From Anodontia alba (taxonomy: Eukaryota; Mollusca; Bivalvia; Lucinida; Lucinidae), in the NCBI GenBank assembly GCA_964016985.1, contig OZ024823.1:63880514-63944513 (forward strand): a DNA stretch of 64,000 bases, read 5' to 3'. The translations under genes and the position numbers were made by a program. The stretch's first letter is position 1. Every line of letters starts with the position of its first letter. Shown in pieces: positions 1-64,000 of this stretch. Below the pieces are notes generated by a model that was not told where the DNA came from, ran no database searches, and saw nothing but the letters and a program-made list of their open reading frames with translations.

Positions 1-418
1 CTTGTTTGAATTAACTTTCCTTGCCAAAAATCCATGTAGTGTAATGCTTTCTTTGTGTCCGACTCATAACTGATGGCTTAATCATATCGAGATGATGTGT
101 CTCGATTAAGACAACTCTGGCTAATTTGGAATTTGAATTAACTCCCTTGCCTAAAATCAGTGTAGTGTCCGACTCGTAACTCCTATATAGTATGGAATGT
201 ATTCATGAAACTTCACAGATAATGTGTCACAAATAAAGAAGACAACTCTGGCTGATTCCGTTTTTGCTTAAAATCCATGTAGTGTTATGCTGAAAATTCA
301 TGTCCTGCTCATAACTCTTAAACTGTATGGAATATATTCATGAAACTTCACAGATGGCTAAATCATATCGAGACGATGTGTCGAGAACAAGGAAGACAAC
401 TCTGGCTAATCAGTATTT
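1..418. repeat. Degenerate tandem repeat, left edge
   Basis: Three degenerate units of about 130-145 bp are marked by GACAACTCTGGCTAAT-like strings near 110, 240 and 382 and by repeated ATCCATGTAGTGT-like and CATGAAACTTCACAGAT strings. It looks like the core of another tandem-core element cut by the window edge. No coding potential was seen. Confidence 0.7.
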
Positions 419-3296
419 AGCTCCCCTGAGCAAAAGCTCAGGGTGAGCTATTGTGATCACCCTCTGTCCTTCGTCCGTCGTCTGTCGTCCGTCATCAGTC
501 GTCAACAATTAGTTTGTTAACACTCTAGAGGTCACAGTTTTGATCCAGTCTTGATGAAACTTGCCCAGAATGTTTGCCTTTATGAATTCTAGGTCAAGTT
601 CCAAACTGGGTCACTTGGGGTCAAAAACTAGGTCACCAAGCCAAATCAAAGGAAAAACTTGTTAACATTCTAGAGGTCACATTTTTGAAGCTATCATCAT
701 GAATATTGCTCAAAATGATGATTTCTAGGTCAAGTTCGAAACTGGGTCACTTAGGGTAAAAAACTAGGTCACCAGGCCAAATCAAAGGAAAACCTTGTTT
801 ACACTCTAGCGGTCACATTTTTGAAGCAATCATCATGAATCTTGCTCAAAATGTCGTGAGTTCTAGGTCAAGTTCGAAACTGGGTCACTTCAGATAAAAA
901 ACTAGGTCACTGGGCAAAATCAGCAGAAAACCTTGTTAACACTCTAGCGGTCACATTTTTGAAGCAATCATCATGAATCTTGCTCAAAATGTTTGTCTTG
1001 ATGAGTTCTAGGTCAAGTGCGAAACTAGGTCACGGGTCAAAAACTAGGTCACCTGGCCAAATCAGCAGAAAACCTTGTTAACATTCTAGAGGTCATATAT
1101 TTCAAGCAATCATCTTGAATCTTGCTCAAATTGTTTGTCTTGATGATTTCTAGGTCAAATTTGAAACTGGGTCACTTGGGATCAAAAACTAGGTCACCAG
1201 GCCAAATCAAAAGAAAACCTTGTTAACACTCTAGCGGTCACATTTATAAAGCAATCATCATGAATCTTGCTCAAAATGTTTGTCTTGATGATTTATAGGT
1301 CGTTTGAAACTGGGTCACTTGGGGTCAAAAACTAGGTCACCTGGCCACATCAGTGTAAAACCTTGTTAACACTCTAGCGGTCACATTTATAAAGCAATCA
1401 TCATGAATCTTGCTCAAAATGTTTGTCTTGATGATTTCTAGTTCAAGTTTGAAACTGGGTCATTTGGAATCAAAAACTAGGTCACCAAGCCAAATCAAAG
1501 GAAGACCTTGTTAACACTATAGAGGTAAATTTTTGAAGCAGTCATCATGAATCTTGTCCAAAATGTTTGTCTTGATGATTTCTAGGTCAAGCTTGAAACT
1601 GGGTCAATTGGGGTCAAAAACTAGGTCACCAGGCCAAATCAGCAGAAAACCTTGTTAACACTCTAGCGGTCACATTTTTGAAGCAATCATCATGAATCTT
1701 GCTCAAAATGTTTGTCTTGATTTCTAGGTCAAATTTGAAACTGGGTCGGGGTAAAAAAACTAGGTCACAGGGCCAAATCAGCAGAAAACCTTGTTAACAC
1801 TCTAGCGGTCACATTTTTGAAGCAATCATCATGAATCTTGCTCAAAATGTTTGTCTTGATGATTTATAGGTCTAGTTTGAAACTGGGTCATGTGGGGTCA
1901 GAAACTAGGTCACCTGGCCACATCAATGTAAAACCTTGTTAACACTCTAGTGGTCACATTTATAAAGCAATCATCATGAATCTTGCTCAAAATGTTTGTC
2001 TTGATGATTTCTAGTTCAAGCTTGAAACTGGGCCATTTGGAGTCAAAAACTAGGTCACCAAGCCAAATCAAAGGAAGACCTTGTTAACACTATAGAGGTA
2101 ACATTTTTGAAGCAATCATCATGAATCTTGTCCAAAATGTTTGTCTTGATGATTTCTAGGTCAAGTTTGAAACTGGGTCACTTGGGGTCAAAAACTAGGT
2201 CACCAGGCCAAATCAAAGGAAAACCTTGTTAACACTCTAGTGGTCACATTTTTGAAGCAATCATCATGAATCTTGCTCAAAATGTTTGTCTTGAGGAGTT
2301 CTAGGTCAAGTTAGAAACTGGGTCACTTGGGGTAAAAAACTAGGTCACAGGGCCAAATCAGCAAAAACCTTGTTAACACTCTAGCGGTCACATTTTTGAA
2401 GCAGTCATCATGAATCTTGCTCAAAATGTTTGTCTTGATGATTTCTAGGTCAAGTTCAAAACTGGGTCACACAGGGTCAAAAACTAGGTCACCTGGCCAC
2501 ATCAGTGTAAAACCTTGTTAACACTCTAGCGGTCACATTTATGAAACAATCGTCATGAATCTTGCTCAAAAAGTTTGTCTTGATGATTTCTAGTTCAAGT
2601 TAGAAACTGGGTCACTTGGAGTCAAAAACGAGGTCACCAGGCCAAATCAAAGGAAGACCTTGTTAACACTCTAGAAGTCACATTTTTGAAGCAATCATCA
2701 TGAATCTTGCCCAAAATGTTTGTCTTGATGATTTCTAAGTCAAGTTTGAAACTGGGTCACGTGGCATCAAAAACTAAGTCACCAGGCCAAATCAAAGGAA
2801 AACCTTGTTAACACTCCAGAGGTCACATTTTTTAAATAATCATCATAAGTATTGCTCAAAATGTTTGCCTTGATGATTTCTAGGTCTAGTTTAAAACTGG
2901 GTCACCTGATGTCAGAAACTAGGTCACCAGGCCAAATCAAAGGAAAACCTTGTTGACACTCTAGAGGTCCCATTGTTTAAGTGATCATCATGAATCTTGC
3001 TCAAAATGTTTGCCTTGATGATTTTTAGGTGACGTATATTTCACTGTTCAGTGACTTTCTTAAGTTTTCCGTTTAGGTCAGTTTCTCAGTAATTATTGGT
3101 CCTACAGAGTGATATTTGGTACTTGTGAAGTGTTTGTGTTTTGGTCAGTTTCTCAGTACTATTCCTACAGTCATTGATACTTAGTACATGCATACATCTT
3201 AGCATGGCCTCTTGAGTGCAGTCATCCATATTTGACCTTGACCTCTATTTCACAGTCCATTAGACATGCTACATTGTCTTACTTATTAATATAATC
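419..3296 (+). mobile_element. Helentron-like (HINE/pearl) element, core A, 3' truncated
   Basis: The head at 419 is a palindrome (AGCTCCCCTGAGC, AAAA, then GCTCAGGGTGAGCT), followed by TTGTGATCACC and a GTCC/GTCY-rich stretch to about 505. About 18 core A units follow, spaced near 144 bp and marked by TTGTTAACACTCTAG, each with several AGGTCA/GGGTCA strings. The 3' part (3030-3296) matches the tail region of the copy at 39774-41896 up to TTAATATAATCA. It then diverges, so the CTCAGGTGAGC plus hairpin end is missing. Family assignment rests on architecture. Confidence 0.8.
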
Positions 3297-3608
3297 AGCC
3301 TCATTTCCCACTGGAACATTGGACCCTCAGGTTGGGATTTTCCCATCTCCATTGAACATCAGTGATGGATTCCTTTTTTTCTTACCTAGAAGATCTCTAT
3401 TATGTTGGTTGCATTATCTCTCTGGACCACCACTCTTTGCCTGTAGTTTAAGCATTGTATGATACAAAGGGCACCATGCTGGGGCATCCGTGTCCCATGG
3501 ACACTTTTGTAGTTTTTAAGATGATTTATACTTATAGTAACTTCTGTTGTCAGGTTGTATTATTAGCTCCAGATAATGCAATTTTTTTTTTCCAAAATTG
3601 GTATTTTT
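3297..3608. other. Spacer with an orphan Helentron-like tail
   Basis: Mostly unassigned sequence. At 3480-3516 lies GGGGCATCCGTGTCC, then a perfect hairpin GTGTCCATGGACAC-like stem and TTTTGTAGTTT. This resembles the tail of the element ending at 13040, so it is probably a remnant 3' end of that family. No gene was seen. Confidence 0.5.
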
Positions 3609-5620
3609 TATCGCACCTGCTTGTAGCAGGGTGCGATATAGGCGTCCGATTTTCCGTCCGTCCGTCAGTCCCTCCGTCCGTCTGTCCGTCTGTCAACATT
3701 TATGTCGACGTTCGACATTTATGTCAAAGTTAGTATTCTAATCAACTGCAAGACTAAACAACCATCAAACCCTGCATGAAACATCTCCCTGACCTCCTGA
3801 CTTTGCGACATAGGTGTCCGCTTTTCCGTATGTCTGTCTATTCGTCCGTCCGTCTGTCAACATTTATGTCGAAGTTCGACATTTATGTCAAAGTTAGTAT
3901 TTTAATCAACTACAAGACTAAACAACCATCAAACCTTGCATGAAACATCTCCCTGACCTCCTGACTGGGACATAGGTGCCCACTTTTCCATTCGTCTGTC
4001 TGTTCGTCTGTCCGTCTGTTAACAGTTCTGTTATGTCGAAGTTCGACATTTATGTCAAAGTTTGTATTCTAATCAACTACAAAACTAAACAACCATCAAA
4101 CCTTGTATGAAACATCTCCCTGACCTCCCGACTTTGAGACATAGGTGCCCGCTTTTCCATTCGTCTGTCCGTTCATCCGTCCGTCTGTCTGTTAACAGTT
4201 CTGTTATGTCGAAGTTCGACATTTACGTCGAAGTTAGTATTCTAATCAACTACAATTCTACAACAACCATCATACCTTGCATGACACATCTCCCTGACCT
4301 CCTGACTTGGCAGGTATGTTGACCCAGTGACCTTGACCTATATTTTGCGCTCCATTGACTTTGACACAATTTACGTTGACGTTCCAGATCTTCTCAACTA
4401 TAAGGCGTACAACTACCAAACCTTGCATAGTGCTTCTCCTAGATGTACTGACTTGGCAGGTACCTTGACCCGGTGACCTTGACCTATATTTTGCGCTCCA
4501 GTGACTTTGACATATTTTGCGTCGATGTTCGATATCTCCTCAACTATAAGGCCTACAACCATCAAACCTTGCAAAAGTGCTTCTTCTCAATGTACTGACT
4601 TGGCAGATACCTTGACCTGGTGACCTTGACCTATATTTTGGCTACAGTGACTTTGACATAATTTACGTCAATGTTCCAGATCTCCTCAAGTGTAAGACCT
4701 CTAGCCACCAAACCTTGCATAGTGCTTCTCCTAGATGTACTGACTCTGCAGGTATCTTGACCCGGTGACCTTGACCTATATTTTGCGCTTCAGTGCCTTT
4801 TACACATTTTACGTCAACGTTCAATATCTCCTCAACTGTAAGGCCTACAACCATCAAACCTTGCATAGTGCTTCTCCTCAATGTACGGACTCCGCAGGTA
4901 GCTTCACTGGGTGACCTTGACCTATATTTCGCGCTCCATTGTCTTTTACACCTTTTACCTCACCCTACCATATGTCCTCAACTGTAAGGCCTTCAACCAC
5001 CAAACCTTATATAGCACTTCTTCTCGATGTACTGACTTGGCAGGTACCTTGACCTGGTGACCTTGACCTATATTGTGCACTCCAGTGACTTTGACACATT
5101 TTATGTTGATGTTCGGTATCTCCTCAAATATAAGACCTACAACCACTATACCTTGCATAGTGCTTCACCTCATTGCACTGGCTTGGCAGGTACTTTGACC
5201 CAGTGACCTTGACCTATATTTGACACATTTTACGTTGATGTTTGATAACTCCTCAACTATAAGGCCTACAACCACCATACCTTGCATTGTGCTTTTCCTT
5301 GATGTACTGAATTAGCAGGTACCTTGACCCATGACCTTGACCTATATTTCATGCTCCAGTGACTTTTACACATTTTACGGATTATCATTGGGCTGTATGA
5401 TACGAAAAGTCAGTGCTGAAGATATAGCCATTAGAGGGAATGGGACTGGCCTGGAAAGTATGTGCCCCACTAGGCACTTTGTCTACATTTTTTTCAACCC
5501 AGTTTTCCAAGTAAGCACTGCTAAGAATGAAATAAACTTATTTAATAACCACGTTCTGATTGTGGCTCCTGTGACTTTTGCACCAGCAGGTGCGATGACG
5601 CCTTCCGCGGATTTCTTGTC
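3609..5620 (+). mobile_element. Helentron-like element, core I
   Basis: The head contains TCGCACCTGC (3611-3620), TTGTA and GCAGGGTGCGATA, then a GTCCGTCC microsatellite. The tail contains GCAGGTGCGA (5586-5595), an exact 10-bp inverted match to the head, and ends CTTGTC near 5620. The core has two kinds of unit: about 175-bp units (3690-4300) that re-include the CGTCCGTC block, and about 145-bp units (4300-5330) with TGACCTTGACCTATATTT. Short open frames here are by-products of the repeats. Confidence 0.75.
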
Positions 5621-5644
5621 TAACTTCTCCAGAAAAATAAATGT

Positions 5645-5690
5645 GGATACCCATTAGAAGTGTCTCAAGGTACTTCTAATGAGTATCCAG
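5645..5690. repeat. Short fold-back palindrome
   Basis: Two 17-nt arms, GGATACCCATTAGAAGT and its near-exact reverse complement (one mismatch), flank a loop of about 10 nt. It shares the CATTAGAA core with fold-backs near 33791 and 63721. Confidence 0.7.
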
Positions 5691-5766
5691 AACGCGTTCT
5701 AAAAATATTGAGCTGGATCTATGGTGTTTTTTTATTGAAGAGTATTCTTGTATTCCATTTGTCTAG

Positions 5767-5846
5767 GGATTTGATGGTCATGGCAAACCACTCTTGACAT
5801 TGTACTTCCGAGTGCAGTTTTATGTTGATCAAGTTGTGTTGCTGAG
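5767..5846 (+). CDS. FRMD6-like: FRMD6/Willin-like FERM protein, exon a (F2 lobe start)
   Basis: An 80-nt exon with acceptor TTTGTCTAG and donor AG|GTAAGA. It reads GFDGHGKPLLTLYFRV and continues QFYVDQVVLLR, the FRVQ(F/Y)Y strand that opens the FERM F2 lobe. It ends in phase 2 (AG), and the first base of the next exon (A, 6678) completes an Arg codon, which ties the two together. The family is a cortical FERM scaffold linked to Hippo signalling in animals. The preceding F1-lobe exons were not found and are presumed upstream of the window. The FRMD6/Expanded assignment comes from recalled family sequence, not a search. Confidence 0.82.
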
Positions 5847-6677
5847 GTAAGACATATTGTGTGCTATTGTTTGTTTCAATATCCAACAAACAGTGAGTAT
5901 TATTACAGTTTTCATATTTCACTGCTTGTCTAACTTAGGATAACTTATTTAGGATAACTTCATTTTGTTATCAAATCTCTGTATAGTGGCTTACTTGAAT
6001 TTAAAATAAATGGACCAAGCACTTGAAGGACAAATGAGATGTGTGATGTTGATAGTGTGTGGGAAAACCAACATTTATGTACATGGTTCAGCCTAAGAGT
6101 AAGAGAATTTGTACAGTGAATGACATAGACCCTGCCAGACCTGTTAGTACAGATGTGTAGGGTTTTGCTGTTTGCATATGTGATCATGTTTATAATTTAA
6201 CCTTTCTCTTCAGTATATGACAAATTGATATTTTTGTTGTTTTTTTCCAGAAAACAGGGTTTGACATTTCTTGCAAAGTGTTTCCTATATCAAACTGTAT
6301 TTTATATTGAAGATTATTATTGTGTTCCATGGTTTGACATTGTATGCTATGGTGACAGTTTATGTAACCCTGTTTTCTGTTGAAAGAATGACTATATCAA
6401 AATGTCATCTGATATTTTTACTCAATGTGCTAAGCATTAAATGATTGATGGCAGCACTATGCAAACATGGATGATTATGAAAAGGAAGTTGTATATAAGT
6501 ACACAGCCATGTAAACTCTCAATTCCATCCATGTGACTGTATCATTGTTTAACACACCAAGATGATTGAAAAAACAATATTGTTTTCAAGAAGTAACAAC
6601 CATGTCTTGTTTCTTTGTGTCTAAAGATGAGGTGCTGTTTCACTGAAGTATTTTTAATCTGTTTTGCATGTTTGCAG
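5847..6677 (+). other. Intron between exons a and b (831 bp)
   Basis: A GT-AG intron holding a small fold-back at 6248-6379 and otherwise unassigned AT-rich sequence. No further exon is needed, because the flanking phases join. Confidence 0.75.
6248..6379. mobile_element. Small fold-back/MITE-like element
   Basis: CAGAAAACAGGGTT (6248-6261) is matched in inverted orientation by AACCCTGTTTTCTG (6366-6379), about 132 bp end to end. A related TTTGACATTTC motif recurs in the fold-back near 48200. No clear target duplication was found. Confidence 0.55.
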
Positions 6678-6864
6678 AGAAAAAACGACGCGTCATTTGT
6701 ACTACCTACAGTTGAAAGATAATGTTTTAAACTACCATCACGGGTGTTTGGAGGAGAAATGTTTCCTGGTAGCAGCGTATGCTCTGCAGGCAGACTACGG
6801 TGATTACAGGACAGCCTCCATGACAGGAGAGTATTTTGATCCAAGGGAATACTTCCCAGCCTGG
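6678..6864 (+). CDS. FRMD6-like: FRMD6/Willin-like FERM protein, exon b (F2 lobe)
   Basis: A 187-nt exon with acceptor TTTGCAG and donor TGG|GTAGGT. It completes the split Arg codon, then reads EKTTRHLYYLQLKDNV, later CLEEKCFLVAAYALQADYGD, and ends FDPREYFPAW. The (E/K)xxFLLAAYALQADxGD block followed by a (Y/F)FPxW strand is the classic FERM F2 helix region, and the YFPAW ending resembles FRMD6/FRMD4-type proteins. It ends in phase 0, matching the start at 28090. Codon use is ordinary and no disruption is seen. Confidence 0.93.
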
Positions 6865-7567
6865 GTAGGTCAGAACTCCCCAAGTTCAAGTCTGAGCTTC
6901 AGAATAAAGGGGAATAGATACACTTTCAGGAGGTAACTCTGTCACAAATTTTTTTTTTCCTCTTTCCTTTTAGAGCAGTCTCCATTTCAGAAAGGGATTG
7001 ATGTACTGGAAAAGCAAACAGGAAGTCACAAAAGGTTCCTCTCATGTAAAAATGGCAACTAAATCTTGAGGTGTATCTGTTCACCTTAAGTACTTGTTGA
7101 GTCAAGAACAATTTTCAGAGATGGCCACCAGGTATAAATGTTCGCTACCATGAGATCTTTATGTGCTGTGCAGAGAAAGTGGATCTTAGTGTTTGTGAGG
7201 AAAGCCAGTGTAGATAGACCTATTTGTCTTGTAGCTCTAGGTAAGGATAACCAGATACAGTGAACCCTCCTTACAACGACAGCATTTGTTCCCAAAGTTG
7301 TTGCCATTATAATGAATTTGCTGTTGTAAAGAATCCTTAATGGACAGAACGATATGTTAGAAAGACCTTGCTTTATTCTTATTTCCTCATAGAACTTGTT
7401 TAGGATATTTGTTAGAATTGCCTCAATGAATACATAATTCTTTTTGGATTTTTTTATTTTATTTTAATACTCTTCTGATTTGGCTCCCTTGAAGAACAAA
7501 AATAAAATCAGTATTAAACAAGTTAAAGGTTTACAAAAAAATTTCTTGCAGCATTTTTTTTTTTTTT
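6865..7567 (+). other. Start of the 21.2-kb intron, low-repeat part
   Basis: The donor is GTAGGT at 6865. The interval is mostly unassigned. At 7258-7345, ACAGTGAACCCTCCTTACAACGA-like text resembles one end of a pogo/Tigger-type MITE, but no matching end was found. 7497-7535 (AAATCAGTATTAAACAAGTT) recurs at 44352-44390. Confidence 0.5.
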
Positions 7568-10162
7568 ACCTCACCTGAGCTCTGCTCAGGATGAGCTATT
7601 GTGATCACTTTTCGTCCGTCGTCCGTCCGTCCGTCCGTCTGTCCGTGCGTGCGTCCGTCCGTCCGTCCGTCCGTTAACATTTTCAAACGAACTCTTCTCT
7701 GAAGCCGCTGAGCCAATTTTGCTCAAATTTCATATGGAGCCTCCTTAGGGTGGGGGAACGAGAGATTGCTAAAATGGTCGCGGTCCGTCGACTAAGATGG
7801 CCGCCATGCCCATATATGGTAAAAACCTTTAAAAATCTTCTTCTCCATAACCGAGGATGCCTTGGGGCTGAATCTTTGCATGAATCATTGGGGACGGGAG
7901 GTCAACCAAAGTTGCTAAAAGAATTGTCGTACGTTGACGTTTGACCTTTTTACGGCAAGGTCAAGTTCGCTTCCCTATGCATTTATATGAGCTCTATACA
8001 TTTGAATGGGAAAATTGTTAAGAGTTTCAAACGACATCTCCTCTGAAGCCTCTGAGCTAATTTTGTTCAAATTTCATATGGAGCCACCTTAGGGTGGGGA
8101 AACAAAAGATTGCTAAAATTGTCGCGGTCCGTTGACCAAGATGGCCGCCATGCCCATATATGGTAAAAACCTTTAAAAATCTTCTTCTCCATAACCGAGG
8201 ATGCCTTGGGGCTGAATCTTTGCACGAATCATCGGGGACAAGAGGTCAACCAAAGTTGCTAAAAGAATTATCGTACATTGACGTTTGACCTTTTTACGGC
8301 AAGGTCAAGTTCGCTTCCCTATGCATTTGTATGAGCTCTATACATTTGAATGGGAAAATTGTTAAGAGTTTCAAACGACTTCTCCTCTGAAGCCTCTGAG
8401 CTAATTTTGTTCAAATTTCATATGGAGCCACCTTAGGGTGGGGAAACAAAAGATTGCTAAAATTGTCATGGTCCGTTGACCAAGATGGCCGCCATGCCCA
8501 TATATGGTTAAAACCTTTAAAAATCTTCTTCTCCAGAACCGAGAATGCCTTGGGGCTGAATCTTTGCACACATCATCGGGAAGGAGAGGTCTACTAAAGT
8601 TGCCAAAAGAATTGTCGTACGTTGACATTTGACCTTTTTACAGCAGGATCAAGTTTGCTTCCCTATGCATTTGTATGAGCCCCATACATTTGAATAGGAA
8701 AATTGTTGAGAATTTTAAATTTCTTCTTCTCTGAAGCCACTGAGCCAAATTTGCTCAAATTTCATATTGTGCCTTCTTAAGTCAGGGGAACGAAAGATTG
8801 CTAAAATGGTCGCGGTAGGTCGACCAAGATGGCCACCATGCCCATATATGGTAAGACCCTTTAAAAATCTTCTTCTTCAGAACTGAGGATGCCTTGGGGC
8901 TAAATCTGTGCACAAATCATCAGGGACAGGAGATCTACCAAAATTGCTGAAAAGATTATCGTACGTTGACATTTGACCTTTTTACGGCAAGGTCAAGTTT
9001 GCTTCCCTATGCATTTGTATGAGCCCCATAACATTTATATGGGAAAATTGTTGAGAATTTGACGACTTCTCTGAAGCCACCAAGCCAAATTTGCTCAGAT
9101 TTTTAGTTCACCTGAGCATGAAGTGCGCATGGTGAGCTATTGTGGTCAGTCAATGTCCGTCGTCCATCATGGGTCATGCGGCGTGAACAATTGCTTTAAA
9201 GGCCTACTCTTCCTACACCCCAGGGCCAATTGACTCGATACTTGGTAGGAAGCATCAGGGTGAAATGTAGATAAAAAAAATAGCTAAAATCGTTCTGATC
9301 GGAAATCCAAGATGGCCGCCATGGCCGCCATCTTGAAAATCTTTTTCGCTTCTTCTCCTGAACCGAAAGGCCAATTGACTCCAAACTTGCTAGGAAGCAT
9401 CAGGGTGACTTGTAGATCAAATATAGCTAAAATCGTGTCGGTCCAAATTCCAAGATGGCCACCATGGCAGCCATCTTGAAAATCTATTTTTCGCTTCTAC
9501 TCCGAAACCCAAAAGCCAGTTGACTCCAAACTGGTTAGGAAGCATTGGGGTGACTTATAAATCAAAAATAGCTAAAATTGTGCTGATTAGAAATCCAAGA
9601 TGGCCACCATGGCAGCCATCTTGAAAAGCTATTTTTCGCTTCTTCTCCTGAACCGAAAGGCCAATTGACTCCAAACTTGCTAGGAAGCATCGGGATGACT
9701 TGTACATAAAAAATAGCTCAAATCGTGCCAATTGGAAATCCAAGATGGCCTCCATGACAGCCATCTTGAAAATCTATTTTTCGCTTCTTCTCTTAAACCT
9801 AAAAGTCAATTGACTTGAAACTTAGTAGGAAGCATCAGGGTGACTTGTAGATCAGAAAATAGCTATAATCATTCCGATCGGAAATCCAAGATGGCAGCCA
9901 TCTTGAAAATCTATTTTTTGCTTCTTCTACTGCACCGAAATGCCAGTTGACTCAAAAGTTGGTAGGAGGCATTGGGGGTGACTTATTTTACTTGTAACGT
10001 TTTGAAAATTTCAGCATTTTAACCTTGTAAGCAAGATATTTCAAAAACTGTTTAAGCCATTGCCTTGTCATAAGAGTATTGGAAAAATGTTGCATGCCAT
10101 CTGCATATCTGCAGTGGCGGTTTCACTCAGGTGAGCGAGTTGTGGCCCGTGGGCCTCTTGTT
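7568..10162 (+). mobile_element. Chimeric Helentron-like element, cores B then C
   Basis: The head at 7568 (CTCACCTGAGC, TCT, GCTCAGGATGAGCT, TTGTGATCAC) is followed by a dense GTCC microsatellite at 7610-7678. Four core B units of about 330 bp run from 7684 to 9100. A second, different head sits inside at 9105 (AGTTCACCTGAGC) with its own GTCC block. About five core C units (9190-9970) and a tail follow, with CTCAGGTGAGC (10126-10136) and a GGCCCGTGGGCC hairpin ending CTCTTGTT. Two heads share one tail. It is unclear whether this is two elements or a fused one. Confidence 0.8.
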
Positions 10163-10562
10163 TTTTTTGTTGTTTATTTTTGTTTTGTTATTGTTTGGTC
10201 CGATATTGAAGTATAGGAAAAACAAATCAGCCAAAGGCTCATATGAGCTTATAATATAGTCATGCTTCTGTGGTGTGTCCTCCGTCAGAAAGCACTTCTC
10301 CCTAGAAGCAGCAAACTTCTCCCTGTTTTCCCAGGAGGGAGAAGTCACTTCTTCCTTAATTCCTGGGCCAGCTTGGTCGCTTAGATTACAGTTCACCAAA
10401 TATCAGCAGAGATGTGCCTCAATGAATTTTTTTTTTTTTTTTTTTTTTGTAATTCCACTTACAGTTTATATCCGGAGCACTGAATTGTACAGGAGCAAGT
10501 TTTTGTGCTACATCTTTTTACTTGCCACGGGCGTAAAATGCCCCGCTTGGTGGAGCTCTTGT
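10163..10562 (+). repeat. 3' half of a core-J Helentron-like element, copy 1
   Basis: This segment, including the GGGAGAAGT-type inverted repeat near 10300-10345 and a long T tract (10430-10449), recurs at about 49818-50173. It ends CACGGGCGTAAAATGCCCCGC...GAGCTCTTGTT. The ACGGGCGTA string is the inverted counterpart of the core-J head at 43673. Confidence 0.7.
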
Positions 10563-11088
10563 TTTAAGTTTGGTTTTCAAAAAAATCGGGTCGGCGCTCC
10601 CGAGAATCTGAAAATAAAAAAAATTCTGGCCTTAGCAACTTGATCCGATTAGGCATCATTTGATCATTTTTGTAGTACCCTCAGAAAAGGAAAAAAAAAT
10701 ATATCACCAATCTTCACCAAATTTTGGGAGCTTAAAGATAAATAAATTATCTAACTTGACCGTTCAGAATTTTTTTAAAAGTGCCTAGAAAAAAATTATT
10801 GAGGTTTAAAATCAATTATTTTTCTCTGCACCTCTGTGTATCCCATTTTGGAACACATGACATTTGTGATGTCTGATTGGGAAACAGTGCCTCCTGTTTG
10901 GGAACATCTGATATATTTACCTGGTTGGGACAATACAAAAAAAAAATTGCATACAGTCATTAAATTATTACATAAATGATTAGCTGCGTTCATGCAGTTG
11001 AAAGCATTTTTTTTAAACATTTTAGAAGGAAAATATCTAATTTTCAAGTGCAAAATTGATAATTATCACATGTTTCTGATAGTATGTT
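10563..11088 (+). other. Unassigned intronic sequence
   Basis: AT-rich sequence with several homopolymer runs. Nothing gene-like or clearly repeated was recognised. Confidence 0.4.
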
Positions 11089-11101
11089 CATTGAAAGATG
11101 G

Positions 11102-11376
11102 GGGGTGGTTGGGTGGTGGGAAGGTGTCGTGTATCTTGCGTTATCAGGGCTTACAGTTGGGCAAGGCCTGCTATCCTTGTAGCAGGTAAGGGTAGAGGGG
11201 GAATGTTTTTATTTCTTCTGTTTCTTCACTTTTATTCCTGTTCCTCTTTCTTCTCTATTCCTCTCTTTCATCTCTTCTACTATCTCTTCTATCTCTTTTC
11301 TCCCTTTCTCTGGGAGACGACACAAAATGACCCACAAGGGTTGACGTGTCGTTAAACCCCAACTCAATCAATCAAT
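11102..11376 (+). mobile_element. Short retroposon (SINE or 5'-truncated LINE) with CAAT tail
   Basis: A 275-bp insert flanked by an exact 13-bp duplication CATTGAAAGATGG (11089-11101 and 11377-11389). The 3' end reads GTGTCGTTAAACCCCAACTC followed by (AATC)n, a tail seen in molluscan short retroposons. A CT-rich tract occupies 11215-11310. No certain pol III boxes were found, so SINE versus truncated LINE stays open. Confidence 0.75.
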
Positions 11377-11389
11377 CATTGAAAGATGG

Positions 11390-11902
11390 AACATATTAAG
11401 TACTTTAAACACAAATGTAAAAGGATATTATTAAAAGACAGAAAAGGTAGTGAAATTGGAGTTCAGTGTACCAAAACACCCTGTGTAATGTACCAAAATG
11501 CAAAACAACCATGGTCTCCCTTAAATATGAGGTCCATTCAATATGTAATGCGAACTAATCCTTATTTTCTACATAGTTGGTTCATTTATAGACTCGTCTG
11601 TACAATTAACATGGTAGATTATTTACTGTTTGGAATCAAATAATATTGTGGTCAAATCTCTCTTCTTAAGTGGTTGCCTAGTAACAAAAGAATGGAAGGG
11701 TACAGCGGCATGGCCACACTGTAAAATTAATCTTTAGAACAGATTTAAAGTGCACATGCACTGAGAATTAGCCAACTCACTATGCCGTTTGATAGCATCA
11801 AGTTCCCACTTGTACTTTTACTTCATATGGCTCGATAATACAAATACTGCTCAAAATACTAAAATGTCACATCAAGCACACATAGAATTTGACTCGAATT
11901 TT
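11390..11902 (+). other. Unassigned intronic sequence
   Basis: AT-rich, with no convincing exon or repeat structure recognised. Confidence 0.4.
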
Positions 11903-13040
11903 TTATGTCCCCGCCATTTTCAATGGGGGCGCATATAGTATCACCGCTGTCTGTACGCCCGTCCGTCCCGAACGTAACACAAATGGTTTCCGTGCGATAT
12001 TTTTTGAAAGGATTGGTGTATTGGATTGAAATTTTATACACAGATATATAATCATAAAATGTAGATGAAGTTCGATTTAGGGTAAAATCCACTAATTATT
12101 TTGGGAATTATGGCCCTTTTTAACTTTGAAAAATTTTCAACTTTGAAAAATGCTTTCCGTGCAATATCTTTTGAAAGGATTGGTGTATTGGATTGAAATT
12201 TTATACACAGGTATATAATCATAAAATGTAGGTCAAGTTCGATTTAGAGTAGAATCCACATATTATTTTGGGAGTTATGGCCTTTTTTCAACTTTGAAAA
12301 ATGGTTTCTGTTCCGTAACTTTTGAAAAGATTAGTGTATTGGATTCATATTTTAACATAATTATACAATATAGGTCAAGTTCGATTTAGGGTAAAATCCA
12401 CCAATTATTTTTGGAGTTACGGCCCTTTTTCAATGTTGAAAAATAGTTGAAAAATGGTTTCAGTTCGATATCTTTTGAATAGATTATTGTATTGGATTCA
12501 CCTTTGAAAAATGCTTTCCGTGCAATATCTTTTGAAAGGATTGGTGTATTGGATTCAAATTTTATACACAGGTATATTATCATAAAATGTAGGTCAAGCT
12601 CGATTTAGGGTAAAATCCACCAATTATTTTGGGAGTTACGGCCCTTTTTCAACTTCGGAAAATGGTTTTCGTTCCATAACTTTTGAAAAGATTAGTGAAT
12701 TGAATTCATATTTTATACACAAGCATATAATTATAAAATATAGGTCAAGTTTGATTTATGGTAAAATGCACCAATTATTTTTGGAGTTACGGCCCTTTTT
12801 CACCTTCAAAAGATGTTTTCCTTCCGATATTTTTTAAAAAAGATTGATTTGTGTATTGGATTCATATTTTATACATAGGTTTATAATCATAAAATATGGT
12901 CAAGTTCGATTTAGGGTAAAATCTGCCAATTATTATAAGAGTTATGGCCCTTTTTTCAACTTCAATTTTTGCAAAATGCCTGTGTGTGGGTGAGGATAAC
13001 CCTGGGCGGGGGCATCTGTGTCATACTGACACATTTCTAG
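11903..13040 (+). mobile_element. Helitron/Helentron-like element, core H, CTAG end
   Basis: The head at 11903 (TTATGTCCCCGCC, ATTTTCAAT, GGGGGCGCATA) leads into CGCCCGTCCGTCC. About seven units near 150 bp follow, with GGTGTATTGGATT and TTCGATTTAGGGTAAAATCC. The tail GGGCGGGGGCAT near 13010 mirrors the head TGTCCCCGCC. A TGTGTCATACTGACACA hairpin is followed by TTTCTAG at 13034-13040. CTAG after a hairpin is the canonical Helitron 3' end. Confidence 0.75.
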
Positions 13041-13584
13041 TTTCTAAAAGTAAAATGTGAACATCAAGAACCGATGCAATTATATCTACTTTAAGTCCAC
13101 AATTTCAAAAGGAAAGTCAGAGGCTTACAATTAACCTACAGGATAACCCAAAACAAATTAATCATTTAAGCTATTGTTTTAAATTGTAAAATTAGTTCTT
13201 ACCGAAATTAAGCACGTGTTTTTTCGCGAGATATTTGGCGAAAATATCTTAGCTGCGATTATGGTATTTTTTTTTTTTGTCATTTGCTGTTGCAAAATTT
13301 GAGTCCATGCCAATTTTGGTTATACAATGCAAATGCAAATGAAAACTTTAAGTCTGTCTTATTGCAGTTTAATGATATTGCACACATGCTAAAGGTACAA
13401 ACTGTTAGGATTTTAAAGACTATATGCATTCATTAAAGAATTAGAGATATGTTTGCATTACTTATTGAATGACCCGTGTAATACTGAGCTTCCCAACAAA
13501 GTTTTGCTGCCATCATATTTAATTTTAAGTAAACACATATTTGGACAGTCCAAACTGATTAAAACCACATGTGAATAAAATGTA
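13041..13584 (+). other. Unassigned intronic sequence
   Basis: AT-rich sequence with no recognised exon or repeat. Confidence 0.4.
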
Positions 13585-13747
13585 AGGCCAATTGACTTGA
13601 AACTTGGTAGGAAGCATCAGGGTGACTTGTAGATCAAACAAGCAAATTCCATAGGGAATTTATGTCCCCCGCCTTATTTTTATTTGAGCTGTTAAAAATG
13701 GGTAAGTTAACCAGAGGACCATTGGTGATGTATCACTTACCTAAGTA

Positions 13748-14340
13748 GTGATAAAAAATAATTTCAGGATTCTGAAAAAACCACATGCATATCTTCAGAC
13801 CATCCTTAAAGCACCTGTAAAGTTTCAAAAGGATCGGCTTAAAATTGTGGTAGGAGTTACGGGGACAAGGTACCTACTCCCTATACGCTTCTGTAGTATT
13901 AGAACTCAAAAAATGTCTAAGTTAAAAATGTGGAAAAAGTGATAAAGAATTATTTCAGGATTCTGAAAAAACCACATGCATATCTTCAGGCCATCCTAAA
14001 AGCCCATGTAAAGTTTCAAAAGGATCGGCAAAAAACTGTGGGAAGAGTTAAAGGGACAAGGTACCTACTCCCTATACACTTCTGTAATATTAGAACTCAA
14101 AAAATGTCTAAGTTAAAAATGTGGAAAAAGTGATAAAAAATTATTTCAGGATTCTGAAAAATCCACATGCATATCTTCAGGCCATCCTAAAAGCCTGTGT
14201 AAAGTTTCAAAAGGATTGGCCAAAAACTGTGGGAGGAGTTAAGGGGACGAGGTACCTACTCCCTATAGACTTCTGTAATATTAGAACTCAAAAAATGTCT
14301 AAGTTCAAAATGTGTAAAAAGTGATAAAAAATAATTTCAG
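13748..14340 (+). repeat. Three tandem units of about 191 bp
   Basis: Units start near 13748, 13939 and 14130. Each contains GATTCTGAAAAAACCACATG, AAAGTTTCAAAAGGAT, GGTACCTACTCCCTATA and AGAACTCAAAAAATGTCTAA. Each is open in one frame, but the frames are products of the repeat. Inverted copies occur in the right half of the element. Confidence 0.85.
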
Positions 14341-14685
14341 GATTCTGAAAAAACCACCTTTTGAAACTTTACATGGGCTTTTAGGATGGCCTGAAGATAT
14401 GCATGTGGATTTTTCAGAATCCTGAAATAATTTTTTATCACTTTTTCCGCATTTTTAAGTAGTTGTGGTCATGGTACCAAAGCCGTAATCCAAACTCATA
14501 AATCCATAAACGAATGATGAATCAGAATGTTCAGACCAACAGACATGGACCCCAGAACAAAGGGTGTAATCAGGCGTCCGCGGATAGTAAGCATTACTTG
14601 GTAAGCAAGCTTCGCCCACCATGCCCATAGGCTTGAACGAAGGAAATATCGGTAGAAGCGTATGTCCGGGATTTGGGAAGTCTAC

Positions 14686-16080
14686 TTATGGCGCGTCACT
14701 GGTAAAAACATCAGAAACAATTCTGGAAACTGCCACATTGTAGGGATTGACTAGATCATGATGTCTCCCATAGAACTTCTTAAGTGTTGCTACCAGTTTG
14801 GTTTTTTGATACCCCTGGCTCAACAACTTTGTAGTGAGCACTTTCCCACGCTCCATGAAATCCTGATAATTTGAACAGGTTCTGGCATAACGGATTAACT
14901 GTGAAATGTAAATGCCGTATGTTGGTGCAGAAGGGATATTACTGCTCAGGAATGGAAAGTTAACAATGAGAAAATTGAAGTCATCCCGTTTGTCGTAAAG
15001 CCTAGTAGTAAGCTTTCCATTGTCAATGTAGAGATAACAATCCAAGTATGAGGAGGAGGCTGCAGTCTCCGTTGTTTCCTTTATTTCAAGTTCACGTGGA
15101 TAGATGAATTCTAAATACTCTGCAAATTTTGTGTTTTTCAGAGACAATACATCATCTATATATCTGTAGGTGAAATTGAATAATTGTGCGAGGTGTTTCT
15201 TGCCTGCTTGGAGGAGACTTTGTACAAACTCCGCCTCATACGAGTATAAAAACAAGTCGGCAAGTAACGGTGCACAGTTAGTGCCCATCGGTATGCTGAT
15301 TGTTTGCTGAAATATCCGACCGCCGAACTCCGCAAAAATATTGTCGATTAGATATTCCAGTATCTTTATGACATCTGCATCTGAGTATTTTTATGGCGCA
15401 TCAGAGTGATCCCGAACGAAGTATGTGTCTTTGTAGCCATTGACAACAAACTGAAATCGACGGTTACCATTCTTGTGGAAGAAAAACTGGTTGATAATTG
15501 CCTTTAATTTAGATTTCAGTTTATCATGAGGAATAGTAGTGTAAAGAGTAGAGAAATCGAAAGATTTTATACTGTTGATTTAATGAAGAGATTGTGCCTT
15601 TAGGTTTTCTAAGAGCTCTTTGGAGTTTTTCAGGATCCACATCTGATTAACACCACTTCTGGCATATGCAGTGTCACAATACTTCTGAAGGCCTTCTTTA
15701 ACTGCGGTTAGTATTCGTGTTTGAATCTGAGAAAGAGGCTTGGTTGAGCACTTAGCTGAACCCGCAATATATCTCTGCTTGTAGGAATCCAGTACAGTTT
15801 GGGAAGGTCAATATCTTCCTCTGGGAGGGAAATTCCAAATGTCAGCATCACCGAATGGTGGTTTTGTAGAATTTCTTCCTTGGACATAGCAGTAAGATTA
15901 TATATAGGGTTTCCGGTCATGGTACTCATACCAAGCTCTTCCATTAAGCAGTTTATATAGTGTGTTTTGCAAACAAACACAATGTTGTTAGATGCCTTGT
16001 CGGCTGGAACAACGACAAACAGCTAACTCAGCAGCAACATCTTGATCATCAAACACTGATTCATGTTAGCAAGACATGGT
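14686..16080 (-). pseudogene. Decayed reverse transcriptase, Penelope-like (tentative)
   Basis: Reading the - strand: VVVPADKASNNIVFVCK (near 16010-15960); an N-terminal stretch to about 15708; FDFSTLYTTIPHDKL (RT motif A, near 15560); IPMGTNCAPLLADLFLYS (motif B', near 15290-15240); YRYIDDVLSL (motif C, YIDD, near 15165); then YDKRDDFNFLIVNFPF and KFYGRHHDLV; stop at 14686. At least two in-frame stops occur between motif A and motif B' flanks (near 15575 and 15392), and frames shift upstream, so it cannot yield a full protein. The MGTxxAP...ADLF pattern and VPADK start resemble Penelope-like RTs. No GIY-YIG endonuclease was seen. The last 200 codons are intact. LINE-like alternatives are less likely. 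Confidence 0.75.
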
Positions 16081-16329
16081 TCTGCTGAGTACTGAGACAC
16101 GTCTCTTTACCAAGGACATTACCGATTTAACCCATTAACTTAGACATTTTTTGAGTTCTAATATTACAGAAGTATATAGGGAGTAGGTACCTTGTCCCCT
16201 TAACTCCTCCCACAGTTTTTGGCCGATACTTTTGAAACTTTACATAGGCTTTTAGGATGGCCTGAAGATATGCATGTGGTTTTTCAGAATCCTGAAATAA
16301 TATTTTATCACTTTTTTCGCATTTTTAAC

Positions 16330-16800
16330 TTAGTCTTTGTTTATTATAGTGATTAATTTGATTTTTATGTTTTCGCTTTGATACATTGACTGAGTTGGGA
16401 GCCTTTATGCGAACCGAATTTTTATGTGTTTCTGTATTAAGAGTAGCATCGGGACCCAGGGTGAAGTTAGCTAGCTGTAAAAGTGCTTTAAACCCCCCGG
16501 TGGTTTGCTCTACTGACCGTTCTAAGGCGGTGGTCCCGGTGTTAGTCTTACTCTTTGTTGCTTTGTGGTTTATTCTACAAGGCGATTTGTTGTATGTCGT
16601 TCCGTGTGTCATTTTGTTCTTGTGTTTTTCAGTCCTTTTAGTATTGCGATTACCTCGCTTGGGGAAGAGAGAGCTAATCTTAGTGCTTTTTGTACGGTTT
16701 GTGCTTGTTTGGATTTGTCGGTTTCCTCTTCCTCTTGGGGTCTGGGAAGAGCTGCGGTTTGTGATTGTGGCACTCCCTGGACTTTTCTCTTACCTTTTTT
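16330..16800. repeat. Repeated block X, second copy near 27020
   Basis: GCTAGCTGTAAAAGTGCTTT through GTGGCACTCCCTGGACTTTT (about 16460-16800) recurs at 27025-27370 in the same orientation. On the - strand it lies upstream of the RT and reads a Lys/Arg-rich peptide (for example PDPKRKRKPTNPNKHK), so it may be the 5' region of the same retroelement. The + strand frame is hydrophobic and probably incidental. Confidence 0.65.
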
Positions 16801-17101
16801 TTTTTAGACATTTTTTGAGTTCTCATACTACAGAAGCGTATAGGGAGTAGGTACCTTGTCCCCGTAACTCCTACCACAGTTTTAAGCCATCCTTTTGAAA
16901 CTTTGCAGGTGCTTTAATGATGGTCTGAAGATATGCATGTGTTTTTTTTCAGAATCCTGAAATTATTTTTTATCACTGGTTTCCTGCTTCAATACTTAGG
17001 TAAGTGATACAGGACCAATGGTCCCCTGGTTAACTTACCCATTTTTAACAGCTCAAATAAAAATAAGGCGGGGGACATAAATTCCCTATGGAATTTGCTT
17101 G

Positions 17102-18240
17102 TTGCTTCTTCTCCTGAAATGTAAGGCCAATTGACTTGAAATTTGGTAGGTAGCATCAGGGTGATTTGTACATCAAAAATAGCTAAAATTGTTCCGTTCC
17201 AAAATCGAAGATGGCCACCAGGGCAGCCATCTTGAAAATCTATTTTTCACTTCTTCTTAACTGAAAAGCCTATTAATTTGAAACTTGGAAGGAAGCATTG
17301 GGGTAACTTGCAGATCAAAAATAGCTAAAATTGTTCTGATTAGATATCCAAGATGGCCACCATGGCAGCCATCTTTAAAATCTATTTTTAGCTTCTTCTC
17401 CTGAAATAAATGGCCAGTTGACTCAAAACTTGGTAGGAAGCATCAGGGTGTCTTGTAGATCAAAATTTAGCTAAAATCGTTCCGATCGGAAATCCAAGAT
17501 GGCCACCGGGGCCGCCACCTTGAAAATCTATTTTTTGCTTCTCCTCCTGAACAGGAAGGCCATTTGGCTTGAAACTTGGTAGAAAGCATCAGGGTGACTT
17601 GTAGAGCAAAAATAGTTAAAATTGTTCTGATTAGAAATCCAGGATGGCCTCCATGGCAGCCATCTTGAAAATCTATTTTTGCTTCTTCTCCTGAACCAAA
17701 TGGCCAATTGACTTGGAACTTGGTAGGAAGCATCAGGGTGACCTGTAGATCAAAAATAGCTAAAATCGTTCTGATCCTAAACCCAAGACTTGAAATCTAT
17801 TGTTTGCTTCTTCTCCTGAACCGAAAGGCCAAATGACTTGAAACTTGGTAGGAAGCATCAGAATGACTTGTACATCAAAAATAGCTTAAGTTGTTCTGAT
17901 TGGAAATCCAAGATTGCCGCCATGGCAGCCATCTTTAAAATTTATTTTTAGCTTCTTCTCCTGAAATGAAAGCCCAATTGACTTGAAACTTGGTAGGAAG
18001 CATCAGGATGACATTTAGATGAAAAATAGCTAAAATCATTTGATCGGAAATTCAAGATGGCCGCCGTTGCCGCCACCTTGAAAATCTAGTTTTTGCTTCT
18101 TCTCCTGAACCAACAGGCCAACTGACTTGAAACTTGGTAGAATTCATTGGGATGACTTGTAGAAAAAAAAATTACAAAAAATCATTCCAATCAGAAATCC
18201 AAGATGGCCGCCATGACCACCACCTTGAAAATCTATTTTT
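17102..18240 (+). repeat. Core C tandem array, headless
   Basis: About eight units near 145 bp with CCAATTGACTTGAAACTTGG, GGTAGGAAGCATCAGGGTGA and AAGATGGCCGCCATGGC-type palindromes. One partial unit lies on the other side of the inverted-terminus element (13585-13638). It runs directly into the next head at 18241. Confidence 0.85.
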
Positions 18241-19617
18241 AGCTCACCAGTGCTCATGGTGAGCTATTGTGGTCAGTCAATGTCCGTCATCCGTTGTCCG
18301 TCGTGCGGCGTCAACAATTGCTTTAAAAGCCTACTCCTCCTACACCCCTGGGCCAAGTGACTCGATACTTGGTAGGAAGCATTGGGGTAACTTGTAGATC
18401 AAAAATAGCTAAAATCATTCTGATCGGAAATCTAAGATGGCCGCCATACCATCTTGAAAATCTATTTTTCACTTCTTCTCCTGAACCGAAAGGCCAATTG
18501 ACTCCACGCTAGAAAGCATCGGGGTGACTTGTAGATCAAAATTAGCTAAAATCATGCCGATCGGAAATCCAAGATGGCTGCCTTGGCAGCCATCTTGAAA
18601 ATCTATTTTTCGCTTCCTCTCCTAAAGCCAAAAGCCAATTGACTCGAAACTTGTTCGAAGCATTGGGGTGACTTATAGATCAAATATAGCTAAAATTGTT
18701 CCAATCAGAAATCCAAGATGGCCGTCATAGCAGCCGTCTTGAAAATCTATTTTTCGCTTCTTCTCCTGAACCGAAAGGCCATTTGACTCCAAACTTGCTA
18801 GGAAGCATCGGGGTGACTTGTAGATCAAAAATAGCTAAAATCGTTCTGATCGGAAATCTAAGATGGCCGCCATGGCCACCATCTTGAAAATCTATTTTTC
18901 GCTTCTTCTCCTAAACCCAAAAGCCAACTGACTCCAAACTTGCTAGGCAGCATTGGGGTGATAGATCAAAAAAAGCTAAAATTGTACCGGTTGGAAATCA
19001 AAGATGGCCTCCATCTTGAAAATCTATTTTTCGCTTCTTCTGCTGAACAGAAAGGCTTATTGACTTCAAATTAGGTAGGAAGCATCGAGGTGACTTTTAG
19101 ATAAAAAATAGCTAACATCATGCTGATCGGAAATAATCCACGATGGCCGCCATGACAGCCATCTTGAAAATCTATTTTTCGCTTCTTCTCCTTAACCCAA
19201 AAGCCAATTGACTCCAAACTTGGTAGGAAGCATTGGGGTGACATATAGATTGAAAATAGCTAAAATCATCCCTATCGGAAATCCAAGATGGCCACCTTGG
19301 CAGACATCTTGAAAATCTATTTTTTGCATCTTCTTCTGAACTGAAAGGCCAATTGACTCGAAATTTGGTAGGAAGCATTGTGATGATTTGTAGATCAAAA
19401 ATAGCTAAAATTGTCTCGATCAGAAATCCAATATGGCTGCCTTGGCGGCCATCTTGAAAATCTATTTTTCGCTTCTTCTTCTAAACTGAAAAAGCCAATT
19501 GACTTGAAACTTGGTAGGAATCATCAGGTTGACTTATAGGTCAAAAATAGCTAAATTCTTTCTGATCCAAGGAAATCCAAGATGTCTGCCATGGCGGCCA
19601 TCTTGAAAATCTTTTTT
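18241..19617 (+). mobile_element. Helentron-like head with core C array
   Basis: The head (AGCTCACCAGTGCTCATGGT, then GAGCTATTGTGGTCAGTCAA) and a CCGTCGTGCGGCGTC block are followed by nine or so core C units. No tail precedes the next head at 19618, so the 3' end is missing or shared with the downstream element. Confidence 0.75.
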
Positions 19618-21513
19618 AGCTCACCTGAGCTCATGGTGAGCTATTGTGATCACTCACCGTCCGTCCTCGTCGTCATCGTCCGGATGTCCGTCCATCCACA
19701 ATCTTTAAACAACATCTCCTCCTAAACCACTGGTGGGAATTTGACCAAACTTCACAGGAATGATCCTTGGTTGGTCCTCTTTCAAAGTTGTTCAAATGGT
19801 TCCAGTTCATTCTATATCTAGGTCACAGGAGCTAAAAATAGGTTTTTTAATTAAAAACTTAAAAACTCTTCTTGTCCAAAACCACTGGACCGATTTCGAT
19901 ATAATTTTGCAAAAATGTTCCTTTGGTGATCCTCTACCAAGATTGTTCAAGCCATCTGGATTTGTCAAAAAACATGGCCGCTAGGGGGCAGGGCTTATTT
20001 TCCATCTATATCTATATAGAAAACTAAAAATCTTCTTGTCCGAAACCACTGGACCGAATTCAATATAATTTTGCAAAAATGTTCCTTTGGTGATCCTCTA
20101 CCAAGATTGTTCAAGCCATTTGGATTCGTCAAAAAACATGGCCGCCAGGGGGTGGGGCTTATTTTCCCTATATATCTGTATAGAAAACTTTAAAAATCTT
20201 CTTGTCAGAAACCATTGGACGGATTTCCATAATAATTTTGCAGAAATGTTCCTTTGGTGATCATCTACCAAGATTGTTCAGGCCATTTGGATTCGTCAAA
20301 AAACATAGCCGCCAGGTGGGGTCGGGGCTTATTTTCCCAATATATCTGTATAGAAAACTTTAAAAATCTTCTTGTTAGAAACCACTGGACCGATTTCAGT
20401 ATAATTTTGCAAAAATGTTCCTTTGGTGATCCTCTACCAAGATTGTTCAAGCTATTTGGATTCGTCAAAAAACATGGCAGCCAGTGGGTGGAGCTTATTT
20501 TCCCTATATAGCTACATAGAAAACTTAAAATATCTTCTTGTCAGAAACCACTGGACCGATTTCCATATAATTTTGCAGAAATGTTCCTTTGGTGATCCTC
20601 TACCAAGATTGTTCAGGCCATTTGGATTCGTCAAAAAACATAGCCGCCAGGGGGGGTCGGGGCTTATTTTCCCAATATATCTATATAGAAAAACTTGAAA
20701 AATCTTCTTGTCAGAAACCACTGGAACGATTGCAATATAATGTGGCAGAAATGTTCCTTTGGTGATCCTCTACCAAGATTGTTCAAGCCATCTGGATTCG
20801 TCAAAAAACATGGCCGCCAGGGGGCGGTGCTTATTTTCCCTATATATCTATATAGAAAAACTTGAAAAATCTTCTTGTCAGAAACCACTGGACCGATTTC
20901 ATTATAATTTGGCAAAAATGTTTCCTTGGTGACCCTCTACCAAGATTGTACAAGTAATCGTGATTTGTCAAAAAACATGGCCACCAGGGGGTGGAGCTTA
21001 TTTTCCCTATATATCTATATAGAAAACTTGAAAAAATCTTCTTGTCAGACAACACTGGACCGATTTCAATATACCTTGGCAGGAATGTTTCCTTGGTAAC
21101 CCTTTACCAAGATTGTTCAAGCCGTCATGATTTGTCAAAAAACATGGCTGGTAGGGGCGGGGCTTATTTTCCCTATATATATCTATATAGAAAACTTGAA
21201 AAAATCTTCTTGTCAGAAACCAATGAATGGATTTTGAATATAACTTGGCAGATATGTTTCCTTGGTGACCCTTTACCAAGATTGTTCAAGCTGTCATGAT
21301 TTGTCAAAAAACATGGCTGGTAGGGGGCGGGGCTTATTTTCCCCGTATATCTACATAGAAAACTTTAATGATCTTCTTGTCAGAAACCACTGGACTGATT
21401 TCAATTTAACATTGCAGAAATGTTTCTTATGTAACCCTCTATCAAGGTTATGCCAGCCGTCATGATTCATCAAAAAACAGGGCCACCAGGGGGCGGGGCT
21501 TATTTTCCCTATA

Positions 21514-21833
21514 CAGTCGACTCTCGTTATCTCAAACTCCAAGGGACTCTATGAAACACTTCGAGATATCCGTACTTCGATATATCAGATTTGCGGAACT
21601 GAGGAAAACAACCACCTTTAACAGAATGAATATTAATTTGACTCCTAAGTTAGAGATATATTGAAAATATTGTGGAAAAGAGGAGAAATTGCTCCTAAGG
21701 AGCAGTTTCTCCTCTTTTCCACAATATTTTGTTGCCTGTTGGTAGATCTCTGTGTTATAACAGGGACCAGATTTTCACTTCGAGATGAGCGGATAATCGA
21801 GATAAGCGAGTTCGAGATAACGAGAGTCGACTG
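21514..21833. mobile_element. 320-bp MITE with TA target duplication (pogo/Tc1-like)
   Basis: The termini are CAGTCGACTCTCGTTATCTC and its exact inverse; they match over about 25 bp with one mismatch. TA flanks both ends (21512-21513, 21834-21835). Removing the insert and one TA restores CCCTATATATCTATATAG, the sequence of neighbouring core D units. A near-perfect palindrome of about 33-bp arms (21661-21730) sits in the middle. No transposase is encoded. Confidence 0.92.
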
Positions 21834-21967
21834 TATATCTATATAGAAAAACTTTAAAGTCTTCTTTTCAGAAACCACTGGACCGATTTCATTACAACTT
21901 GGCAAAAATGTTTCCTTGGTGACCCTCCACCAAGATTGTTCAAGTAATCATGATTTGTCAAAAAACA

Positions 21968-22273
21968 GCCGGCCTCGGTGGCTCAGTTGGATGCGCCGTC
22001 CGACTGGAGACCAGGAGGTCGCGGGTTCAACCCCCGCCGAGGTCGGCAACATTCTTTCGTGGAGATTGATCATGAAATATTTTCTAAGGTCATTCTCTCC
22101 CTTCCGCTGATTCAAGAAGGGCAGTTGTCAGTTTCTGGCGAAAGAATGTGCACAGTACTGGTTAACCGCTTAGAGGACTAAGCCTGCCCAGTAAACGTGT
22201 GGTTAGGTAAACTGACCACGCTCGACATGACCCCATTGGGTTGACTGGGCTGTAAAACCTCAACACAAACAAA
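21968..22273 (+). mobile_element. tRNA-derived SINE, full length (family 1)
   Basis: A 306-bp insert flanked by an exact 13-bp duplication TTGTCAAAAAACA (21955-21967, 22274-22286). The head is tRNA-like: A box TGGCTCAGTTGG and B box GGTTCAACCCC. The body includes GGCGAAAGAATGTGCACAGT and ends CCTCAACACAAACAAA. Core D units give the empty-site sequence. Other copies lie at 28803 and 33239. Confidence 0.93.
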
Positions 22274-23044
22274 TTGTCAAAAAACATGGCTGCTAGTGGG
22301 TGGGGCTTATTTTCCCTATATATCTATATAGAAAACTAAAAAATCTTCTTGTCAGACACCAATGGACTGATTTCAATATAACTTGGCAGGAATGTTTCTT
22401 TGGTGACCCTCTACCAAGGTTGTTCAAGCTGTCATGGTCATCAAAAAACATGGCCGCTAGGGGGCGGGGCTTATTTTTCCCTATATGTCTATATAAAAAA
22501 CTTTAAAAATCTTCTCGTAAGAAACCGTTGGACTGAGTTCAATGTAGCTTGGCAAGAATGTTGCTTTTGTGATCCTCTACCAGGATGGTCCAAGCCTTCA
22601 TGATACGTCAAAAAACATGGCCTCCAGGGGGCGGGGCTTATTTTCGGTACATATCTGTATAGAAAACTTTAAAATGCTTCTTGTCAAATACCTCCTGACC
22701 AATTTCAATAATGCTTTGGTAACCCTCTACCAAGAATGTTCAAGCAATCCTGAATTGTCAAAAAACATGCCTGCTAGGGGGTGGGGCTTATTTTCCCTCT
22801 ATATCTAAATAGAAAACTTTAAAAATCTTCTTGTCAGAAACCACTGAACTGATTTCCGTTTAACTTGGCAGGAATGTTCCTTTGGTTACCCTCTACCAAG
22901 TTTGTTCAAGCTGTCATGATTCATCATGGTTATAAAATTTATACATAAATCTGAGAGCAGTGAACTTGGCTGAAACTTCAATATTAAGTATGCAAATCTG
23001 TTTGCTCAGTTGAGCGATATAGGACCATCATGGTCCTCTTGTTT

Positions 23045-23456
23045 CACTTCTTCTCTGGAATCGAAAGGCTTATTGACTTTAAACTTGGTAGGAAGCAGCG
23101 GGGTGACTTTTAGATCAAAAATAGCTAAAATCATCCCTATTGGAAATCCAAGATGGCCGCCATGGCTGCCATCTTGTTTTATATATACTTATATAGGGAA
23201 AACCTTTAAAAATCTTTTGTCTGAAACCAGAAGGCCCTGGCATTTGATATTTGGTTACATAGCATCATCTAGTTCACTCGCCTATTCAACAATAATACAC
23301 CATGTGATCATGCTTCTGTCCAGCACACCCCAGCCTGTAATCTGAAAACATTCTTTTCAACAAATTTTAAACATACATAGTCCTAAAGTCTTTTAGAATA
23401 TACTAGAGACAATAACACTCCAGTGAGTGAATTAGGGCCCTTTGTGCCCTCTTGTT
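23045..23456 (+). repeat. Core C fragment and second tail-like hairpin
   Basis: One core C unit (23045-23180) leads into unassigned sequence and a tail-like AGGGCCCTTTGTGCCCTCTTGT ending near 23456. It appears to be the remnant 3' end of a separate element. Confidence 0.6.
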
Positions 23457-23745
23457 TGCTTCTTCTCCTGAACCAAAAGGCCAGTTGACTTTAAACTTGG
23501 TAGGAAGCATCAGGGTGTCTTGCAGAGCAATAATAGCTAAAGTCGTTCCGATGTAATATCCAAGATGACCGCCATGGCCACCATCTTGAAAATCTATTTT
23601 TCTCTTCTTCTCCTGAAACGAAAGGCCAGTTGACATGACACTTATTAGGAAGCATCGGGGTGATTTGTAGATCAAAAATAGCTGAAATTGTTCTGATGTG
23701 AAATCCAAGATGGTGGCCAAGGCTGACATCTGGAAAATCTTTTTT

Positions 23746-26020
23746 AGCTCACCTGAGCTATGCTCAGGATGATCTATAGTGATCACTTTTTGTCCATCAT
23801 CCATCCGTCGGTGCGTCCATCCGTCCGTTAACATTTTCAAACGTCTTCTCCTCTGAAGCCGCTGAGCCAATTTTGCTCAAATTTCATATGTTGCTTCCTT
23901 AGGTTGGGGGAATGAAAGATTGCTAAAATGGTCATGGTCCGTTGACCAAGTTGGCCGCCATGCCCATATATGGTAAAAACCTTTAAAAATCTTCTTCTCC
24001 AGAACCGAGGATGCCTTGGGGCTGAATCTTTGCACAAATCATTGGAGATGGGAGGTCTACCAAAATTGCTAAAATAATGGTTGTACATTGACATTTGATC
24101 TTTTTACGGCGAGGTCAAGTTTGCTTCCCTATACATTTGTATGAGCACCTTACATTTATAAGGGAAAAATGTTGAGAATCTCAAACGACTTCTCCTCTGA
24201 AACCTCTGGGCCAATGTTGCTCAAATTTCGTGTTGAGCCTCCTTGGGGCAGGGGAATATAAGGTTGCTAAAATGGTTGCAGTCCATTCACAAGATGGCTG
24301 CCATGCCCATATATGGTAAAAACCTTTAAAAATCTTCTCCAGAACAGAGGATGCCTTGAGGCTGAATCTTTGCACAAATCATCGGGGATGGGAGGTCTAC
24401 CAAAGTTGCTAAAATGATGGTGGTACATTGACATTTGACCTTTTTACGGAGAGGTTAAGTTTGCTTCCATATGCATTGGTATAAGCCCTATACATTTGTA
24501 TTGAAAAATGATGATAATTTCAAATGACCTCCTCTGAAGCCTCTGGGCCAATGTTGCTCAAATTTCAGATGGAGCCTCCTTGGGAAAGGGGAATGAAAGA
24601 TTGCTAAAATGGTCATGGTCCTTTGACCAAGATGGCTGCCATGCCCATAATGGTAAAAAGCTTTAAAAATCTTCTTCTCCAGAACCAAATAAGCTCTGGG
24701 GCCTAATCTTTGCACAAATCATCGGGGACAGGAGATCTACCAAAATTGCTAAAGTGATGGTCCTACGTTGACTTTTGACCTTTTTATGGCAAGGTCAAAT
24801 TTGCTTCTCCATGCATTTGTATGGGCCCTATACATTTATATGAGAAAAATGTTGAGAATTCATATTTTGGACATCTCCTTTATAATCCATTTGAATCGAT
24901 GATGAGCATTACGCTAAGTAGACAGATATTAGCTAAATGAGCCGATCAGCAATCCAAGATGGCCGCAATGGTTCTGCTCCATTGAACAAGATGACCGCCA
25001 GAGCTAAAAATAGAAAATCTTCAAACAACATCTTGTCCTTGGCCAATGGCCTGATTTCAAAATATTTGCACAGAAGTGTTCCTTCAGTGTCCCTCTACCA
25101 AACATTGCTAAAATGGTTCTGCTTGGCTGAACAGAATGGCAGCCAGAGCTAAAAATAGAAAAATCTTTAAAAGACATCTCCTCTGCAACCAGTGTCCAGA
25201 TTTCAAAGTAATTTTACAGAAGTGTTCCTCTTATGGCCCTTTACCAGAATTGCTAAAAACGTTCTGCTCTTCTGAACAAAATGGCCACCAGAGCTAAAAA
25301 TAGAAGAAAAAAAACAAACAAAAAAAACATTAAACATCTGCTCCTGCTCCTTGGCCAGTGGCCTGATTTCAAAATGATTTCACAGAAATGTTCCTCTTAT
25401 GGCCCTTTACCAAAATTGCTAAAAAAAGTTCTGCAAGGCTGAACAAAATGGCCGCCAGAGCTAAAATTAGAAAAAAAACCTTCAAACATCTGCTCCTTGG
25501 CCAGTGGCCTGATTTCAAAACGATTTCACAGAAATGTTCCTCTTATTTCCCTTTACCAAAATTGCCAAAATGTTTCTGCTCTGCTGAACAAAATGGTCAC
25601 CAGAGCTAAAAATAGAAAAACCTTTAAACGACATCTACGTGGCCAGTGGCAAGATTTCAAAATAATGTCACATCAATGTTCCTCTTATGCTTTTTTGCCA
25701 AAATTGCTAAAATGGTTCTGCTCTGCTGAACAAAATGGTTGCCAGAGATAAAAATAGAAAAAAAAAAGCCTTTAAAGGACAGGATAAGTAGATGAACCAA
25801 ATGACTTCTGAAAAATATCTGAATTTTTTTTTTACTTATGGCACTTTGAAAATTTCAGCATTTTAACCTTGTAAGCAAGATATCTCAAAAACTGTTTAAG
25901 CCATTGCCATGTCATAAGTTTCAAAATTTGACAGCATTGGAAAAATGTTAAATGCTATCTGCATATCTGCAGTGGCAGTTTCACTTAGGTGAACGAGTTG
26001 TGGCCCATGGGCCTCTTGTT
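23746..26020 (+). mobile_element. Chimeric Helentron-like element, cores B then E
   Basis: The head at 23746 (AGCTCACCTGAGC, TAT, GCTCAGGATGA) follows two core C units (23457-23745). Core B (23830-24860) passes through a C-like junction into core E (24955-25770). The tail (25780-26020) holds CATATCTGCAGTGGCAG, a changed subterminal repeat CTTAGGTGAACG and a GGCCCATGGGCC hairpin. The same B-E-tail order recurs at 37124-39369. Confidence 0.8.
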
Positions 26021-26388
26021 ATTACTTTTTCTCCTGAAATGAAAGGCCAATTGTCTTGAAAACTTGATAGGAAGCCTCGGGTGACTAATAGATTAAAATA
26101 GCTAAAATCATTCTGATTGGAAATCCAAGATGGCCAACCATGGCTGCCATCTTGAAAATCTATTTTTCGCTCCTTTTGAACCAAAAGATCAGTTGACTCC
26201 AAACTTGGTAGGAAGCATCAGGGAGACTTGTAGATAAAAAAGAACTAAAATCATTTTGATCAGAAATCCAAGATGGCCACCATGGCTGCTATCTTGGAGA
26301 TCTGTTTTGCCCTTCTTTTCCTGAACTGAAAGGCCAGTTTATAAGGTAATCAGGTGAGCGATAAAAGGCCATCTTGGCCTTCTTATTT
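26021..26388 (+). repeat. Core C units with tail
   Basis: Two to three core C units end in ATCAGGTGAGCGAT and an AAGGCCATCTTGGCCTT hairpin with TCTTATTT near 26388. No head is present. Confidence 0.7.
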
Positions 26389-27024
26389 GTATGTGGCATA
26401 AATATCTTTTTCTCAAGGTGAATCTCACTAGAATTGTCTTGTAATGGTTATTCTAATAAGTAACCACAGATATGTTTTTGTGTAAAATAAGACAATAATA
26501 TCATTTTTAAATATCCACAGATATATTAAATATACTATGAACAAATAAGCAACAATAACAACAACAACAACAATGATAATAATAGTAATAATAATAATAA
26601 TCCAAACTTGGACAAAATCACCAGATCAGTGACTTGATTAATTAATTAGGTAATTTCTAGAACATCTAAAGTCACCAGTAAAATGCTTTCGTATGTCAGA
26701 CTGTCCAAAGATGCAGGCAGGCATAGGTCTACACAGTTTTCATGTACATGTAAATACAGACCTGTAGTAATTTCAGACATTCCTTCTGAAATAAAAGAAT
26801 ACACATCAGCTGACCTTAACTACTACTGACCACAGGTTGATTGCTTTATAGATATAAATCTTATTTTTCACAGACAAGAGTTCACTGCTGGGATCAGATC
26901 AACATTTCCTGGTGATAAACAGTTAAAGCACTTAAGCCAGTTTTATGCATTACATAAGGACTCAGTGGAACTCACCAGTCTCTAATGGCCAGCCTTTATA
27001 GTCATGATATTATTTTGGTGTTGA
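26389..27024 (+). other. Intronic sequence with microsatellites
   Basis: Mostly unassigned. (AAC)n and (AAT)n-type microsatellites lie at 26550-26603. No exon was recognised. Confidence 0.5.
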
Positions 27025-27370
27025 AGTTGGCTAGCTGTAAAAGTGCTTTAAACCCCAGGTGGTTTACTCTGCTGACCGTTCTAAGGTGGTGGTCCCGGTG
27101 TTGGTCTTACTTATTGTTGCTTTGTGGTTTATTCTACGAGGTGATTTGTTTTATGTCTTAACCTTGTGTTATTTTGTTCTTGTGCTTTTCAGTCCTTTTA
27201 GTATTGCAATTACCTCGCTTGTGGAAGAGAGAGCTAATCTTAGTGCTTTTCATACATTTGTTCAATTTGTGCTTGTTTGGTTTTATCAGTTTCCTCTTCC
27301 TCTTGGTGTATGGAAAGGGCTGCAGTTTGTGATTGTGGCACTCCCTGGACTTTTCTCTTACCTTTTTTTT
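27025..27370. repeat. Second copy of block X
   Basis: Matches about 16460-16800 in the same orientation, including CTGACCGTTCTAAGG and GCACTCCCTGGACTTTTCTC. No flanking RT or inverted termini are seen here, so it is a solo fragment. Confidence 0.75.
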
Positions 27371-27989
27371 ATTTTAGTGGATTATCAAACAGGAATATAA
27401 GAATACATATTTAATCACAGGAGACTGGAGCCCGTCTAGGGTAAAGGCAATTCAAAATAGTTAAAAGTTTGCCAATCTGCCTCTTAGTTTGGTTGCCATG
27501 GCAATAGAAAACTCCCAAAGACTTATAATGGGAAAATGTTTAAATTGCATTTTCTCCTTAACCAGTGAAGTGATGTGAAACATATTTGGCAGTTATGATC
27601 ATTTTATGATTGTCTACCCAGTTTATGTGTTTTATGACCAGTGACCGTTTTGTTTAGTTGCCATGGCAAAATTTTAAAGTAGGAAAGTTTGTAAAGCACC
27701 AGCAAGGAGAAAAGACCCCGTTAAGCAGCAGCAGAAAAAAAAAAGACCATGTTAGCACCAGCAGGGAAAGAAGAACCTGTTGAAATTGTCTCTTGTCTGG
27801 CCTTGTAAAGAAACATAGGACGTGTAGCATAGGTGGGAGTGGCAACATGCAACTGGAATACCTCTTTCTCCCATTATTTCTTTACTTATTCAATGAAGAT
27901 GAGAGCTTGGCAAATATGGTAAAAAATAATAATAAAAACACATTCTTCTTCAAAACCAAGAACTGCTCAAATGATGATCCTTTCATTAG
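27371..27989 (+). other. Degenerate repeat-like intronic sequence
   Basis: 27530-27680 has the style of an old tandem-core unit (GTTGCCATGGCAA twice, near 27490 and 27658). The remainder is unassigned. Confidence 0.4.
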
Positions 27990-28080
27990 TTGCAATGACA
28001 GGATTGGAAAAATGTTGCATAACATCTGCATATCTGCAGTGGCTATTTCACTCAGGTGAGCGAGCCATGGCCTCTTGTTT
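27990..28080 (+). mobile_element. Orphan Helentron-like tail abutting a splice acceptor
   Basis: ATTGGAAAAATGTTGCAT, CATATCTGCAGTGGC, CTCAGGTGAGC (28051-28061) and a GAGCCATGGCCTC hairpin ending CTCTTGTTT. It is the tail type seen at 10060-10162 and 39290-39369. Its end lies about 10 nt before the exon at 28090, and its terminal TTGTTT forms part of the pyrimidine tract. Confidence 0.85.
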
Positions 28081-28089
28081 CTATTTCAG

Positions 28090-28314
28090 ATGGTTGAGAA
28101 GCATGGTAGTGCATACTTGGTTGAGAATACGCCAGTAGTTCACCGCGACCTACATAACCTGCCTCGTAGTGAGGCAGAGTGGAGGTTTATAAAAGAGACA
28201 TCTGTCTCACCAGCAGCCCACAACTTACACTTCTACAGACTAAAGAAGAAGAAAACTGATAAAATATTCAATGCATGGCTTGGTATATGCGCTAGAGGAA
28301 TAGAAATGTATGAG
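28090..28314 (+). CDS. FRMD6-like: FRMD6/Willin-like FERM protein, exon c (F2/F3 lobes)
   Basis: A 225-nt exon, exactly 75 codons, phase 0 to 0, with acceptor TTTCAG and donor GAG|GTATGT. It reads MVEKHGSAYLVENTPVVHRD, continues through SEAEWRFIKETS, and ends LHFYRLKKKK...WLGICARGIEMYE. The HxD...L..SEAxxxFIxE linker and HFYRLxKxK...LGI..RGI..(F/Y) strands match the F2-F3 transition of FRMD6-type proteins. The Met is internal, not a start, because the frame continues from ...YFPAW at 6864. Its 3' splice site adjoins a transposon tail. Confidence 0.95.
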
Positions 28315-28366
28315 GTATGTCAGTTTATTGGTAAAACATCTTGTTGAAGTTTGTCTTCAGGAAGGT

Positions 28367-28512
28367 ACCAACAGTGAAGGCCCATTTCAGCTTATGCATC
28401 CATGCAGTCTGATAAGGAGCTTTGCTACAGTATCTAGTGATTCTGTAAGTGGACAGTGAAGACACTGATCAAGACTGCATGGATGCAAAGCCTTGTATCG
28501 GCCTTCCCTGTC
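28367..28512. repeat. Degenerate fold-back
   Basis: GCATCCATGCAGTCTGAT (28398-28415) is mirrored by GATCAAGACTGCATGGATGC (28467-28486), with weaker outer arms (GGAAGG against CCTTCC). It is an imperfect MITE-like hairpin downstream of the exon. Confidence 0.55.
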
Positions 28513-28802
28513 TACACCTGCTACAAAGACCTATTTTTGCAATTGCAGATAGTTAAAAATGTTCCATGAATATATTGATCTTCTTTCTCTGAGGAGTATT
28601 TAAAATTATAAAATTAAATACGACTGCAATAAAAAGAACTGGTACTACAGATATTTTATTGTCTATTTAGCTTTCTGTTGGTAACCTATGTTCAGCATTA
28701 GCATACCAGTTTGTACATACACTGCAATGCTGATATAATGCAGATGCTGGGGTCCAAGGTAGCTGACCATGTCATATTTGTGTTCATCATTTTGCATATT
28801 TT

Positions 28803-28956
28803 CAGTTGTCAGTTTCTGGCGAAAGAATGTGCACAATACTGGTTCACCGCTTAGAGGACTAAGCCAGCCCAGTAAACGTGTGGTTAGGTAAACTGACCGC
28901 GCTCGACATGACCCCACTGCGTTGAATGGGCCGTAAAACCTCAACACAAACAAAAA
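28803..28956 (+). mobile_element. 5'-truncated SINE, family 1
   Basis: CAGTTGTCAGTTTCTGGCGA through CCTCAACACAAACAAA matches the 3' half of the SINEs at 21968 and 33239. The tRNA-like head is absent, so it is a 5'-truncated or decayed copy. Confidence 0.85.
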
Positions 28957-29315
28957 CAGACCATTATCTCATAAATTTAACCTATTGTTAATATCTAATA
29001 AACAGATTACCACTTATTGTTTTGTTTTCATTTATAATCATCACGTGTTGAAAGCGTCCAGGTGAAAAAAATTGCATGCTGCTTTCCTGCTTTGTTGTTT
29101 GTTTGTTTGCGATAATCCATATTATGAATGCGGGTAGCAATCTACCTATTCTAAAAATAATGTGAGGTGCATTATGACATTATTTTTTGAGTTTATCTCA
29201 ATGGTCTTTCGGGGTTCAAAAGGTGTTTTGCATTATTTGCAAACAGTACTGCTGAATTTTGTTTTATTATTATTATTTATTTATTTATTGTTTTTTTTTT
29301 TTGTTTTTTTTTATC
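28957..29315 (+). other. Unassigned intronic sequence
   Basis: AT-rich, with ATT/TTAT runs near 29265-29310 leading into the T tract before the next element. Nothing gene-like was seen. Confidence 0.4.
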
Positions 29316-32299
29316 TCACCTGAGTCAAAGGCTCAAGGTGAGCTTTTGTGACCGGTCTTAGTCCGTCGTGCGTCTGTCAACAATTTACTTAAAAGACATC
29401 TCCTCCTAAACCGATGAAGGATTTTGAAATAATTTTACAGGAATGTTCCTTGGGTGACCCTCTACAAAAATTGCCTAAATGGTTCTGCTCCGCTAAACAA
29501 AATGGCCACCAGAGGTAAAAATAGGAAAATCTTAAAATGACATCTCCTCCTGGACCACTGAATGGATTTTGAAATAATTTCAAAGGAATGTTCCTTAGAT
29601 GACCTTCTACCAAAGTTGCCTAAATGGTTCCGCTCCGCTAAACAAAATGGCCGCCAGAGTTCAAAATAGAAAAACCTTTAAAAGACATCTCCTCCCAGGC
29701 CAACAGCCTGATTTCAAAATAATTTCACAGAAATGTTCCTCTCATGCCCCTTTACAAAAATTGCTAAAATGGCTCTGCCAAACAGAATGGCCTCCAGAGC
29801 TAAAAATAGAAAAAAACCTTTAAACGACATCTCCTCCCAGGCCAATGGCCGATTTCAAAATAATTTCACAGAAATATTCCTCTCATGCCCCTTTACCAAA
29901 ATTGCTAGAATGGTTCCGCTCTGCTAAACAAAATGGCCACCAGAACTAAAAATAGAAAACCTTTAAACGACATCTCCTCCCAGGCCAATGGCCCAATTTC
30001 AAAATAATTTCACAGAAATGTTCCTCTCATGCCTCTTTACCCAAATTGCTAAAATGGTTCTGCTCCGCTAAAGGCCGCCAGAGCTAAAAATAGAAAAAAC
30101 CTTTAAACGACATCTCCTCCCAGGCCAATGGCCGATTTTCAAAATAATTTCACAAAAATGTTCCTCTCATGCCCCTTTACCAAAATTGCTAGAATGGTTC
30201 TGCTCCGCCAAACAAAATGGCCACCATAGCTAAAATTAGAAAACCTTTAAACGACATCCCCTCCCAGGCCAATGGCCCAATTTCAAAATAATTTCACAGA
30301 AATGTTCCTCTCATGCCCCTTTACCCAAATTGCTAAAATGGTTCTGCTCCGCTAAAGGCCGCCAGAGCTAAAAATAGAAAAAACCTTTAAACGACATCTC
30401 CTCCCAGGCCAATGGCCGATTTCAAAATAATTTCACAAAAATGTTCCTCTCATGCCCCTTTACCAAAATTGCTAGAGTGGTTCTGCTCCGCCAAACAAAA
30501 TGGCCACCATAGCTAAAAATAGAAAAACCCTTTTAAACGACATCTTCTAGGCCAAGGGCTCGATTTCAAAATAATTTTACTGAAATTTTCCTCTAATGCC
30601 CCTTTACCAAAATTGCTAAAATGGTTTGGCTCCGCTGAACAAAATGGCCTCCAGAGCTAAAAATAGAAAAAGGGTGTAGAGACATCTTCTCCTAAACCGG
30701 TTAATGGATTTTGAAAAAATTTTACAGGAATGTTACTTGAGTGACCCTTTACCAAAATTGCTAAAATGGTTCTGCTCCGCTGAACAAAATGGCCACCAGA
30801 GCTAAAAATAGAAAAACCTTTAAACGACATCTCCCATGCCAGTGGCCCGATTTCAAAATAATTTTACTGAAATGTTCCTCTAATGCCCCTTTACCAAAAT
30901 TGCTAAAATGGTTTGGCTCCGCTGAACAAAATGGCCGTCAGAGCTAAAAATAGAAAAAGGGTGTAGACTGTCATGCGTCTGTCAACAATTTACTTAAGAG
31001 ATATCTTCTCCTAAACCAGTTAATGGATTTTGAAATAATTTTACAGAAATGTTCCTTGAGTGACCCTCTACCAGAATTGCTAAAATGGTTCCACTCTGCT
31101 GAACAAAATGGCCACCAGAGCTAAAAATAGAAAAACCTTTAAACGACATCTCCCATGCCAGTGGACAATTTCAAAATAATTTCACAGAAATGTTCCTCTA
31201 ATGCCCCTTTACCAAAATTGCTAAAATGGTTCCATTCTGCTAAACAAAATGGCCTTCAGAGCTAAAAATAGAAGAATCTTTAAACAAGATCTCCTCTTAG
31301 GCCTATGATCGGATTTCAAAATAATTTCACAGATATGTTCCTCTTATGACCCTTTACCAAAATTGTTAAATTGATCCGTTTGGCTGAACAAAATGGCCAC
31401 CAGAGCTAAAAAAAAGAAAAAGGGCATAGACTGTCATGCATGTCAACAATCTACTTAAGAGACATCTCCTCCTAAACAGGTTAATGGATTTTGAAATAAT
31501 TTTACAGGAATGTTCCTTGAGTGACCCTCTACCAAAATTGCTAAAATGGTTACGCTCGGCTGAACAAAATGGCCACCAGAGCTAAAAATAGAAAAAAAAC
31601 TTTTAAAGGACATCTCGTCCCAGGCTAATGGCCAGATTTCAAAATAATTTCTAAGAAATGTTCCTCTAATGCCCTTTTACCAAAATTGCTAAAATGGTTC
31701 TGCTCCACTAAACAAAATGGCCACCAGAGCTAAAAATAGAAAACCTTTAAACAACATTTCCTCTTATGTCCCTTGACCAAAATTGCTAAAATGGTTCCCT
31801 TTGGCTTAACAAAATGGCCACCAGAGCTAAAAATAGAAAAAGGGCATAGACTGTCATGTGTCTGTCAACAATTTACTTAAAAGACATCTCCTAAATGGGT
31901 TAATGGATTTTGAAATAATTTTACAGGAATGTTTCTTGAGTGACCCTCTACCAAAATTGTTAAAATGGTGCCATTCAGCTAAACAAAATGGCATCCAGAG
32001 CAAAAAAAAGAAAATCTTTAAACAACATCTCCTTCTAGGTCAAGGGCCTGATTTCAAAATAATTTCACAGAACTGTTCCTCTAATACCCCTTTACCAAAA
32101 TTGCTAAAATGGTTCTGCTCTGCTGAACAAAATGGCCACCAGAGCTAAAAATAGAAAAACCTTTAAACAACATCTATTCCTAGGCCTATTGCCTGATTTC
32201 AAAATAATTTCGCAGAAATGTTCCTCTGATTAAGTCATATTTTCCTTGAGTGCTATGATACTCAGGTGAGCGATATAGGGCCATCATGGCCCTCTTGTT
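29316..32299 (+). mobile_element. Helentron-like element, core E with higher-order repeats
   Basis: The head at about 29314 (TCTCACCTGAG, TCAAAG, GCTCAAGGTGAGCT) has a short GTCCGTCGTGCGTC block. About 19 core E units near 145 bp carry AAAATGGCCACCAGAGC and GCTAAAAATAGAAAA. A head-like fragment (AGACTGTCATGCGTCTGTCA) recurs near 30965, 31430 and 31850, giving a 430-470-bp higher-order period. The tail has CTCAGGTGAGCGATATAGGG and a GGGCCATCATGGCCC hairpin with TCTTGTT. Confidence 0.87.
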
Positions 32300-33110
32300 T
32301 TGTTGACACTGTCAGATTTGAGTTCCTGGGTATCTTCACTTAAATTTTTGCAAAAGAAATCAGCTTCATAAGCACATGACTATCATGTGACAACCACTTG
32401 CGGTAATTTTAAAATGGCGACACACTTAGCCTGATGCAATTACAATTGCGTGTGCGATTACATTTTTGCAGCTTTCTTGAAAAAAATTTTAGTATGATTG
32501 ATAGCTACAGTATTAACTTTGTTCGCTTTATTGGCCACAAGGTAGGTTGAGTGCAGTGGACCATTAAAATAATAGTAATTGATGCAAATCATCATAAATC
32601 ATCAAATTACCGTAAAGCTTAAAATTAATGAAAACAAATACATTTGTTCTTGACATTTTTCTGTATTTTAATAAAACAATTGGGAGCCATGGATCAACCA
32701 TGTTATACTGATATCCGCAGTTAAATGATTATTGTTATATTGGTGTTGCAGTGTACTTGGCTTTAGAAAAAAAATCCTCCAGAGGGAAGTAGTATACAAT
32801 TATAAATTTGTTCACTCATTTTATATATTTTGGCCTTCTTCAATAACAACAAAATACACTGCTATTTACAATTTAAGAAACCATGTCTGTTCATAACGGA
32901 AGTAAACAATGAACATGGAAGCAACATCAAAGAATAACATAGATGTTGCGTCAAAATGGGTTCACGGCATTATGCGCCAAAACACAATAAATACATGCTT
33001 GTTTTGTTTGAAAATGGGCTTTCATGTAATATTTTGTTTATACAGTAATGCATGAAGAATTCCTTGATTATTGATTAATTGATAAATCACAATTTGTTTT
33101 TGCATTACAG
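32300..33110 (+). other. Intronic sequence without recognised features
   Basis: AT-rich unique-looking sequence leading to the acceptor TGCATTACAG. No repeat was recognised. Confidence 0.5.
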
Positions 33111-33182
33111 GATTTAGAAGATGGATTCAAAGACTTGATATCTATTTTTCTGTGGCCAGATATTGGTAAACTAACTTTTGAT
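33111..33182 (+). CDS. FRMD6-like: FRMD6/Willin-like FERM protein, exon d (F3 lobe)
   Basis: A 72-nt exon (24 codons, phase 0 to 0), acceptor GCATTACAG, donor GAT|GTAAGT. It reads DLEDGFKDLISIFLWPDIGK then LTFD. The F-W-x-(D/N)-I/V-GKL-F pattern is the F3 (PH-like) strand that in FERM proteins follows the LGI...RGI strands of the previous exon. Short as it is, its phase, splice sites and motif position all agree. Confidence 0.92.
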
Positions 33183-33238
33183 GTAAGTACCACTTTATGT
33201 TCAGGAATTCCTTGCTAATTATTGTCATAAAATCAATA

Positions 33239-33543
33239 GACGGCCTTGGTGGCTCAGTTGGATGTGCATCCAACTGAAGACCAGGAGGTCGTGGGTTCAA
33301 GCCCCACCGAGGTCGGCAACATTCTTTTGTGGAGATTGATCATGAAATATTTTCTAGGGTCATTCTCTCCCTTCCACTGATTCAAGAAGAGCAGTTGTCA
33401 GTTTCTGGTGAAAGAATGTGCACAATACTGGTTTACCGCTTAGAGGACTAAGCCTGCCCAGTAAACATGTGATTAGGTAAACTGACAGCGCTTGACATGA
33501 CCCCATTGGGTTGACTGGGCCGTAAAACCTCAACGTAAACAAA
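33239..33543 (+). mobile_element. tRNA-derived SINE, full length (family 1)
   Basis: A 305-bp insert flanked by an exact 13-bp duplication CATAAAATCAATA (33226-33238, 33544-33556). A box TGGCTCAGTTGG, B box GGTTCAAGCCC. The body matches the copy at 21968. It sits 56 bp downstream of the exon d donor, in sense orientation. Confidence 0.94.
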
Positions 33544-33790
33544 CATAAAATCAATATTGCCAGAATAACCAATACCCAAGCACCAAATTCCAGACCAGCT
33601 AAGGCATCTGCTCTGGTCAGCATGTTCTACTGTTCCACATATAATTGGGATTTGTGGAATATACATGTATACTATCATCATATGTATGAAATGATGAAAT
33701 GAAAATTCTTGCATAAATATTGAACAGTCAGCCATTATTGAGCATCATTATAGTGCAAAGGTCTGGTTTAAAAGGGTATCCAGATAAATG

Positions 33791-33901
33791 TTTTTTTCTT
33801 ATTTCTCCACAAAAACATATGTTTTGGGAACTCATTAGAAGCATGAAGTTGCATCTGATGACTAGTGCAACATGTTTTTATGGAGAAATAAGAAAAACAT
33901 C
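33791..33901. repeat. Fold-back with CATTAGAA core
   Basis: TTTTCTTATTTCTCCACAAA on the left is mirrored by TATGGAGAAATAAGAAAAAC on the right, with ACTCATTAGAAGC inside. It shares the CATTAGAA core with fold-backs at 5645 and 63721. Confidence 0.65.
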
Positions 33902-34125
33902 AATCTTTTTTTTGTAATGAAAAATTATCTTATCTAGAGAGCTGACATTGATGATGAGGAGGATGATGATGATGATGTTATAACTTGAGTAAATAACCTT
34001 TTCAGTTGTCAGACTTTAATTTTCATAATTTTGTCTGTATTTTACTCTAGAAGAGGAACTGTAAACTTTTTTATGTTTCTTGCATATGTTTAACTAACAA
34101 AAGACCTCATAAAATATTTTTCCAG

Positions 34126-34297
34126 AAAAAGAAGTTTGAAATACGTTCAGTTGGGAGTCCTGCAGGGAGAAAGTTTACCTACTACACAGAGTCCGATATC
34201 AAGTCAAAGTATCTTCTAACACTTTCAAGAAATACACACATGTTCCAAATGGCAATACAGCCCAAACTCATTGAGATCAGACATTTAGAAGAGGAAG
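34126..34297 (+). CDS. FRMD6-like: FRMD6/Willin-like FERM protein, exon e (F3 lobe end)
   Basis: A 172-nt exon, acceptor TTTTTCCAG, donor GAAG|GTATGT, phase 0 in and phase 1 out. It reads KKKFEIRSVGSPAGRKFTYY, then TESDIKSKYLLTLSRNTHMF and LIEIRHLEEE. KKFEI...(K/R)xxYYT...SRxLLxLxxxxHxxxM is the end of the F3 lobe with its C-terminal helix. The YYT and LLxL...SxxH blocks are close to recalled FRMD6 sequence. No disruption. Confidence 0.94.
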
Positions 34298-34402
34298 GTA
34301 TGTGCTTTTGCTATTATTAAAGGTGCATGTACTTGAATAAGGGTAGAAAGGTTTTATTGTAGTGTACTGTATTACATGTATAGTGAAATTGATGGTATTT
34401 TT

Positions 34403-34627
34403 GTTGCACCTGCATTAGTATGGGCAACTTAGGCGTGCAAGTTTCTCTCTGTTCGTTTGTTCCTTCATCCGTTCGTCAGTGAACTTACGTCCAACCTAGC
34501 ATCCACCCTAAATGTAAAACTTCACTGTTAGTTTAACTCGACTGATTGTTTTATCTCACTGAGGTAAACAAGGATGGCATCTTACTCGTCTGGTGCTTGT
34601 TTTCACATTTTAGTATGCAGGTGCAAC
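34403..34627 (+). mobile_element. Coreless short Helentron-like element
   Basis: GTTGCACCTGCAT (34403-34415) and ATGCAGGTGCAAC (34615-34627) are perfect 13-bp inverted subterminal repeats. A CGTTCG/TCCG-rich tract follows the head. Only about 225 bp lie between the ends and there is no tandem core. Confidence 0.65.
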
Positions 34628-35052
34628 ATAAGCTTCAACGAAGTTTTTTTTTTATTTCTTTCTTTCTCAGAAGATAGGTTTTGACATTTCATGCAAGAAA
34701 GATATCCATAATTTTTGACTGAAAAAAAGTGCCTTATGTAGAGCTATGAGGTAAATGCCGGAATGCTTGAGCTCTAGGATACAGAGATCTTTCCTGTGGA
34801 GGTCTTTCTGAAAATACCCTTCTTATGAGAATTAAGTTTTAGAGACAAATGTTTCATCTCACCAATGTATACGTTTACAGTTTACCTATATGTTGTTGAT
34901 TATATTTTTCAGTAAAAGAGAAAATTACTAGCCTTCGCGAAACAACTTTGCATATCTACAGTTTCAAACCCATTTAAAGAACAACTCCTGATTTTGCTGT
35001 CAAACTACTCCTGTTTCACTTTTCCATAACAATACCATTTCTTTATTTTTAG

Positions 35053-35250
35053 ATAAAAGAAGATACAGAGAATCTTATATCTACAGTGATCCACGAGACT
35101 TGGTAACGAATGGGGCATACCGTAGCAATATTTCTCCTCGTTCCAAAGTGGCGATGGGGAACAGATATTCCGTAGTTAGTGATGCCAGTTCCAATACAAC
35201 TTCTGGAATAGCCAGTGATAAAATGACTGTCAGTTTTGAAGACAGTGATG
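35053..35250 (+). CDS. FRMD6-like: FRMD6/Willin-like protein, exon f (post-FERM)
   Basis: A 198-nt exon, acceptor TATTTTTAG, donor GATG|GTAAGC, phase 1 in and phase 1 out. The split Asp codon joins exon e. It reads DKRRYRESYIYSDPRDL, then a polar Ser-rich segment including SVVSDASSNTTSGIASDK and SFEDSDG. The (K/R)xYRESYI...DL string right after the F3 helix is the best family diagnostic, because it resembles the post-FERM start of FRMD6. Downstream exons were not recognised in the window. Confidence 0.93.
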
Positions 35251-35404
35251 GTAAGCTGAGGGAAATACTGAATGTGTGTGTAGACATGTAGCTCCAGTTC
35301 TAATAGCTCAAACTCTAGATATTCTTTTATATTATCTGCACCAAATCATATTTTATGGTATTCATTAGAATTGCCTTGGTGAGGTATTTTTGATGAGTAA
35401 GTCA

Positions 35405-36803
35405 GGAGGAGTTAGTTTTTAGCAACAAACAAGAGGTGATCATATAATCGGATTTTTGATTAACGTGCAGGTATAGGGGCAACATCCACATCAGTGGCCC
35501 CCCTTCCAGATAGCTGGCTTGCTGCACACATGGTAGATCTCACACCAGATCTTTCACATATTTCTGTCATGAGGGTTGATAGCCGAGAGCTTCCACTCTC
35601 TGCAATCCCTCTCTGTCAGCTGCTTCCATGTCATCTTGTGCCTCCCAGGCCAATGCTTTCCCTCAACCTGTATGTGAAAAGCTGTCTTGACTGCAATAGA
35701 GAGGTGGCGTGAAGAGAGAACTGGTAGCAGCTCCTTGAACTTCTTCCAGGCGGTTTTCACACGTGTTGTGGTTGAAAGTTCACAGCCCCCTGCTGCTGAG
35801 AGCATGTCTTCTAGGTAGCAAAAGGAAGCTGCCACCTCCAGCTTGTCAGGTCGGACTTCCCTCTGTGGTCTGCCGTGCAAGGGGCAAGCAGTTCCCTGCC
35901 ACCGTGTACATCTGTAGTCAGTGTCCTTTGTCAAGCGCTTGAGCCCACTGCATTTCTTGTGCACCCAGTGCTTGCAGCCATTGCAGAAGATGCTGTTGTT
36001 GCCCACTCCAGTGCGACAGACGGCGCATGGAAACTCGCCTGAACTCTGCAGGAGGTCCAGGCCAGTACCACAGATCATGATCTTCGTCTTTCCTGCATTT
36101 ACAGTCAGTCCTTTCTTTTCCATTGCTTCTTTCCAAGTCAAGAGCCTCCTGACACATTCCTCGAGTGATTCAGCCATGATAACAAGGTCATTGGCATAGA
36201 GGTCCTCCCAGGGGACCCCAGAGCTGAACTCTTGTGATAAGGCTTCAAGCACAATGATGAAGAGCAGCGGGTTGAGTGAACACTGACCTTCACTTCAAAC
36301 TCTTCACTGTACCCCTCACGAACACGGACACGGCTCCCCGCATTCGCATACATCCCCTGCACCAGGCGCACAATCCACTCCTCCACACCAAGTTTTCTCA
36401 GCGCCCACCAGATGACCTTCCGAGGTACTCGATCAAACACCTTCTCCAGGTCTACGAAAGCCATGTAGAGTCTCTTGTTTGCAGCTAGATACTTCTCTTG
36501 CAGCTGCCTGACAACAAAGATTGCGTCTGTTGTGCCTCTGCCTGGGACGAAGCCAAACTGGGAATCGTCAGTTGACACCAACTGTCTGATGAGGCGGTCC
36601 ACAATCCTCTCCAGGACTTTCATGACCTGCTCTGTCAGCTTGAGACCACGGTAGTTGCCCCTTTCCAATGCGTACCCCTTTCCCTTGTAGAGGCAGACAA
36701 TGAAACTCTGCTCCCAGTCAGAGGGTACTTTGCCATCGAGAATGATAGCAGCTGCGAGGTCACAGATCATGGAGGCGCCCATGTCACCGGCTGCTTGTAA
36801 CAT
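35405..36803 (-). pseudogene. RTE-like LINE, 5'-truncated and inactivated
   Basis: Read on the - strand: IILDGKVPSDWEQSFIVCLY, GNYRGLKLTEQVMKVLERIV, FGFVPGRGTTDAIF, AFVDLEKVFDRVP (motif A), then a frame change near 36265 caused by lost bases before LNPLLFIIVLEALSQ. In the next frame the catalytic box reads YAND instead of YADD. A PHD-like C-x2-C-x10-C-x2-C-x4-H-x2-C cluster follows, then SFCYLEDMLSAAGG. A deletion follows SSRHLS, and the C-terminal PGRHKMTWKQLTERDCREWK continues to a stop at 35460 after another frame change. There is no endonuclease domain in the window. It is not a host gene. Confidence 0.88.
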
Positions 36804-36826
36804 CCCAAGTCAAGAAATCACTTTTT

Positions 36827-37123
36827 AGCTCTCCCGAACAACGTTCACGGAGAGCTATTGTACTACCCTCTACATCGGCATCGGCGTTGGCGGCCACATT
36901 GGCGTCAGTTCACAAATGTTAAAGTTTTCGTTGAAGTTTTTTAAGACCTCATTATTTCCTAACCTAATCACCAATTTGATTCATCTTTGGTATGATTATA
37001 CATATTGGTCCAAACGTTTGCACGGTACCATCCCCACCACCATAGATCATGTAAAGGTCAGGGTCACAGACTTAGAATTTTCATCTTAAAATTTTGTGTC
37101 AAAGTTTTTAGGACCTCATTATT
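36827..37123 (+). mobile_element. Helentron-like head and partial core, interrupted
   Basis: The head AGCTCTCCCGAAC plus ACGGAGAGCTATTG is followed by CATCGGCATCGGCGTTGGCG and repeat-like text including AAAGTTTTTAGGACCTCATT. It is cut at 37123 by the next head. The AAAGTTTTTAGGAC string recurs just before 39774. Confidence 0.65.
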
Positions 37124-39369
37124 AGCTCACCTGAGCTATGCTCAGGATGAGCTATAGTGATCACTTTTTGTCTGTCGTCTGTCCATCCGTGCGTCCATCT
37201 GTTAACATTTTCTAAAGTCTTCTCCTCTGAAGTCGCTGAGCCAATTTTGCTCAAATTTCATATGGAGCCTCCTTAGGTTGGGGGAATCAAAGTGCTAAAA
37301 TGGTCGCGGACCATTGACCAAGATGGCCGCCATGCCTATATATGGTAAAAACCTTTAAAAATCTTCTTCTGCAGAACCGAGGATGCCTTGGGGCTGAATC
37401 TTTGCACAAATCATTGGGGACAGGAGGTCTACCAAAGTTGCTAAAATAATTGTTGTACATTGACATTTGACCTTTTTACCACAAGATCAAGTTTGCTTTC
37501 CTGTGCATTTGTACGGGCACCATACATTTGTATTGGAAAAATGTTGAGAATTTCAAATGACTTCTGCTCTGAAGCCTCTGGGCCAATGTTGCTCAAATTT
37601 GATGTGGAGCCTCCTTGGGGTAGGGGAATGAAAGATTGCTAAAATGGCCGCGGTCCATTGACCAAGGTGGCTGCCTGCCCATATATGTTAAAAACCTTTA
37701 AAAATCTTCTTCTCCAGAACAGAGGATGCATTGGGGCTGAATCTTTGCACAAATCATCAGGGACGGGAGGTCTACCAAAGTTGCTAAAATGATTGTCCTA
37801 CATTGACATTTGACTATTCTACGGGGAGGTCGTTTGCTTCCCTATGCATTGGTATAAGCCCTATACATTTGTATTGAAAAATGGTGATAATTTCAAATGA
37901 CTTCTCCTCTGATGGCTCTGGGCCAACGTTGCTCAAATTTCATATGGAGCCTCCTTGGGGAAGGGGAATGAAAGATTGCTAAAATGGTCATGGTCCATTG
38001 ACCAAGATGGCTGCCATGCCCATATATGGTAAAAACCTTTAAAAGTCTTCTTCTCCAGAACCAAATAAGCCCTGGGGCCTAATCTTTGCACAAATCATCG
38101 GGGACAGGAGATCTACCAAAATTGCTAAAGTGATGGTCCAACTTTGAAGTTTGACCTTTTTATGGCAAGATCAAATTTGCTTCTCCATGCATTTGTATGG
38201 GCCCTATACATTTATCTGGGAAAAATGTTGAGAATTCATATTTTGGACATCTCTATAATCCATTTGAATCGAAACTTGATGATGAGCATTAGGGCGCCTA
38301 GTAGACACAAATTAGCTAAATGTGTCGATAGAAAATCCAAGATGGCTGCCACAGCTGCCATCTTGTAAATCAATTTTCGACATCTCTTCCCAAACCTTCG
38401 GTCGCCTTGAGCCGAAACGCAGTTTAGCAACAGGATGATTACTGGACCAAAATGAGCTAAAACTTTGTCGATCAGAAATCCAAGATGGCCACAACGGTTC
38501 AGCTCCATTGAACAAGATGGCCACCAGAGCTAAAAATAGAAAATCTTCAAACAACATCTTGTCCTTGGCCAATGGCCTGATTTCAAAATATTTGCATAGA
38601 AGTGTTCCTCCAATGGCCCTCTACCAAACATTGCTAAAATGGTTCTGCTTGGCTGAACAGAATGGCAGCCAGAGCTAAAAATAGAAAAATCTTTGAAAGA
38701 CATCTCCTCCACAGTCAGTGTCCTGATTTCAAAGTAATTTCACAGAAATGTTCCTCTTAAGGCCCTTTACCAAAATTGCTAAAAAAGTTCTGCTCGGCTG
38801 AACAAAATGGCCGCCAGAGCTAAAAATAGAAAAAAAAAACCTTTAAACATCTTCTCGGCTGATTTCAAAATGATTTCACAGAGATGTTCCTCTTATCCTC
38901 CGTTACCAAAATTGCCAAAATGGTTCTGCTCTGCTGAACAAAATGGTCACCAGAGCTAAAAATAGTAAAACTTTTAAATGACATCTCTGTGGCCAGTGGC
39001 CGGATTTTGAAAATAATTTCACATCAATGTTCCTCTTATGCCCCCTTTGCCAAAATTGCTAAAATGGTTCTGCTCTGCTGAACAAAATGGTTGCCAGAGC
39101 TAAAAATAGAAAAAAAAACCTTAAAGGACAGGATAAGTAGATGAACCAAATGACTTCTGAAAAATATCTGAATTTTTTTTTTACTTATAGCGCTTTGAAA
39201 ATTTCAGCATTTTAACCTTGTAAGCAAAATATCTCAAAAACTGTTTAAGCCATTGCCTTGTTATAAGTTTCAATATTTGATAGTATTGGAAAAATGTTGC
39301 ATGCCATCTGCATATCTGCAGTGGCGGTTTCACTCAGGTGAGCGAGTTGTGGCCCAGGGGCCTCTTGTT
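37124..39369 (+). mobile_element. Chimeric Helentron-like element, cores B then E, complete ends
   Basis: The head is AGCTCACCTGAGC, TAT, GCTCAGGATGAGCT. Core B fills 37200-38240, a C-like junction 38240-38480, and core E 38490-39120. The tail has CATATCTGCAGTGGCGG, CTCAGGTGAGC and a GGCCCAGGGGCC hairpin with TCTTGTT. It has the same module order as 23746-26020. Confidence 0.83.
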
Positions 39370-39773
39370 TTTTTTATTTGATTGACAAGTGCGAGTTCTG
39401 GCAAGCTATCCTGACTGGTGACAGGTCTTGTTAGGGACTCTGTTTTGACCGAAATAGTCCAAAGAAACATTCAAAAAAGACATTAACCCTTATAGCGCCA
39501 AGAAAAACTGCATCTGAAAATGTAGTCTGTTTATGTCGTCTGCTGAATATTCTTGCAGACTTTTCAAACCTATTTTTGCATACAGGCAAACAGTGCGGAC
39601 CCTGATCAGACTGCTCCTAAAGGACTAAAGGAGCAGTCTGGTCTGGGTCCACACTGTTTGCAAAAATGACTTTTAAAATCACAAGCAGATGACAAAGCAG
39701 ACGACAATAGTTGTGACTGGCACTTTAAGGGTTAAGAGATTACGTCAAAGTTTTTAGGACATCATTATTTGTT
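39370..39773 (+). repeat. Flank shared with 41897-42000, holding a MITE
   Basis: ATTGACAAGTGCGAGTTCTG through CCAAAGAAACATTC recurs at 41897-41995 after a different Helentron tail. The two copies differ by the TTAA MITE, present only here. Confidence 0.85.
39487..39731. mobile_element. Palindromic 245-bp MITE with TTAA duplication (piggyBac-like)
   Basis: It is flanked by TTAA at 39483-39486 and 39732-39735. The ends CCCTTATAGCGCCA and TGGCACTTTAAGGG are inverted. The centre carries CAGACTGCTCC and GGAGCAGTCTG arms around 39618-39645. The empty site is preserved at 41996-41999 (ACATTAAGAG). TTAA targets and CCC-starting ends are typical of piggyBac. Confidence 0.9.
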
Positions 39774-41896
39774 AGCTCACCTGAGCAAAAGCTCAGGGTG
39801 AGCTATTGTGATCACCCTTTGTCAGTCGTGGTCCATCATCCGTCGTTCGTCGTCAGTAATTAGTTTGTTAACACTCTAGAGGTCACAGTTTTGATCCAGT
39901 CTTGATGAAACTTGCCCAGAATGTTTGCCCCTATGAAATCTAGGATACTGGGTCACTTGGAGTCAAAAACTCGGTCACCAGGTCAAATCAAAGGAAAAAC
40001 TTGTTAATACTCTAGAGGTCACATTTTTGAAGCAATCATCATGAATATTGCTCAAAATGTTTGCCTTGATGATTTCTAGGTCAAGTTCAAAACTGGGTCA
40101 CTTGGGGTCAAAAACTAGGTCACCAGGCCAAATCAAAGGAAAACCTTGTTAACACTCTAGCGGTCACTATTTTGAAACAATCATCATGAATCTTGCTCAA
40201 AATGTTTGTCTTGATGAGTTCTAGTTCAAGTTCGAAACTGGGTCACTTGGGGTCAAACACTAGGTCACCAGGCCAAATCAGCAGATAACCTTGTTAACAC
40301 TCTAGAGGTCACATTTTTGAAGCAATCATCATGAATCATGCTCAAAATGTTTGTCGATGATTTCTAGGTCAAGTTCGAAACTGGGTCATGTGGAGTCAAA
40401 AATTAGGTCACCAGGCCAAATCAGCAGAAAACCTTATTAACACTCTAGCAGTCACATTTTTCAAGCAATCATCATGAATCTTGCTCAAATTGTTTGTCTT
40501 GATGATTTCTAGGTCATGTTTAAAACTGGGTAACTTGGGGTCAAAAACTAGGTCACCAGGCCAAATCAGCAGAAAACCTTATTAACACTCTAACGGTCAC
40601 ATTTTTGAAGCAATCATCATGAATCTTGCTCAAAATGTTTGTCTTGTTGAGTTCTAGGTCAAATTTGAAACTGGGTCACTTTGGGTCAAAAACTAGGTCA
40701 CCTAGCCAAATCAGCAGAAAACCTTGTTAACACTCTAGCGGTCACATTTTTGAAGCAGTCATCATGAATCTTGCTCAAAATGTTTGTCTTGATGATTTCT
40801 AGGTCAAGTTCAAAACTGGGTCACGAGGGGTCAAAAACTAGGTCACTTGGCAACATCAGTGTAAAACCTTGTTAACACTCTAGCGGTCACATTTATGAAG
40901 CAATCATCATGAATCTTGCTCAAAATGTTTGTCTTGATGATTTCTAGGTCATGTTCGAAACTGGGTCATGTGGGTTCAAAAACTAGGTAACCTGGCCAAA
41001 TCAGCAGAAAACCTTGTTAACACTCTAGCGGTCACATTTTTCAAGCAATCATCTTGAATCTTGCTCAAATTGTTAGTCTTGATGATTTCTAGGTCAAGTT
41101 TGAAACTGGGTCACTTGGAGTCAAACACTAGGTCACCAGGCCAAATCAGACCTTGTTAACACGCTAGAGGTCACATTTTTGAAGCAATCATCATGAATCT
41201 TGCTCAAAATTTTTATCATGATGATTTCTAAGTCTAGTTTGAAACTGGGTCACATGGGGTCAAAAACTAGGTCACCAGGCCAAGTCAAAGGAAAACCTTG
41301 TTAACACACCAGAGGTCACATTTTATAAATAATCATCATAAATATTGTTCAAAATGTTCGTCTTGATGATTTCTAGGTCTAGTTTAAAACTGGGTCACTT
41401 GATATCAGAAACTAGGTCACCAGGCCAAATCAAAGGAAAACCTTGTTGATGCTCTAGAGGTCACATTTTTGAAGTTATCATCATGAATCTTGCTCAAAAT
41501 GTTTGTCTTGCTGATTTCTAGGTGACATATATTTCACTGTCCAGTGACTTAAGTTTTTCCATTTAGGTCACTTTCTCAGTAATTATTGGTCCTACAGAGT
41601 GATGTTTGGTACTTGTGAAGTGTTTGTGTTTAGGTCAGTTTCTCAGTAACTATTGCTCCTACAGCCAGTGATACTTAGTACATGCATACATCTTAGCATG
41701 GCCCCTTGAGTGAAGTCATCCATATTTGACCTTGACCTCTATTTCACAGTCCATTAGACATGCTACATTGTCTTACTTATTAATATAATCATTTTGAATT
41801 TTGATCAGACTGTTTGCCTTGATCAGTTCTAGGTCAGGTTCTCAAAGTGCTAAGATACTCAGGTGAGCATTACAGGGCCATCATGGCCCTCTTGTT
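39774..41896 (+). mobile_element. Helentron-like element, core A, complete
   Basis: The head (AGCTCACCTGAGCAAAAGCT, CAGGGTGAGCT) has a CCGTCGTTCGTCGTC block. About 12 core A units near 144 bp follow. A long 3' region (41520-41850) precedes CTCAGGTGAGCATTACAGGG and a GGGCCATCATGGCCC hairpin with TCTTGTT. It serves as the full-length reference for the truncated copy at 419. Confidence 0.9.
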
Positions 41897-42000
41897 TATT
41901 TAATTGACAAGTGTGAGTTCAGGCAAGCTATCCTGTCTGATGACAGGGGACTCTGTTTTGTCTGAAATAGTCCAAAGAAACATACAAATAATACATTAAG

Positions 42001-42719
42001 AGATCATTTAGGTTTATTCTGTGATTTTTTTTTTTTTTTTTGTCATTATGGATCTCCGTCGGTATTTTCGTTTCCAGACGATAACTTGGGTAAATATCAG
42101 TGGATTTTCACCAAACGTGGTATATGCATTGATATTGTGGAGATCTGGTTTGGGATTGCTATTGGGCAAATTTAGTAAATTTTTGACAGAGTTATCTACC
42201 TGCCACAGAATAGTAGTGGGGTATCGTTTCACACTTTTATTAGATATTTATATGCTACAAAAGCAATAAATAGTAGAAGTACAGACTGTTAAAATGAACA
42301 TATAAACATTGTTATAAAGTATTTACTGACCAAACTGATCTGTCACTTTGACCGTTTGATAACAATGTTTATGTACTATATAGTTACTGCATAAACAGGT
42401 GTAACCTGTAAGTGTGAGCGAATAGCTGTCTCATATGGAAGGCCGGATTTTCTGACTGTCTTACCTAAATTGTACGATGGACATAACCTAATGAATATTA
42501 AATGTAAAGGTCAAAGTGATAGGTCAGTTTTGTTGATCTATATATATTATTGTAGGATACATTACCAGGTAGCTATTTACTATGACACTGTCCTAACAGT
42601 TGGGGGATGGGTGCCAGGCGAAATTTCTCCTCATGTAACATGCATTTTTATTAGGAGGTCACATGACTCAGGAATGGTGGATTTATTTTGACGTGAACAG
42701 AACTTTTCTGCTGTTTTCA
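42001..42719 (+). other. Unassigned sequence
   Basis: A T tract at 42025-42041 is followed by text in the style of one tandem-core unit (CACCAAACGTGGTATATGCA) to about 42230, then unassigned AT-rich sequence. No convincing exon. Confidence 0.4.
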
Positions 42720-42727
42720 GTTTGCTT

Positions 42728-43068
42728 GAATTCCCCCCAACTAAATGAGACTTACCTTGGTTAAGTGGATGTTTTGTTGGGATTCTTTGTAGGCATACAT
42801 ACACTGATGAGATCAGATGAGATGTGCGCTGCTGATTGTCTCAGTATTCTAACTCAGTTTTTCTAAGCATTAGGTTTTCAAAAAATCAGATCATCTACCA
42901 ACAGTCATAATTAACTAAAGAAGTGACCTTAATTTTTACTATCAATCCCAAGGGTGGGTTCAATAGGGAGGGCATCTGATCTTGCCAGTGTGTGTATGAC
43001 TACAAAGAATCCCAACCAAACATCCACTTAACCAAGGTAAGTCTTGTATAGTTGGGGGGATTCCTTTA
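42728..43068. repeat. Long inverted repeat beside the tyrosine recombinase
   Basis: ACTTACCTTGGTTAAGTGGA (about 42749-42768) and neighbouring bases are mirrored at 43000-43065, giving arms of roughly 75 bp with few mismatches around a spacer of about 190 bp. Both arms include a CCCCCCAACTA end. Confidence 0.8.
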
Positions 43069-43197
43069 TGTCATACCACTTTTGTTCTCGGATGAGACTT
43101 TAAAGCCTGGTTTTTTGTAAAGCTTACACTGGAATAAACCAATTAATTTATCCATATGTAAATCAAACTTTTGCCTTATTTTGATAATTTTCACTTA

Positions 43198-43500
43198 TTA
43201 TTCCAAAACCGCATGACTAAATCTCTGACTATTCCCTTTTTCCAGTTCCTTGTGATAGAATCGAACAAAAGTCCTTTTTGATGACCAACCAGTCACCTTT
43301 AATATGTCTTGCACTGGAACCATATTAGTTTTTGCTTTGAATGTAGTTGCTGATCTGATACTATATGGCGTATACTTAAAACAGTCAATCCCTGAATTAT
43401 ACATTACTGTTCTCAACCATCTGCTTATTGTGTCTCATGTCACACTGTTATTAGGTTTATCTCTCCTTAAAGATTTTGTTCTCTTCAAATATTCTTTTGA
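43198..43500 (-). pseudogene. Tyrosine recombinase fragment (DIRS/Ngaro/Crypton-type)
   Basis: On the - strand 43416-43198 reads YTPYSIRSATTFKAK, VPVQDILKVTGWSSKR, TFVRFYHKELEKG and stops. The spacing of (H/Y)SxRxAxTxxA, the GWSS helix and F(Y)H matches the C-terminal box of tyrosine recombinases, with Arg and the likely nucleophilic Tyr retained and the usual His replaced. Upstream the frame continues (KRTKSLRRDKPNNSVT) but meets a TGA near 43430 where DTISRW should follow. Only the C-terminal part is visible. A DIRS-like retroelement or Crypton source is inferred. No RT of that kind was found nearby. Confidence 0.72.
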
Positions 43501-43795
43501 AAAAATAAGGCACATAATCTCCTTTCAGGAAGCAAAAACTTCTGCAAATGGGTTATTTTTCCCAGCCTTAGACTGTTTTAACAACCCACTGTATACAAAC
43601 ACGTAAGATGCAAACCCCTTGTTCATGTTTCTTTGTTGTTGTTTTTTTTGAAATCTGTAAATTTATACCTTTTTATACACCCGTTTGAAAAATGGGACAT
43701 ATTATGTTATTGGATATGGCGTCCGTCCATCCGCAAACTTTTTCGTTTCCAGCTAACTCCTCCTACAGTTTACATCCGCTCAAGCTGAAACTTGC

Positions 43796-43816
43796 TATAT
43801 ATATATATATATATAG
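43796..43816 (+). repeat. (AT)n microsatellite
   Basis: About ten TA repeats inside the first core J unit. Confidence 0.95.
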
Positions 43817-44399
43817 ACCATGATGTGGAGCAGCGCATATTGTTTTGAGGTTACAGTCCACCAAATATTAGCAGAGTTATGCCCCTTTGAAAATTTCTGT
43901 AAACTTTTCATTTCCGGCTAACTCCTCCTACAGTTTACATCCGATCAAGCTGAAACTTGATTTGTAGTTAGACCATGATGTGGAGCAGCACATGTTGTTT
44001 CAAGGTTACAGTCCACCAAATGTTTGCAGAGTTATGCCCCTTTGAAAATTTCTGTAAACTTTTCATTTCCGGTTAACTTCTCTTCATTTATAGTTAGACC
44101 ATGATGTGGAGCAGCGCATAGTGTTTCGAGGTTACAGTCCACCAAATATTAGCAGAGTTATGCCCCTTTGAAAATTTCTGTAAACTTTTCGTTTCCGGCT
44201 AACTTCTCCTACAGTTTACATCCAATCAAGCTGAAACGATTTGTAGTTAGACCATGATATGGAGCAGCGCGTATTGTTTCAAAGTTACAGTCTACCAAAT
44301 ATTAGCAGAGTTATACCCCTTTGAAAATTTCTATTTTTTGTTTCTGGAAGAAAAAAAATAAAGTCAGTATAAAACAAGTTAAAGGTTTAAGTTGTTTAT

Positions 44400-44405
<6 letters not shown>

Positions 44406-44430
<25 letters not shown>

Positions 44431-47400
44431 GTGAGGTATTGTGATCACTCACCGTCCGTCGTCGTCGTCGTCCGTCTGTCCGTCCGTCCGTCCGTTCACA
44501 ATCTTTAAACAACATCTCCTCCTAAACCACTGATTGGATTTTGACCAAATTTCACAGGAATGATCCTTGGTTGATCCTCTTTCAAAGTTGTTCAAATGGT
44601 TCCGGTCCATTGCATATCTAGGTCACAGGAGCTAAAAATAGATTTTTTAACTAAAAACTCAAAAAATCTTCTCGTCAGAAACCACTGGACCGATTTCAAT
44701 AAAATTTTGCAGTAATGTTCCTTTGGTGATCCTCTACCAAGATTGTTCAAGCCATTTGGATTCTTCAAAAAACATTGCCGCCAGGGGGCGGGGCTTATTT
44801 TCCCTATATATCTATATGGAAAACTTTAAAAATCTTCTTGTCAGAAACCACTGGACCAATTTCAATATAATTTTGCCGAAATGTTCCTTTGGTGATCCTC
44901 TACCAAGATTGTTCAAGCCTTTTGGATTCGTCAAAAAACATGGCCGCCAGGGGGCGGGGCTTATTTTCCCTATATATCTGTATAGAAAACTTCAAAAATC
45001 TTCTTGTCAGAAACCACTGGACCAATTTCAATATAATTTTGCAGAAATGTTTCTTTGGTGATCCTCTACCAAGATTGTTCGAGACATTTGGATCCGTAAA
45101 AAAACATGGCCGCCAGGGGGCGGGGCTTATTTTCCGTATATATCTATATAGAAAACTTTAAAAATCTTCTCATCAGAAACCACTGGACCAGTTTCAATAT
45201 AATTTTGCAGAAATGTTCCTTTGGTTATCCTCTACCAAGATTGTTCAAGCCTTTTGGATTCGTCAAAAAACATGGCCGCCAGGGGGCGGGGCTTATTTTC
45301 CCTATATATCTGTATAGAAAACTTTAAAAATCTTCTTGTCAGAAACCACTGGACCGATTTCAATATAATTTTGCAGAAATGTATCTTTGGTGATCCTCTA
45401 CCAAGTTTGTTCAAGACATTTGGATTGGTCAAAAAACATGTCCGCCAGGGGGGGCGGGGCTTATTTTCCCTATATATCTATATAGAAAACTTTAAAAATC
45501 TTCTTGTCAGAAACCACTAGACCGATTTCAATACAATTTTGCAGAAATGTTCCTTTGGTAATCCTCTACCAAGATTGTTCAAGCCATTTGGATTCATCAA
45601 AAAACATGGCCGCCAGGGGGCGGGGCTTATTTTCCCTATATATCTATATAGAAATCTTTAAAAATCTTATTGTCAGATACCACTAGACCGATTTCAATAT
45701 AATTTTGCCGAAATGTTCCTTTGGTGATCCTCTACCAAGATTGTTCAAGACATTTGGATTCGTCAAAAAACATGGCCTCCAGGGCGGGGCTTATTTTCCC
45801 TTTACATCTATATAGAAAACTTTAAAAAATCTTCTTGTCAGAAACCATTGGACCGATTTCAATATGATTTTGCAGAAATGTTCCTTTGGTTATCCTCTAC
45901 CAAGATTGTTCAAGCCATTTGGATTCGTCAAAAAACATGGCCGCCAGGGGTCGGGGCTTATTTTCCTTATATATCTATATAGAAAACTTTAAAAATCTTC
46001 TTGTCATAAAGCACTGGATGGATTTCAATATTATTTTACAGTAATGTTTCTTCGATGATCCTCTACCAAGATTGTTCAAGCCGCCATGATTCGTTAAAAA
46101 ACATGGCCGCTAGGGGGCGGGGTTAATTTTTCATATATATCTGTATAGAAAACTTTAAAAATCTTCATGTCATAAACGACTGGACCGATTTCAATATAAC
46201 TTGGCAAAAATGTTTCCTTAGTGACCCTCTATCAAGATTATTCAAGCCGTCATGATTTGTCAAAAAACATGGCCTCTAGAGGGTGCGGGGCTTATTTTCT
46301 ATATATATCTATATAGAAAACTTGAAAAAATCTTGTCGTCGGAAACCGCAGGACTGATTTCAATATAACTTCACAGAAATGTTTCCTTGGTGACCCTTTA
46401 CCAAGATTGTTCAAACCGTTATGATTAATTTTGTCAAAAAACATGGCCGCTAGGGGCGGGGCTTATTTTCCTATATATCTATATAGAAAATTTTAATAGT
46501 CTTTTCAGAAACCACTTGACCGATTTCAATGTAACATTGCAGGAATGTTTCTTATGTAACCTTCTGTCAAGATTGTTCAAGCCGTCATGATTCGTCAAAA
46601 AACATGGCTGCCAGGAGTCGGGGCTTATTTTCCTTATATATCTATAGAAAACTTTAAAACTCTTCTTGTCAGAAACCACTGAACTGATTTCATTATAACT
46701 TTGCAGAAATGTTTCCTTGGTGACCCTCTACTAAGATTGTTCAAGTAATCATGATTCGTCAAAAAACATGGCTGCAGGGGGCAGGGCTTATTTTCCCTAT
46801 ATGTCTATATATAAAACTTTAAAAATCTTCTTTTCAGAAACCAATGGACCGATTTCAATACAACTTGGCTGGAATGTTTCTTTGGTGACCCTCTACAAGC
46901 CGTCATGATTCATCAAAAAACATAGCCGCTAGGGGGCGGGGCTTATTTTCCCAATATATCTATATAGAAAACTTTAAAAATCTTCTCGTAAGAAACAGTT
47001 GGACCGAGTTCAATGTAACTTGGCAGGAATGTTGCTTTAGTGACCTTCTACCATGATTGTTCAAGCCTTCATGATATGTCAAAAACCATGGCCCCCAGGG
47101 GGACGGGGCTTATTTTTCGTCTATATCTGCATAGATATTTTTAAAATTCTTATTGTCACATACTCCATGACCGATTTCAATATTACTTGGCTTGAATATT
47201 GCTTTGGTGAACCTCTATCAAGATTGTACAAGCAGTCATGATTCGTCAAAAAACATGGCTGCCATGGGGTGGGGCTTATTTTCCCTATATATCTAAATAG
47301 AAAACTTTAAAAATCTTCTTGTCAGAAACCACTGAACAGATTTCAATATAACTTGGCAGGAATGTTCCTTTGGTGACCCTCTACCAAGTTTGTTCAAGCT

Positions 47401-47717
47401 TTCATGATTCGTAAAAAAACATGGCCGTTAGGGCGTAGGGCTTTATAGCTATATAAAACATTTTAAACCACTGGACCAATTTCAATATAACTTGGCAGAA
47501 ATGTTCCTTTGGTGACCCTCTTTTAAGATTCAGTTCAAGTCGTCAAGATTTGTAAAAAAACATGGCCTGGGGTGTGGTGGAGGGGGGGTGGGGGTGGTTA
47601 GTGCTATAAAGTTTATACAAAAATCCTAGAGCAGTGAACTTGGCTGAAACTTCAACAGTAAATATGCAAATCTGTTTGGTCAGGTGAGCAATATAGGACC
47701 ATCATGGTCCTCTTGTT
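44406..47717 (+). mobile_element. Helentron-like element, core D, complete
   Basis: The head AGCTCACCTGAGCCGAAGGCT is followed by CACCGTCCGTCG and GTCCGTCC repeats. About 18 core D units near 166 bp follow; most contain CCGCCAGGGGGCGGGGC. The tail has GTCAGGTGAGCAATATAGGA and a GGACCATCATGGTCC hairpin with TCTTGTT. It is the least disturbed D array in the window. Confidence 0.9.
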
Positions 47718-48195
47718 TTGTTATTGTTTGGTCTGATATTGAAGTACCGTATTTATCCGCCTATAAGACGGGGATTTTTCCAAAAAAAAAATGCTCCCAA
47801 AAATCCAGACCTGTCTTATAGGCAAGGTCTTCGGCCATATCGGTATTTTCGGCAAAGTCTGGTGGTGCCACGTGGTCACAGAAAATGCTGATCTTTGAAA
47901 TCGGTAGAAAGCTATAATGTTTACCTTCGTCCCTTGACAGAAATTTACTAATCCAGACTAATTGAAATCACAATATGTTCCAAAATGTTATCCATCCCCG
48001 AGAAACACTAAAACATAAGACATTTTTTCCTTACAATGGACACAGGAAATAATTACACAGACTTTTCAGACTGGTCCATTAGGTAAAACGGGTAAGGAAA
48101 TTAGATCTAAAAAAAGGACTGAACCCTTAGCACTCTGGGTAAAATAATAGCAGACAGCATTTAAAAATATTTTTTTTCTGACACATATAATTATG

Positions 48196-48290
48196 TCCCG
48201 AAAAACAGGTTTGACATTTCATGTAAATTATTTCCAATGAAGACAATTTGCATGAAATGTCAAATTCAGTTTTCGTGGATAAATGTGACA
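48196..48290. repeat. Fold-back hairpin
   Basis: CGAAAAACAGG plus TTTGACATTTCATG is mirrored by CATGAAATGTCAAA and TTTTCG around a short AT-rich loop. Half-copies of the GACATTTC(A/T)TGCAA motif occur near 6262 and 34680. Confidence 0.7.
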
Positions 48291-48700
48291 ATTTGTCGTC
48301 TGCTAAATTAGCCCACAGAGTTGTAAAGGTTAATCAGGTCCATTTCAGGGATACATTCACTAACTGGCCACATGATTGACGTGTGCACAAACGAATCCAA
48401 TCGGCAACTTTTATAATCCCTTTGATGTTACTAGAAATTTGAACTGTGATAAAACAGACCTTATTTTGGTCACACAAATTAATTGCAATCAGATCAGTTG
48501 CGCAGGCTACACAGAATAATAAAACTGCTAAAATTGTATATAAAGAATGCCAGGCCTTGTAAGTCTGCACAATAAATAAAATAGACTCTTATCGGACCGC
48601 GCAGATGAGCACATTAATCTGAAGCTTCCCTTTTCACATTTGCAATAGGTACCTTTTTTTTTTTTTGACATGTAGGAACAGTTATTGTAAGCCTGTTAAT

Positions 48701-48996
48701 GTTGTTGTTGTTGTGCGATTTTTAACGCTACCAGGCACCCGAGGCACGTAGAGGCAGCGGCGATTGTTATGTACATGTATTTTGTACAGCCTTCCTTTCA
48801 TGGATCACCCATGCACACTTGGTGCCGCTGTCTGTCACCAAGCGCCGCCCTGTCCACTTTATACTCAACCCAGGGCACCTCGAGTATGAGCTGGGCGTAC
48901 TAATGATCTGAAAATTGTCTTGACCTGAGCGGGATTTGAACCCAGGATATCCCGCTTGAAAGTCGAGTGCGCTAACCACTAGGCCACCCAGCTCAC
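48701..48996 (-). mobile_element. tRNA-derived SINE, family 2
   Basis: On the - strand a tRNA-like head (A box TGGCCTAGTGG, B box GGTTCAAATCC) is followed by a CGAGGTGCCCTGGGTTGAGT body and an (AAC)n tail. The exact 10-bp duplication GCCTGTTAAT lies at 48691-48700 and 48997-49006. Confidence 0.9.
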
Positions 48997-50173
48997 GCCT
49001 GTTAATGGGACTCTGCATGGGATTAAATAACAGGTAGACTCGTGATCTACAAAATAGTAACTTATTTTTTGGGCAAGATACAATGACCTGGACCAGCCTG
49101 CGCATAAAATGTTTGAAAAGACACTGTTTCTAGGCTCTGCAAACTCTGTCAAGCTAACAGAGTAGGTCCTGATTGGAACAAGCCGATGCGACACCCTGCC
49201 CTATTTTTGGCTATTTTTTTTTTTTTTTTTTTTTTCTTAGAATCGGTAAGATACCTTTTTTTGGGTTTAAGTATTTAATGACCACCTGCAGAATTTTCTA
49301 GGATAGCAACAAGGAAAATTGTATCTTATAACCATTGCAAAATACAGAGACCCGGATGAGTCTGCGCTTAAAAAAAAGGAATTCTGATTTGTTTTTAGGC
49401 TCTTCGGAATCAGTTTTACAAATTACATAAATCCTCAACTGACTACGAGAATGCGTCAGCCCGAGTGCGTCGGTCACTATTTTGATCAGTTGCATAAGCG
49501 GCAAGGTACTTTTGTTGGTGAAGTAAATGGTGTCCTCTCAGGCCTTAGAAAAGGATGACGTTTATGCATGCTTGTAAGTGGTGTTGGAAGTTTTTTAATT
49601 GCTGATCTGTGATAAATTCACTTACAAATCTGACCAATTATCGCCAATGTCTTAATGTACTTTAGGAATTTTTGAGCGGCAGGGAATATCTCCGACAGGT
49701 CGGAGATTTTTTTAACCCATCTTATAATTAAGTAAAAGCAAAATCCTGCCTGGGAAGGGCCCAAAAACAACCCCCCGTCTAATAATCAAATTGACTTTTA
49801 GGCGGATTAATATGGTATAGGAAAAACAAATCAGCCAAAGGCTCATATGAACTTATAATATAGCCATGCTTCTGTCTTGTGTCCTCAGTCCGAAAGCACT
49901 TCTCCCTAGACGCAGCAAACTTCTCCCTGTTTCCCAGGAGGGAGAAGTCACTTCTCCCTTAATTTCTGGGCTAGCTTGGACCCTTAGGTTACAGTTCACC
50001 AAATATCAGCAGAGCTATACCCCAATGAAAATGTTTTAAATTTTTTTTTTTTTTTTTTTTTGTAATTCCACTTACAGTTTAAATCCAGAGCACTGAATTA
50101 TACAGGAGCCAGTTTATGTGCTACATCTTTTTACTTGCCACGGGCGTATATGCCCCGCTTCACGGAGCTCTTG

Positions 50174-50347
50174 TTAAACCCTGTTACAATACCACTTTCA
50201 GACCAGGGTCATATCAAAAAGAGGTTTTCCAGTAGTTTCTTTCATCTTTCAAACCTCTTTCAAACATATGCGTACTACCCTCGCATTCCCTTTTCCCCTG
50301 ACAGTCTGGAGTCTGTCAAAACATGAATATGTATAACTAGTATTTTT
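50174..50347 (+). other. Spacer
   Basis: Unassigned sequence between the core-J tail and the next head. Confidence 0.4.
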
Positions 50348-52572
50348 AGCTAACCTGAGCTATGCTCAGGATGAGCTATTGTGATCACTTTTCATCTGTC
50401 GTCCATCTGTCCATACGTCCATCCGTCCATCCATTTTCAAATGACTTCTCCTCTGAAGCTGCTGAGCCAATTTTGCTCAAATTTCATATGGAGCCTCCTT
50501 AGGTTGAGGGAACAAAAGATTGCTAAAATGGTCACAGTCCATTGACCAAGATGGCCGCCATGCCCATATATGGTAAAAACCTTTAAAAATCTTCTTCTAC
50601 AGAACCAAGGATGCCTTTGGGCTTAATCTTTGCACGAATCATCAGGGACGAGAGGTCTACCAAAGTTGCTAAAATAATTTTTTTTACATTGACGTTTGAC
50701 CTTTTTTACGGTGGGGTCAAGTTTGCTTCCCTATGCATTTGTATGGGCTGCATACATTTGTATGGGAAAAATGTTGAGAATTTCAAAAGACTTCTCCTCT
50801 GAAGCCTCTGGGCCAATGTTGCTCAAATTTCATGTGGAGCCTCCTTAGGTTGGGGGAACTAAAGATTGCTAAAATGGTCACGGTCCATTGACCAAGATGG
50901 CCACCATGCTCATATATGGTAAAAACCTAAAAAAATCCTCCAGAATAGAGGATGCCTTGGGGACTGAATCTTTGCACAAATCATCAGGGACAGGAGGTCT
51001 AGCAAAGTTGCTAAAATGATGGTCGTACATTGACGTTTCGCCTTCTTACGGTGAGGTCGAGTTTGCTTCCCTATGCATTTGTATGGGCACCATACATTTG
51101 TATGGAAAAAATGTTGAGAATTTCAAACTCCTCCTCTGAAGCCTCTGGGCCAATGTTGCTCAAATTTTATGTGGAGCCTTCTTAGGTTGGGGGAACGAAA
51201 GATTGCTAAAAAGGTCGTGGTCCATTGGCCAAGATGGCTGCGATGCCCATATATGGTAAAAACCTTTAAAAAGCTTCTTCTCCAGAACCAAATAAGCCCT
51301 GGGGCCTTATCTTTGCACAAATCCTTGGGGACAGGAAATCTACCAAAACTGCTAAAATGATGGTCCTACGTTGACGTTTGACCTTTTTACAGCAAGGTCA
51401 AATTTGCTTCCCCATGCATTTGTATGGGCCCTATAGATTTATAAGGGGAAAATATTGAGAATTCATATTTTGGACATCTTCTCTATAATCCAGTTGAATT
51501 GAAACTTGATGATGAGCATTAGGGGGCTTATTAGACACAAAATAGCTAAATGAGCGGATAGAAAATCCAAGATGGCTACCACAGCCGACATCTTGAAAAT
51601 AAATTTTCGACATCTTTTCTCAAACTTAGATCGCTTTGAGCTAAAACTTGCTCTTTAGCAACAGAATGACTTCTGGATCGAAACAAGGTAAAATTGTGTT
51701 GATCGAAAATCCAATGGTTCTGCTCCATTGAACAAGATGGCCGCCAGAGCTAAAAAATAGAAGATCTTCAAATGACATCTCGTTCTTGGCCAATGGCCTG
51801 ATTTCAAAATAATTGCACTGAAGTGTTCCACCAATGGCCCTCAACCAAAATTATTAAAATGGCTCCACTTGGTTGAACAAAATGGTGGCCAGAGCTAAAA
51901 ATAGAAAAAACCTTTAAAAGACATCTCCTCCGCAGCCAGTGTCCTGATTTCAAAGTAATTTCACAGAAGTGTTCCTCTTATGGCCCTTTACCAGAAGTGC
52001 TAAAAAAGTTCTGCTCGGCTCAACAAAATGGCCATCAGAGCTAAAATAGAAAAAAAAAACCTTTAAACATATCCTCCTTGGCCAGTGGCCTGATTTCAAA
52101 ATGATTTCACAGAAATGTTCCTCTTGTCCCCCTTTACCAAAATTGCCAAAATGATTCTGCTCTGCTGAACAAAATGGTCACCAGAGCTAAAAATAGAAAA
52201 ACTTTTAAACAACTTCTGTATATAGCATCATGGACTCAAGGTCTACCAAGTTTGTTCAAATGATGACCCTAGGTTGACCGACCTTTTTACAGCAAGGTCA
52301 AATTTGCATCCCCATGCATTTATATGGGGAAAATGTTGAAAAGTCATTTTCTCAAAATGTATTAAATACTAAATACAAGGAGTGATTAAAGTAGTGAAAC
52401 ATTTTAGTTATAATCAAAATTTTGTCCCCTGGAGTTATCTGCCCGTGCCCCTGGGCAATATACATCTATAAAATTGTGTAATTTTTAAATGTCTTCTTCT
52501 CTTAAATCGCTTAAGCAATTTTCACCAGATTTCATATGGGGCCTTCTGTGAAAAGGGTATTGCCAATTTGTT
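50348..52572 (+). mobile_element. Helentron-like head with cores B, E then F
   Basis: The head AGCTAACCTGAGC, TAT, GCTCAGGATGAGCT has a GTCC/ATCC block. Core B runs 50440-51470, a C-like junction follows, core E 51710-52205, and the first core F unit 52205-52572. The F array is interrupted by the next element and resumes at 54770-56290. Confidence 0.78.
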
Positions 52573-54769
52573 AGCTCACCGAGCATGAAGTGCTCAAGGT
52601 GAGCTGATGTGGTCAGTCAGTGTCCCTCTTGCATCGTCCGTCGTGCATGCGGCGTCAACAATTGCTTTAAAAGCCTACTCCTCCAACACCCCTGGGCCAA
52701 TTGACTCAAAACTTGGTAGGAAGCATCGGGGTGACTTGTAGATAAAAAATAGCTAAAATTGTTCCGATTGGAAATCCAGGATGACCGCCATGGCCGCCAT
52801 CTTGAAAATCTATTTTTCACTTCTTCTCCTGAACCGAAAGGTAAATTGACTGAAAACTTGGTAGGACGCATCGGGGTGACTTGTAGATTAAAAATAGCTA
52901 AAATCATTCTGATTGGAAATCCAAGATGGCAGCAATGGCGAAAGGCCAATTAACTCGAAATTTGGTAGGAACCATCGGGGTGTCTTGCAGATCAAAAATA
53001 GCTGAAATCATTCTGATCGGAAATCCAAGATGGTGGCCCTAGCAGCCATGTTGAAAATCTATTTTGAACTTTTTCGGAAATCCAAAGTTGGCCGCCATGG
53101 CAGCCATCTTGAAAATCTATTTTTCTTTTCTTCTCCTGAAGTGAAAGGCCAATTGAAACTTGGTAGGAAGCATTGGGGTTACTTGTAGATAAAAAATAAC
53201 TGAAATCGTTCCAATTAGAAACCCAAGATGGCCGTCATGGCAGCCATCTTGAAAATCTATTTTTCCTTTCTTCTCCAGAGCAAAAGGCCAGTTGACTCGA
53301 AACTTGGTAGGAAGCATCGGGGTGACCTGTAGATCAAAAATAGCATAAATCGTTCCGATTGGAAATTCAAGATGGTCGCCATGGCCGCCATCTTGAAAAT
53401 CAATTTTTCGCTTCTTCTCCTGAACCAAAAGGCCAATAGACTCGAAACTTGGTAGGAAGCATCTGGGTGACTTGTAGATCAAAAATAGCTAAAATCGCTC
53501 CGATGGGAAATCCAAGATGGTTGCCATGGCCGCCATCTTGAAAATCAATTTTTTGCTTCTTCTCCTGAACCGAAAGGCCAATAGACTCAAAACTTGGTAG
53601 GAAGCATCTGGGTGACTTGTTGATCAAAAATAGCGAAAATCATTCCGATCAGAAATCCAAGATGGCGGCAATGGGGGCCATCTTAAAAATCTTTTTTTTG
53701 GCTTCTTCTACTGAACCGAAAGGCTAATGGACTTTTAACATGGTAGAAAGCATCAGGGTGACTTGTAGATCAAAAATAGCTAAAATAGGTCCTATCAGAA
53801 ATCCAAGATGGCCGCCATGTCCGCCATCTTGAAAATATATTTTTCATTTCTTCTCCTGAACCAAAAGGCCAATTGACCCGAAACTAGGTAGGAAGCATCA
53901 GGGTGACTTGTAGATTAAAAAAAATGAGTAAAATCATTCCGATTAGAAATCCAACATGGCCGCCATGGGGTCATCTTGAAAATCTATTTTTCACTTCTCC
54001 TGAAATGAAAGGCCAATTGACTCGAAACTTGTTAGGAAGCATAGGGGTGACTGGTAGATCAAAAATAGCTAAAATCATTCTGATCAGAAATCCAAGATGG
54101 CCACCATGGTGACTTGTAGATAAAAAATAGCTAAAATTGTTCCGATTGGTAATAAAAGATGGCTGCCAAAGTTGCCATCTTGAAAATCTATTTTTCGCTT
54201 CTTTTCCTGAACCGAAAAGCCCATTGACTCGAAATTTTATAGGAAGTATCGGGGTGACTTGTAGATCAAAATAGCTAAAATCATTCTGATCAGAAATCCA
54301 AGATGGCCGCCATGGTGACTTGTAGATAAAAAATAGCTAAAATTGTTCCGATTGGTAATAAAAGATGGCTGCCAAAGTTGCCATCTTGAAAATCTATTTT
54401 TCGCTTCTTTTCCTGAACCGAAAAGCCCATTGACTTGAAATTTTATAGGAAGTATCGGGGTGACTTGTAGATCAAAAATAGCTAAAATCATTCTGATCAG
54501 AAATCCAAGATGGTCACCCTAGCAGCCATGTTGAAAATCTATTTTGAACTTTTTCTCCTGAACCAAAAGGACAATTGACTCAAACTTCATTGGAAGTATC
54601 GAGGTGACTTGTAGATCAAAAGTAGCTAAAATCGTTCTGATTGGAAATCCAAGATGGCCACCATCTTTAAAACCAATATTGAACTTCTTCTCGTGAACAG
54701 AAAGGCCATTTGACTCAAACTTGTCTGGTAATCAAGTGAACAATACAGGGCCATCTTTTCCCTCTTGTT
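52573..54769 (+). mobile_element. Helentron-like element, core C, with both ends defined
   Basis: The head AGCTCACCGAGCATGAAGTG and a TGCGGCGTC block are followed by about 14 core C units. The tail has ATCAAGTGAACAATACAGGG and CCATCTTTTCCCTCTTGTT. The host F array reads GCCAATTTGTT before and CAAATGGTTC after, while uninterrupted F units read TTTGTTCAAATGGTTC. The insert therefore runs AGCTC...CTTGTT at a TT site with no longer duplication. A duplicated subsegment lies around 54100-54360. Confidence 0.88.
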
Positions 54770-56290
54770 CAAATGGTTCCGCACCATAAAACGAGATGGC
54801 CGCCATGCCCATATATTATGGTAAAAACACTTAAAAATCTTCTTCTCCAGAACCAAGAAAGCTTTGGGGCTGAATCTTGTTATATAGCATCATGGACTCA
54901 AGGTCTACCAAGTTTGTTCAAGTGATGACTGTAGGTTGACCTTTTTACGACAAGGTCAAATTTGCATCCTTATACATTTATATGGGGAAAATGTTGAAAA
55001 GTCATTTTCTCAAAATGTATTAAAGACTAATGGCTGAAGCTTACAATGTATGATTAAAGTAGTAAAACATTTTAGTTATAATCAAAATTTTGTCCCCAGA
55101 GGGTTATCTGCCCTTGTCCAATGTCTTCTTCTTTGAAACCATTTGTGCAATTTTTTACAAGATTTCACATGGGACCTCCTGTCAAAAGGATATTGCAAAT
55201 TTGTTCAAATGGTTCTGCGCAATTGAACAAAGTGGCCGCCATGCCTATATATGGTAGAAACACTTAAAAATCTTCTTCTCCAGAACCAAGAAAGCTTTGG
55301 GGCTGAATCTTGGTATGTAGCATCGAGGACTCAAGGTCAACCAAGTTTATTCAAATGATGACTGTAAGTGGACCGTTGACCTTTTTACGGCAAGGTCAAA
55401 TTTGAGTCCCCATGCATTTGTATGGGGAAAATGTTGAAAAGTCATTTTCTCAGAATTTTTTAAAGACTAATGGCTGAAATTTACAATGTGTGAATAAAGT
55501 AGTAAAACATTTTAGTTATAATCAAAATTTTGTCCCTTGAGGGTTATCTGTCTTTGCCACTGGGCTATATACATGTATAAAATTGTATAATTTTTAAATG
55601 TCTTCTTCTCTGAAACTGCTAGAGCAATTTTCACCAGATTTCACATGGGCTTTTTGTCGAAAGGGTATTGCCATTTTGTTCAAATGGTTCTGCGAGATTG
55701 AACAAGATGGCTGCCATGTCCATATATGGTAAAAACTCTTGAAAATCATCTTCTCCAGAACCAAGAAAGCTTTGGGGCTGAATCTTGGTTAATAGCATCG
55801 AGGACTCAAGCTCTACCAAGTTTGTTCAAATGATGATCAAAGGTTGACCTTTGACCTTTTTATGGCAAGGTCAAATTTGGGTCTCGATAGATTTGTTTGG
55901 GGGGAAAAGTTGAAAAACTATTTTGTTCAATATGTATTTAAGACTAATGGCTGAAACTTACAATGTATGATTAAAGTAGTAAAATGTTTTAGTTAGGATC
56001 AAAATTTTGCCCCCTGGGGGTTATCTGCCCTTGCCCCTTTGCTATATACAGGTAATCTTTAAACGTCTTCTTCTCTAAAACCACTTGACCAATTTTCACC
56101 AGATTTCACATGGAGCCTTCTGTCAAAGGGATGTTGACATTTTGTTCAAAAGGTTCTGCATCATTAGAACAAGATGGCCACCATGCCCATATATGGTAAA
56201 AACACTTAAAAATCTTTTTCTCCAGTACTAAGAAAGCTTTGAGGCTGAATCTTAGTATACAGCATGGGGGACTCAAGGTCTACCAAATTT
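54770..56290 (+). repeat. Core F tandem array, about 430-bp units
   Basis: Roughly 3.5 units contain CCATGCCCATATATGGTAAA, GAAAGCTTTGGGGCTGAATC, CAAAATTTTGTCCC and TTTTCACCAGATTTCA. It is a longer relative of core B. It passes into core C at 56291. Confidence 0.8.
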
Positions 56291-56994
56291 GAATTGTAGG
56301 TAAAAAATATCTAAAATTGTTCCGATGGGAAATCCAAGATGGCCGACATCTTGAAAATCTATTTTCACTTCTTTTCCTGAAACAAAGGCCAATTGTCTTG
56401 AAACTTGACAGGAAGCATCAGGGTAACTAGTAGATCAAAATAGCTAAAATCATTTGGATCAGAAATCCAAGATGGCCACCATCTTGAAAATCTATTTTTC
56501 ACTTCTTCTCCTGAACCGAAAGGCCAATTGACTCCAAAAACTTGGTAGGAAGCATCAGGGTGACTTGTAGATAAAAAAGAGCTCGTTCCAATCAGAAATC
56601 CAAGACCACAATGGCGGCCATCTTGGAAATCTATTTTGCGCTTCTTCACCTGAACCGAAAGACCAGTTGACTCGAAACTTGGTTGAATGCATCAAGGTGA
56701 CTAGTAGATCAAAATAAGCTAAATTCCTTTCGATCGGACATCCAAGATGGCCGCCATGGCCGCTATCTTACAAATCTATTTTGCACTTCTTTTCCTGAAC
56801 TAAAGGCCAAATTACTCGAAACTTGGTAGGAAATATCTGGGTGACTTGTAGATCAAAAATAGCTAAATTTGTTCTGATCAGAAATTGAAGATGGCCGTCA
56901 TCTTGAAAATCTGTTTTGAACTTCTTTTGAACAGAAAGGCCAATTGACAGGAAAATTGATAGGAAGTATCAGGGTAACTTGTAGATCAAAAATA

Positions 56995-58334
56995 CGAGGG
57001 ATGTTCGAAATGAATTGCTTATTGTCCTCTAGCTTGATATCCACGTGGGGCACGATAAAAACCAATACATACCTGTATAGGGCTATTCAATATCTACACA
57101 ATGGTGTATAAATGTACATGTTAGACTAAGTGTAAGACATAAAATTTGCCATTTGAATACACGCAGTCATTGACCACTGCAGTAAAAATGGTTGGTAGAA
57201 GCGTCGACAAAAAAGATGAAATACGGGCTTACATCAAAGCTCGCTCAAAACTTGGTTGTTCTTTGAAGAAGCTGATGACTGAAATTTCTACTGCTTTTGG
57301 ACCTTCTTGTGTGTCAAATGACACAGTTCGGCGGTGGAAAAAGAAATTTGAGTCTGGTGTAGAGTCCATCAAAAATGCACCGAAATCAGGTAGGCCAAAA
57401 TCTGCATCTCGTAAAAAAATCGTTTCCAAAATAAAGGAAATCATTGAAGGAGATGCCAGGTTTACAGTTCCTGATATTGCACGAAAGGTAGGCATATCAC
57501 TATCAACGGTTCACCTTATTTTGAAGAAGCATTTGAAAGTCAGAAAGATTTCTGCTAGATGGGTGCCACATCTGTTGACTGACGAGCAAAAGAGGCAACA
57601 GATTAAAGTGGCCAAAAAGCTGCTTCAAATGTTTCCAAAATATGACAAAAAGCAGTTTGCTAATGTCGTCACAGGTGATGAAACCTGGGTCCATTATTTT
57701 GAGCCCGTCAGAAAGGTTAGCAATAAGATCTGGGCCACTAAACACAGCAAACGCCCAATAATTGCCAAACGTTCTTTGAGTACAAAGAAGGTTTTGTATG
57801 CAATCTTCTACTCTGGTGAAGGAGTCGCAATAAAAGTGCCAGTGAAAAAGGGCAAAAGCATCACATGAAAGTACTACAAAGACATAGTACTGAAGAAACT
57901 GAAAAAGTATTATCAGAAACGACGCCCTGCCACTGGTTTTAAACATGTCCGTCTTCTACATGACAATGCCCCAGCTCATACCTCCGCAATAGTTACGGCG
58001 TTTTTGAAGAAAGAAAAAGTAACTGTTTTGCCTCACCCCCCGTATTCCCCAGACCTTGCCCCATGTGATTTCTTTTTGTTTCTGAAATTGAAAGCATTCC
58101 TTGCTGGGCGGAAATACCAGTCCCGGCAGGCACTTGGATCTGCCATTCATCAGTACCTTATTACTGTGCCCAAATCAGCGTACCGTGACGCCTTCAAGAA
58201 GGGGATACATCGGCTGAAACTTTTCATTTCTAGCCACGGGGAGTACTTCGAGGGCATGAAATGAGTACTTTTGGGCTAACTTGAAATTTGAAGTCTCCAG
58301 ATAGAAATAAGCAATTCATTTCGAACATCCCTCA
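56995..58334 (+). mobile_element. Full-length mariner element
   Basis: A 1,340-bp element with about 29-bp inverted ends, GAGGGATGTTCGAAATGAAT and the following TGCTTATT, differing only at the outermost base. TA lies at 56993-56994 and 58335-58336. It encodes one transposase frame. It sits in a core C unit; two extra TA dinucleotides follow the right end. Confidence 0.95.
57188..58264 (+). pseudogene. Mariner transposase with one nonsense codon
   Basis: ATG at 57188 (MVGRSVDKKDEIRAYIKAR) opens a frame of 358 codons, near the usual 345 for mariner. The N-terminal half carries two helix-turn-helix regions (DTVRRWKKKFESG; VPDIARKVGISLSTVHLILK). Catalytic motifs are VVTGDETWVHYF, RLLHDNAPAHTS and YSPDLAPCDFFLF; 34 residues separate the second and third Asp, the DD34D signature. 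A TGA at 57866-57868 interrupts between the first and second Asp; the frame continues unchanged to a stop at 58262-58264. All three Asp codons survive. An upstream in-frame extension (57146) is less likely as start. Confidence 0.95.
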
Positions 58335-58631
58335 TATATAGCTAAAATTACTCTGATCGAAATCCAAGATGGTTGCCCTAGCAGCTGTGTTGAAAATCTA
58401 TTTTGAACTTTTTTATCCTGAACCAAAAGGACAATTGACTCAAAACTTCATTGGAAATATCGCGGTGACTTGTAGATCAAAAGTAGCTAAATCATTCTGA
58501 TTGGAAATCCAAAATGGCCACCATCTTGAAAATCTATATTGAAGTTCTTCTCTTGAACCGAAAGGTCAACTGATTTGAAACTTGTCTGGTAATCAGGTGA
58601 GCGATACAGGGCCATCTTGGCCCTTTTGTTT

Positions 58632-59616
58632 ATTAACCTTTGCCATGGCTATGAAACTTTGTCAAATTCAAGCATGGCAAAAGTCCTGTATCAAACTACA
58701 TGAAACTGTCAAACTTCATGCTGAGATGTAAACAGCCTTTTTATTAAACTTTGCCATGACTAAGGAGCGTTGCCAAAGTCATGCCTGGCAATAGACAAAT
58801 CATATAAGATTTAATCAGTCAGATGTTTCAATCTCATTAATTTTATAAACTGGGTTTTTGGCAAAGAATCAGATCCGTACATTTGCCCAGATCTTTAATT
58901 ATTCCTAATTTAGCTTGAAAATGCAAAAAGGGAATATTTTGTAAACTTTTATGATCAGTTAGAACACCAAAGTCTTACTAAAAATAACTAGTTCTTATTG
59001 TAAGATAGGACTAGATTATTTTACCAATTAAAGGTAATCATGACATCTCTAAGATTTATCTTAATGTCTCGAGATGTGTAGTTACCTACAGGAAACTCAA
59101 CCAAGGAGACATTTTCTTGTTAAATAATTAGGGCTCATGAAGATAGGGAGCTACCTTTTCCTGGGCATTCTTTGATAAGGTTCTGCTCAAAGACAGTAGT
59201 CTGGAATCTATCTTTGAACTGCACAAAATCTTACTTGAAGGATATGTCTCAGCAAGGTATCAATTTTCTTCATTTGGGCCCAGCTGTTGTTGCCCAAAAA
59301 AGAGGTGGTGGGCAAGGAATTCAGGCCTCTGATGCTTAAGAAAACTGACATCCTCCAGAGTCCATCATACATATAATAAGGTATTAACACCTTAGAGATA
59401 TGTTATTAGTGAATCTAGATCATACTGAGTAGATCATACCGAGTATATATTATAGAATGTATCTGATTCCTTAGAGTTTCCTGAGTCTTAAACCAGAAGT
59501 TAAGGGAATCTAATATATATGCTAGTGTTAGAATTAGGGGAGCACCTCCCTCCTAATCTATAAATTCTAGCACATTATCCATAGCTTAATGTATTATGAA
59601 GTTAAAATGAAGTTTT
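58632..59616 (+). other. Unassigned sequence
   Basis: AT-rich text with a weak internal repeat (AACCTTTGCCATGGCTATGA against AAACTTTGCCATGACTAAGG, 58637 and 58745). No exon or element was recognised. Confidence 0.45.
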
Positions 59617-62600
59617 TATACCCCCCCCGCAAACTTTGTTTGTGGGGGGTATACTGTTTTCACGTTGTTCATCCATCTGTCCGTGTGTCCGTCCGTGTGT
59701 CTGTCCGCGACGCTGTTTTTTTCCTAATATCTTGAAAATGCAGTGATGGATATTCATCAATTTCTGCAGACACATTGATATCAGTAAGGTGTACCTACAA
59801 AAGAGAAAGTAAGGGCTAGGGGCCAATTCTCTAGGAGTTAATTGCCCTTTGTAAAAAAAATTTTCTTAATGCAGTAAAAAGTTTGTGTGTACACTATCTC
59901 TTTAACCAACAGCTGGAATTTGACCAAACTAGCACAGATACATAATCAGGATGGCAGAAAGAAGTGATTAGATTTGGTGACCTTATTTTCAAGGTCACTA
60001 CATAATTAATACTCAAAAAGTGAGCCTTGTTAATGCAGTAAAAAGTTTGTGTGCACACTATCTCTTTAACCAATGGCTGGAATTTGACCAAACTAGCACA
60101 GATACATCATAAGGATGGAGGAAAGAAGTGGTTAGATTTTGGTGACCTTGACCTTATTTTCAAGGTCACTACATTATAAATACTCAAAAAGTGAGCCTTG
60201 TTAATGCAGTAAAAAAAAGTTTGTGTGCACATTATCTCTTTAACCAATGGCTGGAATATGACCAAACTAGCACAGATACATCCTAAGGATCTGGGGAAGA
60301 ATTGATTAGATTTTGGTGACCTTGACCTTATTTTCAAGGTCACTACATTATAAAATAGGCAAAAAGTGAGCCTTGTGTGCACTCTGTCTCATGAATCAAT
60401 AGATAAAATTTGACCAAATTAGCACAGATACATCATTTGGAATGGGGAAAGAAGTGATTAGATTTTGGTGGCCTTTATCATATTTTCAAGGTCACACCAG
60501 CACTTTGAAACTCAAATTTTGATAGAAAAAAGCTTGTGTGCACACTATATGCCTTGAACCAATGACTGGAATTTTAACAAACTAGCACCGATACATTGTT
60601 AGGACATGGGAAATAAGTGATTAGATTTTGTGTCTTGACCTCATTTTCAAGGATCACTATGTTATAAAGACTCCAAAAAATGAGCCTTGTAGAAAGTTTA
60701 CGTGCACACTGTCTCTTTAACCAATGGCTGGATTTTGACCAAACTAGCACAGATACATCATCAGGATGGGGGAAAGAAGTGATTCATGAATCAATAGATG
60801 GAATTGGACCAAAGTAGCACAGATATTTTGGGATTGGGGAAAGAAGTGGTTAGATTTTGGTGACCTTTTTCTTGTTTTCAAGGTCACACCGGCACTTTGA
60901 AACTCAAATTTTGATAGAAAAAAGCATGTGTGCACACTATATCTTGAACCAATGGCTGGAATTTTAACAAACTAGCACAGCTACATTGTTTGGACATGGG
61001 AAAGAAGTGATTAGATTTTTGTGACCCTGACCTCATTTTCAAGGTCACTACATTATAAAGACTCTAAAAATTACCCTTGTGTGCACCTTATCTCATTGAT
61101 CATTAGATGGAATTTGTTCAAGCTAGAACAGATACTTCGTTGGGATGAGGGAAAGAAGTGATAAGATTTTGGTGACTTGGACCTTTTTTTCAAGGTCACA
61201 CTGACACTTTGAAACCCAAATTTTGATAGAAAAAAGCTTATGTGACACATTTATATCAATAAGGTGTACCTACATAAGAGAAAGTATGGGCTAGGGGCCA
61301 ATTCTCTTGGAGTTATTGCCCTTTGTAAAATTTCTTAATGCAGTAAAAAGTTTTTGTGCACACTGTCTCTTCAACCAATGGCTGGAATTTGACCAAACTA
61401 GCACAGAGACATCATCAGGATGGGGAAAGAAGTGTTTACATTTTGGTGGCCTTGACCTTATTTTCAAGGTCACTACATTATAAATATTCAAAAAGTGAAC
61501 CTTGTGTGCACTCTATCTTTTATCCTGCATATCTTGATTAATATTATTAGGAATCTTTTTTGCATAAATGTTCATATTCATCAGATGTTGCTGCTACAGA
61601 AAAAGAAGGGTCAAGAGATCAATACTGTTATAGTTATTCCCCTTTGTAATTTTTTAATGTCTGTAATGCTTTTGTTTTTCCTGTGTATCTTGCTTGATAG
61701 TTTTAGGAATCTTTTAATACTTTGCATGAATGTTGATATTGATAAGTTGTTGTTGCTGTTGAAATTTTTAGCTCACCTGAGCAAAAGCTCAGGATGAGCT
61801 ATTGTCATCACCCTATGTCCTTCGTCCGTCGTCGTCCGTCGTTCGTCGTCAACAATTAGTTTGTTAACACTCTAGAGGTCACAGTTTTGACCCAGTCTTG
61901 ATGAAACTTGGTCAGAATGTTTGCCTCTTTGACATCTAGGTCAAGTTTGATACTGGGTTACTTGGGGTCAAAAACTAGGTCATCAGGTCAAATCAAAGGA
62001 AAAACTTGTTAACACTCTACAGGTCATAGTTTTGACCCAATCTTGATGAAACTTGCTCAAAATGTTTGCCTCTATTAAATCTAGGTCAAGTTCAAAACTG
62101 GGTCACCTGGGGTCAAAAACTAGGTCACCGGGCCAGATCAGCAGAAAACCTTGTTAACACTCTAGCGGTCACATTTTTGAAGCAATCATCATGAATCTTG
62201 CTCAATATGTTTGTCTTGATGATTTCTAGGTCAAGTTCAAAACTGGGTCACTTGGGGTCAAAAACTAGGTCACCTGGCCAGATCAGCAGAAAACCTTGTT
62301 AACACTCTAGCGGTCACATTTTTGAAGCAATCATCATGAATCTTGCTCATTATGTTTGTCTTGATGAATTCTAGGTCAAGTTCGAAACTGGGTCACCTAG
62401 GGTCAAAAACTAGGTCACCTGGCCAGATCAGCAGAAACCCTTGTTAACACTCTAGCAGTCACATTTTTGAAGCATTCATCATGAATCTTGCTCAATATGT
62501 TTGTCTTGATGATTTCTAGGTCAAGTTCGATACTGGGTCACTTGGGGTCAAAAACTAGGTCACCGGGCCAGATCAGCAGAAAACCTTGTTAACACTCTAG

Positions 62601-63690
62601 CGGTCACATTTTTGAAGCAATCATCATGAATCTTGCTCATTATGTTTGTCTTGATGAATTCTAGGTCAAGTTCGAAACTGGGTCACCTAGGATCAAAAAC
62701 TAGGTCACCTGGCCAGATCAGCAGAAACTCTTGTTAACACTCTAGCAGTCACATTTTTGAAGCAATCATCATGAATCTTGCTCAATATGATTGTCTTGAT
62801 GATTTATAGGTCGAGTTCGAAACTGGGTCACTTGGAGTCAAAAACTAGGTCACCGGGCCAAATCAGCAGAAAAACTTGTTAACACTCTAGCAGTCACATT
62901 TTTGAAGCAATAATCATGAATCTTGCTCAAAATGTTTGTCTTGATGATTTCTAGGTCAGGTTCGAAACTGGGTCACGTGGTATTAAAAACTAGGTCACCA
63001 GGCCAAACCAGCAGAAAACCTTGTTAACACTCTAGCAGTTACATTTTTGAAGCAATTATCATGAATCTTGCTCAAAATGTTTGTCTTGATGAGTTCTAGG
63101 ATATGTTTGAAACTGGGTCACTTGGGGTTAAAAACTAGGTCACCGGGCCAAATCAGCGTAAAATCTTGTTAACACTCTAGCGGTCACATTTTTGAAACAG
63201 TCATCATGAATCTTGCTCAAAATGTTTGTCTTGATAATTTCTAGGTCAAGTTCGAAACGGAACACCTGGGGTCAAAAACTAGGTCACCTGGCCAAATCAG
63301 CGTAAAATCTTGTTATCACTCTAGCAGTCACATTTTTCAAGCAATCATCATGAATCTTGCACAAAATGTTTGTCTTGATGAGTTCTAGGTCAAGTTTTAA
63401 ACTGGGTCACTTGGTATCAAAAACTAGGTCACCGGGCCAAATCAGCAGAAAACTTTGTTATAATCATTTTGAACTTTGATCAGAATGTTTGCCTTGATCA
63501 GTTCTAGATCAGGCTCTCAAAGTGCCATGTTGCTCAGGTGAGCGTTACAGGGCCATCATGGCCCTCTTGTTTATTTTTCCTGTATATCTTGCTTAATAAT
63601 TTTATTAGACATCAGGAAAACATACCTATATAACTTTGACCCCCTTAAACCCCACTTTTATATAGCAAAACTGGGGTTTGCAGGGGTATA
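59617..63690 (+). mobile_element. Helentron-like element, core G, with a nested element
   Basis: The head TATACCCCCCCCGCAAAC, TTTGTTTG, TGGGGGGTATAC is followed by a GTCCGTGTGTCC block. About nine core G units (59880-61510) carry GGAATTTGACCAAACTAGCA and TTTTCAAGGTCACTACATTA. The 3' region 61511-61769 resumes at 63573 (CCTGTATATCTTGCTTAATA). The tail GTTTGCAGGGGTATA (63676-63690) inverts the head. A core-A element occupies 61770-63572. Confidence 0.8.
61770..63572 (+). mobile_element. Helentron-like element, core A, nested
   Basis: The head AGCTCACCTGAGCAAAAGCT, CAGGATGAGCT has a CCGTCGTCGTCCGTCGTTCG block. About 11 core A units run to 63460. The tail has GCTCAGGTGAGCGTTACAGG and a GGGCCATCATGGCCC hairpin with TCTTGTT. 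It is inserted after GAAATTTTT in the 3' region of the core-G element. Confidence 0.88.
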
Positions 63691-63720
63691 CATTATTCTT
63701 CTTATTTCTGCTCAAAACAT

Positions 63721-63780
63721 ATATTGTGGGTACTCATTAGAACTGCCTCACTGAGGCAGTTCTAACAAGTACCCACAATC
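63721..63780. repeat. Near-perfect palindrome with CATTAGAA core
   Basis: Arms ATTGTGGGTACTCATTAGAA and ACTGCCTCA are mirrored by TGAGGCAGT and TCTAACAAGTACCCACAAT, with two mismatches and almost no loop. This is the clearest of several CATTAGAA fold-backs. Confidence 0.85.
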
Positions 63781-63880
63781 TATGTTTTGAGCAGTAATAT
63801 GAAAAATATCAGAATTTTTTATCTGAAAATTTTCATATTTTAGTGGTAGAATCTTCAGTATATTTGAATAGGCATGTTTT

Positions 63881-63960
63881 CGTAATGTTTTGGTGACGCT
63901 GACTTTATTTTCAAGGTCACGCCAGCGCTTTGAAACTTAAATTTTGTTAGAAAAAGGTTT
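63881..63960 (+). repeat. Stray core G unit
   Basis: TTTTGGTGACGCTGACTTTA and TTTTCAAGGTCACGCC resemble core G units at 60430-60530. It is cut by the window edge or isolated. Confidence 0.6.
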
Positions 63961-64000
63961 TATGCTTTATGCAGGTGATATCAAATAAACGCTGCTTATT

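Follow-up and report, generated by a model that had tools for sequence, protein, structure and literature searches.

The unusual unit in this DNA consists, most likely, of two HINEs, ordinary copies of a non-autonomous Helentron, that lie head to head and one of which later took in two broken retroelements, rather than being a new mobile element. In our judgment it is probably a nested composite (two HINEs, a loss of the sequence at the centre and two retroelement insertions), and a structure that is an accident of nesting is, for that reason, not a new kind of mobile element. The unit lies in a window of 64,000 nucleotides from the bivalve Anodontia alba, "the window" meaning here the whole stretch analyzed, within a 1.86-Gb genome of 317 contigs; the counts of genomic copies given below refer to scored candidates, taken best first.

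The outline is as a preliminary description had given it, with inverted ends built of 191-bp subrepeats and a decayed reverse transcriptase (RT) inside, and this much is confirmed. The end sequence CAAGCAAATTCCATAGGGAA occurs, each time with 0 mismatches, at 13639-13658 on the plus strand and, inverted, at 17082-17101 on the minus strand; at 3 mismatches or fewer the window holds no third match, and the chance level at that tolerance is a mean of 0.03 matches over 100 shuffles. The inverted ends as a whole (13637-13928 against 17103-16796) are 90.6% identical over 309 columns, with a core of 97% over 115 bp. In direct orientation, 3.2 copies of the 191-bp subrepeat stand at 13747-14357 (93%), and inverted pieces of it stand at 14357-14458, 16126-16342 and 16796-16977. 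These pieces, described earlier as "inverted on the right and inside," are indeed present, but the best reading makes them fragments of a single second copy that is oriented the other way; the RT and a repeat called block X do occupy the centre, but as what are best read as separate insertions into that second HINE copy (Table 1).

Table 1. Parts of the unit and its flanks, in positions of the window
Feature	Position	Strand	Description
Left flank	13578..13638	+	Incomplete 145-bp satellite monomer, with ...GATCAAA at its end
Left HINE	13639..14357	-	3' terminus at 13639; 3' palindrome, subTIR, then 3.2 x 191-bp repeats
Spacer, 47 nt	14358..14404	.	Between the innermost palindrome arms; repeat sequence, plus orientation
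Right HINE, piece 1	14358..14458	+	Repeat-unit position 106 through 191 to 16; TTAA end at 14455-14458
Penelope-like element, 5'-truncated	14459..16134	-	RT, no GIY-YIG left; usual 3' end CAACTAC at 14459
Right HINE, piece 2	16135..16333	+	Starts with TTAA 16135-16138, ends with TTAG 16330-16333
Block X and left neighbor	16334..16803	+	Dispersed retroelement-like repeat; constant 3' end TTACC(T)n, varying 5' starts
Right HINE, piece 3	16804..17101	+	Last repeat from TTAG 16804-16807; 3' subTIR 17067-17076; palindrome; terminus GCTTG at 17101
Right flank	17102..19621	+	145-bp satellite arrays, beginning at TTGCTTCTTC of the monomer

The repeat family at the two ends

What, then, are these ends? 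The terminal sequence CAAGCAAATTCC is, in reverse complement, the 3' end of a HINE that is present in high copy number, and so the two outward-facing ends of the unit are not both ends of one normal HINE. In a search with the left end, the best 40 of 1905 candidates were scored, one of them being the window itself, and 38 of the 39 others were fetched with about 5.5 kb of sequence inward. The idea that the inverted termini are the two ends of a single element finds no support in these loci, where the other copies carry the end on one side only; two outward-facing 3' ends occur in 0 of the 38, and the end is present once per locus in all except L039 and L014.

Read from 5' to 3', a copy consists of TTGTCCCCCGCC...GGAGGGACA, a GTGGTGCG-like microsatellite, 191-bp units (the first of them partial), AAGGCGGGGGAC, the palindrome AAATTCCCTATGGAATTT and GCTTG, and the ends of the family are TTGTCCCCCGCC at the 5' side and GGAATTTGCTTG at the 3' side. 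A 5' module different from the 3' end could be recognized in 33 of the 38 other copies, and these 33 span 523 to 5272 bp, the longest being interrupted copies. Near the 5' end, the subTIR GTCCCCCGCC is found by a strict pattern in 21 of these 33, the inverted repeat (IR) beside it, again by a strict pattern, in 22, and the microsatellite motif in 29; at the other end, the 3' subTIR GGCGGGGGAC, ending 25 nt from the 3' end, is exact in 29/38 and the 3' palindrome in 27/38. The palindrome folds with a 7-bp stem, the 60-nt fold around it being not unusual against shuffles (z -0.95), and a hairpin in the 5' module of one copy, L010, reaches z -2.69. Subterminal inverted repeats at both ends are therefore a property of the family, of which the window copies keep only the 3' one; both window HINEs are without the 5' module (IR and microsatellite), which in the left one has no match beyond short shared words. 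The family is a HINE, a non-autonomous Helentron with a 191-bp central repeat, and by analogy with what is published for Helentrons its members would be expected to move by a rolling circle.

The sites into which the family inserts agree with this anatomy. Of the 38 other copies, 36 have TT immediately behind their 3' end, the frequency of T at the first two flank positions being 0.95 and 0.97 against a background of 0.32, and in the window, TT or more stands next to each outer HINE 3' end on the proper strand. Joined flanks were compared for 34 pairs, against the sequence of the window and the fetched loci only, and 11 of them gave a match crossing the join. Four joins were read base by base: that of L010 is clean, that of L020 falls in a T-run, and in L017 and L041 there are gaps or differences where the flanks meet. 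For L010 the joined flanks align to window 11162-11251, and also to L015 and L023, without gaining or losing a base at the join, and these are paralogous empty sites for this insertion; the L032 join matches the same repeat and is perhaps not independent. Insertion into T-rich sequence without a change of the target site, as in HINEs, is what we find, the clean case being this one empty site. A target duplication, which the preliminary description had proposed to look for, is absent there.

Two loci depart from the single-end pattern. In L039, two HINE 3' ends follow each other in direct order (5753-5865 and 6169-6273, about 400 bp apart), which could mean that the first 3' end was read through or that the insertion occurred in tandem. 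L014 has a second, partial match to the HINE end in the same direction, and on its reverse strand, near 4278, a second HINE 5' start stands right behind ...GAACTTAGACATTTT of the 191-bp repeat, within the repeat array; here one HINE seems to be nested in another, near the repeat spot that the RT and block X hit in the window.

The palindrome and its satellite flanks

How did two such copies come to stand head to head? The innermost arms of the palindrome, 14304-14357 and 14405-14458, are 47 nt apart, and a 121-bp query across this centre found a full-length match in the window only, among the best 40 of 446 candidates scored, the two halves being matched separately in the other rows of that search. 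On either side, the outer flank is the 145-bp satellite, and about 70 bp of the monomer are absent between them; in a satellite, a loss of 70 bp and a loss of 70 bp plus n monomers are indistinguishable.

We suppose that the HINEs arrived separately and that a central deletion then formed the palindrome. Two copies would have inserted, each on its own and in opposite orientation, at T-rich sites of one satellite array, with their 3' ends outward. The centre would then have been lost, taking with it both 5' modules and some 70 bp of satellite (or that much plus whole monomers), and the result would have been the imperfect palindrome with its 47-nt spacer.

Between the arms themselves, 281 aligned positions hold 9 differences (3.2%). 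For either arm there is a nearer relative at another locus (L041 at 1.8%, L010 at 2.0%), which speaks, weakly, against the arms being recent duplicates of each other. Private variants common to both arms are absent, save for two columns at the ragged edge of the alignment, and this is weak evidence, because none would be expected either if one arm had arisen by inverted copying of a consensus-like source.

The chief rival to separate arrival makes the palindrome in one step: a strand switch or snap-back during HINE replication would yield an inverted dimer, which would insert as a fold-back unit and receive the retroelements later. We regard this as unlikely, and yet several features speak for it: the palindrome at the centre is in phase with the repeat and has a spacer of 47 nt, neither HINE has its 5' module, the 3' ends both point outward, and the divergence between the arms is lower than the mean over pairs of the 38 other copies (3.2% against 4.5%, with 14.4% of pairs closer still). 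Against it speak the flanks, which are not adjacent in the satellite monomer, some 70 bp being absent, while the clean empty site of the family has no such loss. When the window flanks are joined and compared with the window and the fetched loci, no clean empty site appears, only one match of 80.5% that extends 12 bases over the join; a hit at 38169, obtained with a pattern for flanks that adjoin directly, was set aside, as it sits in another repeat and not in the 145-bp satellite. Against a single step stand also the 16-bp deletion beside the repeat array, which the left arm has and the right arm does not, and the absence of any such dimer from the 38 other loci.

The particular route by which such a dimer might form, an inverted template switch in rolling-circle replication giving a head-to-head HINE without 5' ends and with two 3' ends, still capable of inserting, strikes us as improbable. 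To our knowledge, Helentron replication has not been reported to give a dimer of this kind as a by-product, and our search of the literature found no report of a head-to-head Helitron dimer or of a nested Helentron/Penelope unit like the one in the window.

Could the palindrome simply be an error of assembly, with two loci joined in inverted orientation? The locus is rich in repeats, the junction lies inside them, and the full-length match to it is found only here among the scored candidates, all of which speaks for a misjoin. The same satellite, however, stands at both outer flanks, and the nested inserts keep their flanking tetranucleotides and the phase of the repeat, which speaks for the right half. 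An error of this kind is, we think, very improbable.

The retroelements within the unit

In unit positions, piece 1 of the right HINE ends at 16, piece 2 runs from 13 (TTAA) to 21, and piece 3 begins at 18 (TTAG); for piece 2, the aligner extended a few chance bases beyond the border. TTAA stands on both sides of the RT element (14455-14458 and 16135-16138), and the pieces join in phase across it; TTAG stands likewise on both sides of the block X insert (16330-16333 and 16804-16807), again with the repeat phase kept. These border repeats are, however, only 4 bp long, in AT-rich DNA. To continue the history that we prefer, the right HINE would have received insertions in successive repeat units, one of a 5'-truncated Penelope-like element, for which target-primed reverse transcription is the probable route, and one of block X, a LINE-like repeat likewise truncated at its 5' end.

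That the RT is Penelope-like, as had been claimed, is supported by its identity to RT proteins and by the domains of its relatives. It lies on the minus strand and is frameshifted, and its match to Pfam RVT_1 is weak (E 6e-4, below the curated cut-off), but along part of the element the identity to predicted RT proteins is up to 94%, and of 10 relatives scanned, 4 have a GIY-YIG domain before the RT. By sequence resemblance the element would be Penelope-like, with a PLE-type RT. Penelope-like elements with an N-terminal GIY-YIG are, we take it, of the Naiad/Chlamys type. The window RT resembles that type through those four relatives; unlike it, the window copy is 5'-truncated, frameshifted and lacks GIY-YIG, being cut off before the place where the relatives have the domain.

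In a search for DNA copies of the RT, the best 40 of 3539 candidates were scored, the window among them. Every one of the 40 extends to the query's 3' end, and the starts of 10 lie 107-306 nt inside the query. The 3' end CAACTAC is exact in 19 of 20 other copies, and the window copy ends likewise; a further copy, L049, is without it. What L049 retains of the GIY-YIG domain is, by visual comparison with P0030, only its presumed end. Upstream of the RT in L049, a weak direct family of 44 nt and an inverted pair of 76 nt were seen, one of each, which do not look like RT-flanking repeats. No hammerhead ribozyme was matched (Rfam, E<=1) in window 12000-19000 or in L049, a result that, like that for the RT-flanking repeats (pLTRs), says little, because both copies are 5'-truncated. 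A hammerhead within the 191-bp repeats was rejected too, with no Rfam match there; hits to mir-5365 and RAGATH-32 in these repeats fall below the gathering scores, as do mir-like hits in L049. The RT piece in the window is a truncated copy and not a complete Penelope-like element.

The preliminary description had raised the prospect of a new retroelement structure, and one may ask whether the subrepeat-built inverted ends could be the own terminal repeats of a new Penelope-like retroelement. Such elements can carry repeats flanking the RT, and here 191-bp pieces do flank it in the same orientation. Yet in 20 other RT copies the bases read beyond the 3' terminus (about 60-80 bp, on the 3' side only) contain no significant match to the HINE or its 191-bp repeat, the best having E 0.17, and the repeat phase continues across the RT, so that we rejected the repeats as a part of the RT element. 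Whether RT and ends occur together elsewhere had been set beforehand as the check, and the answer is that the RT lies between the HINE ends in 0 of the 38 other loci with the same end, which refutes the idea within this sample and leaves it, to our minds, scarcely credible. One of those loci, L036, has an RT fragment (71% identical) outside its HINE.

Block X could be thought the 5' part of the RT element, a reading we discarded, as it is a dispersed repeat of its own with a constant 3' end. A second, shorter copy in the window (27022-27373, 89%) has the same 3' end and another start point. In a genome search, with the best 40 of 2862 candidates scored, each of the 40 has a main match that stops at position 457-463 in a query of 463, the 41st row being a 56-base piece; TTACC(T)n stands at the 3' end in the window and in the copies read, and the 5' starts differ among the few copies compared in full. 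Its sequence suggests a 5'-truncated LINE-like repeat, where "LINE-like" is something we infer, because the coding part was not found. At about 6030 in L027, a block-X copy and the 3' end of a HINE meet exactly at TTTATTATAG, and the 5' flank of that HINE is not the expected upstream sequence. Behind the block-X copy of L027 and L029, about 870 bases into the stretch read, there is a transposase fragment, read by eye, which we take to be mariner-like. In L050, the 3' end of the block-X repeat lies inverted about 30 bp beyond the 3' end of an RT copy.

Relation to known elements

The anatomy of HINEs is set out for mites and Drosophila, with subTIRs, IR, microsatellite, central repeats and 3' palindrome, in PMC4067079, and for the oyster, in the form of Cg_HINE and Pearl-type non-autonomous Helentrons, in PMC7492417. 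The present family is like these elements in having a 5' subTIR with a nearby complementary IR, a microsatellite, a variable number of satellite-like central repeats, a 3' subTIR, a 3' palindrome and T-rich insertion without target change. It differs from the mite HINEs of PMC4067079 in the position of the 3' subTIR, which is 25 nt from the 3' end here as against about 38-60 bp. It differs from known HINEs in its own sequence and its 191-bp repeat, having been assigned by its anatomy against published descriptions, so that it may already be named; and the window differs from them in presenting two 5'-less copies head to head.

The preliminary description had also suggested a fold-back transposon that trapped an RT, and half of this stands: a subrepeat-built element did trap the RT, but it is not of a fold-back family, 33 of 38 copies being asymmetric. 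A cut-and-paste transposon of the Galileo, FB or Tetris type with long subrepeat TIRs, which the long inverted ends with internal repeats recall in superficial form (PMC3573991 and PMC4079207), is highly improbable, since 0 of 38 loci have the end on both sides or a second inverted copy, 33 have a recognizably different 5' module in place of a symmetric subrepeat TIR, and the clean empty site has no target duplication.

The tempting lead of a new retroelement is thereby closed, and the lesson is that nested insertion into a subrepeat-carrying Helentron can mimic a fold-back retroelement. There are two by-products: a HINE family whose bounds are well defined, for which one clean empty site is at hand, and the 3' end of a Penelope-like family that has many copies in this genome. 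Among the scored RT copies of the latter, four out of 40 (C13:33351, C8:184571, C14:87817499 and C5:126671226) lie about 0.03-0.31 Mb from a contig end, and the Penelope-like element might have a subtelomeric bias.
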